From NCBI GenBank assembly GCA_018222825.1, contig JAAEZO010000007.1:1-43033 (forward strand): a stretch of DNA of 43,033 nucleotides, given 5' to 3'. The stretch's first letter is position 1, and every line of letters begins with the position of its first letter. Origin of the DNA: Gammaproteobacteria bacterium. Its GTDB lineage: Bacteria > Pseudomonadota > Gammaproteobacteria > Enterobacterales > Aeromonadaceae. Below the pieces are notes generated by a model. It was given only the letters and a program-made list of their open reading frames with translations, was not told the origin of the DNA and searched no databases. The position numbers and the translations under genes are program-made. Positions 1-43,033 of this stretch are shown piece by piece.

Positions 1-393
1 GTGAGCGATGATCCGGTGGCCGAGATCGACTGCCAGCCCGCCGACAGCTTCTATCTGGTGATGACTCACAACCATCAGCTCGATCTGGAACTCTGTGCCC
101 GTATTCTCAAGCGGAATGATGCCCGTTATTTCGGGGTTATCGGCTCGCGCACCAAACGCAAGCGGTTCGATTACAAGCTGAAAGAGCGGGGCTTTAACGA
201 GGCGGCGCTGGCCCGCATGATCTGCCCCATCGGCCTGCCCGAGGTAACCGGCAAGCATCCGGCAGAAATTGCGGTATCGGTGGCCGGCGAGTTGATTGCC
301 GCCTATCAGCAGCCGGTGACGGCGCCCGGCACGGCGGCGGACACCCAGGGAGACGAGTCCGTTTCGGTGCCGTCCCCATCATATCAAGTTTAA
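1..393 (+). CDS. xdhC: Xanthine dehydrogenase accessory protein XdhC, C-terminal part
   Basis: Only the last 130 codons are present; the true start lies left of the window and the GTG at base 1 is incidental. The visible part is the XdhC C-terminal Rossmann-like domain: a hydrophobic strand followed by MTHNHQLD, then YFGVIGSRTKR, and later ICPIGLPEVTGKHPAEIAVS, all hallmarks of XdhC/CoxI proteins. XdhC binds the molybdenum cofactor, promotes its sulfuration and inserts it into xanthine dehydrogenase in the cytoplasm. The stop is 15 bp before the guanine deaminase start, so the two are almost certainly cotranscribed. xdhA and xdhB are expected just upstream, outside the window. The final ~25 residues after AAYQQ look like a poorly conserved tail. 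Confidence 0.93.
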   Translation: MSDDPVAEIDCQPADSFYLVMTHNHQLDLELCARILKRNDARYFGVIGSRTKRKRFDYKLKERGFNEAALARMICPIGLPEVTGKHPAEIAVSVAGELIAAYQQPVTAPGTAADTQGDESVSVPSPSYQV

Positions 394-408
394 AGGAGCA
401 GTTTTCAC

Positions 409-1713
409 ATGACGCAAGTGACCGCGTATCGCGCCGCCATTCTGCACAGCCTGGCCGATCCGGCCCGGGTCGGGCTGGACGCCAGCCATGCCTATTATGA
501 AGACGGTGTGCTGGTGGTGGCCGATGGCCATATCTGCGATATCGGCCCGGCCGAACAGGTGCTGGCGCGCCAGCCGGCCGATCTTGAGGTGAGCCACTTT
601 GAAAACAAGCTGATCACCGCCGGTTTTATCGATACCCATATTCACTTTCCCCAGACCGAGATGATCGCCTCCTACGGCGAGCAGCTGCTCGACTGGCTGA
701 ACAACTATACCTTTCCGGAAGAGCGTAAGTTTGCCGATCCGGCTCATGCTAGCCGGGTGGCGAGCTTCTTTCTGGATGAACTGCTGCGTAACGGCACCAC
801 CACCGCCATGGTGTTCGGTACCGTGCACAAGGCCTCGGTGGATGCCTTTTTCAGCGAGTCCGACCGGCGTAACATGCGCATGATCGCCGGCAAGGTGATG
901 ATGGATCGCCATGCCCCCGACTATCTGCTCGATACCCCCGAGTCCGCTTATGCCGACAGCAAGGCTCTGATTGAGCGCTGGCATAACAAGGGCCGTCAGC
1001 TCTATGCGGTGACACCGCGCTTTGCGCCCACCAGCACGGCCGACCAGCTGGCCGTGGCGGGCCGCTTGCTGCAGGAATATCCGGATGTCTATCTGCAGAC
1101 GCATTTGTCCGAAAACAAACAGGAAATCGAGTGGGTCAGGGAGCTCTTTCCCGAGCGCCAGGGTTACCTGGACGTCTACGACCATTTCGGGCTGCTGGGT
1201 GAGCGTTCGGTATTCGCCCATGCGGTGCATCTGGCGCAGGAGGAATGCGCGCGGATGGGGAAGACCGACTCGGTGATTTCCTTCTGTCCCACTTCCAATC
1301 TGTTTCTGGGCTCGGGACTGTTCGATCTGCCGAAGATGGAAACGCATCACATTCGGGTCGGCCTGGGCACCGATGTGGGCGGTGGTACCAGTTTCTCCAT
1401 GCTGCAGACCATCGCCGAGGCCTACAAGATCCAGCAGTTGCAGCAGCACAAGCTGCATCCTCTGAAGGCGCTGTATCTGGCCACCCTGGGCGGCGCTCGG
1501 GCCCTGAATCTGGACGACAAGGTAGGCAACCTGGACATCGGTAAGGAAGCCGATTTTCTGGTGCTGGATCTCCATGCCACCCCCTTGATACAGGCACGGA
1601 TGAAAAATGCTCACAATCTGTTCGAACAATTATTCGTGCTGATGATGCTGGGGGACGATCGGGTGATTGCCGAGACCTACATTTACGGAGACTGCTGCTA
1701 TCGGCGGGATTAA
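409..1713 (+). CDS. guaD: Guanine deaminase
   Basis: A 434-residue amidohydrolase-superfamily protein that hydrolyses guanine to xanthine and ammonia, feeding xanthine dehydrogenase. The metal-binding motif DTHIHFPQ places His77 and His79 at the usual site; QTHLSEN and the FAHAVHL segment supply further ligands, and GLGTDVGGG carries the conserved Asp of the active site. Length and order match GuaD closely. The ATG at 409 follows GGAGCAG at good spacing. It sits directly after xdhC and ends at a strong terminator, with a GntR regulator gene next. The xdhC-guaD-GntR neighbourhood is also known in Pseudomonas. Assignment is secure; substrate is taken from family and context. Confidence 0.95.
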   Translation: MTQVTAYRAAILHSLADPARVGLDASHAYYEDGVLVVADGHICDIGPAEQVLARQPADLEVSHFENKLITAGFIDTHIHFPQTEMIASYGEQLLDWLNNYTFPEERKFADPAHASRVASFFLDELLRNGTTTAMVFGTVHKASVDAFFSESDRRNMRMIAGKVMMDRHAPDYLLDTPESAYADSKALIERWHNKGRQLYAVTPRFAPTSTADQLAVAGRLLQEYPDVYLQTHLSENKQEIEWVRELFPERQGYLDVYDHFGLLGERSVFAHAVHLAQEECARMGKTDSVISFCPTSNLFLGSGLFDLPKMETHHIRVGLGTDVGGGTSFSMLQTIAEAYKIQQLQQHKLHPLKALYLATLGGARALNLDDKVGNLDIGKEADFLVLDLHATPLIQARMKNAHNLFEQLFVLMMLGDDRVIAETYIYGDCCYRRD

Positions 1714-1760
1714 GCTCCAATAGAGACCTATCTGTGGTCTCATGCGGCTGTGCTGCTAAA

Positions 1761-1784
1761 AACGCCCATTTCGGGCGTTTTTTG
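1761..1784 (+). terminator. Intrinsic terminator after guaD
   Basis: AACGCCC (1761-1767) pairs perfectly with GGGCGTT (1773-1779) around a 5-nt loop and runs into a T tract. It closes the xdhC-guaD transcript and separates it from the regulator gene. Confidence 0.9.
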
Positions 1785-1838
1785 TGTTCAGTCACAGTCT
1801 TGACTATTGCAACTATCGTATCGTTCAAAACCCAGTAA

Positions 1839-1857
1839 GATTGTATACGAGATCACA
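1839..1857 (+). promoter_or_regulatory. Candidate GntR/CRP-type site upstream of the GntR regulator
   Basis: ATTGTATAC (1840-1848) is three-quarters of the perfect palindrome ATTGTATACAAT found at 29467-29478 before puuE. GT-AT-AC cores are typical of FCD-type GntR operators. The same bases overlap a weak CRP-like arrangement, TGTAT-N6-TCACA (1842-1857). Autoregulation by the adjacent GntR protein is inference; the site could equally be a CRP half-site. Confidence 0.4.
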
Positions 1858-1931
1858 GTAAATTAACTAACAGGCAACCATTGTGGGGACTAAGGTCCCC
1901 GAAAATGCCGCCTTAACTGGAAAGCCAACTT

Positions 1932-2672
1932 ATGAGTTCACTCAGTCAACTGGAGCCAAGACCTGTCAAGTCGAGCTCAAATACCCAGGACGATGTGGTT
2001 TACGAACACATCTTCGATGCCATTCTCGAACAGCGGCTGGCGCCGGGTACCAAGCTCAGCGAAGAAGCGCTGGGCGAAATCTTCGGCGTGAGCCGAACCA
2101 TTATCCGTCGTGCCCTGTTGCGCCTGTCGCACGAGCAGGTCGTCAGCATCAGACCCAACCGTGGCGCCGTGGTAGCGGCCCCGAGTGTGGAAGAAGCGCG
2201 GCAGATTTTCGCCGCTCGCCGGGTGGTGGAGCTGGCGGTGATCGAGCTGGCGGTGAAACATGCCACGCCCGAAGGTCTGCAACGCATTCGTACCATGGTA
2301 CAGGAAGAGCACGACGCCTTCGCTCGCGGTGACCGCGGCAAGGGTATTCGACTGTCGGGCGAGTTTCACCTGGAATTGGCCCACATGGCCAACAATACGC
2401 CGCTGCTCAACTTTCAGCGCAGCGTGGTATCACAGACCTCGCTGATCATCGCCCAGTACGAAGTCGGCCATCAGGCGCACTGCTCCTTTAACGAGCACGA
2501 CGCCTTGTTGAAGGCCATCGAGTCCGGTGATCCGCAACAGGCCGTCGCCATGATGACCGAGCACTTGAACCATATCGAAGGCAAGCTGAACCTGGACAAC
2601 GAGTCCGCTTCCACCGATTTGCATGTGGTGTTTTCCGGTGTGGTCAAGAAAAAGCCCGGCCGTAGCCGTTAA
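1932..2672 (+). CDS. GntR-family (FadR/FCD) transcriptional regulator, probably of purine catabolism
   Basis: A 246-residue repressor or activator with an N-terminal winged helix (residues ~25-85, including SEEALGEIFGVSRTIIRRAL and the wing sequence IRPNRGAVV) and a C-terminal all-helical FCD ligand-binding domain (~95-220) with ARRVVELAVIELA, a conserved FHLELA and a late MTEHLNHIE helix. The FCD histidines that usually bind metal are present. The start ATG has GGAAAG 7 bp upstream. It follows xdhC-guaD, the same order as in Pseudomonas purine clusters, so a purine intermediate such as urate or xanthine is a reasonable ligand guess. The last ~25 residues are a basic tail ending KKKPGRSR. The gene next downstream is tauX, 273 bp away, so a taurine role is less likely but not excluded. 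Confidence 0.85.
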   Translation: MSSLSQLEPRPVKSSSNTQDDVVYEHIFDAILEQRLAPGTKLSEEALGEIFGVSRTIIRRALLRLSHEQVVSIRPNRGAVVAAPSVEEARQIFAARRVVELAVIELAVKHATPEGLQRIRTMVQEEHDAFARGDRGKGIRLSGEFHLELAHMANNTPLLNFQRSVVSQTSLIIAQYEVGHQAHCSFNEHDALLKAIESGDPQQAVAMMTEHLNHIEGKLNLDNESASTDLHVVFSGVVKKKPGRSR

Positions 2673-2805
2673 TCCGTAGTCGTTCATCTTCCCCGCGTGC
2701 GGAGCCGGTATCAGGCTCCGCTGCCTTTGTTGTTCTCCTTTGTTTTTCTTTACATCCGCTGTCTTGCCACGGCGCCTTTGTCGTGCCGAAACGCCGGCTT
2801 GAAGG

Positions 2806-2896
2806 GTGGTCCAAGCTACAGCCGCCAACTGGCGCTACCGACATGACCGCCTTCCTCCTAATGTTGTGAACATGTAAACAACAGTAACAACTGTTG
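2806..2896 (+). promoter_or_regulatory. tauX promoter region: candidate TauR direct repeats and dyads
   Basis: GTGGTCCAAGC (2806-2816) and CTGGCGCTACC (2829-2839) are imperfect direct repeats with an offset of exactly 23 bp; similar pairs with the same offset occur before xsc and dctP. Downstream lie two overlapping dyads: TGTTGT-N10-ACAACA (2862-2883) and CAACAG-N6-CTGTTG (2879-2896). MocR-type regulators typically bind direct repeats. Binding by TauR is inference. Confidence 0.45.
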
Positions 2897-2945
2897 AGTT
2901 TATGGTCATCGCACAGCCCGCTCGGGGCTGCCAAAGGAGAATGTC

Positions 2946-3341
2946 ATGTCAGCAGAAAATCAGAAAACCGTCGCCTTGCTTGAACAACTGTTTGCCGCCT
3001 TCAATCGCCACGATATCGAGGGCGTTATGGCCTGCATGAGCGAAGATGTTGTGTTTGAAGGTGCCGCCGGTACCGAAGCATACGGCACCCGTTTCAATGG
3101 TGCCGCCGAAGTGGCCGCCGCCTTCGTCAAGGTATGGACTACCTACCCCGATGTCAGCTGGCAGAACACCAGCCACTTTGCTTCGGGCGACAAGGGTGTG
3201 TCCCAGTGGACCTTCTGTGCCACCTGTCCGGATGGCAAGCGTATCGAAGCCGATGGTGTCGATGTCTTTACCCTGAAAGACGGCAAGCTGGTACTGAAGC
3301 AAGCCTTCCGTAAAGACCGTCCCCTGCTGGATCCCAAGTAA
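2946..3341 (+). CDS. tauX: Taurine dehydrogenase small subunit TauX (NTF2/SnoaL-like)
   Basis: A 131-residue protein with the cone-shaped NTF2/SnoaL fold signature: an N-terminal helix (LLEQLFAAFNRHDIEGVMA), MSEDVVFEG, and the alternating strands ending in VFTLKDGKLVLKQAFRKD. No signal peptide. In Paracoccus-type taurine degraders tauX lies directly before tauY and the pair is required for cytochrome-c-coupled taurine oxidation to sulfoacetaldehyde. Here it is 41 bp upstream of the FAD protein, in the same order, with xsc and pta following. Start chosen for the AAAGGAG 7 bp upstream. The exact function of the small subunit is not evident from its sequence. Named from context plus size; fold call is strong. 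Confidence 0.82.
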   Translation: MSAENQKTVALLEQLFAAFNRHDIEGVMACMSEDVVFEGAAGTEAYGTRFNGAAEVAAAFVKVWTTYPDVSWQNTSHFASGDKGVSQWTFCATCPDGKRIEADGVDVFTLKDGKLVLKQAFRKDRPLLDPK

Positions 3342-3382
3342 CAAACACCAGGGTTTCAACTTTTCATCCGGGGAATACAAAT

Positions 3383-4807
3383 ATGGATATTGCCAACAAA
3401 ACCCAGGCGGATCTCCGCCAGCCGGCTCAGCCCAAGAAGGTGCTGGACAGCTATGATCCCACCTACGATCCACTGGTAGAGGCCACGCCGGGGCGCGGCC
3501 AGCAGTATGCGCCCACCTACTGGGTGGCGACGGCCGGTGAGCCGCCGGAAGACGATGGCCCCATCACTCAGGACGTGGATGTGGATGTCGCCATTATCGG
3601 CAGTGGCTTCACCGGCCTGAGCTGCGCCCTGTTTCTGGCCAAGGAACATGGCATCAAGGCCACGGTGCTGGAAGCCAATCAGGTCAGCTGGGGCTGTACC
3701 AGCCGCAACGGTGGTCAGGCCCAGAATGCCTCGGGTCGCTTGACTCGTTCCCAGTGGATACAGCGCTGGGGCCTGGATACCGCCCGCAAGATGCACGAAG
3801 AGGTGCGTGAAGGTTTCGATACCTTCAAGGGGCTGATCAAGGACGGCAATATCGACTGTAATCCCCAGGATGGCGGCCACCTGTACATCGCCCACAAGGA
3901 CAAGGCGATGCGCAAGCTGGAAGCCGAAGCCAAGGTGCTGCGGGAGCAATTCGGTTACCAGACCGAGATGCTCGACAAGGCGACTCTGAGCCGCAACTAC
4001 GTCGACGAAGCCGAGGCGGTAGGCGCCATGCACGAGCCGGACGGCATCGGTGTGCATCCGCTCAAGCTGGCTCATGGCTATCAGCGCATCGCGCGGGAAC
4101 TGGGCGCGACCGTACACCCGTCCAGTCCGGTCACCGGCTGGGAAACCAAAAACGGCATTCATTATCTGCAAACGCCGGGTGGTGTAGTGCGCGCCCGGGC
4201 CGTGGCGGTGGCCACCGGGGGTTATACCTCCCAGGGACTGCATCAGAGCCTGCGCAGCAAAATCATGCCGATACTGTCCAACTCGCTGGTGACCCGGCCG
4301 ATGACGGATCAGGAAATCGCGGCCTGTAACTTCAAGACCAACGAGGTGATCACCGACACCCGCACTCTGCGGCATTATTACCGCAAGCTGCCGGACAACC
4401 GCTTGCAGATTGGCAGCCGCAGCTCCATTACCGGTAACGATGCGCCCAATCCCAAGCACCTGCAGCTGCTGGTTGACGGCATGCATCGCAAGTTTCCGGC
4501 GCTCACCGGCATCAAGGTGGATTATTCCTGGTGGGGCTGGGTGGATGTGAGTCACGACATGATGCCGCGTATCGCCCAGCCCGATGAAAAAGAGCAGGTA
4601 TTCTACGCGCTGGGTTACGGCGGCAACGGGGTCATGTTCTCGGCCCATGCCGGTCGGCGCATGGCCCAGCGCGTGGCGGGCATCAAGGAAGGCTTCGAGT
4701 TGCCGATTTACGATTCGTCACTGCCGGGGCATCTGTTCTCTCCCTTCCGCCGCATGGGGCAGCGAATGCTGTATCACTGGTATCACCTGCAGGACGAGCA
4801 TTTGTAA
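3383..4807 (+). CDS. tauY: Taurine dehydrogenase large subunit TauY (FAD-dependent oxidoreductase)
   Basis: A 474-residue DAO-type flavoprotein. The ADP-binding motif VAIIGSGFTGLSCALFLA is at residues ~69-86, followed by the acidic strand end VLEAN. SRNGGQAQNASGR resembles the flavin-contacting loop of GlpO/PuuB-type oxidases, and the C-terminal GYGGNGVMFSAHAGR closes the FAD site. It lacks a signal peptide. TauY oxidises taurine to sulfoacetaldehyde and ammonia, passing electrons to the respiratory chain. Neighbours tauX, tauR, xsc and pta make this identification much better than the generic alternative, gamma-glutamylputrescine oxidase. Start ATG is preceded by GGGGAA. The gene ends 134 bp before tauR, a gap that contains a strong dyad. 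Confidence 0.85.
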   Translation: MDIANKTQADLRQPAQPKKVLDSYDPTYDPLVEATPGRGQQYAPTYWVATAGEPPEDDGPITQDVDVDVAIIGSGFTGLSCALFLAKEHGIKATVLEANQVSWGCTSRNGGQAQNASGRLTRSQWIQRWGLDTARKMHEEVREGFDTFKGLIKDGNIDCNPQDGGHLYIAHKDKAMRKLEAEAKVLREQFGYQTEMLDKATLSRNYVDEAEAVGAMHEPDGIGVHPLKLAHGYQRIARELGATVHPSSPVTGWETKNGIHYLQTPGGVVRARAVAVATGGYTSQGLHQSLRSKIMPILSNSLVTRPMTDQEIAACNFKTNEVITDTRTLRHYYRKLPDNRLQIGSRSSITGNDAPNPKHLQLLVDGMHRKFPALTGIKVDYSWWGWVDVSHDMMPRIAQPDEKEQVFYALGYGGNGVMFSAHAGRRMAQRVAGIKEGFELPIYDSSLPGHLFSPFRRMGQRMLYHWYHLQDEHL

Positions 4808-4845
4808 ACCGAGCTGGCAACCTGCGATGCCGGAGCTTTACTTTT

Positions 4846-4882
4846 GCGTTCATTCGGTTACAAATGTGTAACCGAATGACGC
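4846..4882 (+). promoter_or_regulatory. Large inverted repeat between tauY and tauR
   Basis: CATTCGGTTAC (4851-4861) and GTAACCGAATG (4868-4878) are perfect 11-bp arms around AAATGT; flanking GCGTT and ACGC extend the pairing with one bulge. There is no T run after it on the plus strand, so it is more likely an operator or an mRNA stem-loop separating tauXY from tauR than a terminator. Confidence 0.6.
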
Positions 4883-4940
4883 ATGGTGGCTTCGGCATTT
4901 TTGCGTCTGTTTTTTCACTCGTAGACAGGTAAGTCGCTGT

Positions 4941-6407
4941 ATGTTCCCGTTGTTTCATTTCTCCACGGAAAAAACCACCAGTCTGCAGCAGCAGCTGCGC
5001 GAGCAGATTGCCGCCGCCATCATTAACGGCAATATTCCCCAGGACAGCCCCCTGCCTTCCAGCCGCAAGCTGGCCAAACAGTTGAGTATTGCCCGTAATA
5101 CGGTGGTGCTGGCCTATGAACATCTACTGGATGACGGTTATCTGATCGCCAGGGAGCGCAGTGGGTATTTCGTCAATCCGGACATTCTTTCCCGCCAGCT
5201 GGAGATGCCGCAGCAGAGCTGCCAGAAAGAAGCAGGCTCTGCGCCGGACTGGGCACACAAGTTCAAGATCAACCCCAGCCTCCAGCACAATATCACCAAG
5301 CCCAAAGACTGGCAGAAATATCCCTATCCCTTTATCTATGGCCAGATCGATACCACCCTGTTTCCCAGCAATAACTGGCGTGAGTGTTGTCGGGATGCGG
5401 TGAGCGTACCGGCGATCCGTGACTGGGCCTCGGATCGTTTCGATGCGGATGATCCGCTGTTGATCGAGCAGATCCGTACCCGGCTGTTGCCCCGGCGCGG
5501 AGTGTGGGCCTCGGCGGATCAGATACTGGTGACGGTGGGTGCCCAACAGGCTCTGTACATGCTGGCCCGGCTGCTACTGGACAAAGACAGCACCATCGGT
5601 ATCGAGGATCCGGGTTATGTGGATATTCGCAATATCGCCACCATGAATCCGGCCCTGGTGCGTGCGCTGCCGGTCGATGAGCAGGGCTTGATCATCGACG
5701 AAGGACTCAACGGCTGCGATGCGGTGTTTACCACCCCCAGCCACCAGTGCCCGACCACGGTAACCATGCCGCTGGAACGGCGCTACGCGCTGCTGGAAAA
5801 GGCCTCCGAGCAGGACTTTCTGATCATCGAAGACGATTACGAATGCGAGAGTAACTTCAAGTCCAATCCGATACCGGCGCTGAAGAGCCTGGATACCAAC
5901 GATCGGGTGCTGTATGTCGGCAGCCTGTCCAAGACGCTGGCGCCGGGGCTGCGGCTGGGCTATCTGGTCGGGCCCGCCGAGTTGATCCGTGAGGCCAGAG
6001 CCTTGCGCCGGCTGATATTGCGTCATCCGGCCGCCAACAATCAGCGCTCGGTGGCGCTGTTTCTGGAGCGGGGTTATCACGATGCGTTGATCATGAATAT
6101 TGCCAAGGCCTACGAAGAGCGCTGGCAGGAGATGGGGGAGGCGTTGAACGAATACCTGCCTTCGTCCAGTCTTCAGCCCAGCTTCGGCGGCTCCTGCTAC
6201 TGGGTGAAAGGGCCCGAAGGCCTGGACAGCCGGCTGTTGCGCAAGGAAGCGGCCGATCGGGGCATACTGATCGAACCCGGCGATATTCATTTTCTGGAAC
6301 AGCCGGTACCGCTTAATTATTTCCGCCTCGGTTATTCCTCGATTCCGGCCAACAAGATACGACCGGGCATCAAGGCACTGGTAGAGCTGATTGAAGACAT
6401 GATCTGA
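4941..6407 (+). CDS. tauR: MocR-type (GntR-HTH/aminotransferase-like) regulator TauR
   Basis: A 488-residue fusion of an N-terminal GntR winged helix (residues ~10-80: LREQIAAAIINGNI, LPSSRKLAKQLSIARNTVVL, RSGYFV) and a fold-type I aminotransferase domain. The PLP lysine is present in SLSKTLAPGLRLGYL (Lys331), and IIEDDYECE supplies the cofactor-ring Asp, so PLP binding is expected. TauR in Rhodobacter capsulatus and Paracoccus is this type of protein and activates taurine genes. Here it lies between tauY and xsc in the same direction, rather than divergent as is common, and is closed by its own terminator. PdxR or GabR are the alternatives, but the neighbours argue for TauR. Confidence 0.87.
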   Translation: MFPLFHFSTEKTTSLQQQLREQIAAAIINGNIPQDSPLPSSRKLAKQLSIARNTVVLAYEHLLDDGYLIARERSGYFVNPDILSRQLEMPQQSCQKEAGSAPDWAHKFKINPSLQHNITKPKDWQKYPYPFIYGQIDTTLFPSNNWRECCRDAVSVPAIRDWASDRFDADDPLLIEQIRTRLLPRRGVWASADQILVTVGAQQALYMLARLLLDKDSTIGIEDPGYVDIRNIATMNPALVRALPVDEQGLIIDEGLNGCDAVFTTPSHQCPTTVTMPLERRYALLEKASEQDFLIIEDDYECESNFKSNPIPALKSLDTNDRVLYVGSLSKTLAPGLRLGYLVGPAELIREARALRRLILRHPAANNQRSVALFLERGYHDALIMNIAKAYEERWQEMGEALNEYLPSSSLQPSFGGSCYWVKGPEGLDSRLLRKEAADRGILIEPGDIHFLEQPVPLNYFRLGYSSIPANKIRPGIKALVELIEDMI

Positions 6408-6470
6408 TTTTTTCTCTGTCGGGATACCTATCGATTCGTTCTTGGTGATAAATGTTTTTAAAATGTTAAT

Positions 6471-6496
6471 AAAAAGGCGCCGCAAGGCGCCTTTTT
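6471..6496 (+). terminator. Bidirectional intrinsic terminator after tauR
   Basis: AAAAAGGCGCC (6471-6481) and GGCGCCTTTTT (6486-6496) are perfect 11-bp arms around GCAA. It isolates xsc from tauR, so xsc needs its own promoter. Confidence 0.92.
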
Positions 6497-6534
6497 CGCA
6501 TTTAAGCTTTTGATATATAGCTGTTTATTTTCTG

Positions 6535-6589
6535 GCGTAACGATTGTTACGCAACTGGTCCTACTCAGTGATCACCCCAGTTCCTACTC
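6535..6589 (+). promoter_or_regulatory. xsc regulatory region: dyad and candidate TauR direct repeats
   Basis: The 404-bp gap between tauR and xsc (6408-6811) holds the tauR terminator, then GCGTAAC-GATT-GTTACGC (6535-6552), then the direct repeats CTGGTCCTACTC (6555-6566) and CAGTTCCTACTC (6578-6589). The identical core TCCTACTC recurs at an offset of 23 bp, about two helical turns. A third partial copy, AGTCCTCAG, follows at 6591. The remaining ~220 bp to the xsc start shows no ORF or clear element. Operator function is inferred. Confidence 0.5.
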
Positions 6590-6811
6590 TAGTCCTCAGT
6601 GAATCGCATCCAGGTCACCAGACGTTATTTACCTGCGTCGGTTCACCGGGAGGGGAAGCTCGGGGAAACGGCCTGCATGGCGTCACTCGTTGCGATTCGC
6701 ACTGAATTCATAATAACGAACGTAAACCTGCTTGAACCGAACATTGGATTGAACACTCCGGGGTGGCGGTAGGTACCGTCACCAACAGGACACAGCAAAA
6801 GGAAGACAGCT

Positions 6812-8572
6812 ATGCCACGTATGACTCCTAGTGAAGCTTTGGTTGAAACTCTGGCGGCCAACGGTGTAACCGATGCCTTTGGCATCATGGGTTCTGCCTT
6901 TATGGATGCCATGGATATTTTCGCACCGGCCGGTATTCGACTGATCCCAACGGTTCACGAGCAGGGTGCGGGCCACATGGCCGACGGCTATTCTCGCGTC
7001 AGTGGTCGTCATGGGGTTTGTATCGCCCAGAACGGCCCCGGTATCACCAACTTCGTTACCGCTATCGCCGCCGCCTACTGGGCGCACAGCCCGGTAGTCT
7101 GTATCACTCCCGAAACCGGCTCCATGAGCCAGGGCCTGGGTGGTTTTCAGGAAGCCCAACAGCTGCCGTTCTTCGAAACCATCACCAAGTATCAGGGCCA
7201 CGTGGCCAACCCGGCCCGTATGGCCGAGATCACCGCTCGCTGTTTCGACCGTGCCATGCTGGAAAACGGCCCGACTCAGCTGAACATTCCGCGTGACTTC
7301 TTCTACGGCGACATCAACGTCGAAATTCCCCAGCCGATCCGTATCGAACGTGGTGCCGGTGGTGAGCAGAGCCTGCAGGAAGCGGCCGAGTTGCTGGCCA
7401 ATGCCAAAAACCCGGTCATCATCTCCGGTGGCGGTGTGGTGATGTCCGACGCGGTTGAAGAGTGCAAGGCGCTGGCCGAATTCCTGGGCGCGCCGGTGGT
7501 GAACAGCTACCTGCACAACGACTCCTTCCCCGCCAGCCACCCGCTGTGGTGTGGTCCTCTGGGTTACCAGGGCTCCAAGGCCGGCATGAAGCTGATTTCC
7601 CGTGCCGACGTGGTGCTGGCGCTGGGTACCCGCCTCGGTCCGTTCGGTACCCTGCCGCAGCACGGTCTGGATTACTGGCCGAAAGAAGCCAAGATCATCC
7701 AGGTTGACTGCGATGCCAAGATGCTGGGTCTGGTGAAGAAGATTTCCGTTGGTGTCTGTGGCGATGCCAAGGCCGCCGCCGTGTCCATGCTGAAGCGTCT
7801 GGAAGAGCTGAATGTACAGTGCCTGGAAACCAAAGGCGCTCGTGCCAGCGAAATCTCCGCCGAAAAAGCGGCCTGGGAACAGGAACTGGACGAGTGGATC
7901 CACGAGAAGGACGATTACTCGCTGGACATGATTGCCGAGCAGGCCGAAGAAGAAGGCAGCTTCCTGCACCCGCGTCAGGTACTGCGCGAGCTGGAAAAAG
8001 CCATGCCGGAAGATGCCATGGTGTCTACCGATATCGGTAACATCAACTCGGTGGCCAACAGCTACCTGCGCTTCGAAAAGCCGCGTTCTTTCTTCGCCGC
8101 CATGAGCTTCGGTAACTGTGGTTACGCCCTGCCGACCATCATCGGTGCCAAGGTAGCGGCACCCGAGCGTACCGCCATCTCCTACGCCGGTGACGGCGCC
8201 TGGGGCATGTCGATGATGGAAATCATGACCTGTGTACGTGAGCAGATTCCGGTCACCTCCATCGTATTCCACAACCGTCAGTGGGGCGCCGAGAAGAAGA
8301 ACCAGGTCGACTTCTACAACCGTCGCTTCGTGGCCGGCGATCTGGAAAACCCGAGCTTCGCCGAAATCGCCCGTGGCATGGGAGCCGAAGGAGTCACCAT
8401 TGACCGTCTGGAAGACGTAGGCCCGGCCCTGAAGGCCGCCTGTGCTGCCCAGAAGGAAGGCAAGACCACCGTTATCGAAATCCTGTGTACCCGCGAGCTG
8501 GGCGACCCCTTCCGTCGTGACGCCCTGTCCAAGCCGGTACGTCACCTGGAGAAGTACAAAGACTTCTGCTGA
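6812..8572 (+). CDS. xsc: Sulfoacetaldehyde acetyltransferase
   Basis: A 586-residue ThDP-dependent enzyme that converts sulfoacetaldehyde and phosphate to acetyl phosphate and sulfite, the desulfonation step for taurine and isethionate. The N-terminal pyrimidine domain has the catalytic-type Glu50 in PTVHEQGAGHMADGYSR; the central domain follows; the C-terminal domain carries the ThDP/Mg motif starting GDGAWG (Gly460-Asp461-Gly462) and ending in VFHNRQWGAEKKNQ. Xsc-typical stretches such as PETGSMSQGLGGFQEAQQLP are present and distinguish it from acetolactate synthase. Full length. Start ATG has AAAGGAAG upstream. pta follows after 193 bp containing two hairpins. Identification is very secure. 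Confidence 0.97.
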   Translation: MPRMTPSEALVETLAANGVTDAFGIMGSAFMDAMDIFAPAGIRLIPTVHEQGAGHMADGYSRVSGRHGVCIAQNGPGITNFVTAIAAAYWAHSPVVCITPETGSMSQGLGGFQEAQQLPFFETITKYQGHVANPARMAEITARCFDRAMLENGPTQLNIPRDFFYGDINVEIPQPIRIERGAGGEQSLQEAAELLANAKNPVIISGGGVVMSDAVEECKALAEFLGAPVVNSYLHNDSFPASHPLWCGPLGYQGSKAGMKLISRADVVLALGTRLGPFGTLPQHGLDYWPKEAKIIQVDCDAKMLGLVKKISVGVCGDAKAAAVSMLKRLEELNVQCLETKGARASEISAEKAAWEQELDEWIHEKDDYSLDMIAEQAEEEGSFLHPRQVLRELEKAMPEDAMVSTDIGNINSVANSYLRFEKPRSFFAAMSFGNCGYALPTIIGAKVAAPERTAISYAGDGAWGMSMMEIMTCVREQIPVTSIVFHNRQWGAEKKNQVDFYNRRFVAGDLENPSFAEIARGMGAEGVTIDRLEDVGPALKAACAAQKEGKTTVIEILCTRELGDPFRRDALSKPVRHLEKYKDFC

Positions 8573-8583
8573 TAGCCGAGTCT

Positions 8584-8651
8584 GCCCGCACCGGCGGGTA
8601 GGCTTCATCCATCGATGAGGTCGTGAACCAGGGCTGGCAGCGCCGGCCCTG
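8584..8651 (+). promoter_or_regulatory. Two stem-loops between xsc and pta
   Basis: CCCGC-ACCG-GCGGG (8585-8598) and an 11-bp stem with one T·G pair starting CAGGGC at 8629 and ending GCCCTG at 8651. Neither is followed by a T tract. They may shield the xsc mRNA end or lower pta expression relative to xsc. Confidence 0.5.
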
Positions 8652-8765
8652 TTACGCTCACCCGCTTGTGGCGTTATCGACGCCAGAACAGGCAGCTACG
8701 GGAACTAACCCGAGGCCATTGTTACAGTGGCTTGTGGTTGTTTTCTGTCAGTCAGGAAGGGAATC

Positions 8766-9713
8766 ATGCTGAGTACTATTCCAAGGGAATGCCCGCCCGG
8801 CTTGCTGGCGCAGGCCCGTCAACACCCCCGCGTCACCACTGTGGTGATCAACCCGGTTAACGAAGTCTCGCTGACCAGTGCTCGTCTGGCCCAGGAACAG
8901 GGACTGATCGAACCGATACTGGTGGGCGATATCGACACCATGCGCCGTCAGGCCGATGCCATGGGCTGGTCGCTTGACGAGGTGCGTCTGGTACAGGCTG
9001 CCGACGAAACCGAAGCGGCCCGGCTGGGCGTGGCGCTGGTCAGCCAGAATGAGGCGCATTCCATCATGAAGGGGCATGTGCACACAGATATTCTGCTGCG
9101 GGCCGTGCTCAACAAGGCAGCCGGATTGCGTACCGACAGCCGGCTGAGCCACGTGTTCTACATGACGGTGCCCGGCAGCAACAAGGCGCTGTGCATCACC
9201 GATGCGGTGATCAACGTGCAGCCCTCGGTGCTGGACAAGTTGCATATTGCCCGCAACGCCATCGGGTTCATGCATGCCCTGGGCAAGGATGAACCCAGGG
9301 TGGCGCTGCTCTCGGGTACCGAAGAGGTGAGCAAGAGCATGCCGTCCAGTCAGGACGCGGCCGAGCTGGTCAAACTGGCCGCCATGGGCGCGCTGCCCGG
9401 CGCCGTGGTGGAAGGCCCGCTGGCGTTCGACAATGCGGTCTCGCCCGAGGCGGCCGCCATCAAGGGCATTACCGGCAAGGTGCCCGGGCAGGTGGATATT
9501 CTGCTGGTGCCGAATCTGGAGTCGGGCAACTTTCTGTTCAAGCAGATGGTGTATTTCATGGGCGCCACCGCCGCTGGTCTGGTGCTGGGTGCCCGGGTGC
9601 CGATTATTCTGACCTCGCGTGCCGATCCGCCCGAGGCCCGTCTGGCCTCCTGCGCACTGGCATCCTTGTATTGTGCTCATCAGCTTTCGCCTGCACTGGT
9701 GCAGGCATCCTGA
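8766..9713 (+). CDS. pta: Phosphate acetyltransferase of sulfonate catabolism
   Basis: A 315-residue short-form Pta/Ptb-family protein converting the acetyl phosphate made by Xsc into acetyl-CoA. The family signature is clear: VALVSQNEAHSIMKGHVHTD, SRLSHVFYMTVPG, VALLSGTEEVS, ALPGAVVEGPLAFDNAVS and the late DILLVPNLESGNFLFKQM. It lacks the long N-terminal regulatory DRTGG domain of enterobacterial Pta, as is normal in xsc-linked genes. Start at 8766 was preferred over an upstream in-frame ATG at 8727 because of AGGAAGGG just before it and because the extra residues are not Pta-like. Phosphate butyryltransferase is the only alternative and is unlikely next to xsc. Confidence 0.92.
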   Translation: MLSTIPRECPPGLLAQARQHPRVTTVVINPVNEVSLTSARLAQEQGLIEPILVGDIDTMRRQADAMGWSLDEVRLVQAADETEAARLGVALVSQNEAHSIMKGHVHTDILLRAVLNKAAGLRTDSRLSHVFYMTVPGSNKALCITDAVINVQPSVLDKLHIARNAIGFMHALGKDEPRVALLSGTEEVSKSMPSSQDAAELVKLAAMGALPGAVVEGPLAFDNAVSPEAAAIKGITGKVPGQVDILLVPNLESGNFLFKQMVYFMGATAAGLVLGARVPIILTSRADPPEARLASCALASLYCAHQLSPALVQAS

Positions 9714-9740
9714 ATTCGGTTTTGGTTTAAGGAGTCGGTT

Positions 9741-10034
9741 ATGTCGCTCAGTCGTTATGGTTTTATTGTGAAAGGGGCGGATCTGGAGCTGTTCAAGCAT
9801 CACAGCCGCATCAAGAGTGAGTTATTCGATATCGCCGTGTCCGGCGTGCGCACCCTGGAAGAAGCGGTGATGGCGGCGCAGGAAATGCTGACCCGGCGCA
9901 TCGAGGTGATCGAATTGTGTGGCGGTTTCAGCGCCGAGGAACAAGCGCATATTCGTGAGGCAATCAACGATCACGTGCCGCTGGGCCGGGCGCAATACCG
10001 CTCTGAAGATCAGGCTCGGGTCGACTGGCCCTGA
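9741..10034 (+). CDS. Small conserved protein, DUF6506-like, downstream of pta
   Basis: A 97-residue soluble protein with an SD (AAGGAG) 7 bp upstream, 27 bp after pta, so it belongs to the xsc-pta transcript and ends at a strong terminator. It starts with a strand SRYGFIVKGAD, has a helix-rich middle (TLEEAVMAAQEMLTRR), and the distinctive VIELCGGFSAEEQAHIREAI, then VPLGRAQY. The ELCGGF motif and size recall the DUF6506 family; this attribution is from memory and tentative. Function unknown. Its place as last gene of a taurine operon suggests a role in acyl phosphate, sulfite or sulfoacetaldehyde handling, which is a guess from context only. Confidence 0.75.
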   Translation: MSLSRYGFIVKGADLELFKHHSRIKSELFDIAVSGVRTLEEAVMAAQEMLTRRIEVIELCGGFSAEEQAHIREAINDHVPLGRAQYRSEDQARVDWP

Positions 10035-10093
10035 GCCGGTTTGCCGGTGGATCCCGCAGCGGATCTGCCAGTTTGTTGTTGTTTTGATTATTC

Positions 10094-10118
10094 CGCCGGC
10101 TGCTGCCGGCGTTTTTTT
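10094..10118 (+). terminator. Intrinsic terminator of the xsc-pta operon
   Basis: CGCCGGC (10094-10100), loop TGCT, GCCGGCG (10105-10111), then seven T. Strong rho-independent terminator. Confidence 0.93.
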
Positions 10119-10406
10119 ATTCGTAATTCCCCCTTTTCTTTGCCGTTAAGGCCACCCCGGCCGATTACCCTCATGCCGCATTTGTTCATATGGTTGATCT
10201 TTGCTACGTGGAGAACAAAACAGAGAATTTTGTCGACACTCGCCACAATTGATACATCTCGATAACAAATATTTTGTATTTCCATCCCCCCTGCAATATC
10301 GTTAACGATGAAGTGTATTTCTCGTAATCAATAAGCATATTCAAGGCACATCGATTCAAGCCGTACCCGACATTCGATTATTTCATTCATTTAGGGAGAG
10401 TCATTC
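10119..10406 (+). promoter_or_regulatory. AT-rich leader of the first NCS1 permease gene
   Basis: Together with the end of the preceding transcript this makes a 372-bp gap (10035-10406). It is AT-rich compared with its surroundings. The only symmetric element I see is ACAAA-TAT-TTTGT (10265-10277). No convincing ORF. It presumably carries the permease promoter; I cannot place -35/-10 boxes with confidence. Confidence 0.4.
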
Positions 10407-11843
10407 ATGGATGATAGCAAGCTCGACATCAAGCACATCGATCCCTCGCTGTACAATGAGGATCTGGCCCCGATCAAGCATAAGGACCGATCCTGGGGCT
10501 GGTTCGAGATCTTCAACGTATGGTCAAACGATATTCAGAGCCTGTTCGGCTATACCCTGGCGGCCTCGCTGTTTCTGTCTTATGGCCTGAACGGCTGGGC
10601 GGTGATGGCGGCCATCATTCTGGCCGGCTGCATCGTCATGGTGCTGGTCAACCTGACCGGCAAGCCCAGCGTGAAATACGGTATTCCCTTTCCGGTGATG
10701 ATCCGGGCCAGCATGGGGGTGCGCGGCGCCAACTTTCCGGCCCTGTTGCGGGCCATCATCGGTATCTTCTGGTACGGGGTGCAGACCTATTTCGCCTCGA
10801 CCGCCGTCACCCTGATGCTGACCGCCCTGTGGGGGCCGGGCAGCGGCGAAACCTATCTCGGCATGTCCGGCACCGCCTGGCTGGCCTTCGTGATTGTGTG
10901 GGTATTCCAGATTGCCCTGTTCTGGCAGGGCATCGACAAGATCAAGATATTCCTCAATCTGGCCGGCCCCCTGGTTTATGTGGTGATGCTGGTGTTGATG
11001 GTCATCGTCTGGTTTGAGGCCGGCGATGAATTGATCCCGGCGGTCGGCACCATCTTCAGCGGGGGCGCCAGCTACGAGGGCGGAGATATCGCCGCCTTCA
11101 CCGCCATCGTCGGTACCATGGTGGCCTACTTTGCCGCCGTGGTGATCAACTTCGGTGACTTCACCCGCTTTGTACGCAGTGAGCGGGAAATGAAAATCGG
11201 CAACCTGGTGGGTTTGCCTCTGAACGTGGCCTTCTTTTCCTTTATTGCGCTGATCATTACCGCCGGTACTCTGGTGTTGTTCGGTGATGCGCTGACCAAT
11301 CCGGCCGATATCGTCGAACGGGTCGACTCGCTGCCGCTGACCATTATCGCGGCGCTGACCTTCTTTGCCGCCACCGTCGGCATCAACCTGGTCGCGAACT
11401 TCATTCCGCCGGCCTACGATCTGGCCAACCTGTTTCCCCGTGTGATCAGCTTCCGTATCGGTGGCCTGCTTACCGCCATCGTGGCCTTTTTTGTCGGCGG
11501 CTTGTGGGTATCGGTGATCAGCCAGATCGGTATTCCCGGCTTCGTTAACGCCCTGGGTTCGGTGGTGGCCCCCTTCTACGGCATCATCGTGGTCGATTAC
11601 TATCTGATCAAACGCCAGGAACTCAATATGGAGCAGCTGTTCTCGGCGGATCCCAAGGGCGCTTATTACTACAACAAGGGCTGGAATGGCCGGGCGCTGC
11701 TGGCCTTTGCCATGGCGGCGGTATTCTCCATCTCGACGGTACTGGTGCCGGCACTGAGTAACCTCAACGGTTACGGCTGGTTGCTCGGTGCGGGACTGGG
11801 TGGGCTTTTCTATTATCTGCTGATGCCCCGCACCAGGCACTAG
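10407..11843 (+). CDS. NCS1-family nucleobase/hydantoin/allantoin permease (PucI/Mhp1-like)
   Basis: A 478-residue membrane protein with about 12 hydrophobic helices. The N-terminus SLYNEDLAPIKHKDRSWGWF is the classic NCS1 leader, followed by KYGIPFPVMIRASMGVRGAN and the helix-3 motif FWYGVQTYF, matching the substrate-site region of Mhp1/PucI-type carriers. These use Na+ or H+ to import allantoin, hydantoins, uracil or related heterocycles. The presence of allantoin-degrading genes 18 kb away makes allantoin or uracil attractive, but the substrate cannot be read from the sequence. Start has GGGAGAG upstream. Flanked by terminators on both sides, so it is monocistronic. Confidence 0.88.
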   Translation: MDDSKLDIKHIDPSLYNEDLAPIKHKDRSWGWFEIFNVWSNDIQSLFGYTLAASLFLSYGLNGWAVMAAIILAGCIVMVLVNLTGKPSVKYGIPFPVMIRASMGVRGANFPALLRAIIGIFWYGVQTYFASTAVTLMLTALWGPGSGETYLGMSGTAWLAFVIVWVFQIALFWQGIDKIKIFLNLAGPLVYVVMLVLMVIVWFEAGDELIPAVGTIFSGGASYEGGDIAAFTAIVGTMVAYFAAVVINFGDFTRFVRSEREMKIGNLVGLPLNVAFFSFIALIITAGTLVLFGDALTNPADIVERVDSLPLTIIAALTFFAATVGINLVANFIPPAYDLANLFPRVISFRIGGLLTAIVAFFVGGLWVSVISQIGIPGFVNALGSVVAPFYGIIVVDYYLIKRQELNMEQLFSADPKGAYYYNKGWNGRALLAFAMAAVFSISTVLVPALSNLNGYGWLLGAGLGGLFYYLLMPRTRH

Positions 11844-11872
11844 CGGGCGCAGGCTCGAGCCTTGCTGCCATC

Positions 11873-11906
11873 AAAAAAGACGAGACTCCGGTCTCGTCTT
11901 TTTTTT
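11873..11906 (+). terminator. Intrinsic terminator after first NCS1 gene
   Basis: GACGAGAC (11879-11886), loop TCCG, GTCTCGTC (11891-11898), with A6 before and a long T run after. Nearly identical to the hairpin at 13808-13838. Confidence 0.94.
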
Positions 11907-11937
11907 TGTCTCCAATTAGAACCCATTTATGCAAAAA

Positions 11938-12015
11938 AACATGATCGAGATCACATAACATTATGTAAACAAAATTACACATTTATCGTTAACAATAATG
12001 CTGATAATTTGTTAA
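11938..12015 (+). promoter_or_regulatory. Promoter region of second NCS1 gene with CRP-like site and dyads
   Basis: CATGA-TCGAGA-TCACA (11940-11955) matches the CRP consensus TGTGA-N6-TCACA except for two bases in the left half. It overlaps ACATAA-CA-TTATGT (11953-11966). Further on, TTAACAA-N13-TTGTTAA (11989-12015) forms a spaced dyad. CRP control is an inference. Confidence 0.45.
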
Positions 12016-12094
12016 TCCAAGTTCGACTTTATTACTCACATCAAGGTTGGGTGTAGCAACACCCTTATCACAGCAGGAAACAGGGAGCGTCCTT

Positions 12095-13450
12095 ATGGCC
12101 GTACATGAAATGAATAACCCCGAGCTTATGCCCTCCACGGACAAAGACAGGGACATCAATATCTGGGATTTCACCATGCTCTGGGCGGGCATGACCATCA
12201 ACATGGGCGCCTTTACCATGGGGGCCCAGCTGTATCCGGGGCTGTCTCCCTGGACCATCATCGGCGCCATACTGGCGGCTTATACCATCGTGACCACCAT
12301 CCTGATCCTGGCCGGTGATATCGGTCTGCGTTACGGTATTCCCTTCACCGTTTATATCCGTGGTTGCTTCGGTTATCAGGGGGCCAAGATTCCGGCGGCC
12401 TTTCGCGCCATTCCCGCCTGTTTCTGGTTTGGCTTTCAGACCTGGGTGGCGGCCGTTGCCATCGGCAAGGTACTGGAATTGTGGATTGGCTATAGCAACA
12501 CCACCATCCTCATCCTGATTTTCGGGGTGCTGCAGGTCGTCAATGCCATCTATGGCATGAAAGCCATGGCCAAATTCGACTGGATCGCCATTCCGGCGCT
12601 AACCATTCTGATTGGCCTGGTCACCTTCTGGTTGCTGCAGAGCAACAACGCCACCATCGGTGACGTATTGGCCGCGCCTTCACTGGATGATGGCTCCTTC
12701 TGGTTCGCGGTGATGGCCATCGCCGGTATCTGGATCACCATGGGTCTGAACAGCCCGGACATGACCCGCAAGCTGGAGCGCTCTCGCGACCACAGCAGCA
12801 AGAATTTCTTCATTCGTAACCGCAAGCCCTTCTTTGCCCAGATTTCCGGCCTTATCGTGATTGGCTCCGGTATTCTGATGGTGGGCATGATCGGCGGTAT
12901 CCTCACCGGCACCTGGGACCCTATCGAGATCGTACTGAACTCCATGAGTTCCCCCATAGTGCTGATCCTGAGCATGATTACCATCGCCTTTGCCCAGTGG
13001 TCCACCAACACAGTGGCCAACCTGATGCCGTCCGCGCTTATTCTGATGAACGTTTTCCCCAGACTGAGCTTTGGCCAGGGTGTGTCCATCTCCGGTGCCA
13101 TCGGTCTGCTGATGATGCCCTGGGTGTTTGCCGACAACCTGTTGTGGTTCAGCGTTATTACTTCCGGTTTGCTGGGTCCGGTGGCGGGTATCATGCTGGC
13201 CGACTTCTACCTGCTGCGCCGTGGCCAGCTGAACGTGGATGATTTTTATAATCCCAAGGGCCCTTTCGTCTACCAGAACAACTACAACCTGCGGGCCTTC
13301 CTGGTCTACGGTCTGTCTTTTGTCTGCAGCCTGATTTTCATCGATATGGCGTTCTTCGTCGGGCTGGTAGTGAGTGTGGTGGGTTACACTCTGCTGATGA
13401 AACCCATTGCCCGTCCTGCCGGTGAAAATGTAGTTCCCGCACAATCCTGA
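12095..13450 (+). CDS. NCS1-family cytosine permease-like transporter (CodB-like)
   Basis: A 451-residue polytopic membrane protein (about 12 helices). DINIWDFTMLWAGMTINMGA, YGIPFTVYIRGCFGYQGAKI and FWFGFQTWVAA are the NCS1 landmarks, here in the CodB-like subgroup rather than the PucI-like one. Likely a proton- or sodium-coupled importer of cytosine, another pyrimidine/purine or a related amide heterocycle; there is no cytosine deaminase in the window to support cytosine specifically. The upstream in-frame start at 12047 was rejected: 12095 has GGGAGC 8 bp before it. Its paralogue lies just upstream, with different leader and terminator, so the two are separately regulated. Confidence 0.87.
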   Translation: MAVHEMNNPELMPSTDKDRDINIWDFTMLWAGMTINMGAFTMGAQLYPGLSPWTIIGAILAAYTIVTTILILAGDIGLRYGIPFTVYIRGCFGYQGAKIPAAFRAIPACFWFGFQTWVAAVAIGKVLELWIGYSNTTILILIFGVLQVVNAIYGMKAMAKFDWIAIPALTILIGLVTFWLLQSNNATIGDVLAAPSLDDGSFWFAVMAIAGIWITMGLNSPDMTRKLERSRDHSSKNFFIRNRKPFFAQISGLIVIGSGILMVGMIGGILTGTWDPIEIVLNSMSSPIVLILSMITIAFAQWSTNTVANLMPSALILMNVFPRLSFGQGVSISGAIGLLMMPWVFADNLLWFSVITSGLLGPVAGIMLADFYLLRRGQLNVDDFYNPKGPFVYQNNYNLRAFLVYGLSFVCSLIFIDMAFFVGLVVSVVGYTLLMKPIARPAGENVVPAQS

Positions 13451-13473
13451 TTTTTAAGCGTTAATTGTGCCTT

Positions 13474-13499
13474 GGCCCCCTTGTGGGGCCTTTTTTTTT
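13474..13499 (+). terminator. Intrinsic terminator after second NCS1 gene
   Basis: GGCCCC (13474-13479), loop CTTGT, GGGGCC (13485-13490), then nine T. Confidence 0.94.
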
Positions 13500-13807
13500 A
13501 CCCGGCGAAGCGGGCCAACCCGATGGATTGAACGATATCCACCTCACCCCGACGGAGGGGAAGATAATCCGTCTGCCAAGGATGCTGCGATAAGGGCAGC
13601 TTCAGAAGGAAGCCATGGGAGGCTCGGAATACAGGGCGCGAGTGAACCTGCTTCGGCGGAATAGGGAGGTGAGTGTTCTGCATATCGAAACATCCGATAT
13701 TCGGTCAGACTGCATGCCGTAGATGAATCTTGATGTGGTGTGGCTTACCGGTGGCATCAACCAGGTGGCGACGTAATTCTGATTGCCGGAACGCGCATTC
13801 CGGCAAT
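13500..13807. other. Structured non-coding island, possible ribozyme or mobile-element remnant
   Basis: About 300 bp with no credible gene but several perfect stems: CCCC-GACGGA-GGGG near 13548, ATATCG-AAACATC-CGATAT near 13682, and ATTGCCGGAA-CGCGCA-TTCCGGCAAT (13782-13807). Segments such as CTTCGGCGGAATAGGGAGG look like paired RNA rather than coding DNA. It lies between the terminators of two converging transcripts. I considered a group II intron fragment, but I find no domain V, so this is only a possibility. Strand unknown. Confidence 0.35.
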
Positions 13808-13838
13808 AAAAAAGACGAGACTCCTGTCTCGTCTTTTT
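13808..13838 (-). terminator. Bidirectional terminator closing the TRAP-usp operon
   Basis: GACGAGAC (13814-13821), loop TCCT, GTCTCGTC (13826-13833), flanked by A6 and T5. On the minus strand it follows the usp stop by about 25 bp and has six T, so it ends that operon; it could also stop plus-strand transcription. Confidence 0.88.
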
Positions 13839-13863
13839 ATGTGTCACCGAATAACGCCGGGGC

Positions 13864-14388
13864 TTAGTGCTTCTGTTGTGTCGCCGGCTCGGTGGTGGTT
13901 TTCTCGGGGCGGGGCACGATCAGGGTGGGAATGCGGGACTCGCGCAACACGTTCTTGGCCACGCTGCCGAGCAGGGTATGGAACCAGCCCTTCTCGTGGG
14001 CACCCATAACAATCAAATCGCAGTTCAGCTCTTGCGAACGCTTGAGAATGGTCTGGGTGGGATAGCCTTCCACCACCTCGCAGCCGATGATTTTACTGCG
14101 CATGGCCTGTTCCTCCGGTGCTATGACCTCCCAGAAGTGATCCAGGCGCTGTTGCAGCTGATTACGGGCGTTATTGAGGCGCTGATGCAGAAACTCTTCG
14201 CGGCTGTTCTGGTTGAGAATATAGGACTGCAGGGTCAGCCGTTCATCGCTGGACAGCTCTTCGACCACCTTCAGAATATGAATCTCGGCGCCGGTCTGTC
14301 TGGCCAGATAAACGGCGTACTTGAAAGCGTAAGAGGCATTCTTGGACAGGTCGGTACAATAGAGAATCTTGTTTACTTCCGGCAACAT
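13864..14388 (-). CDS. Universal stress protein (UspA family), TeaD-like position
   Basis: A 174-residue cytoplasmic Usp-domain protein: NKILYCTDLSKNASYAFKYA at the N-terminus, a longer than usual helical middle (residues ~55-100, NQNSREEFLHQRLNNARNQL), then LIVMGAHEKGWFHTLLGSVA. The usual ATP motif G-x2-G-x9-G(S/T) is altered: the second Gly is Glu and the loop is one residue shorter, so nucleotide binding is uncertain. Position after dctM matches teaD, the Usp-type regulator of the Halomonas ectoine TRAP carrier TeaABC. I chose the ATG at 14388 because GAGGA sits 8 nt before it; 14403 is an in-frame alternative. A stem-loop separates it from dctM. Confidence 0.85.
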   Translation of the reverse strand: MLPEVNKILYCTDLSKNASYAFKYAVYLARQTGAEIHILKVVEELSSDERLTLQSYILNQNSREEFLHQRLNNARNQLQQRLDHFWEVIAPEEQAMRSKIIGCEVVEGYPTQTILKRSQELNCDLIVMGAHEKGWFHTLLGSVAKNVLRESRIPTLIVPRPEKTTTEPATQQKH

Positions 14389-14417
14389 GAGCATATTCCT
14401 CATCGTTAATGCAAGGA

Positions 14418-14441
14418 CAGGGCCGACGGTGGTCGGCCCTG
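14418..14441 (-). promoter_or_regulatory. Stem-loop between dctM and usp
   Basis: CAGGGCCGAC (14418-14427) and GTCGGCCCTG (14432-14441) are perfect 10-bp arms around GGTG. No T tract on the minus strand, so it probably attenuates or stabilises mRNA rather than terminating. Confidence 0.7.
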
Positions 14442-14462
14442 ACTATCATAGTGAAGTCGTCG

Positions 14463-15806
14463 CTAATAGCCCAGCAGTCTGGGCAGGAACAGGGTGATCT
14501 GCGGTATGTAGGCGATGATAAACACCGAGATTACCGACATGACGGCGAAGGGCAGGGCGCGAACCGATATTTCCTCGATGGAAGTACCGGACACCCCGGA
14601 GGCGATAAACAGGTTTTCGCCCAGTGGCGGGGTCTGGAAGCCGATGGACAAACAGCACACCACCACAATGCCGAAGTGAACCGGATCTATGCCCAGGTTA
14701 TAGGCCACCGGCAGCAGTACCGGCGTCAGTATCATGATGGCCGCCAGGGTTTCCATGAACATGCCGACAAACAGCAGGAAGAAGATGATCAGCGCCCAGA
14801 TCAGATACAGGTTGGTGGTCATCTCCAGCATGGAGGCGGCCACGATGGCCGGAATCTGGTTCTCGACCAGCAGACGGCCGAACACGGTAGCGGTAAACAG
14901 GATTAACAGCACTCGGCCGGTCAGCCAGGTGGTGGTTTCCAGTGAACGCATCACGTCCTTGAACTTCAGTTCCCGATGTACGAAGAAACCGATCACCAGG
15001 GTATAGAAGATGGCGACTATGGCCGATTCGGTGGGGGTGAACAGGCCGCTGTAGATGCCACCCAGAATCACCACCGGCGCCAGTATTGACCAGAATCCCT
15101 TGCGCAGGGCGGTGCGGGTTACGCTGGCCGACCAGCCTTCGGTGGTGCCCTTGTAGCCGTGCTTGCGGCACAGGAAGTAGTTCATGATCAGCAGGCCACC
15201 GGCCAGCACCATGCCCGGCAGCACGCCGGCGATAAACAGTTTGGGGATGGAAACCGACTGAAACTGACCGTATTGGGCAATAGCTTCAGGCGGCGCCATC
15301 ATGCCCATGGCGGAAATACCGAAGATCACCATGGGAATGGAAGGGGGTATCACCACGCCCAGGCCACCGGACGAGGCGGTCACGGCCGACGCATAGCCCT
15401 TGCCGTAACCGCGGTCGATCATGGCCGGTATCATCAGCATGCCCACGGCGGCGGTGGTGGCCGGGCCGGAACCGGAAATGGCACCGAAGAACATGCAGGC
15501 CATAACGGTGGCGGCCGACATGCCGCCGGTAAAGGAACCGGCAAAGCTTTCGGCCAAATCGACCAGCCGCTTCGAGATGCCTGCGGCTTCCATCAGGGCC
15601 CCGGCCAGAATAAAGGCGGGTAGCGCCATCAACGGAAAGGATCCAACCGAGGTAAAGGCGATCTGCACGAACTTGATGGGGTTCTCGTCCAGATAAATAA
15701 ATGACGCCAGCGCGGAGACTCCCAAAGACACACTGATGGGAGCGCCGAGCAGCAGCAACAGCAGAAAGCTCCCGAACAGGATCATGACGACGGATGATTC
15801 AACCAT
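14463..15806 (-). CDS. TRAP transporter large permease subunit (DctM family)
   Basis: A 447-residue integral membrane protein of the DctM/TRAP-L family with about 12 helices. Landmarks are the N-terminal LFGSFLLLLLLGAPISVSLG, FGAISGSGPATTAAVGMLMIP (the ion/substrate loop), GGLGVVIPPSIPMVIFG and the late GFQTPPLGENLFIASGVSG. It is the channel-forming, Na+-coupled subunit that works with the DctQ and DctP proteins encoded just upstream. Its start overlaps the dctQ end by 8 bp, indicating translational coupling. Substrate is discussed under dctP. Confidence 0.94.
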   Translation of the reverse strand: MVESSVVMILFGSFLLLLLLGAPISVSLGVSALASFIYLDENPIKFVQIAFTSVGSFPLMALPAFILAGALMEAAGISKRLVDLAESFAGSFTGGMSAATVMACMFFGAISGSGPATTAAVGMLMIPAMIDRGYGKGYASAVTASSGGLGVVIPPSIPMVIFGISAMGMMAPPEAIAQYGQFQSVSIPKLFIAGVLPGMVLAGGLLIMNYFLCRKHGYKGTTEGWSASVTRTALRKGFWSILAPVVILGGIYSGLFTPTESAIVAIFYTLVIGFFVHRELKFKDVMRSLETTTWLTGRVLLILFTATVFGRLLVENQIPAIVAASMLEMTTNLYLIWALIIFFLLFVGMFMETLAAIMILTPVLLPVAYNLGIDPVHFGIVVVCCLSIGFQTPPLGENLFIASGVSGTSIEEISVRALPFAVMSVISVFIIAYIPQITLFLPRLLGY

Positions 15807-16398
15807 GGGTATGCTCCTGCCTTAACGTGGTTGTAGATGTAGAAGAATTCGTATCATTTTTAGAAGAAGAGTTTTCAATCAGCTTCTCTACTTCCAGTGA
15901 TTCGGGATCTCGAATGTCGATGCCCTTGACCAGCTTGTAATAGTTGACCTGCAGTATGCGAATGGTCATCAGCGCGAAGGCGATGGGCAGTATCATGTAC
16001 ACATATTTCATCGGAAAGCCCAGGGTCTGGGATTTCCAGAACAGGTTCATCTTGTTGAACACGAAGTCGTAGCTCAAGAAAACAAAGTAGCCGTTGAAGC
16101 AAACCCAGATCAGATCCGCGATGGCCTCGGAAATCACGGCGACGATGGGCGGAAAGAATTTGAACTGAAAGGTGACTCTGTTGTGGGCGGCAAGCTTGGT
16201 GGCGTAGCTGGCGCCGAAATAAACGAACCACACAAACATGTAGGTCGACAGCTCCTCGCTCCAGGACAGGGAATGATCGAATACCTGACGCGATATGATC
16301 TGGATAAAGAGCAGAATGACGAACGAGGCAAGCAGGGTTCTGCAGATCACGTTTTCGATGTTGTCGATGATTTTGAATATCAGTTTGCCGATGGTCAT
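15799..16398 (-). CDS. TRAP transporter small permease subunit (DctQ family)
   Basis: A 199-residue membrane protein with four predicted helices; NVICRTLLASFVILLFIQIISRQVF and SWSEELSTYMFVWFVYFGAS are the DctQ signature. It stabilises the DctM subunit. The C-terminal ~45 residues (from GIDIRDPESLEVEK onward) form a charged, Ser/Thr/Asn-rich cytoplasmic tail, longer than in typical DctQ proteins. Start at 16398 was chosen over the 16455 extension because GGGAGA lies 8 bp upstream. An intercistronic hairpin sits between it and dctP. Confidence 0.9.
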   Translation of the reverse strand: MTIGKLIFKIIDNIENVICRTLLASFVILLFIQIISRQVFDHSLSWSEELSTYMFVWFVYFGASYATKLAAHNRVTFQFKFFPPIVAVISEAIADLIWVCFNGYFVFLSYDFVFNKMNLFWKSQTLGFPMKYVYMILPIAFALMTIRILQVNYYKLVKGIDIRDPESLEVEKLIENSSSKNDTNSSTSTTTLRQEHTHG

Positions 16399-16418
16399 GG
16401 CGGTTTCTCCCTGAAAAA

Positions 16419-16442
16419 AGTGCACCCGCGCAGGAGTGCACT
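16419..16442 (-). promoter_or_regulatory. Stem-loop between dctP and dctQ
   Basis: AGTGCAC (16419-16425) and GTGCACT (16436-16442) pair perfectly around 10 nt. Placed directly after the binding-protein gene, a usual position for hairpins that leave more binding-protein mRNA than permease mRNA. No T run. Confidence 0.65.
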
Positions 16443-16459
16443 CCGGTTGCAGCAACGGT

Positions 16460-17476
16460 TTAGATGGTGTCGCGTCCCAGGGAAGTCAGGATTTCATTCA
16501 GCTTCTCTTTGCCACCCAACTGCTCATAGTACTTGGGCCACACCTGGTTGATTGCTTTCTCCATCCACTCTTTTTCGCCATTGGCCGGCTCGGTGATCTC
16601 CATGCCACCGGCGGCCAGCTCGGCCTTGATCTTGTCTTCCTGCTCCACCAGCCATTTGGCACTGTGCTCAGTGGCGGCCTGGCCGGCTTCCAGAATAGCC
16701 TGCTGTATATCGGCGGGCTGAGACTGATAAACGGCTTCGGATACCACCAGCGGCTCGATGGAGAACAGATAGCGAATATCGGTGATGTACTTCTGTACCT
16801 CATCAAACTTCATGGAAGAAACGGTCAGATAAGGGTTGTCCTGACCATCGACCACGCCCAGCTGCAGGCCGGTAAAGGTTTCCGACCAGGCCATCGGCGT
16901 CGGGTTGATGCCCCAGGCACGGTAGGTATCGATCATGATTTCGTTCTGAGGAACACGGATCTTGAGATCCTGAAGATCCTCCAGTTTCTGCACCGGATGT
17001 TTGGAGTTGGTCAGTACCCTGAAACCGGTATAAGTCCAGCCGACGATGCGTACACCGGCGTCGCGGATGGTATTTTCGGTCAGTTGTTTACCGATTTCGC
17101 CCTGAGTCAGGGCCACGGCGTCATCCAGGCTCTGCATCATGTAGGGCAGGGTCAGTACACCAACGGTAGGAGAGAAGGGAGTGACGTTGTTGATAGCCAG
17201 AATCGAGAAATCCAGCAGGCCCATGGAAGCATCGTTGATGGTGGCCTGTTCGTCGCCCAGCTGACCGTTGAGGAACAGCTTGGTGTCATGCTTGCCGCCG
17301 GTCTTGGCCTTGAACTCTTCCGAGAACTTCAATCCCAGTTGGTGCTGTGCACTGCCCGCGCCGTCACCGACGGCCACCCTGAAGGTGTCGGCATGAGCCA
17401 GTGAACTGGCGACTGCCGCTGCCGTGAAGCACAGGGCGACCGAGAGGGGTTTTACAAAGCGTTGCTTGAATATCAT
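16460..17476 (-). CDS. TRAP transporter solute-binding protein (DctP family)
   Basis: A 338-residue periplasmic binding protein. Residues 1-29 form a Sec signal peptide ending SLAHA before DTF. TRAP features follow: FRVAVGDGAGSAQHQLGLKFSEEF is a strand-helix opening, LPYMMQ a core segment, LKIRVPQNEIMIDTYRAWG carries the conserved Arg that binds a carboxylate or, in sulfonate systems, possibly a sulfonate, and GVVDGQDNP is the DctP signature. First gene of dctP-dctQ-dctM-usp. Candidate TauR boxes precede it, so taurine is the favoured substrate; ectoine-type solutes (because of the Usp gene) or isethionate/dihydroxypropanesulfonate are alternatives. Start at 17476 fits the signal peptide and a GGAG upstream. 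Confidence 0.92.
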   Translation of the reverse strand: MIFKQRFVKPLSVALCFTAAAVASSLAHADTFRVAVGDGAGSAQHQLGLKFSEEFKAKTGGKHDTKLFLNGQLGDEQATINDASMGLLDFSILAINNVTPFSPTVGVLTLPYMMQSLDDAVALTQGEIGKQLTENTIRDAGVRIVGWTYTGFRVLTNSKHPVQKLEDLQDLKIRVPQNEIMIDTYRAWGINPTPMAWSETFTGLQLGVVDGQDNPYLTVSSMKFDEVQKYITDIRYLFSIEPLVVSEAVYQSQPADIQQAILEAGQAATEHSAKWLVEQEDKIKAELAAGGMEITEPANGEKEWMEKAINQVWPKYYEQLGGKEKLNEILTSLGRDTI

Positions 17477-17782
17477 GGCTTCTTGCTCCAGTTTCTGATG
17501 CTCTGCCACCAATGGCTGAGCGTTGACCTTCCGTGATGCCAGGAGAGTGAAACTCTTTGCTTCATTCGCCTACAGCTGGCTATGTTTTTCATTTACGCGG
17601 TTTCCTGGCCGGCCGGGTTGCTGCTTTTCTGCCGCGCCAGGATGTTACACCCATCGTCAATACTCGAATCTGGGCTCTTAAATAGTTAGGGCCACTTGTG
17701 TTTTCAGACTGGGGCCAGTATTAAAGTTCTTTATATTCAGTAGATTATAATTTTACATTGTAAAATTAATGTTACTTTTTGG
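17477..17782 (-). promoter_or_regulatory. dctP promoter region with candidate TauR repeats and a 19-bp palindrome
   Basis: On the minus strand CTGGCCCCAGTC (17718-17707) and GTGGCCCTAACT (17695-17684) are direct repeats sharing TGGCCC at an offset of exactly 23 bp, the same geometry as before xsc and tauX. Further upstream, AATTTTACATTGTAAAATT (17749-17767) is a perfect palindrome about 20 bp from the cobT stop. The 306-bp gap has no ORF. Confidence 0.5.
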
Positions 17783-19543
17783 TTATTTATTTTCCAATGC
17801 CCTGGCCATTAACGCCAGCACTTCGTCGAACACCTTGTTGTCCAGCGACCGGCTCAGATCCAGTAACTGGCTGTGCCGGTAGTAATCACTCAGATCCAGC
17901 CCCACACCGAGGGCACAGAGGGCCAGGCGCCCCTCCCGTTCCAGCCGGCCGCTGACCTGGCGCAGATGCAGGTCGAGAATGTCCTGGTCGTTGCACTGGC
18001 GGGTGGCGGTGTCCATCGGGCAACCGTCGGAAATCACCAGTAACAGCCGATCCCGGGCCGGTTGCGCCAGCAGTCGTTGCTCGGCCCACAGCAAGGCCTC
18101 ACCATCCAGTCCTTCGCGAAACAGGTCATGCTTGAGCAGCGCCGCGATATTGCGGCGGGCGCGTCGCCAGGGGGTATCGGCGTCCTTGTAAATGAGATGA
18201 CTGCGCTCGTTCAACCGGCCGGGGTTGGCCGGTCGGCCCTCACGCTGCCAGCGCTTGAGTGGCTTGCCGCCGTTCCAGTGACCCGTGGTAAAGCCCAGAA
18301 TTTCCACCCTGGCACCGACGCGTTCCAGCGCCCGGGCCAGGGTATCCACCAGCATGCTGATGCTTTCGATATGGGGGCGCATGGAGCCGGAATTATCGAT
18401 GAGAAAGGTGACCACCGCATCCCCTTTCGGCTCCTGCTGTTGCTGTTTGAACACTCGGCGGTCAGCTACCGAGGTGACCAGAGTCGACAGTCGACGGCCG
18501 TCGAGTTGCCCTTCCTCTTCGCCGAAGCGCCAGCCCTGACTATGTGGGCGGGCCAGCAGGCGGCGCAGTTTCTTGGTCAGCACATTCAGGTTGAGTCCCT
18601 GCTCACGGATACGGTTGTCCAGCCCCTCGCGCAGCCGGGTCAACAGCTCGGGCCGCACTCGCTTGTGGGCGGGCCATTCCCGGTCGAAACCGCCGTCGTA
18701 AACACGGTAGTCCAAGGCCTCGGCGGCCTGACGCAGGCGGCTATGATGGCTTTGCTCGGCCAGGGCCTGACCGGCCTCATCACCGCCTTCCAGATCCAGC
18801 AGCAGGCCGAATGCCCGCTTGGTGTCTTCGCTGAGCGTGTCTTCCCGTTTGCCATCGGCGTCCTGCTGCTGGGAGAGATCGTCGATCAGGCCATTCATAC
18901 ACAGGGCGATAGACAGCGCCTGCTCGGCAAAAGCGGCCTGATCCTGACGATGGCGGCGAAGCAGGCCGAAGGCGGGGCCGATTTCCCGCAGCAGAAACAT
19001 GCGGGTCGACTCGATCATTAACTCGGTGGTTTCTTCCAGCGGGCCGCCACCCAGCTGCACCCAGCTCATCAGGGCCAGGGTGAACAGCAGGAGCCCGATA
19101 TGGGTTTCGGTCTGGCCCGAGGCCTGAAACTGGTTGCACCAGGCTTCGAAGCGGTGATGCAGATTGTGCTTGCTGCCCGGATGCCAAGACTCGACCAGCG
19201 ATTCGACTCTAAGCTGCTCCAGCAGTTCGAACACCAGCCGGGCGATGGGCGGTGTTGGCAGCCAGTGGCGGTGCAGTTCGACATCGTGATGGCGCAGGCG
19301 CAGGGCGATGGCGTCGGCGACGCCACGAAAGGAGCCCAGATCGTCCACTCCCTGCTGCGGATGCAGATGGGGCGCGCGCAGCGGATAGGGTTTACCCTGC
19401 CATTCCAGCCGGTGGCCCCGATAACGCAGGGCCTGCTGGGCCGACAGGGCGCGGATCAGGGCGGCACTCAGCTCTTCGAGTCGTTGCTGCCGGCGTTCCT
19501 GCTCGGCCGGATCCTGGCTCGGGGTAGTGGGGGATGTGGTCAT
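17783..19543 (-). CDS. cobT: CobT-like VWA-domain protein (orphan cobaltochelatase subunit homologue)
   Basis: A 586-residue CobT family member. A long helical, acidic N-terminal and middle region (~1-370) leads to a von Willebrand A domain whose MIDAS reads FLIDNSGSM (Asp383), with later LLVISDGCPMD and a C-terminal GVGLDLSDYYRHSQ typical of CobT. In aerobic cobalamin synthesis CobT partners CobS and CobN to insert cobalt. The partner cobS lies 165 bp upstream on the same strand, but there is no cobN or other corrin gene here, so cobalt chelation is not supported by context. Many bacteria keep such CobST pairs apart from cobN; a MoxR/VWA-like remodelling role is plausible. Confidence 0.88.
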   Translation of the reverse strand: MTTSPTTPSQDPAEQERRQQRLEELSAALIRALSAQQALRYRGHRLEWQGKPYPLRAPHLHPQQGVDDLGSFRGVADAIALRLRHHDVELHRHWLPTPPIARLVFELLEQLRVESLVESWHPGSKHNLHHRFEAWCNQFQASGQTETHIGLLLFTLALMSWVQLGGGPLEETTELMIESTRMFLLREIGPAFGLLRRHRQDQAAFAEQALSIALCMNGLIDDLSQQQDADGKREDTLSEDTKRAFGLLLDLEGGDEAGQALAEQSHHSRLRQAAEALDYRVYDGGFDREWPAHKRVRPELLTRLREGLDNRIREQGLNLNVLTKKLRRLLARPHSQGWRFGEEEGQLDGRRLSTLVTSVADRRVFKQQQQEPKGDAVVTFLIDNSGSMRPHIESISMLVDTLARALERVGARVEILGFTTGHWNGGKPLKRWQREGRPANPGRLNERSHLIYKDADTPWRRARRNIAALLKHDLFREGLDGEALLWAEQRLLAQPARDRLLLVISDGCPMDTATRQCNDQDILDLHLRQVSGRLEREGRLALCALGVGLDLSDYYRHSQLLDLSRSLDNKVFDEVLALMARALENK

Positions 19544-19707
19544 GTTGGAACTTCCTCACAGGGCGAAAGAGAACCAACGGGGTAAAGGGATGTGCCGAGC
19601 CTCCATCAAGGATGAACGGCAAGCCGGTAAAGCCGGCCGTGTTCCACCACAACGCAAAACAGGGTGAAGCTACCTTCATTGCCGCCGGTTCAATTCGATA
19701 ATTTGGC

Positions 19708-20688
19708 TTACATCAGCGCCAGCTTGAGCGAGCGGGATTCTTCCAGCTCCTGATCGAAGCAGCGCTGATAATATTCGGCCACCAGCGGGCGTTCGGCCTC
19801 GTCACACTTGTTGAGAAACGACAGCCGGAACGCCAGCGCCGGATCGCCGAAGATCTCGGTGTTTTCGGCCCAGGCGATCAGGGTGCGGGGCGACATCAGG
19901 GTGGACAGGTCGCCGGCGGCAAAGCCGGAGCGGGTCAGTTCGGCCACCGCCACCATGGTGCTGATCAGCTGGTAGCCGCGCTCGTCCGCATAACGGGGCA
20001 CCTTGCCCTGCACTATGCTGATTTCGTCTTCGCGCGGCAGGTAGTCCAGGCTGGCCACTATGTTCCAGCGATCCATCTGTGCCTGGTTGACCTGCTGGGT
20101 GCCGTGATAGAGACCACTGACGTTGCCCAGACCGACGGTGTTGGCGGTGGCGAACAGCCGAAAGTGGGAATGCGGAGTGATCACCTGGTTCTGGTCGAGC
20201 AGGGTGAACTTGCCGTCCTGCTCCAGGATCCGCTGGATCACGAACATCACGTCCGGGCGGCCGGCATCGAATTCGTCGAAGATCAGCGCCACCGGCCGGC
20301 GCAGGGCCCAGGGCACTATGCCTTCCTGAAACTCGGTAATCTGCTTGCCGTCTTTCAGCACTATGGTGTCTTTGCCCACCAGATCCAGCCGGCTGATATG
20401 GCCGTCCAGATTGACCCGCACACAGGGCCAGTTCAACCGGGCGGCGACCTGTTCGATATGGGTGGATTTGCCGGTGCCATGCAGGCCCTGAATCAGTACC
20501 CGCCGGTTGCGGGTAAAGCCGGCCAGAATGGCCATGGTGACATCGGGATTGAAGCAATAGGCCGGATCGATATCGGGTACGTGCTCGTCCTTGTTATCGA
20601 ACACCGGCACCTTGAAGTCGGAGTCGATATTGAACAGCTCGCGTACCGACACAAGCCGGCTGGGATGGTCGTGAATAAGACTGGTCAT
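19708..20688 (-). CDS. cobS: CobS-like AAA+ ATPase (orphan cobaltochelatase subunit homologue)
   Basis: A 326-residue MoxR-type AAA+ ATPase. N-terminal CobS domain with VPVFDNKDEHVPDIDPAY, then Walker A GLHGTGKST, Walker B VALIFDEFDAG, sensor motif RLFATANTVG and MSPRTLIAWAENTEIFG near the C-terminus, all close to CobS of aerobic cobalamin producers. It forms a hexameric motor that works with the VWA protein CobT. Start at 20688 has GAGGGCAG upstream; the longer 20727 start was rejected. Its operon partner follows after 165 bp. With cobN absent, its client may be another metalloenzyme or complex. Confidence 0.9.
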   Translation of the reverse strand: MTSLIHDHPSRLVSVRELFNIDSDFKVPVFDNKDEHVPDIDPAYCFNPDVTMAILAGFTRNRRVLIQGLHGTGKSTHIEQVAARLNWPCVRVNLDGHISRLDLVGKDTIVLKDGKQITEFQEGIVPWALRRPVALIFDEFDAGRPDVMFVIQRILEQDGKFTLLDQNQVITPHSHFRLFATANTVGLGNVSGLYHGTQQVNQAQMDRWNIVASLDYLPREDEISIVQGKVPRYADERGYQLISTMVAVAELTRSGFAAGDLSTLMSPRTLIAWAENTEIFGDPALAFRLSFLNKCDEAERPLVAEYYQRCFDQELEESRSLKLALM

Positions 20689-20831
20689 GGTTCTGCCCTC
20701 GTTGGCGGCGGCGATACGGGTAAACAAACTGTTAACAGTGTATCTGCCGCCACCGGCACGGACAGGGGCCAGTTGGCGCGGGGGGATGTAGCCAGTGTGT
20801 TACCGGCAGGGGTTCACTCTGCCGAAAATGT

Positions 20832-22628
20832 TCAGGCTTTTCGTTGGGTGATGGGGATGTCGCCGCTGGCGCCTTCGCCGGGCGGGGCGAGATGACATTC
20901 CTGGAAGATTCTGGCGGTGCAGGTCTTGCAGACGGCCGGATCCAGTTGATCGTAAATGCGGTGAATGGCCTGGCCCTTGTTGGCAAAGATATGATCCTCA
21001 CCCAGTTGCTCGATCAGGTTGTTGCGTTTGAGTACCCGCAATACCCCCACCTTGAGGTTGCACAGATAGAGGTCGCCGCCTGCCGCGCGTCGGCGCACCG
21101 ATTCCTGCCGCAGCAGCTCGGCCCCGACGATATCCACGAAGTTCATGCCGTTGCCGACGATCAGCAGGCGGGGTTCGCGAATATTCTGCAGGTATTCCTG
21201 TACATGGTTGACGGCACCGAAGAACAGCGAGCCCTCGATGCGGATAATGCGCAGCTGAGGGCAATAGGGCAGACGTCGGCTCTCGGCGCTGACGAAGAAG
21301 GGATGCTTGGCATCCGGATCCGGCAATATGCTCACGATACGGGGGGTGGAGGTACGCTTGAGGTAGAACACCAGCGACAGTATCACCCCCGCATAAATGG
21401 CGAATTCCAGTGCCACCAGCAGGGTGGCGGCAAAGGTGACCACCAGTACCGTGGTTTCGGACTTGGCTGCGCGGAAAATCAGCTTGATATGACGAACATC
21501 AATCAGGTTCCAGGCCACCACCAGCAGCAGGCCGGCCATGGCCGGCACCGGCAGCCAGGCGGTAATGCCGGAAAACAGCTGCAGTATGAGCAGCAGAAAA
21601 AGGGAGGCAAAAATCGCCGCCATCGGGGTGCGGGCGCCGGAGGTATAGTTGACGCCGGTACGGGTAAAGGAGCCGGAGGAGGCATAGCAGGAGAAAAAGG
21701 CACCGACCACATTCGACAGGCCCTGGCCGATGAATTCCTGATTATCATCCAGCCGCTGATGAGAACGGCTGGCGATGGCGCGGGCGATGGAGGAGGCTTC
21801 TACCAGGCCGAGCAGGCTGATGGCCAGCGCGCCGGAAGACAGGGCGCTGATGCTGCCGAAGCCGAGGTCGGGCATGCTCAGGGGCGGCAGGCTGGCGGGA
21901 ATGGCACCCACCATGGCGATGTGCTGCTGGCCGGGGTCGAGAATAAAGGCCAGGCCACTGGCCAGTGCCAGCGCCATCAGCATATTGGGCCAGCGCGGCA
22001 GCAATTTTTTAATCAGCACGCAGCTGACCAGAGTAGTCATCCCGACCGCCAGACTGTAGGGATCGGCACTGGATAAATGGCTGAGCACCTGCCAGCCGTT
22101 ATCGGTAAAGGTGCCTTTGGTGTGCAACGACAGCCCCAGCAGATTTTGCAACTGACTGACCACGATGACCACGGCGGCCCCGGCGGTAAAGCCGATCACC
22201 ACCGAATGAGACACGAAGTTGACCAGCACCCCCAGCCGCGCCGAGGCCAGCACCAGCTGAAAGACCCCCTTCATCAGTGTCAGGGTCAGGGCCAGCGCAA
22301 TAAATTCGGCGGTTCCCGGCTCCGCCAGCGGGCTGACCGAGGTGAACACTACTATGGACATGGCGGCGGTGGGGCCGGAGATCAGATGCCAGGACGAGCC
22401 GAACAGGGCGGCGATAATGGCCGGTATGATGGCGGCGTACAGCCCGTATTCCGGCGGCAAACCGGCGATCAGGGCATAGGCGACGCCCTGGGGCAGCACG
22501 ATAATGGCGTTGGTCAGCCCGGCCTGGGCGTCGGCGCGCAGGCTGGCGCCATTGACCAGCGGTGTCCACTGCAGAAACGGCAGCAGCCGAACCCAGATAC
22601 CCGGTTTGCCCTGGGCTTGGTTTGCCAT
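20832..22628 (-). CDS. SulP-family anion transporter with STAS domain
   Basis: A 598-residue SLC26/SulP protein. WTPLVNGASLRADAQAGL and LPQGVAYALIAGLPPEYGLY are the SulP entry signature; about 12-14 helices follow to residue ~425, then a cytoplasmic STAS domain (~460-555, LRIIRIEGSLFFGAVNHVQEYL). The extreme C-terminus has a Cys-rich tail CKTCTARIFQECHL that is not part of the core fold and may bind metal or redox partners. SulP carriers move sulfate, bicarbonate, chloride or dicarboxylates. Because Xsc and CuyA release sulfite, export or exchange of sulfate/sulfite is conceivable but unproven. Start at 22628 has GGGAGAT before it. It reads toward cobS as a separate gene. Confidence 0.9.
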   Translation of the reverse strand: MANQAQGKPGIWVRLLPFLQWTPLVNGASLRADAQAGLTNAIIVLPQGVAYALIAGLPPEYGLYAAIIPAIIAALFGSSWHLISGPTAAMSIVVFTSVSPLAEPGTAEFIALALTLTLMKGVFQLVLASARLGVLVNFVSHSVVIGFTAGAAVVIVVSQLQNLLGLSLHTKGTFTDNGWQVLSHLSSADPYSLAVGMTTLVSCVLIKKLLPRWPNMLMALALASGLAFILDPGQQHIAMVGAIPASLPPLSMPDLGFGSISALSSGALAISLLGLVEASSIARAIASRSHQRLDDNQEFIGQGLSNVVGAFFSCYASSGSFTRTGVNYTSGARTPMAAIFASLFLLLILQLFSGITAWLPVPAMAGLLLVVAWNLIDVRHIKLIFRAAKSETTVLVVTFAATLLVALEFAIYAGVILSLVFYLKRTSTPRIVSILPDPDAKHPFFVSAESRRLPYCPQLRIIRIEGSLFFGAVNHVQEYLQNIREPRLLIVGNGMNFVDIVGAELLRQESVRRRAAGGDLYLCNLKVGVLRVLKRNNLIEQLGEDHIFANKGQAIHRIYDQLDPAVCKTCTARIFQECHLAPPGEGASGDIPITQRKA

Positions 22629-22890
22629 GCTTGATCTCCCTTTTATTGTCGTGTGCCTGTCCCCGCCGGCCCGATAGGCGTTGAAGCTGTTGTTTGGTTC
22701 TATCAAACGAGGATAACTGGCTGTTGTAGCGCCGTTCGCCTCCGGCTAACGTCACGACAAGGTGTGATGGTGACCATGGATCGGCGGTAAGGCACAAATG
22801 ATGCCTTCTTATTATATCACCGGTGGCGTTGTCCCTCGCCGAAATGAATGTGCCGTTCGGCACCCTTAGCGGCAAACAGGGAGAAACTTT

Positions 22891-24222
22891 ATGGCATTTA
22901 TCTCGTATCACCCGGCGACCGGAAGCGAAGCCGAGCGAGTGGCAACGCTGTCTGCCGCCGAACTTGAGCAACGGCTGCAGCAGAGTAATGCGGTGGCGAA
23001 GGAATGGCGACAGAGCACCTTCGCCGAGCGCAGCGCCGTGCTGAACCGGCTGGCGTCCTTGCTCTCGGCCAACCGGGAGCGACTGGCGCTGACCATGACG
23101 CGAGAGATGGGCAAACTACGGAGTGAAGCCCTGGCCGAGGTTGATCGCTGTGTGCTGGAATGTACCTATTTTGCCGCCCAGGGGCAGGCGATGCTGCCGC
23201 TGGCGCGCAGCATGACCACCTTCGAACCGATGGGCACCGTGCTGTTGCTGGCGTCCTGGCGTTTTCCGCTGTGGCAGGTGTTTCGCATGCTGGCGCCGAC
23301 CCTGATGGCCGGTAACGTGGTGCTGCTGAAACTGGCCGAGAACCTGCCGCGCTGTGCCCGGGAAATCGAATGGCTGCTGGCCGAGGCCGATGCCCCCCAG
23401 GGGTTGGTGTTCAGCCTGTTGATCGACAAGCTACAGGTTGCCAGCCTGATTGCCGACCCCAGAGTGAAGGCGCTGGCGTTCAGCGGTAATCGGCAGGATG
23501 CCAGCCGGGTGGCGGCACTGGCCGGCCAGCAGCTGAAGCCGATAGTGATGGAACTGGATGAAACCGAGCTGCATGTCATTCTGGATGATGTGGATCTGGA
23601 ACTGGCGGTGGAGGCAGCCATGCGCTCACGTTTTCGCAATGCCGGCCAGCTGGGTTATGCGGCGCGGGGATTTATCGTGACGCCGGGTATTGCCGATGAC
23701 TTTGTGGCTCGGCTGTCGGCGCGGCTGAGCGAGTTGCAATGTGGCGACCCGGAGCAAGATAGCTCGACCCTGGGTCCGCTGGCCACCCGCTTGCAGCGGG
23801 ATGAATTGCATCAGCAGGTTAACGCCGCGCTGGCCGCCGGCGCACGGGCGGTAGTGGGCTGTGAGCTGCCGGCAGGCGAGGGCTGGCATTATCCCGCCTC
23901 CCTGCTGGACGGCGTAGCGCCGGAGATGGAAGTGTTTCGTCGGCAACTGAGCGGGCCGCTGGCCTGTGTGATCCGGGTGCCGAGTCAGGATGCGATCACC
24001 GATCTCTGCCGGGAACTGGGGCCCGACGGCACCGCCAGTATCTGGAGCCGGGATCTGACCGAGGGAGAACAGCTGGCACGGCGGTTGCCGTTTGGCCGCA
24101 GTTTGATCAACATGGATCCTCATCAGGGCAAGGGATATCCGTCCGGGTTCAATCCGGCACCGGAAGGACGATTCAACATCAAGGCCTTCTGTCATCTGAA
24201 GACGCTGCTGGTCTCGGTTTGA
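22891..24222 (+). CDS. Aldehyde dehydrogenase-like protein lacking the catalytic cysteine
   Basis: A 443-residue ALDH-superfamily protein closest in layout to succinate-semialdehyde dehydrogenases (EPMGTVLLLASWRFPLWQVF, LMAGNVVLLKLAEN). Key catalytic positions are replaced: the oxyanion Asn of the usual PWNFP is Arg124, the general-base segment ELGG reads ELDE (Glu221 kept), FTGS reads FSGN, and the nucleophile Cys of NAGQxCxA is Gly255 in NAGQLGYA. The reading frame is otherwise intact with a good SD (GGGAGAA) and full family length apart from a slightly short N-terminus. As encoded it cannot act by the normal thioester route. It is best viewed as a pseudoenzyme or a protein with an altered function. 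Divergent from the SulP gene. Confidence 0.85.
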   Translation: MAFISYHPATGSEAERVATLSAAELEQRLQQSNAVAKEWRQSTFAERSAVLNRLASLLSANRERLALTMTREMGKLRSEALAEVDRCVLECTYFAAQGQAMLPLARSMTTFEPMGTVLLLASWRFPLWQVFRMLAPTLMAGNVVLLKLAENLPRCAREIEWLLAEADAPQGLVFSLLIDKLQVASLIADPRVKALAFSGNRQDASRVAALAGQQLKPIVMELDETELHVILDDVDLELAVEAAMRSRFRNAGQLGYAARGFIVTPGIADDFVARLSARLSELQCGDPEQDSSTLGPLATRLQRDELHQQVNAALAAGARAVVGCELPAGEGWHYPASLLDGVAPEMEVFRRQLSGPLACVIRVPSQDAITDLCRELGPDGTASIWSRDLTEGEQLARRLPFGRSLINMDPHQGKGYPSGFNPAPEGRFNIKAFCHLKTLLVSV

Positions 24223-24426
24223 CCGTCTGGTTCCAGCCACTTGCGGCATCTGGCCCTGTCGTTTTTCGACGGGGCTCGCTTATAATTTCGTCATCTATCG
24301 CCTAGCGCGCTCGCCAGGTATGGCGCTGTCTTCGTCGACGGTCACGGCTCGGATGCCCCGATACGCTGCCACCGCCTTGCTGGTGACGGCATCTTTTAGT
24401 TGCATCACCTTTTTGGGCAAAACCGA

Positions 24427-24840
24427 ATGACAGCACAATATCCGACCCTGGAACAGATGGGGATCACCTCTTTCGACAGCATCAGCCATTACCGACTGCG
24501 CCGCGAGGCCCGGGCCGACGTGCTCAAGGTGTATTATCACCGCCCGAGCGGCTCCTTGCTGTCACGCAGCAAGAAGTTTACCTTCGCCCGGCCCAAGGCC
24601 AATGTGCCGGTCGAGTTTCAAAAAACCGATGCCTGGCATCAGCTGGAAGATACCAGCCCGGTATTGCGCCAGGCGCTGGTGGAATTGCATGCCTTGCTGC
24701 AGCCGGTCGAGGCAACGACTGAAGATAAAACCTCGCTGCAGGAGACCAAACAGCAACTGCTGGCCGATCTGGAGCATATGGAGCGGGTAATGAAAGACAA
24801 GCTGGACGAGCTGCGTCGACAGATAGACGCGCTGAAATAG
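24427..24840 (+). CDS. DUF3461 family protein (first copy)
   Basis: A 137-residue protein matching the DUF3461 pattern known from Pseudomonas and relatives: QYPTLEQMGITSFDSISHYR, DVLKVYYHRP, SRSKKFTFARP and a C-terminal coiled coil (LLADLEHMERVMKDKLDELR). Soluble, no signal peptide, function unknown. I start at 24427 because the upstream in-frame ATG at 24400 adds residues unlike the family. A paralogue with the same architecture lies 0.5 kb downstream at 25368. A bidirectional terminator follows. Confidence 0.85.
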   Translation: MTAQYPTLEQMGITSFDSISHYRLRREARADVLKVYYHRPSGSLLSRSKKFTFARPKANVPVEFQKTDAWHQLEDTSPVLRQALVELHALLQPVEATTEDKTSLQETKQQLLADLEHMERVMKDKLDELRRQIDALK

Positions 24841-24842
24841 CG

Positions 24843-24871
24843 AAAAGGGGCGGCCGAAGGTCGCCCCTTTT
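24843..24871. terminator. Bidirectional intrinsic terminator
   Basis: AAAAGGGGCGGCC (24843-24855), loop GAA, GGTCGCCCCTTTT (24859-24871), one G·T pair. It serves the first DUF3461 gene and the small gene on the opposite strand. Confidence 0.88.
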
Positions 24872-24890
24872 CATTGGTAATCATGCTGGC

Positions 24891-25142
24891 TCAGGAAGTC
24901 AGTGCTTGTTGCTGTTTCAGCATCGATTCTGCCATTTTCTTGCCAAACAACTCCATCACCGCCTCTTCATCGCCATTGGCATCACGCAAGGCGCCTACCA
25001 TGGCTTCCAGGGTCGGCATCGTCTTTTCGATCAACTGCTGCACATACACTTCCGGCGACACTCGGGTAAAGGCCTCGTATTCGGCAAACAGACGGGCGGT
25101 GTCGCTGCTCAATGAGATATTCAGCTCGGTCTTCTCTGACAT
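24891..25142 (-). CDS. Small hypothetical protein between the DUF3461 paralogues
   Basis: An 83-residue acidic, mostly helical protein (SEKTELNISLSSDTARLFAE ... VYVQQLIEKTMPTLEAMVGA ... MAESMLKQQQALTS). The beginning, a strand followed by a helix with VSPEVYVQQLIE, is reminiscent of ribbon-helix-helix proteins, but basic DNA-contact residues are sparse. AGGAG lies 5 bp before the chosen ATG; the longer start at 25181 lacks one. It is the only minus-strand gene in this stretch and converges on the first DUF3461 gene. Not recognised. Confidence 0.65.
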   Translation of the reverse strand: MSEKTELNISLSSDTARLFAEYEAFTRVSPEVYVQQLIEKTMPTLEAMVGALRDANGDEEAVMELFGKKMAESMLKQQQALTS

Positions 25143-25367
25143 GGTCACTCCTGTGGCTATTCGGCTGGGTATGACTGGCAATCTAGAGAGCCTGACGGCC
25201 CCACGTTAGAACCAGCTCGTCGGTTAGCCTGGGGCCAGGAACGCTGGCCTTATCAGTGTCGAGTCTCTGGCTCTAGCCGATGGAGGCAAAGGCCATTAGC
25301 GTGAGCCTTTGTTAACGGGCTGTAAATTTAGTGTGTCGGCCGGATTCATCTGCAACGGGGTAGTTCT

Positions 25368-25700
25368 ATGTCCATGTCCGAATTTCCAACCTTGACCGCC
25401 ATGGGTATCACGGATATCGATGATATCGCACGATTTACGGTGCGCCATGCGGCGGGTGAAGATGAACTGAAGGTCTATTTTCATCCGGCCAAAGAAGGCA
25501 TACAGCCGGCCAGTCTCAAGTTCGGCTTTGCAGCGGACGACCAGGCGGTGCTGGGCCAGGCTCAGAGCGAACTGAACCGTTTGTTGGGAGAAACGCCACC
25601 GGCGGATGCCAAGACAGAGATTGTCGAAAACCTGGCCCATCTGGAGCAGGTGATGCACGCCAAGATGGAGGAAATCCGTCGGCGGCTGGCGGCGTTGTAG
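25368..25700 (+). CDS. DUF3461 family protein (second, shorter copy)
   Basis: A 110-residue paralogue of the protein at 24427: EFPTLTAMGITDIDDIARFT, DELKVYFHPA, LKFGF and the coiled-coil end IVENLAHLEQVMHAKMEEIR align in order. It lacks the basic SRSKKF-xx-RPKANVPVEFQ segment and is acidic in the middle, so the two have diverged in charge. Two closely spaced ATGs (25368, 25374) are possible. It converges with the M20 gene at 25760. Function unknown. Confidence 0.78.
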   Translation: MSMSEFPTLTAMGITDIDDIARFTVRHAAGEDELKVYFHPAKEGIQPASLKFGFAADDQAVLGQAQSELNRLLGETPPADAKTEIVENLAHLEQVMHAKMEEIRRRLAAL

Positions 25701-25759
25701 TATGGAATTCGGGCCAGCTCATGCGCTGGCGGGCATGAGCGGCCTGATAGTGTCACCCG

Positions 25760-27094
25760 TTACTGGCTGCCGGGTGACTGATGCAGTTTGCCGTAGTCCA
25801 GTACCAGCGCGGCCATGGTGCCGACGCCGATGGGCAGGGCTCGTTCATCGGGGTTGAACTCGGGTGAGTGGTTGGGATGAACCTTCGCCGGGTCTTGCGG
25901 ATTGACCCCGAGGAAGACATACATGCTGGGCACCTGCTCGGCGAAGAAGGCAAAGTCTTCGGCCGCCATGCTGCGGTCGGCTTCGACGAAATGGTCACCG
26001 GCGATGCGTTGCAGGGTCGGGAGCATGGTTGCGGTCAGGTCGGGATCATTGATGGTCGCCGGAATACCGCCACCAAAGCTGACCTTGGCGCTGGCGCCGG
26101 CACTCTTGGCAATATTCACCGCTGTCTGTTCGATGCGCTGGTGAATATCGGCGCGGGTGTCATTGTCGAAGGTGCGAATGGTCCCTTCCATCACCACCTT
26201 GTCGGGAATGATGTTGCTGCGCACGCCGCCCTTGATGGAACCAATGGAAATGACGGATGGCGTCTTGGTCACATCGAGCTGGCGGGAGGTGATGGTCTGC
26301 AGCCCCAGTACCACCTGACTGGCGGTAACAACCGGGTCTACCCCGTTCCAGGGCATGCCGCCATGGGTTTGCTTGCCGGTGATTTCGATACGCAGGGTGT
26401 CGGCGGAAGCCAGTTGTCCCTTGGTTCGCACGGCAAGCTGACCGAGCGGCGTCGCCATCACATGCAGGCTGAACATGGCGTCAGGCTTGAGCTCGTCGAA
26501 AATACCTTCCTTCAGCATCAGCTCGGCCCCGCCTTCCTCGCCTGCCGGCGGACCTTCCTCAGCCGGCTGAAACACAAACATCACGGTACCGGCCAGTTCG
26601 TCTTTTGTCTCGGCCAGTACCTGCGCGGTGCCCATCAGTATGGCCACATGCATATCGTGACCGCAGGCATGGGCCACGCCCACTTCCTCGCCGTTATACT
26701 GGGTTCGGATACTTGAGGCGAACGGCAACCCGGTGGCTTCGGTGACCGGCAGCGCGTCCATGTCGGCGCGCAGAGCCACCACCGGACCGGGTTTACTACC
26801 TTTCAGAATACCAACCACACCGGTATGGGCGATGTCGGTTCTGACTTCCATGCCCAGTGATTTCAGGTGCTCGGCCACCAGGGCGGCGGTACGCGTTTCC
26901 CGGTTGCCCAGCTCCGGATGCTGATGAATATCCCGGCGCCAGGACACCACCTTGGGCGTTACTTTCTCGATCTGGTTTTTTACTTCGCTGGGCAGGGCGT
27001 TCGACGTGTCGGCCTGAGCCATCATCGGCATGGTCAGCAAGGCGGCCATCGCCACGGCCAGTGGGGTGCGCTTTGCGTGTGGTATTTTTCTCAT
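25760..27094 (-). CDS. Periplasmic M20-family amidohydrolase (hippurate hydrolase type)
   Basis: A 444-residue metallo-amidohydrolase with a cleavable Sec signal peptide (MRKIPHAKRTPLAVAMAALL..., cleavage near MMAQA). The M20D landmarks are RRDIHQHPELGNRE, VALRADMDALPV, VAHACGHDMHVAILMGTA, MFVFQPAEEGP and, at the end, SMAAEDFAFFAEQVPSMYVF; metal ligands and catalytic Glu are present. Such enzymes cleave N-acyl amino acids, hippurate or indole amides; a secreted form would release amino acids outside the cytoplasm. It lies near ureide genes, but allantoate amidohydrolase is a different, cytoplasmic M20 subgroup, so I do not assign that role. Start has AAGGAAG upstream. Confidence 0.9.
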   Translation of the reverse strand: MRKIPHAKRTPLAVAMAALLTMPMMAQADTSNALPSEVKNQIEKVTPKVVSWRRDIHQHPELGNRETRTAALVAEHLKSLGMEVRTDIAHTGVVGILKGSKPGPVVALRADMDALPVTEATGLPFASSIRTQYNGEEVGVAHACGHDMHVAILMGTAQVLAETKDELAGTVMFVFQPAEEGPPAGEEGGAELMLKEGIFDELKPDAMFSLHVMATPLGQLAVRTKGQLASADTLRIEITGKQTHGGMPWNGVDPVVTASQVVLGLQTITSRQLDVTKTPSVISIGSIKGGVRSNIIPDKVVMEGTIRTFDNDTRADIHQRIEQTAVNIAKSAGASAKVSFGGGIPATINDPDLTATMLPTLQRIAGDHFVEADRSMAAEDFAFFAEQVPSMYVFLGVNPQDPAKVHPNHSPEFNPDERALPIGVGTMAALVLDYGKLHQSPGSQ

Positions 27095-27344
27095 ATCAAC
27101 TTCCTTGGAATGTTATGGCCCTGCTGCATATAACAGCATGTTCGACGAGCAAGGGCATCGGTTTCTTCTGCCGGAGCAACAACGACGGAGAATTATATCG
27201 CCAATGGGCTGCTTGGTAGAGCGTTGGCGTGCCAGCGTACAGAGAGCGATATGCAGATGATGATGAATGAGTGTAGCGGGGTGGGTTGATATTAAGCCAG
27301 TGACGAGAGGTCGGCGGAAACCATGGTGGGGCGTGCGGGTGAAC

Positions 27345-27369
27345 AAAAAAGGGCGGCCTTAGCCGCCCT
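27345..27369 (-). terminator. Intrinsic terminator after the purine permease
   Basis: GGGCGGC (27351-27357), loop CTTA, GCCGCCC (27362-27368) with A6 immediately left, which is a T run on the minus strand. Ends the hiuH-permease transcript. The rest of 27095-27344 shows no gene I can support. Confidence 0.9.
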
Positions 27370-27389
27370 CGATATTTGTAGCACTTGTC

Positions 27390-28733
27390 TTACATATAAA
27401 TGAACTTGGCGATAAACACGATGCTCAGCACATAGACGCCGACCGAGACCTTGTTCGCCTGGCCGGTGGCCAGCTTGAGTACGGCGTAGCTGACAAAGCC
27501 CATGGCGATGCCGTTGGCGATGGAAAAGGTCAGCGGCATCATCAGGGCGGTAATGGCGGCCGGGGCCATCTCGGTATAATCGTCCCACTTTATCTTGGCC
27601 AGGCTGCTCATCATGGCGAAGGCCACGTAGAGCAGGGCACCGGCGGTGGCGTAGGACGGAATCATGCCCGCCAGCGGAGCCAGGAACATGGACAGCAGGA
27701 ACAGCGCGGCAATGGTGACGGCGGTCAGGCCGGTGCGACCACCGGCGGCGACGCCGGCGGCGCTTTCCACATAGCTGGTAACCGGTGGGCAGCCGACGAA
27801 GGTGCCGATGACGGAAGAAGCACTGTCGGCCTTGAGCGATTTTTTCAGGCCTTCGATTGTGCCATCCGGCCGACGCAGATGAGCCCGTTCGGCCACCCCC
27901 ATCAGGGTGCCGGCGGTATCGAACATGTTCACGAACAGGAACGACAGGATCACGGTGATCATGCCCACATCCAGTGCGCCCATGATATCCAGCTTCATCA
28001 AGGTCGGCGCTATGCTGGGCGGCATGGCGAACACGCCGTTGTATTCCACTATGCCCATCGAGAGCCCGATAAGGGTCACGCCAATCACGCCAATCAGCAC
28101 AGCCCCGAAGATTCGGCGATGAGCCAGAGCGGCGATGATCAGGAAGCAGGCCGCAGCCAGCCAGGCGCTGGGCTGGGTAAAGTCACCCAGGGTAACCATG
28201 GTGGCCTCGCTGGGCACGACTATGCCGGCGGTCTTGAGGCCGACCAGACCCAGAAACAGGCCTACGCCGGCGGTCATGGCGAAGCGTAAAGACTCGGGAA
28301 TGGCGTCCAGTACCCATTCACGAATCTTCCAGAAACTCATTGCGGTAAAAATCACGCCGGACCAGAACACGGCGCCAAGCGCTATCTCCCAGCTGTAACC
28401 CATTTCGCCGACCACGGTGAAGGCGAAGAAGGCATTCAGGCCCATACCCGGTGCCAGGCCGACCGGCCAGTTGGCGTACAGACCCATGAATAGAGTTGCG
28501 ATGGCGGCACCGATGCAGGTCGCAACGAAGACGGCGCCGGCATCCATGCCCGAGGCGGCCATGATGTTGGGGTTAACAAAGATGATGTAGGCCATGGTGA
28601 TAAAAGTTGTCAGGCCGGCAATCAGCTCGGTCTTGATGGTAGTGCCGTGGGCACTTAACTTAAACCACTTGTCCAGCACGCCCTGAGAAACAGGAATGGC
28701 TTGCTGGGTTGACTCATGTTTGGCATTTTCCAT
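27390..28733 (-). CDS. AzgA-type purine permease (adenine/guanine/hypoxanthine, NCS2-like)
   Basis: A 447-residue, ~12-14-helix transporter of COG2252 (AdeP/GhxP/PbuG). Signature parts are RTELIAG-like KTELIAGLTTFITMAYIIFV, GLAPGMGLNAFFAF, the core NMFDTAGTLMGVAERAHL and GCPPVTSYVESAAGVAAGGR. These proteins import adenine, guanine or hypoxanthine by proton symport. It follows hiuH on the same strand with an unusually strong hairpin between them, so the operon couples purine uptake with urate breakdown. Guanine/hypoxanthine would feed guaD and xanthine dehydrogenase; the precise base is not determinable. Confidence 0.92.
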   Translation of the reverse strand: MENAKHESTQQAIPVSQGVLDKWFKLSAHGTTIKTELIAGLTTFITMAYIIFVNPNIMAASGMDAGAVFVATCIGAAIATLFMGLYANWPVGLAPGMGLNAFFAFTVVGEMGYSWEIALGAVFWSGVIFTAMSFWKIREWVLDAIPESLRFAMTAGVGLFLGLVGLKTAGIVVPSEATMVTLGDFTQPSAWLAAACFLIIAALAHRRIFGAVLIGVIGVTLIGLSMGIVEYNGVFAMPPSIAPTLMKLDIMGALDVGMITVILSFLFVNMFDTAGTLMGVAERAHLRRPDGTIEGLKKSLKADSASSVIGTFVGCPPVTSYVESAAGVAAGGRTGLTAVTIAALFLLSMFLAPLAGMIPSYATAGALLYVAFAMMSSLAKIKWDDYTEMAPAAITALMMPLTFSIANGIAMGFVSYAVLKLATGQANKVSVGVYVLSIVFIAKFIYM

Positions 28734-28766
28734 GACCGGAAATCCTCGAATAAATTAGGTGGCAGA

Positions 28767-28803
28767 CTGTCAATGCCGGCGTTTTATCGGCCGGCATTGA
28801 CAG
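28767..28803 (-). promoter_or_regulatory. 14-bp perfect stem-loop between hiuH and the permease
   Basis: CTGTCAATGCCGGC (28767-28780) and GCCGGCATTGACAG (28790-28803) pair perfectly around 9 nt. On the minus strand no T tract follows, so it is probably an attenuator or RNA-processing/stability element rather than a full terminator. Confidence 0.75.
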
Positions 28804-28819
28804 AAGCTGTCCCTACCCG

Positions 28820-29173
28820 TTAACTGCCTCTGTAGGTAGAGTAGCTGTAAGGTGAGATCAGCAGGGGTACGTGGTAGTGCTCTTGACCGGCGGCGATGCC
28901 GAAACGGATAACCACGTCATCCAGGAAGGCGGGCTCGAGCAGCTCAACGCCGGATGCTCTCAAATAAGTACCGGTATGGAATACCAGCTGGTATTTACCG
29001 GGCACATAGTCTTCGCCTTCCAGTACCGGAGCGTCGGTACGGCCATCGCTGTTGGTGTACACGGTGTTGATCAGCGTGGTGTGTTCACCTTCAACCCGAT
29101 ACAGTTCGATTTTGATGTCGGAACCGGGCAGGCCTTTGGAGGCGTCGAGAATGTGTGTGGTTAATCTTCCCAT
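28820..29173 (-). CDS. hiuH: 5-hydroxyisourate hydrolase (transthyretin-like)
   Basis: A 117-residue HIU hydrolase that opens 5-hydroxyisourate, the product of urate oxidation, to OHCU. N-terminal GRLTTHILDASKGLPGSDIK holds the conserved His, the middle has an Arg in TNSDGRTDAPVL, a His in HYHVPLLISPYSYSTYRGS, and the protein ends in the diagnostic YRGS tetrapeptide that separates HIU hydrolases from transthyretins. No signal peptide, so cytoplasmic. Divergent from puuE across a 388-bp regulatory gap and cotranscribed with the purine permease. Confidence 0.95.
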   Translation of the reverse strand: MGRLTTHILDASKGLPGSDIKIELYRVEGEHTTLINTVYTNSDGRTDAPVLEGEDYVPGKYQLVFHTGTYLRASGVELLEPAFLDDVVIRFGIAAGQEHYHVPLLISPYSYSTYRGS

Positions 29174-29561
29174 GGTTTCGTTACCTTGCGCGTATTAGCG
29201 TCTTCATTAAATCAAGGTACTGCCTTCGCATTTTTCCGGCCGGTTGGCGCAGAAGGATGCGGCGACAGAAGTAATTTTACATCAAGATAATGTTCAAGAT
29301 CCACATTTAGTTAACATTGGTGTGCAATATGTTTACAATTGCCGACACCACTGTGTTCTTCATTATCCTGATAAGACAGGATTGTCTTTGCTTTGGTGGT
29401 TCAAAGCAAGATTTCCCGCGAGAGCGGATACAAAAATCAAACCTGTTATTTACATATATTGGTTCTATTGTATACAATAAAATCATTACCATGACTGGCC
29501 AGCCCTCTGCAAATTCTTGTCTCGGCTGGTGTCTTAACCTGCGTTTCAAGGAGTTTTTCCG
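29174..29561. promoter_or_regulatory. hiuH-puuE divergent promoter region with ATTGTATACAAT operator
   Basis: The 388-bp AT-rich gap between hiuH and puuE must hold promoters for both. ATTGTATACAAT (29467-29478) is a perfect 12-bp palindrome about 83 bp before the puuE start and shares nine bases with 1840-1848 before the purine-linked GntR gene. Its GT-AT-AC core fits FCD-type GntR operators. I see no other gene in the gap. Confidence 0.55.
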
Positions 29562-30482
29562 ATGAGCCAAAATAACGACTATCCTCGCGATCTCGTCGGG
29601 TATGGTGCCAACCCGCCTCACCCCAAGTGGCCGAACAAAGCCCGTATCGCCATTAACTTTGTACTGAACTACGAAGAAGGCGGTGAGCGCAACGTATTGC
29701 ATGGCGATGGCGAATCTGAAGCCTTCCTGTCCGAAATGCCGACCGCAGTGGCGTTCCCCGATGCGCGTCACATGAGCATGGAATCCATCTACGAGTATGG
29801 CAGCCGTGCCGGCGTATGGCGTCTGCTGCGTCTGTTCAAGCGTTACGACATTCCCATGACCATCTTCGCCGTGGCCACCGCCATCGAGCGTTATCCCGAG
29901 GTAGCCCAGGCGTTCATGGATGAAGGTCACGAGATCTGCTCTCACGCCTACAAGTGGATTTCTTATCAGTTCAAAGACGAAGCAGAAGAGCGCGAGCACT
30001 ACCATAAAGCGATGGAAATCTTCGAGCGCGTGTGTGGTCAGCGCCCACAAGGCTGGTATACCGGCCGCGACAGCCCCAACACCCGCAAGATTGTGATGGA
30101 AGACGAAGGCATCCTGTACGACTCCGACTCCTACGCCGATGATCTGCCTTACTGGGTCGACAACAACGGCAAAGGCCACCTGGTGGTCCCGTACGTGATG
30201 GACACCAACGACATGCGTTTTGGCCTGAATGGCTATAACAACGGCGAAGAGTTCTTCCAGTATCTGAAAGACTCGTTCGACGTGTTGTATGCAGAGGGAG
30301 CCGAAGCGCCCAAGATGCTGTCTATCGGCATGCACTGTCGCATTCTGGGTCGTCCCGGCCGTATGGCGGGTCTGGAGCGTTTCATCAAGTACGCCCGCAG
30401 TCACGATCAGGTGTGGTTTACCCGCCGCATCGACATTGCCAAGCACTGGCACGAGCACCACCCCTATGAAGGAAACAAGTAA
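29562..30482 (+). CDS. puuE: Allantoinase, PuuE type
   Basis: A 306-residue polysaccharide-deacetylase-fold allantoinase that hydrolyses allantoin to allantoate without the metal-dependent amidohydrolase fold. DLVGYGANPPHPKWPNKARI, NFVLNYEEGGERNVLHGDG, HEICSHAYKWI and GWYTGRDSPNTRKI are characteristic of PuuE, as is the C-terminal HCRILGRPGRMAGL. SD AAGGAG is well placed. Its stop overlaps the uraD start (TAATG), so the two are translationally coupled; the fused order puuE-uraD is common among proteobacteria. Downstream allantoicase is not in the window. Confidence 0.96.
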   Translation: MSQNNDYPRDLVGYGANPPHPKWPNKARIAINFVLNYEEGGERNVLHGDGESEAFLSEMPTAVAFPDARHMSMESIYEYGSRAGVWRLLRLFKRYDIPMTIFAVATAIERYPEVAQAFMDEGHEICSHAYKWISYQFKDEAEEREHYHKAMEIFERVCGQRPQGWYTGRDSPNTRKIVMEDEGILYDSDSYADDLPYWVDNNGKGHLVVPYVMDTNDMRFGLNGYNNGEEFFQYLKDSFDVLYAEGAEAPKMLSIGMHCRILGRPGRMAGLERFIKYARSHDQVWFTRRIDIAKHWHEHHPYEGNK

Positions 30483-30997
30483 TGAGCCGTTTTACTACCT
30501 GTACTCCTAGCACCATGAGCCGTGAAGAGTTTGTGGCCGCGTTCGCCGACATCTACGAGCACTCTCCCTGGGTGGCCGAGCAGACCTTCGATCAAGGCCT
30601 GACTGCGGAAGATGACAACATCGAACAGCTGCACAGCCGCATGGCCGCAGTGATGAGCAATGCCGACAAGCAAGCACAGCTCGACCTGATCAATGCTCAC
30701 CCGGATTTGGCCGGCAAGGCAGCCCAGCGCGGCGAGCTGACCGAAGCCTCTACCAACGAGCAGGCCGGCGCCGGCATCAGCGAGTGTAACGCCGAAGAAT
30801 TTGCCCGTTTCACCGAGCTGAACAATGCCTATAAGGAAAAGTTCCAGTTTCCGTTCATCATGGCGGTAAAGGGTTCTAACCGGCACCAGATCCTGGCGGC
30901 ATTCGAAGAGCGTATTCATAACGACTACGACACCGAATTCGCTCGTGCGGTCAAAGAAATCAATAAAATAGCCGAGTTTCGACTGAGCGCTATGTAA
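30482..30997 (+). CDS. uraD: OHCU decarboxylase
   Basis: A 171-residue all-helical enzyme that decarboxylates 2-oxo-4-hydroxy-4-carboxy-5-ureidoimidazoline to S-allantoin, completing the HiuH reaction. The catalytic His is in INAHPDLAGKAA, followed by TEASTNEQAGAGI (the conserved Ser/Glu-Gln segment) and FPFIMAVKG with the Arg-containing NRHQIL and EEIXRI-like FEERIHNDYDTEF. It starts within the puuE stop codon and uses AAGGAAA inside puuE as SD. A strong terminator lies 10 bp after its stop, yet allA follows closely. Confidence 0.95.
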   Translation: MSRFTTCTPSTMSREEFVAAFADIYEHSPWVAEQTFDQGLTAEDDNIEQLHSRMAAVMSNADKQAQLDLINAHPDLAGKAAQRGELTEASTNEQAGAGISECNAEEFARFTELNNAYKEKFQFPFIMAVKGSNRHQILAAFEERIHNDYDTEFARAVKEINKIAEFRLSAM

Positions 30998-31006
30998 TTA
31001 GAGAGG

Positions 31007-31033
31007 CGGGGTGCTGGTCACCCCGTTTTTTTT
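31007..31033 (+). terminator. Intrinsic terminator between uraD and allA
   Basis: CGGGGTG (31007-31013), loop CTGGT, CACCCCG (31019-31025), then eight T. Only 20 nt separate the T run from the allA start, so allA depends on readthrough or on a promoter within or before the hairpin. Confidence 0.9.
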
Positions 31034-31053
31034 ATTCGTTTTCGGAGACAGAA

Positions 31054-31563
31054 ATGATCAAGACTCTCAAGATCGAGCCGCTGACCAAAGAAGCGTTCGC
31101 CCCCTTTGGCGACGTGATCGAATCTGAAGGCCGCGACTACTTCATGATCAACAACGGTTCTACCCGTCGTTATCACAAGCTGGGTGATGTGCAACTGGAC
31201 GAAGAAGGCCAGGGCATTATCAATATTTTCCGGGCCAAGACCCTGGAATACCCGCTGCAGGTTAAAATGCTGGAGCGTCATCCCTTCGGTTCCCAGTCCT
31301 TTATCCCGCTGTTCGGCCACGAGTTTCTGCTGGTAGTTGCGCCCGTTGGCGACGGCAGCATGAACATCGACCCCAGCACGGTACGCGCCTTCCGCGCCAG
31401 CGCGCGTCAGGGTGTTAACTATCACCGTGGCGTTTGGCACCACCCGATCATGGCGCTGCGCGATGACGACGAGTTCCTGGTGGTAGACCGCAGTGGTCCC
31501 GGCAACAACTGTGACGAATTCTTCTTTGATGAGTCCATTCAGCTCAGCATCGAGCTCGACTAA
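31054..31563 (+). CDS. allA: Ureidoglycolate lyase
   Basis: A 169-residue cupin-fold enzyme that splits ureidoglycolate into glyoxylate and urea. The family pattern is clear: EPLTKEAFAPFGDVIE, NIFRAK, MLERHPFGSQSFIPL, FRASARQGVNYHRGVWHHP and FLVVDRSGPGNNCDEFFF. GGAG precedes the start by 7 nt. It is the last step of the ureide pathway; the preceding enzyme, allantoicase, is not visible here. It ends in a strong terminator. Confidence 0.95.
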   Translation: MIKTLKIEPLTKEAFAPFGDVIESEGRDYFMINNGSTRRYHKLGDVQLDEEGQGIINIFRAKTLEYPLQVKMLERHPFGSQSFIPLFGHEFLLVVAPVGDGSMNIDPSTVRAFRASARQGVNYHRGVWHHPIMALRDDDEFLVVDRSGPGNNCDEFFFDESIQLSIELD

Positions 31564-31573
31564 GTTGTGCCCT

Positions 31574-31605
31574 TTTCCTCTTGCCGTCAGGCAAGAGGAA
31601 ATTTT
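31574..31605. terminator. Intrinsic terminator after allA
   Basis: TTTCCTCTTGCC (31574-31585), loop GTCA, GGCAAGAGGAAA (31590-31601), followed by TTTT. Perfect 12-bp stem; can act for the converging gene too. Confidence 0.88.
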
Positions 31606-31641
31606 CCGTTAGCTCACACTCCGCCGCCTACACCTCACACT

Positions 31642-32700
31642 TCATGATTTATACGGATCCTCGCCGTTGAACTCATGGGTGAAAATATCCCAGACCACCA
31701 GAAACAGTGCCGCCACCAGCGGACCAATCACAAAGCCATTGATGCCCATCAGACTCAGTCCGCCGAGGGTGGAAAACAGCACCAGATAATCGGGTAGCTT
31801 GGTGTCGCGACCGACCAGCACAGGGCGCAGCACATTATCGGCCAGGCCAATCACCAGGGCGCCAAAGCCGGCCAGCACCGAGCCGGCAATCCAGTCGCCG
31901 GTAGCATAGAGATACAGCGCCACCGGCAACCATACCAGAGCCGCTCCCACCGCCGGAATCAACGACAGAAAGGCCATCACCACCCCCCACAGCAGAGGGC
32001 CGGGAATGGACAGCGCCCAGAAGATAAAGCCCCCCAATGCACCCTGTACCATGGCGACCAGGATGTTGCCCTTGACGGTGGCCCGGGTGACTTCCGAAAA
32101 CTTGCTGAACAACCGACGCTCACGGGCATCGCCCAGCGGCAGCGCCTTGACCAGCACCTCGATCAGATAATTGCCGTCACGCAGCAAAAAGAAGCTGAGG
32201 TAGAGCATCAGTGCCACGTTCATCAGGAAGGTGAAGGTACTCTGACCGGCGGAGAGGGCCTTTTCTGCCATCATCTTGCTGGCGGCAACGGCACCCTCGG
32301 ACAGCTTCTGACGAATGCTGTCGACATCGACACCCAGCCGTTCAAACAGCTCGGGCAACAGCGGAAAGGCATGGCGCATCTGTTCTAGCCAGGTGGCCGG
32401 ATTTGTCTCGCCCTGGTCGATACGCTGGTAGAGCGCCAGTCCCTCCTGAATGAAAGAGGTGGCGATCAGCAGCACCGGCATCACCACGATGACCATGCAG
32501 ATGAGCAGGGTCAGCAGGGCGGCGCGATTGGGCTTGTGACCAATCAGGCGCAGAATGCGATCCTGCAAGGGGGAGAAGATAACGCCGATGGCACAGGCCC
32601 AGAAAATGGAGCCCCAGAAAGGCCTGAGCAGCAGCACAAACAGCAGGCTGACCAACAGCAGCATAAACAGAAATGAACGTTGTTCGATTTTTTCGCGCAT
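31642..32700 (-). CDS. AI-2E family transporter (YdiK/PerM type)
   Basis: A 352-residue membrane protein with about eight helices. The N-terminal pair of helices (SFLFMLLLVSLLFVLLLRPF), the central soluble segment, and the C-terminal MGINGFVIGPLVAALFLVVWDIF are typical of the AI-2E exporter/PerM family. Family members have been linked to autoinducer-2 export or Na+/H+ exchange; neither can be told from sequence. I prefer the ATG at 32700 to the GTG at 32763 because the family normally begins just before the first helix. Neither has a strong SD. Single gene converging with allA. Confidence 0.86.
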   Translation of the reverse strand: MREKIEQRSFLFMLLLVSLLFVLLLRPFWGSIFWACAIGVIFSPLQDRILRLIGHKPNRAALLTLLICMVIVVMPVLLIATSFIQEGLALYQRIDQGETNPATWLEQMRHAFPLLPELFERLGVDVDSIRQKLSEGAVAASKMMAEKALSAGQSTFTFLMNVALMLYLSFFLLRDGNYLIEVLVKALPLGDARERRLFSKFSEVTRATVKGNILVAMVQGALGGFIFWALSIPGPLLWGVVMAFLSLIPAVGAALVWLPVALYLYATGDWIAGSVLAGFGALVIGLADNVLRPVLVGRDTKLPDYLVLFSTLGGLSLMGINGFVIGPLVAALFLVVWDIFTHEFNGEDPYKS

Positions 32701-32876
32701 GGTGACGGTGATTCCCGATAAGACACTGAGCCCATGGTAAAGAAGGGCGAGGGCCGAAGCCACCGATTGATCCGCAAGCGCGTGGTTTGTTCTCCAACGA
32801 GTTGCGCCAGCGCAGAACAGTTATTCTGGCTGGCGCACGTTAACCCGCTTTTCTTGTCGGCTATCCGGTCCTGGGA

Positions 32877-34547
32877 TCAGCTGGTGCGGTAGCGGCCCAC
32901 CAGTTGCTGCAGGCTGTTGGCCAGCTCGCCAACCTGCCGGCTGGTCTGGCTGGCGGCGCGGGAGCCGGCATTGGTTTGCTCGGCAATGGCCACAATCTGG
33001 TGCACGTTGACGTTGATGCTTTCCGACACCTGGGTCTGCTCTTCGGCGGCGCTGGCAATCTGTTCGTTCATGCAGTTGATGGTGTTGACCGCGGTGCCGA
33101 TATCGACCAGCGCATCGTCGATGCGGCGGGCTTCGGTTACCGTGTGGCTGCTGCGATCCCGAATGCTTTCAATGGCCTGTACCGCTTCCTTCGAGCCCTG
33201 CTGCAATCGGTTGATCATGTTGTGAATTTCTTCGGTGCTGCTCTGGGTGCGTCCGGCCAGGGTGCGTACCTCGTCGGCCACCACCGCAAAACCACGGCCC
33301 TGCTCGCCGGCCCGGGCCGCCTCGATGGCGGCGTTGAGCGCCAGCAGGTTGGTCTGTTCGGCAATACCGCGGATCACGTCGAGTACCGAGCCAATCTGCT
33401 CCGACTCCAGCCCCAGTCGTTGAATGATTTCCACCCCGCTGGCGACCTGGCTTTCCAGCCCGTCGATGACGGTGATGGCTCCCTGCAGCAGCTGCTGGGC
33501 ACCCGAGACCTGAAGTTCTGCCTGACGGGCCGCATCGGCGGCCTGGGCGGCGCTGGCGGCCACTTCCTGGGCGGTGGCCGACATCTGATTCATGGCGGTG
33601 GCCAGCTGATCGCTTTCGTGATGCTGGCGGCTGATGCCGGTTTCGGTTTCATCCATAAAGCGCTGCAGCTCGGCACTGGCTTCCTGCAGGGTATCGGCCG
33701 ACTGGCGGGTGCTTTGTACCAGGGCGCTGATCTGACCGGCAAAGTGGTTGAAAGAGCGGGCCAGTACGCCCAGCTCATGGCCATGGCCGGTATCGAGCCG
33801 GCGGGTTAAATCGCCTTCACCCCGGGCAATATCTTCCATGGTGGATACCGCCTGACGGATGGGAGCGTGAATGCTGCGTGCCATGACCAGACCGGCGGCG
33901 GCAATCAGTGCCAGCAACAGGGCGGCCGACAGGGCGGAATTGATCAGGCCCTGACGTACCGAGGCGGAGAGTTCCTGCTCCAGCCCGGCCACGGTGGCCT
34001 GCAGATCATCGATGTAGAAGCCGGTACCGAGCAGCCAGTCGGTACCCGGAATCGGAGTAATGTTGGCCAGCTTGGGCGCGCCCTGGGTCGAGTCCGGTCT
34101 CGGCCAGCTGTATTCAACGTAACCGCCGCCCTGGCGACCCAGGCTGACATATTCCTGTACCAGATGGCGTCCGTCCGGGCTGGTGGAGCCGAGATAGTTG
34201 TTACCTTCCCGCGCCGGGTTATCGGCACTGACCACCTGCACCCCTTCGCCGTTATAAACAAAGAAGTAGCCACTGCCGTTATCGAAGCGCAGCCGGCGCA
34301 GCTGCGCCTTGGCGGCGTCGATATTGCCTTGTTGCAGCAGGGGGCTGATGCCACTCACCGCCAGTTCCATGTAATTGGCCAGCTGTTGCTTGCGTGCGTC
34401 GAACAAAGAGCGATGCAGGCTTTCACCGCTCAACTCCTTGAGCCGCAGCGACTGGTTCACATTGACCCAGGTGCTGACGGCGGCGAGCAGCGTCAGTGGC
34501 AGCAGTGCCAGCAGCAGTATTTTTTGCCTGATGGAAAGTCGGTTCAT
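32877..34547 (-). CDS. Methyl-accepting chemotaxis protein with single Cache domain
   Basis: A 556-residue chemoreceptor. TM1 (~6-26), a periplasmic sCache_2-type domain (~35-185, with GYFFVYNGEGVQVVSADNP and GTDWLLGTGFYIDD), TM2 (~190-212), a HAMP linker, and a long cytoplasmic coiled coil with the highly conserved tip NLLALNAAIEAARAGEQGRG. Such Cache receptors often sense small organic acids. There is no C-terminal CheR-tethering pentapeptide. I start at 34547; an in-frame GTG at 34559 is possible. Divergent from the phosphatase-like gene. Ligand unknown, though the surroundings make C2-C4 acids or sulfonates worth testing. Confidence 0.93.
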   Translation of the reverse strand: MNRLSIRQKILLLALLPLTLLAAVSTWVNVNQSLRLKELSGESLHRSLFDARKQQLANYMELAVSGISPLLQQGNIDAAKAQLRRLRFDNGSGYFFVYNGEGVQVVSADNPAREGNNYLGSTSPDGRHLVQEYVSLGRQGGGYVEYSWPRPDSTQGAPKLANITPIPGTDWLLGTGFYIDDLQATVAGLEQELSASVRQGLINSALSAALLLALIAAAGLVMARSIHAPIRQAVSTMEDIARGEGDLTRRLDTGHGHELGVLARSFNHFAGQISALVQSTRQSADTLQEASAELQRFMDETETGISRQHHESDQLATAMNQMSATAQEVAASAAQAADAARQAELQVSGAQQLLQGAITVIDGLESQVASGVEIIQRLGLESEQIGSVLDVIRGIAEQTNLLALNAAIEAARAGEQGRGFAVVADEVRTLAGRTQSSTEEIHNMINRLQQGSKEAVQAIESIRDRSSHTVTEARRIDDALVDIGTAVNTINCMNEQIASAAEEQTQVSESINVNVHQIVAIAEQTNAGSRAASQTSRQVGELANSLQQLVGRYRTS

Positions 34548-34740
34548 CCTTGATCTCACTGTGTTATCAGTTGTTCACAATCTTGTATCATTTTGCCTTC
34601 CCTTTGTCATTGAAACTAACATAGGAACCCGCAATTTAAGACAATATAGTGCGCCATTGAGAACATATTAACGGCAGACTCGGGCGCAGCTTGAGCGGCT
34701 TGTCTTTTCAAGTGACAACCGGCCCCGTTATGATGCGGGC

Positions 34741-36669
34741 ATGACCTTACTCTTCGAGCACAACATGCGTTCCACCATTCTCGCCGGCCCCATACTGCGC
34801 CGGACCAGTTGCGAACGGCTGGTATTCTGGCTGGCCAGCCGAACCCCGCTGCAATTTCGGTTGCTGCTGCCCGAACGCAGCCCACTGGAATTCAGCGGAG
34901 ACCGGCAACAAGAACTGCAGGTCGGAGAACGCTGCTTTATTCAATTACTGGATCTCGAACTCGATACACCGCTGCCGGCCGACACATTGGTGGCCTACGA
35001 TCTGCAGTGGCGTGAGTCGGCACAGGATGAATGGCACGGCATGGCCGACTGGGCGCCGGAGCTGTGTTACCCGGGCGAAAGCCTGCCGCAGCTGGTGATC
35101 CGCAGCCGATTGGAAGAAATACTGCACGGCTCCTGCCGCAAGCCTCATCACGCCGCGCCCGATGGCCTGGTGGCGGCCGATGGCTGGTTGGAACAATGTC
35201 ACCAGCAGCCGCTCAAGCGCCCGGCGGTCTTGATGCTGAGCGGCGATCAGATTTATGCGGACGACGTAGCCGGCCCCATGCTGACCGCCATTCATCAGTT
35301 GATTGAAGAGCTGGGGCTGTATCCGGAAACCCTGGACGGCGCCCTGGTTGCCAACAGCGAAGAACTGTTCGCCAGCCCGCTCAATTACTATCGTCGCAGC
35401 GAGCTGCTGCCCGAAAATCAAAGCAACCAGTCGCTGCAGCAGCGTTTTTTCGAAGGCGTGCGCAAGCCCATCTTTACCACCAGCAGCGCCGATAATCACC
35501 TGATCACCCTGGCCGAGGTACTGGCCATGTATCTGCTGGTCTGGTCACCGGAGCCCTGGCGGGCGCTGTCGGATTATCAGCCGGAATTAAGCCCCGAGCG
35601 GCAGCAGCAATACCAGAACGAGCGCACTCGGCTGGCGGCCTTTGTGGACGGTTTGCCGGCGGTGCGTCGCCTGCTGGCACACCTGCCGACCCTGATGATC
35701 TTCGACGATCACGACGTCACCGACGACTGGAACCTGACCGCGGCCTGGGAGCAGAGTGCCTACGGCCACCCTTTTTCTCGCCGGATCATCGGTAATGCGC
35801 TGGTGGGCTATGCGATCTGTCAGGGCTGGGGTAATGATCCGGATGCCTTCAAGGGAGAGCCGCTGGCGTTGCTTGCCGCCTGGAGCCAAAAGCCGGAAGC
35901 CCAGCAACAGGATCAACTGATCGATCATCTGCTGAAATTCGAACGCTGGCACTATCATCTGCCGACCAGCCCCAAGTTGCTGGTGCTGGATACCCGCACC
36001 CGTCGCTGGCGCGCCGAGTCCAATTTTGAACACCCTTCTGGGCTGATGGACTGGGAGGCGCTGACCGAGCTGCAGGGCGAGCTGCTACACCATGATGCGG
36101 TGGTGATCGTGTCTCCGACACCGGTGTTTGGGGTCAAGCTTATCGAGGTGATCCAGAAGATCTTCACCTGGTTCGGCAAGCCGTTACTGGTGGATGCGGA
36201 AAACTGGATGGCTCACAAGGGCACCGCCAACGTGATCCTCAACATCTTCCGTCATGCCCGCACCCCGGCCAATTACGTGATCCTGTCGGGAGACGTGCAT
36301 TACTCCTTCATGTACGACATCAAGCTCAGGCATCGGGGTGGCGAGCCGCATATCTGGCAGATCACCAGCAGCGGCATCAAGAACGAGTTTCCGGCCCGGC
36401 TGCTGGACGTGCTGGACCGGCTCAACCGCTGGCTCTATTCCCCCCGCTCACCGCTGAACTGGTTTACCCGCCGGCGGCGATTGGAAATCACCCCGCATCC
36501 GCCAGTCTCGGCGTCAAAAGGCGAGCGATTGCTGAATCGTTCCGGCATCGGTTATGTGCGTTTCAACGAACAGGGTGAGCCGGTGTGCGTACAGCAGATC
36601 ACGGCCGAAGGGGCGGTGGATTTTGTCGCCGACACCACGACAGAGGCGGCAACGGCCCTGAGTCGATAG
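34741..36669 (+). CDS. PhoD-like metallophosphatase, cytoplasmic form
   Basis: A 642-residue protein with PhoD-type metallophosphoesterase motifs in order: HGSCRKP (~135), LMLSGDQIYADD (~170), MIFDDHDVTDDWN (~320) and VILSGDVHYSF (~520). An N-terminal ~100-residue beta-rich domain (ILAGPILRRTSCERLVFWLA) precedes the catalytic core. No Tat or Sec signal peptide is seen, unlike classical secreted PhoD, so a phosphodiesterase or pyrophosphohydrolase acting inside the cell is more likely than alkaline phosphatase. Start could be 34741 or 34765; neither has a strong SD. Divergent from the chemoreceptor gene. Confidence 0.85.
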   Translation: MTLLFEHNMRSTILAGPILRRTSCERLVFWLASRTPLQFRLLLPERSPLEFSGDRQQELQVGERCFIQLLDLELDTPLPADTLVAYDLQWRESAQDEWHGMADWAPELCYPGESLPQLVIRSRLEEILHGSCRKPHHAAPDGLVAADGWLEQCHQQPLKRPAVLMLSGDQIYADDVAGPMLTAIHQLIEELGLYPETLDGALVANSEELFASPLNYYRRSELLPENQSNQSLQQRFFEGVRKPIFTTSSADNHLITLAEVLAMYLLVWSPEPWRALSDYQPELSPERQQQYQNERTRLAAFVDGLPAVRRLLAHLPTLMIFDDHDVTDDWNLTAAWEQSAYGHPFSRRIIGNALVGYAICQGWGNDPDAFKGEPLALLAAWSQKPEAQQQDQLIDHLLKFERWHYHLPTSPKLLVLDTRTRRWRAESNFEHPSGLMDWEALTELQGELLHHDAVVIVSPTPVFGVKLIEVIQKIFTWFGKPLLVDAENWMAHKGTANVILNIFRHARTPANYVILSGDVHYSFMYDIKLRHRGGEPHIWQITSSGIKNEFPARLLDVLDRLNRWLYSPRSPLNWFTRRRRLEITPHPPVSASKGERLLNRSGIGYVRFNEQGEPVCVQQITAEGAVDFVADTTTEAATALSR

Positions 36670-36693
36670 AACGCTGAGGGGTAGGCGAAGAGT

Positions 36694-37113
36694 TTACTCC
36701 TCGGGCAGTCCCAGTGGCTGACCGAAGCTGAATTCCACGTAGTTGCCGTTGGGATCCTTTACGCCGCAGTAATAGCCTACCGGATAAGGCTCGTCTCGGG
36801 GCGGCCAGATCAGGCAGCCGACGGCCTCGGCCCGGCGGGCAATGTCGTCCACCGCCGCCCGGCTGGCCAGGGCGAAGCCGAAATGGCGATAGTCGAGGTC
36901 GGATAACTGCAGATCCTCACCGCCGCTCATCAGCACAAATACAAAGTCCTGCTCCCGCCCCGGCTCCGCCAGCCAGACGATGGTCTGCTTGCCGCTGTGC
37001 CGGCGGTGGGTTTCGACCATGCCGCAAAAATCCCGGTAAAAATGCAGGCAAGCGTCGAGATCCCGCACGTGCAGGGCAAGGTGAGTAAGACGAGGGGAAT
37101 GAATGTGCGCCAT
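36694..37113 (-). CDS. VOC/glyoxalase-family protein
   Basis: A 139-residue vicinal-oxygen-chelate protein built of two beta-alpha-beta-beta-beta repeats: LTHLALHVRDLDACLHFYRD, then DYRHFGFALASRAAVDDIAR and DPNGNYVEFSFGQPLG. Candidate metal ligands are the His in THLALHV, a His in RHFGF and the Glu in YVEFS. Related to lactoylglutathione lyase or dioxygenases of the VOC fold, but the substrate is not evident. GAGGAG lies 9 bp before the start. Divergent from the DUF2797 gene. Confidence 0.87.
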   Translation of the reverse strand: MAHIHSPRLTHLALHVRDLDACLHFYRDFCGMVETHRRHSGKQTIVWLAEPGREQDFVFVLMSGGEDLQLSDLDYRHFGFALASRAAVDDIARRAEAVGCLIWPPRDEPYPVGYYCGVKDPNGNYVEFSFGQPLGLPEE

Positions 37114-37251
37114 GTACTGTACTCCTCGGGTTGGTCTGTTCCTCGAGTATGGGGGCGACGGGGCAGGGCTGCCAAAGGAGCGTCCGGCGGGTGCGTTGGC
37201 TGGCGTCGGCTGTTACAGTACCGCCAAATTCACTACCGAAAACCAAGCAGC

Positions 37252-38070
37252 ATGAGCAACCTTACCGGCACCCTGATTAAAATGCCCGCCAGCCTGGCGG
37301 CTCCCGTGGCTTACCAGCTGGCGCTGGGCGAGCACCGCGTCGATCTCAATCCCTTGCTGGGGCAGACGCTGACGCTGACCCACACCGGCAAGATCTATTG
37401 CGAGGCCTGTGGCCGCAAAACCAGCAAGAGTTATTCTCAGGGGCACTGCTTTCCCTGCATGAAGAAGCTGGCCCGCTGCGACATGTGCGTGATGAAGCCG
37501 GAGACCTGCCACTATTTTGAAGGTACCTGCCGCGAGCCCGAATGGGGCGACAGCCACTGCATGGTGCCGCACATCGTGTACCTGGCAAACACCTCGGGCC
37601 TGAAGGTGGGCATTACCCGCCATACCCAGGTGCCGACCCGCTGGATCGATCAGGGCGCCACCCAGGCGTTGCCCATTTTGCGGGTAGCGACCCGTCAGCT
37701 CTCCGGTCTGGTGGAAGTGGCGCTGGCCGAGATGGTGGCAGACAAGACCAACTGGCGCGCCATGCTCAAGGGCGGCGAAGCCGATATGGATCTGAAAGCC
37801 GAAGCCGCGCGGTTACTGCCGGAAATAAAGCAGAAGATCGGCGATTTGCTGCTGAAATATGGCGAAGACGCGGTGACCGTGCTGGACGAAGAGATAGTGG
37901 AACTGAGCTATCCGGTGCTGGAATACCCGACCAAAATCGCCAGCCACAACTTCGACAAGAACCCGGTGGTTTCGGGTACCCTGCTCGGCATCAAGGGCCA
38001 GTATCTGATGCTCGACACCGGAGTGATTAACCTGCGCAAATTCACCGGCTACGAAGTCACGCTGGGCTGA
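37252..38070 (+). CDS. DUF2797 family protein with zinc-type cysteines and GIY-YIG-like segment
   Basis: A 272-residue protein matching DUF2797: N-terminal strand-rich part, then cysteine pairs in YCEACGRKTSKSYSQGHCFPC and CDMCVMKPETCHYFEGTC that look like a zinc-ribbon pair, followed by HIVYLANTSGLKVGITR, which resembles the GIY-YIG nuclease core. The C-terminal half is helical then beta. Function unknown; nucleic acid binding is plausible from the zinc and GIY-YIG-like features. The longer 36997 start was rejected because its first 85 codons run antisense through the VOC gene and its promoter. Confidence 0.85.
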   Translation: MSNLTGTLIKMPASLAAPVAYQLALGEHRVDLNPLLGQTLTLTHTGKIYCEACGRKTSKSYSQGHCFPCMKKLARCDMCVMKPETCHYFEGTCREPEWGDSHCMVPHIVYLANTSGLKVGITRHTQVPTRWIDQGATQALPILRVATRQLSGLVEVALAEMVADKTNWRAMLKGGEADMDLKAEAARLLPEIKQKIGDLLLKYGEDAVTVLDEEIVELSYPVLEYPTKIASHNFDKNPVVSGTLLGIKGQYLMLDTGVINLRKFTGYEVTLG

Positions 38071-38126
38071 TGTTTTCGGCCGCTATCGGAATGCCATTCG
38101 GCTTTCGGTAGCGGTGGGCGAGCGGG

Positions 38127-39035
38127 TCAGGAATAACCGTGATTGTACAGCTCGAGCAGGTACTTCCAGAAGGTATCTACCTCGGGCTTGACCGTATGCC
38201 GGAATCGATAAAGCAGGATCTTCAGTGCGACCGCGTTCAGCGGCGCGTCCAGCACCACCAGCTGCTTGTTGTGCAGTTCGCTCTGGATCAGGCTGGACGG
38301 TAGCCAGGCTACCCCATAACCCTGAACCGCCATCGCCTTCAGCCCCTCGGCCAGAGCATTTTCGCAGACCGTCGTATATTGAATGTCGGGTGGAAGTTTG
38401 CTGAGACACTGCTCCTTGACGATGCTCCCCAGATAGGAATCATCGGGGTAGGCAAGCAGTTTGAAGGGCACATGGCTGTCTATTGAATAGAGTGGCGAGC
38501 CATTGCCCTTCACCGCCGATACCGGCACCAGCTTGTCGGTGCCGACCTGAATACAGCTGGTATCGTTGCGTGACAGCTGGACGATGTTTTCGCCGGAAGA
38601 AAAACTGAGCAGAAAATCGCCCATCCCCGCCATGAAAGACTCCATCACGTCGTGCAGGTTGCCGGCATTCAGCTTCACCAGCGTGGTGCCTACCAGCGGT
38701 TCCAGCGTTCTTATCCAGTGCGGAAAGAACGACACCGCCGGCGAATGCTGGGAAAAAAACACCAGGCTTTGGCGTGATTCCTGTCCCTGCAGTCGTTCCC
38801 GTACCCGGTAGGTATCGTGGATCATCCGTTTCGCTTCTTCAACGAACGCCAGGCCGGTCACGGTGAGGGTGGTCGGATATTTGTCCCGGTCGACCAGGGA
38901 AATGCCGAGCCAGTTTTCCAGCGAACGAATACGCCGGCTAAAGGCGGGCTGCGTCACGAAGCGTGCTTCGGCTGCCTTCGAAAAACTGCCGTTTTCACTC
39001 AATGCCACAAAGTCTTTTAACCACTTTAATTCCAT
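38127..39035 (-). CDS. LysR-family regulator divergent from cuyA
   Basis: A 302-residue LysR-type regulator. N-terminal winged helix ELKWLKDFVALSENGSFSKA, AARFVTQPAFSRRIRSLE-like recognition helix and the dimer helix to ~residue 85, then a two-lobed effector domain. AAAGGA lies 5 bp before the ATG at 39035; the TTG at 39044 is less likely. It is divergent from cuyA over a 160-bp gap that holds TTGG-TGAAG-CCAA, so it most likely controls the cuyA operon with a C3 sulfonate as inducer. A regulator gene named cuyR accompanies cuyA elsewhere; whether this is its orthologue I cannot tell. Confidence 0.9.
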   Translation of the reverse strand: MELKWLKDFVALSENGSFSKAAEARFVTQPAFSRRIRSLENWLGISLVDRDKYPTTLTVTGLAFVEEAKRMIHDTYRVRERLQGQESRQSLVFFSQHSPAVSFFPHWIRTLEPLVGTTLVKLNAGNLHDVMESFMAGMGDFLLSFSSGENIVQLSRNDTSCIQVGTDKLVPVSAVKGNGSPLYSIDSHVPFKLLAYPDDSYLGSIVKEQCLSKLPPDIQYTTVCENALAEGLKAMAVQGYGVAWLPSSLIQSELHNKQLVVLDAPLNAVALKILLYRFRHTVKPEVDTFWKYLLELYNHGYS

Positions 39036-39064
39036 TCCAATCAATCCTTTGTGCGTTTTTTAAT

Positions 39065-39195
39065 GCCGGGTATACCGAAAAGTAATCGTTGGTGAAGCCA
39101 AGATAGCATTGGTCGATCAGGGCATCCTATTTCAGTATGTGGATGTTATCGGATTGTACTTGTGATGTTCGCAAAATAATAAAGGAGTGTTATTT
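39065..39195. promoter_or_regulatory. LysR-cuyA intergenic control region
   Basis: Contains GGTATACC (39070-39077), and TTGG-TGAAG-CCAA (39089-39101), an interrupted dyad of LysR-box size. The cuyA SD AAAGGAG (39181-39187) is 8 bp before the ATG at 39196, which decides that start over the in-frame GTG at 39187. Confidence 0.45.
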
Positions 39196-40206
39196 ATGCT
39201 TTTGGCCCGTTACCCGCGTCTTCATTTCGCCCACCTCAATACCCCGCTCGAGCCGATGCCTCAGCTGACCAGGTTGCTGGATGGTCCCACCCTGTGGATC
39301 AAGCGTGATGACTGTACCGGCCTGGCCGGTGGCGGCAACAAGACCCGCAAGCTGGAATTCCTGATGGCCGATGCTTTGGAGCAGGGCGCCGACACCATCA
39401 TTACCCAGGGCGCGACCCAGTCCAACCATGCCCGCCAGACCGTGGCCATCGCCACCAAGCTGGAAATGGATTGTCATATCCTGCTGGAAGATCGCACCGG
39501 ATCCGAAGATGCCGATTACAACTACAACGGCAACGTCATGCTGGATCAGCTGTTTGGCGGCCAGCTGCGCAAGTATCCCGGCGGTACCGACATGAATGCG
39601 GCGATGGAAGAGCTGGCGGCCAAGCTGAAAGCCGAAGGCAAGAAGCCGTATATCATTCCCGGTGGTGGCTCCAACGAGATTGGTGCCTTGGGGTACGTCA
39701 ATTGTGCGCTGGAACTGCTGGGACAGGCCAATGATCGCGGACTGCGTATCGACCATCTGGTGCACGCCACCGGCTCGGCCGGCACCCAGGCTGGTCTGGT
39801 GACCGGCCTGTACGGCAGCAACAGCCAGATCCCGGTACTCGGCATCGGCGTGCGGGTACCCCGTGAGCAGCAGGAAGCCAATGTGTTCCGTCTGGCAGAA
39901 CGTACCGCCGAGAAACTGGGCATTCCCGGTGCTATCAAGCGCGAAGACGTGGTCGCCAACTGTGACTATGTTGGTGCCGGTTACGGCATTCCGGCCGAAA
40001 GTACTTTGGAAGCCATCGAGCTGTTTGCCCGCCACGAAGGCATTCTGCTGGATCCGGTCTATTCCGGTAAAGGCGCTGCCGGCCTTATCGACTTGATTCG
40101 CAAGGGCCATTTCAAGAAAGGCGAGAACATCGTGTTCCTGCATACCGGTGGCAGCCAGGCGCTGTTTGGCTACCGCGATGTCTTCAATTTGCCTAAATAT
40201 TGTTAA
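39196..40206 (+). CDS. cuyA: L-cysteate sulfo-lyase
   Basis: A 336-residue fold-type II PLP enzyme related to D-cysteine desulfhydrase and ACC deaminase. Features: [24 protein letters not shown] with PLP Lys49, [29 protein letters not shown] and [11 protein letters not shown] (phosphate loop), [12 protein letters not shown] and FLHTGG at the end. CuyA releases sulfite and ammonia from L-cysteate to give pyruvate. D-cysteine desulfhydrase is the near homologue, but the following hpsN-like gene and the LysR neighbour favour CuyA. First gene of the operon cuyA-hpsN-aminotransferase(-racemase). Confidence 0.88.
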
Positions 40207-40216
40207 GGTGCTTTGT

Positions 40217-40237
40217 CGGCTCCTCCTGAAGGAGCCG
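40217..40237 (+). promoter_or_regulatory. Stem-loop between cuyA and hpsN
   Basis: CGGCTCCT (40217-40224), loop CCTGA, AGGAGCCG (40230-40237). No T tract, so readthrough into hpsN is expected. Confidence 0.65.
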
Positions 40238-40294
40238 GCAAGGGCAGCATGCCTTGTGGCTAACCAGAGCTTTCTTTTTAACAGGTGTCATACC

Positions 40295-41608
40295 ATGGAA
40301 TATCTTAAAAGAGCGGCGGCAGAAGACGAAGTTGCGCAGGAAGACGAGCGTATTCAGGCGGTGGTGAAGGATATGCTGATCCGCATCAAGCAACGGGGCG
40401 AGCCGGTTGTACGTGAATACGCCAAACAGTTTGATCAGTGGCAGGGTGACTTCGTGCTGTCCGAGCAGAAGAAGCTGGCGCTGATCGAGCAGGTACCCCA
40501 GCGGGTCAAGGACGATATCGACTTTGCCCATCGTCAGATCCGGCGTTTCGCCGAAGCCCAGCGTGACAGCTTGCAACCCTTTGAAATTGAAACCGAAGCC
40601 GGAGTTCGTCTGGGCCAGCAGATTCTGCCGGTTGACTGTGCCGGTTGTTATGTACCCGGCGGCCGTTATGCCCACGCCGCGTCGGCACTGATGAGTGTGG
40701 CCACGGCCAAGGCGGCCGGCGTGCCGTTTATCGTGGCCTGTTCACCACCACGGGGCGACAGCATCAATCCAGCCGTGGCCTATGCCATGCATGTGGCCGG
40801 TGCCGATGTGATTCTGGAAATGGGCGGCGTGCATGCCATCGCCACCATGGCCTATGGCCTATTTACCGGCAAGCCGGCCGATATTCTGGTGGGACCGGGC
40901 AATGCCTACGTGGCCGAGGCCAAGCGTATGCTGTTTGGCGAGGTGGGTATCGATGTGTTCGCTGGCCCCACCGAGTCGGCGATTATTGCCGATAAAGATG
41001 CCGACCCCATGACCATAGCGGTGGATCTGGTGTCGCAGGCCGAGCACGGTCCCAACTCACCGGTCTGGTTGTTTACCGACTGCCGGGAGCTGGGTGAGCA
41101 GGTGCTCGAGATCATGCCCAAGGTGATTGCCGACATGCCCAACGCCGATGTCTGCGAAGCGGCCTGGCGTGATCACGGTGTGGTGATTCTGGGTGACAGC
41201 CGCGAAGAAGTGGCCAAAATCAGTGACGAATGGGCTTGTGAGCACCTGCAGGTGCTGGCCGACGATCTGGAGTGGTGGAAAGCCAATCTGAACAACTACG
41301 GCTCCCTGTTCCTGGGCGAAGGCAGCACGGTGTCGCACGGCGACAAGTGCTCCGGCACCAACCATATTCTGCCGACCAGGAAAGCCGCACGTTACAGCGG
41401 CGGGCTGAATGTGCAGAAGTTCATGAAAGTGCTGACTTATCAGGAGCTGAGCGAAGAGGCCAATCTGGTGTTCAGCGCGGCCGGTTCCCGCATCTCCCGT
41501 ACCGAAGGCATGGAAGGTCATGCCCGGGCCTGCGACTGGCGCTTGCGCAAGTACTTCCCCGAAACCGAGTGGGATTTCAACGTCTATAACCAAAAGCGCT
41601 ACTGCTGA
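40295..41608 (+). CDS. hpsN: Sulfopropanediol dehydrogenase HpsN-like (histidinol dehydrogenase family)
   Basis: A 437-residue NAD-dependent, zinc-containing HisD-superfamily enzyme. YVPGGRYAHAASALMS, GPGNAYVAEAKRMLFGEVG and DVFAGPTESAIIAD are the family core; zinc ligands are seen in DLVSQAEHGPNS (Gln and His) and EGMEGHARACDWR (His). HpsN oxidises the terminal CH2OH of (R)-2,3-dihydroxypropane-1-sulfonate to sulfolactate in a four-electron step analogous to histidinol oxidation. There is no other his gene around and cuyA precedes it, so a biosynthetic HisD is unlikely. Start at 40295 chosen over an ORF extension from 40148 that overlaps cuyA. Substrate might instead be an amino-alcohol sulfonate. 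Confidence 0.86.
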   Translation: MEYLKRAAAEDEVAQEDERIQAVVKDMLIRIKQRGEPVVREYAKQFDQWQGDFVLSEQKKLALIEQVPQRVKDDIDFAHRQIRRFAEAQRDSLQPFEIETEAGVRLGQQILPVDCAGCYVPGGRYAHAASALMSVATAKAAGVPFIVACSPPRGDSINPAVAYAMHVAGADVILEMGGVHAIATMAYGLFTGKPADILVGPGNAYVAEAKRMLFGEVGIDVFAGPTESAIIADKDADPMTIAVDLVSQAEHGPNSPVWLFTDCRELGEQVLEIMPKVIADMPNADVCEAAWRDHGVVILGDSREEVAKISDEWACEHLQVLADDLEWWKANLNNYGSLFLGEGSTVSHGDKCSGTNHILPTRKAARYSGGLNVQKFMKVLTYQELSEEANLVFSAAGSRISRTEGMEGHARACDWRLRKYFPETEWDFNVYNQKRYC

Positions 41609-41616
41609 GTCAGACA

Positions 41617-41640
41617 GGCAGGTGCCCACCGGCACCTGCC
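41617..41640 (+). promoter_or_regulatory. Stem-loop between hpsN and the aminotransferase gene
   Basis: GGCAGGTGCC (41617-41626), loop CACC, GGCACCTGCC (41631-41640), perfect 10-bp stem. It ends just before the GGAGAG ribosome-binding site of the next gene and has no T tract, so it could influence translation. Confidence 0.7.
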
Positions 41641-41652
41641 CGGAGAGAAGCC

Positions 41653-42861
41653 ATGACGACATTCAATAAGTCTTTCACCCAGCAAGAGCCCATTCCTGAA
41701 GATGGCATCGAGCAGGCCATCGCAGTCATGCGCAGTGGCCGTCTGCATCGGTACAATTCTCTGGCCGGCGAGCCGACGGAAACCGAATTGCTGGAGCGGG
41801 AATTTGCCGATTATCTGGGCAGCCGCTATTGCCTTGCCTGTGCCTCGGGTGGCTATGCGCTGCACATTGCCATGCGTACGGTTGGGGTTCAGCCCGGCGA
41901 CAAGGTGTTGTGCAACGCCTTTACCCTGGCACCGGTTCCCGGTGCCATCCACAATGCCGGCGCTTTGCCGGTACTGGTGGAAACCACCGATGATTTCACC
42001 ATCGACCTCGACGATCTTGAACGCAAGGCCGCAAGCGACGAGGTGCATTATCTGCTGTTGTCCCATATGCGTGGTCACCTGGCCGATATGGACCGGCTGA
42101 TGGACATCTGCGAGCGCCACCACATCATGGTGATCGAAGATTGTGCCCACACCATGGGTGCCAACTGGAAGGGCCGCAAGAGCGGTACCTTCGGCCGGGT
42201 AGCCTGTTTCAGCACCCAGACTTACAAGCATCTCAATTCCGGCGAGGGCGGCTTTCTGACCACCAACGACGACGATGTAATGGCCCGGGCTATTATCTAT
42301 TCCGGCTCTTACATGCTTTACGAGCGGCATCTGGCGGCACCGCCGAAAGAAGCCTTTGCCCGTATTCGTTTTGAAACGCCCAATTACAGCGGTCGAATGG
42401 ACAACCTTCGTGCGGCTATTCTGCGTCCTCAACTCGCGTCCCTCGATGTGCAATGCCGGCGCTGGAACGACCTCTACCGAGTTACAGCCGAAGGGCTGAG
42501 CCAGGTTGCCGGCATTCGTCTGCCTACTCGGCCGGCGGCGGAGAGCTTTGTGGGCAGCTCCATTCAGTTTTCTCTACCGCAACAGTCGCCGGCGGCCATT
42601 GCCCGTTTTATTGCCCGCTGTGAAGCGCGGGGAGTGCCACTGAAATGGTTTGGCGATGCGGATCCCAAGGGCTACACCAGCCGTTACGACAGCTGGCAGT
42701 ACATGGGGCCGATGCCCGATTTGCCGGAAACTCAACGGGTGTTGGCAACCATGTGCGACATGCGGCTGCCGCTGACCTTTGATGAGGCGGATTGCCGACT
42801 GATTACCCGGATTATTGCCGACGTTTTTGAAGAGGTTTGCGGCTCATCAGGGCACCAATAG
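41653..42861 (+). CDS. DegT/DnrJ/EryC1-family PLP aminotransferase
   Basis: A 402-residue fold-type I aminotransferase of the DegT/DnrJ/EryC1 family. CASGGYALHIAMRTVGVQPGD, NAFTLAPVPGAIHNAGALPV, MVIEDCAHTMGANWKGRK and FSTQTYKHLNSGEGGFLTT with PLP Lys192 are visible, so it should be an active aminotransferase rather than a PLP-less relative. Family members usually aminate sugar ketones, but no sugar or cell-wall gene is nearby. Following cuyA and hpsN with GGAGAG at its start and 44 bp spacing, it probably transaminates a C3 sulfonate: sulfopyruvate to cysteate, or cysteinolate to its ketone. This is inference. Confidence 0.88.
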   Translation: MTTFNKSFTQQEPIPEDGIEQAIAVMRSGRLHRYNSLAGEPTETELLEREFADYLGSRYCLACASGGYALHIAMRTVGVQPGDKVLCNAFTLAPVPGAIHNAGALPVLVETTDDFTIDLDDLERKAASDEVHYLLLSHMRGHLADMDRLMDICERHHIMVIEDCAHTMGANWKGRKSGTFGRVACFSTQTYKHLNSGEGGFLTTNDDDVMARAIIYSGSYMLYERHLAAPPKEAFARIRFETPNYSGRMDNLRAAILRPQLASLDVQCRRWNDLYRVTAEGLSQVAGIRLPTRPAAESFVGSSIQFSLPQQSPAAIARFIARCEARGVPLKWFGDADPKGYTSRYDSWQYMGPMPDLPETQRVLATMCDMRLPLTFDEADCRLITRIIADVFEEVCGSSGHQ

Positions 42862-42945
42862 TTCCCTGCACTGCGGGGTGCTCCGAACATGGCACTGCTC
42901 CGGATTGTCGAATTCGGAGATGGTTATTTGAAATGGATGCATGAA

Positions 42946-43033
42946 ATGAGTGAACAGACGGTTGGTGTGATAGGTGGCATGGGACCGGAAGCCACGGTGG
43001 ACCTGATGCGGCGGGTGATTGCCGCCACCCCGG
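42946..43033 (+). CDS. Aspartate/glutamate racemase family protein, N-terminal fragment
   Basis: Only the first ~29 codons are inside the window: SEQTVGVIGGMGPEATVDLM is the hallmark N-terminus of the Asp/Glu/hydantoin racemase superfamily, RacD-like branch. Alternative starts at 42937 and further upstream are in frame; 42946 fits family N-termini best. It is 85 bp after the aminotransferase in the same direction, so probably the fourth gene of the C3-sulfonate operon. It may racemise cysteate, an aspartate analogue; that is inference. Truncated by the window edge. Confidence 0.8.
   Translation, partial: MSEQTVGVIGGMGPEATVDLMRRVIAATP

Follow-up and report, generated by a model that had tools for sequence, protein, structure and literature searches.

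The locus described here, from a marine-type bacterium, raises the question of which sulfonate its genes serve to degrade. At the right-hand end of the window (the whole stretch of 43,033 nucleotides that was analysed) a gene for CuyA is followed by genes for an HpsN-like dehydrogenase and a DegT-family aminotransferase and by the start of a racemase gene. The original prediction had offered two routes through cysteate, one from DHPS via sulfolactate and one from cysteinolate (2-amino-3-hydroxypropane-1-sulfonate). Gene identities, conserved catalytic residues and the conservation of the gene set are read directly from sequence, and all the substrates named are predicted ones.

Organization of the operon

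The operon and its divergent neighbour comprise the following features:

38127..39044, minus strand: LysR-type regulator (PF00126 and PF03466), divergent from the operon
39196..40206, plus strand: cuyA, PLP-dependent D-cysteate sulfo-lyase (NF052482)
40295..41608, plus strand: HpsN-like (HisD-fold) Zn/NAD dehydrogenase, proposed cysteinolate dehydrogenase (match to 8v35, motif residues)
41653..42861, plus strand: DegT/DnrJ/EryC1/StrS aminotransferase, proposed cysteinolate aminotransferase (PF01041)
42862..42945, plus strand: junction, the slot of a TRAP transporter in six relatives and of none here (alignment to relatives)
42946..43033, plus strand: 5' end of cuyB, cysteate racemase (29 aa, then contig end)

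The tight array that had been predicted was confirmed by profile scores and by the intergenic gaps from cuyA to the start of cuyB, which are 88, 44 and 84 bases. An AAGGAG precedes the likely ATG of cuyA at 39196, the stop codon ends at 40206, and the product passes the NCBIfam equivalog NF052482 (565.2 bits, cut-off 450). The contig stops after 29 codons of cuyB, and the fragment scores 39.0 bits on NF052483, under the cut-off of 190 because just 24 of the 225 positions are present. It is 82-100% identical to the orthologues of the relatives L003-L008, and the full-length orthologue of Oceanisphaera arctica (L003) reaches 283.5 bits, so that what had been called an Asp/Glu racemase is specifically CuyB-like. 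The LysR gene has a listed start at a TTG (39044), with an in-frame ATG three codons further in; its orthologue occupies the same position in L003-L008 (77-90% identity), and a divergent LysR gene also adjoins cuyA in L036, L039-L044, L110 and L120. A promoter and terminator scan of 38900-43033 gave counts close to the shuffled mean.

As the contig ends at 43033, the right-hand side, where transporters, dehydrogenases or sulfite exporters had been proposed as the genes to look for, was read in relatives. Genes for DctP, DctQ and DctM (TRAP) lie between DegT and cuyB in all six (L003-L008), and O. arctica and O. psychrotolerans have a D-2-hydroxyacid dehydrogenase gene downstream of cuyB. The DegT-cuyB junction of the window is without these TRAP genes, an absence that carries little weight because the assembly is 85% complete. 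Junction bases up to 42874 align with the region behind DegT of L003 and L005, and bases from 42912 on with the region ahead of cuyB in L004 (L003 being similar).

The HpsN-like dehydrogenase

The closest solved structure is sulfopropanediol 3-dehydrogenase 8v35 (CpHpsN) with 527 bits, against 248 for the best histidinol dehydrogenase, and the protein is, over 94% of its length, 58% identical to C. pinatubonensis HpsN. It has the GRYAH motif, sulfonate-binding in HpsN, which corresponds to the HpsN-specific G-R-Y-A/S-H described in section 2.6 of PMC11382572. The equivalents of CpHpsN His126, Gln248, His251, Glu318, His319, Asp352, Lys353, His359 and His411 are kept, and the Ser226 position is Thr, as in most HpsN; the roles of the active-site residues are those given in PMC11382572. 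The enzyme thus shares with PF00815 (histidinol dehydrogenase/HpsN) the family, the Zn ligands, the catalytic Glu-His, the Asp and the HpsN-specific GRYxH motif, and differs in its proposed substrate, which is the amino analogue of DHPS and the sulfonate analogue of histidinol.

Motif, Zn and catalytic residues are kept in all 18 enzymes of the tree set that belong to a module of this kind, as well as in one from a DegT-less module of Ruegeria. In the tree, the module enzymes formed three supported groups at three separate places within the HpsN clade, and none of these groups contains an hpsOP-linked member. HisD-like matches covering less than 80% of the marker, or giving extracts of fewer than 380 residues, were left out of this tree, and L045 and L131, whose matches are split into two pieces, stand outside it. 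A single weak position, Ala389, distinguishes module from hpsOP-linked HpsN residues, and the active site is indistinguishable from that of the R-DHPS dehydrogenase HpsN. Since the active site matches HpsN and the module enzymes nest inside its clade, plain DHPS oxidation is a possible activity. In favour of cysteinolate, CpHpsN was crystallised with L-cysteate, bound essentially like the product R-sulfolactate (PMC11382572, section 2.4).

The neighbourhood differs from that of HpsN. Section 2.8 of PMC11382572 takes hpsO and hpsP in the vicinity as a criterion for HpsN, and the 22 loci examined gave, within the stretches read, no match to HpsO, HpsP, SuyA or SuyB. Zobellella maritima (L034) has a second HisD-like gene, with 47% identity, which was considered as a true HpsN and rejected, as its group is without the motif histidine, which is replaced by Leu or Met in all 13 'sdr' rows.

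The DegT aminotransferase

The DegT protein scores 195.2 bits on PF01041 (cut-off 19.8). Its PLP lysine was indeed found intact, Lys192 aligning with the perosamine synthase lysine of 3bn1 and 3dr7 (Ala in 3dr4), and at least 97% of the subfamily's 55 rows retain it. The protein matched 10 NCBIfam models, each of them below its cut-off, and these include the models for nucleotide-sugar aminotransferases (LegC, PseC, ArnB, WecE, RfbH and DesI; best 129.5 against 420, LegC family). Among plasmid records, all ten whose DegT match exceeds 50% contain the complete four-gene set, and polysaccharide or sugar genes are annotated in none of the ten stretches viewed. The identification as a nucleotide-sugar enzyme was rejected on these scores and neighbourhoods. 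AlphaFold2 modelling on 8 sequences gave a poor result (mean pLDDT 54.9). Rows had to exceed 340 residues to enter the DegT tree, which removed L137 and left 72 of 73. Where two rows held identical proteins one was kept, and of the marker matches at each locus only the best that did not overlap were counted.

The DegT subfamily is more frequent outside the module. Of the other genomes with a match above 50%, only two of 27 in the phylum sample and two of 11 in the class sample have it next to cuyA. One family, probably Rhodobacteraceae, has a close DegT in 229 of 275 genomes, and the stand-alone copy there adjoins gph-glmU-glmS. The suggestion that DegT enzymes of sulfonate operons form a less described branch is supported, DegT being a regular member of the module.

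Taurine-nitrogen assimilation clusters consist of TauABC, IsfE/TauE, IsfD and a taurine aminotransferase. In the gammaproteobacterium L127 a DegT 68% identical to that of the window lies inside a cluster of this type, together with an SDR that gives 346 bits to sulfoacetaldehyde reductase 6ixj (the top match is an uncharacterised Pseudomonas SDR, 2nwq, at 380 bits). DegT was rejected as the taurine aminotransferase of L127, since a translated gap holds a class III aminotransferase, recognised by eye. The stretch read in L127 has no match to cuyA or HpsN-like genes.

Conservation of the gene set

The genes cuyA and cuyB and those for DegT and the HpsN-like enzyme share a strand at 18 further loci, which are spread over gamma-, beta- and alphaproteobacteria and show three gene orders. 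Such recurrence is more than chance would give, with the count biased in that all 18 sets were found through DegT. A TRAP, TauABC-like or other marker-set ABC transporter lies within or beside the module in 16 of the 18, and the Shinella module (L040) has a taurine-type binding protein (TIGR01729, 317 bits against 304).

Smaller and larger assemblies also occur. Sulfitobacter M368 and Paracoccus aminophilus have cuyA-cuyB pairs which share with the module the divergent LysR, cuyA and cuyB of cysteate degradation (NF052482, NF052483) and are without HpsN-like and DegT genes in the viewed stretch; these two would lengthen the pathway by an alcohol oxidation and by an amination or deamination. 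There is also a cuyA-cuyB-hisD module that has no DegT. Paracoccus seriniphilus carries a module copy plus a separate hpsN-hpsO-hpsP-suyAB cluster, and genome G723 a module plus a separate hpsN-hpsO-hpsP cluster.

Proposed pathway and alternatives

Judged from gene content and residues, we consider it somewhat probable that the operon encodes a self-contained catabolic route for cysteinolate. A TRAP or taurine-type ABC transporter would import the substrate, although the window's assembly has no dedicated TRAP at this position. Next, the HpsN-like Zn/NAD enzyme would oxidize the primary alcohol of (R)-cysteinolate to L-cysteate in two NAD-dependent steps, in the fashion of HisD and histidinol, CuyB would convert L-cysteate to D-cysteate, and CuyA would cleave the latter to pyruvate, ammonia and sulfite. 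The least certain step is that of DegT, which most likely interconverts cysteinolate and 3-hydroxy-2-oxopropanesulfonate and so would give the ketone, and perhaps also the other enantiomer, access to the pathway. DegT is not strictly required for (R)-cysteinolate, and the module without it suits direct oxidation.

The main rival is the route through sulfolactate, which we regard as unlikely. The HpsN-like enzyme would convert R-DHPS to R-sulfolactate, an unlinked dehydrogenase would give sulfopyruvate, DegT, in the part of the aminotransferase 'Coa' of the known HpsN-CuyA route, would aminate this to L-cysteate, and CuyB and CuyA would follow. This resembles the HpsNOP-(SlcD)-CuyA pathway for DHPS of the Roseobacteraceae Ruegeria pomeroyi and Roseovarius nubinhibens (PMC11382572) in its HpsN-type dehydrogenase, CuyA, sulfite release and cysteate as last sulfonate intermediate, and the scheme published for R. 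pomeroyi contains an aminotransferase that section 2.8 of that paper leaves unassigned. The identical active site and the near-universal DegT subfamily in the presumed Rhodobacteraceae, where the HpsNOP-CuyA route is described, also speak for it. The module differs in stretches without hpsO and hpsP, in cuyB and DegT lying inside it, and in HpsN-like enzymes that form separate groups.

The DHPS route needs a sulfolactate dehydrogenase (ComC, SlcC or SlcD). The D-2-hydroxyacid dehydrogenase of the two Oceanisphaera species could be such an enzyme and would favour that route, yet a candidate of this kind stands beside the module, closely matched, in only two of the nine genomes in the window's family that carry the module. 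In these nine, ComC-type proteins (PF02615) exceed the family cut-off in none, with weak matches under it in seven, and HpsP is nowhere above 39% identity (best 33-39%). Over all loci, linked candidates are limited to L003, L005 and L043 (8.8 kb away). In addition, P. seriniphilus and G723 have their separate hpsNOP clusters, beside which the module copy would be superfluous if it served that step too. Of the two routes originally predicted, that from cysteinolate is the better supported.

It is quite unlikely that a scavenged ketone, 3-hydroxy-2-oxopropanesulfonate, is the substrate, oxidized to sulfopyruvate by the HpsN-like enzyme and aminated to cysteate by DegT (or first to cysteinolate), even if all four enzymes would be used and no extra dehydrogenase needed. 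We know of no ketone substrate of HisD-type enzymes. The binding protein of Shinella suggests an amino-sulfonate, and in HisD-type enzymes it is an amino or hydroxyl group on C2 that contacts the zinc (PMC11382572, section 2.6). That CuyA and CuyB merely degrade cysteate, with the HpsN-like enzyme and a sugar-type DegT doing unrelated chemistry, agrees with the cuyA-cuyB pairs but is very improbable given the four genes' company in three gene orders, three proteobacterial classes and all ten plasmid records, and the DegT scores and neighbours given above.

Cysteinolate in the marine environment

Cysteinolic acid is reported to be abundant as a solute in marine microalgae (PMC8703288) and to form the head group of a membrane lipid in roseobacters (PMC11631085). 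The Rhodobacteraceae are reported to contain it, by a biosynthetic route not established in the sources consulted, and the portions of the literature searched name no gene for its bacterial degradation. A wider proposal, put forward tentatively, is that the module is a dedicated cysteinolate operon whose dehydrogenase was recruited, apparently repeatedly, from among HpsN enzymes, that the DegT subfamily is a cysteinolate (3-hydroxy-2-oxopropanesulfonate) aminotransferase, and that its near-universal stand-alone copy by gph-glmU-glmS in the presumed Rhodobacteraceae is the enzyme still missing from the biosynthesis of cysteinolic acid, the head group of roseobacter SAL sulfonolipids.

Two questions become testable, namely who consumes cysteinolate and which enzyme makes it. 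The module offers four named genes and a marker for searching marine data, with Oceanimonas baumannii, Oceanisphaera arctica, Leisingera methylohalidivorans and Paracoccus seriniphilus as named hosts. A gene set of the module type is also present, reshuffled, in other soil and sea bacteria.

The operon at the right end of the contig

The operon and the divergent gene beside it consist of the following features:

38127-39044, minus strand: LysR gene, divergent from the operon
39196-40206, plus strand: cuyA (curated model, 565 bits against a cut-off of 450)
40295-41608, plus strand: HpsN/HisD-like dehydrogenase gene (top structure match 8v35, 527 bits)
41653-42861, plus strand: DegT aminotransferase gene
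from 42946, plus strand: racemase start, first 29 codons, cut by the contig end at 43033 (CuyB model)

The predicted array of cuyA, an hpsN-like gene, a DegT gene and the start of a racemase gene was thus recovered on one strand, with gaps of 88, 44 and 84 bases. The racemase fragment scores 39 bits with the CuyB model in an alignment covering 24 positions only, and the full-length CuyB of Oceanisphaera arctica reaches 283.5 bits (cut-off 190). The HpsN-like protein matches sulfopropanediol 3-dehydrogenase (8v35) with 527 bits, whereas the histidinol dehydrogenases found gave at most 248. The assembly to which the window belongs comprises 3.19 Mb in 330 contigs and is 84.8% complete.

The original prediction proposed that transporters and sulfite exporters be sought to the right of 43033, and this region was read in relatives. 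By DegT the closest named ones are Oceanisphaera, Oceanimonas and Zobellella. In six loci of these relatives (L003-L008) the gene order is LysR (minus strand), cuyA, HpsN-like gene, DegT, TRAP genes DctP-DctQ-DctM and cuyB, placing a transporter before cuyB. The window is without these TRAP genes: its bases up to 42874 match the region after DegT in the relatives and those from 42912 the region before cuyB, which could reflect either a real deletion or an assembly error. At the junction (42862-42945) about 37 bases match either flank poorly and lie partly in a hairpin (42898-42919). Elsewhere in the assembly the closest TRAP large permease has just 59-64% identity to that of the relatives' cuy operon; it belongs to a second TRAP transporter of the window (14463-17512, minus strand), which might take over import for the operon. 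In two Oceanisphaera species (L003, 15178-17535, and L005) cuyB is followed by a symporter gene of the GltP/DctA type and a D-2-hydroxyacid dehydrogenase gene.

Conservation of the gene set

Within the window's family, DegT is matched in 9 of 75 genomes at E up to 1e-80. A search for the HpsN-like gene (E up to 1e-70) gives the same 9, one of which carries a second HisD-like copy (47% identity). A tblastn search of a plasmid collection with DegT returned 12 records, 10 of them above 50% identity (Pseudomonas MPC6, two Paracoccus, Leisingera, Ancylobacter, Shinella, two Mesorhizobium, Ensifer and Polaromonas), and in all ten the neighbourhood of DegT includes cuyA, a racemase gene and the HpsN-like gene. 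The record at 39% identity has a different gene context, and the remaining one stands at 34%. Two further genomes contribute loci L110 and L120.

The complete set lies on a single strand in 18 loci besides the window, in three orders: cuyA-hisD-DegT-(TRAP)-cuyB (7 loci), cuyA-DegT-cuyB-(ABC)-hisD (10 loci) and hisD-DegT-cuyA-cuyB (Polaromonas, one locus). A transporter (TRAP, TauABC-like or other marker ABC) is inside or adjoins the set in 16 of the 18; the TauA-like protein of the Shinella module scores 317 bits (cut-off 304). Exporter genes of the YeiH or TauE type, which the prediction had also wished to see sought, are present in the stretches around eight of the 18 sets (L036, L037, L038, L040, L042, L044, L045 and L120). 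On the Polaromonas P1-6 plasmid (L045) the cuyA and HpsN-like matches are missing from the annotation table and each is split in two pieces, so this module may be decaying or its sequence erroneous. In four alphaproteobacterial modules (L040, 15039-15839; L042; L043; L044) an alpha/beta hydrolase gene stands behind the HpsN-like gene, and its product might hydrolyse a lipid or acyl conjugate to free cysteinolate.

Since these loci had been gathered via DegT, searches anchored on CuyB and on the HpsN-like protein were added. The former gave 69 plasmid records, and of the 25 listed we inspected four with no close match to DegT: Ruegeria SCSIO 43209 has LysR-cuyA-cuyB-hisD without DegT, Sulfitobacter M368 and P. 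aminophilus have the cuyA-cuyB pair only, and R. pomeroyi has a racemase without adjoining cuyA. The search with the HpsN-like protein recovered modules in three sampled genomes (G090, G165 and G723), all with DegT; its other HpsN-like matches were inspected within 1.5 kb either side.

The HpsN-like dehydrogenase

In a tree of 69 HpsN/HisD-like proteins the module enzymes form a gammaproteobacterial group of eight (support 100/100), a group of eight from alphaproteobacterial plasmids, L110 and L120, joined by the Ruegeria copy from the module without DegT (100/96), and two paired Paracoccus enzymes (100/100). None of the hpsOP-linked enzymes in this tree falls inside these groups. The module label requires four changes (gains or losses), and therefore several recruitments, or fewer plus losses, are possible. 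In Paracoccus seriniphilus the module and a TRAP-hpsN-hpsO-hpsP-suyAB cluster lie on separate plasmids; G723 also has both module and hpsN-hpsO-hpsP cluster, and a further genome (G815) has that cluster together with a cuyA-DegT module truncated at a contig end.

The GRYxH motif and the equivalents of His126, Gln248, His251, Glu318, His319, Asp352, Lys353, His359 and His411 of the C. pinatubonensis enzyme (CpHpsN) are intact in all 18 module enzymes of the tree, the Ruegeria copy and all 28 hpsOP-linked enzymes. In a further, third group, Leu or Met takes the place of His126 in all 13 members. As judged from these residues a sulfonate substrate is well supported for the module enzyme, yet dihydroxypropanesulfonate (DHPS) and cysteinolate (2-amino-3-hydroxypropane-1-sulfonate) are indistinguishable by active site. 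CpHpsN is reported to bind L-cysteate essentially like R-sulfolactate, and the zinc site that takes a hydroxyl in HpsN takes an amino group in HisD (PMC11382572). By our own derivation, oxidation of (R)-cysteinolate should give L-cysteate, the priority order at C2 being unchanged.

Proposed pathway

We regard degradation of cysteinolate as the somewhat probable function of the module. Cysteinolate would first be imported, (R)-cysteinolate would be converted to L-cysteate by the HpsN-like enzyme, CuyB would racemise this and CuyA would cleave the product (roles as in PMC11382572), the sulfite then being exported; DegT would connect cysteinolate with the ketone 3-hydroxy-2-oxopropanesulfonate. 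An accessory role for DegT fits the Ruegeria module, which is without it, and a putative stand-alone DegT elsewhere in the Ruegeria genome may serve that module. The titles and abstracts retrieved on cysteate racemase, DegT, sulfopyruvate, transporters and catabolism do not describe this module. The portions of the cysteinolic acid literature consulted name no catabolic gene; a proposal in the 2022 review on cysteinolic acid or the 2024 SAL structure revision is possible.

The main alternative, conversion of DHPS via sulfolactate and sulfopyruvate to cysteate, appears unlikely. Its best support is the hydroxyacid dehydrogenase gene downstream of the module in the two Oceanisphaera loci. The D-2-hydroxyacid dehydrogenase family includes the (S)-sulfolactate dehydrogenase SlcC. 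Among the nine module-bearing genomes of the window's family the Oceanisphaera dehydrogenase has close matches (91-100%) in the two Oceanisphaera genomes only and at most 40% in the other seven. A tblastn marker search (E up to 1e-12) of the fetched stretches of 22 loci, namely the window, the 18 complete sets, two loci truncated at contig ends and the DegT-less one, gave no match to HpsO, HpsP, SuyA or SuyB; L043 encodes a ComC-like protein (42%) 8.8 kb upstream of the module. In the nine genomes the best HpsP matches are just 33-39%, and PF02615 (ComC) exceeds its cut-off in none, with weak matches below it in seven; in a control search it exceeded the cut-off in 4 of 14 known genomes. Xsc was found within the 22 loci only in the window, about 30-35 kb from the operon, in a second sulfonate locus to its left:

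4941-6407: MocR-type regulator by the Xsc locus
6812-8572: Xsc, sulfoacetaldehyde acetyltransferase (TIGR03457, 1026 bits against 676)
8766-9713: phosphate acetyltransferase-type protein, after Xsc

The DegT aminotransferase

DegT stays under the cut-off of every nucleotide-sugar aminotransferase model matched. In an alignment of its subfamily (55 rows) 97 positions are kept in at least 97% of rows; the PLP lysine is one of these, as are several basic residues. The subfamily is found outside the module too: matches above 50% occur in 27 genomes besides the window's in a phylum sample of 398 (two being module loci) and in 11 of 369 in a class sample (two adjoining cuyA). In one family (f56) DegT is matched at E up to 1e-100 in 229 of 275 genomes. 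We take this family to be Rhodobacteraceae because one of its HpsN proteins forms a pair with the HpsN of Rhodobacteraceae bacterium SC52 (support 100/98), and from its gene content. Its stand-alone DegTs form a single clade (100/99); in all 24 loci fetched (among L099-L126) a gph-like gene starts at most 2.2 kb upstream, and adjoining glmU and glmS were identified by eye. Cysteinolic acid has been reported in R. pomeroyi, with its biosynthetic route yet to be established (PMC8319176), and in the roseobacter SAL lipid it is named as head group (PMC11631085). A gammaproteobacterial DegT 68% identical to the window's (L127, G608:C14:22000-41900) belongs to a taurine/isethionate-type cluster with TauABC, a MocR regulator, TauE, an IsfD-like reductase and a class III aminotransferase.

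Each of these settings suits an aminosulfonate aminotransferase, and their simplest common denominator is action on the dihydroxyacetone-like 3-hydroxy-2-oxopropanesulfonate. A sulfopyruvate aminotransferase would be compatible with the stand-alone copies as well, but most modules are without a linked source of sulfopyruvate. A second DegT subfamily, 35-41% identical (L046, L103 and L143-L152), is shared by many of these f56 genomes and also occurs in other settings.
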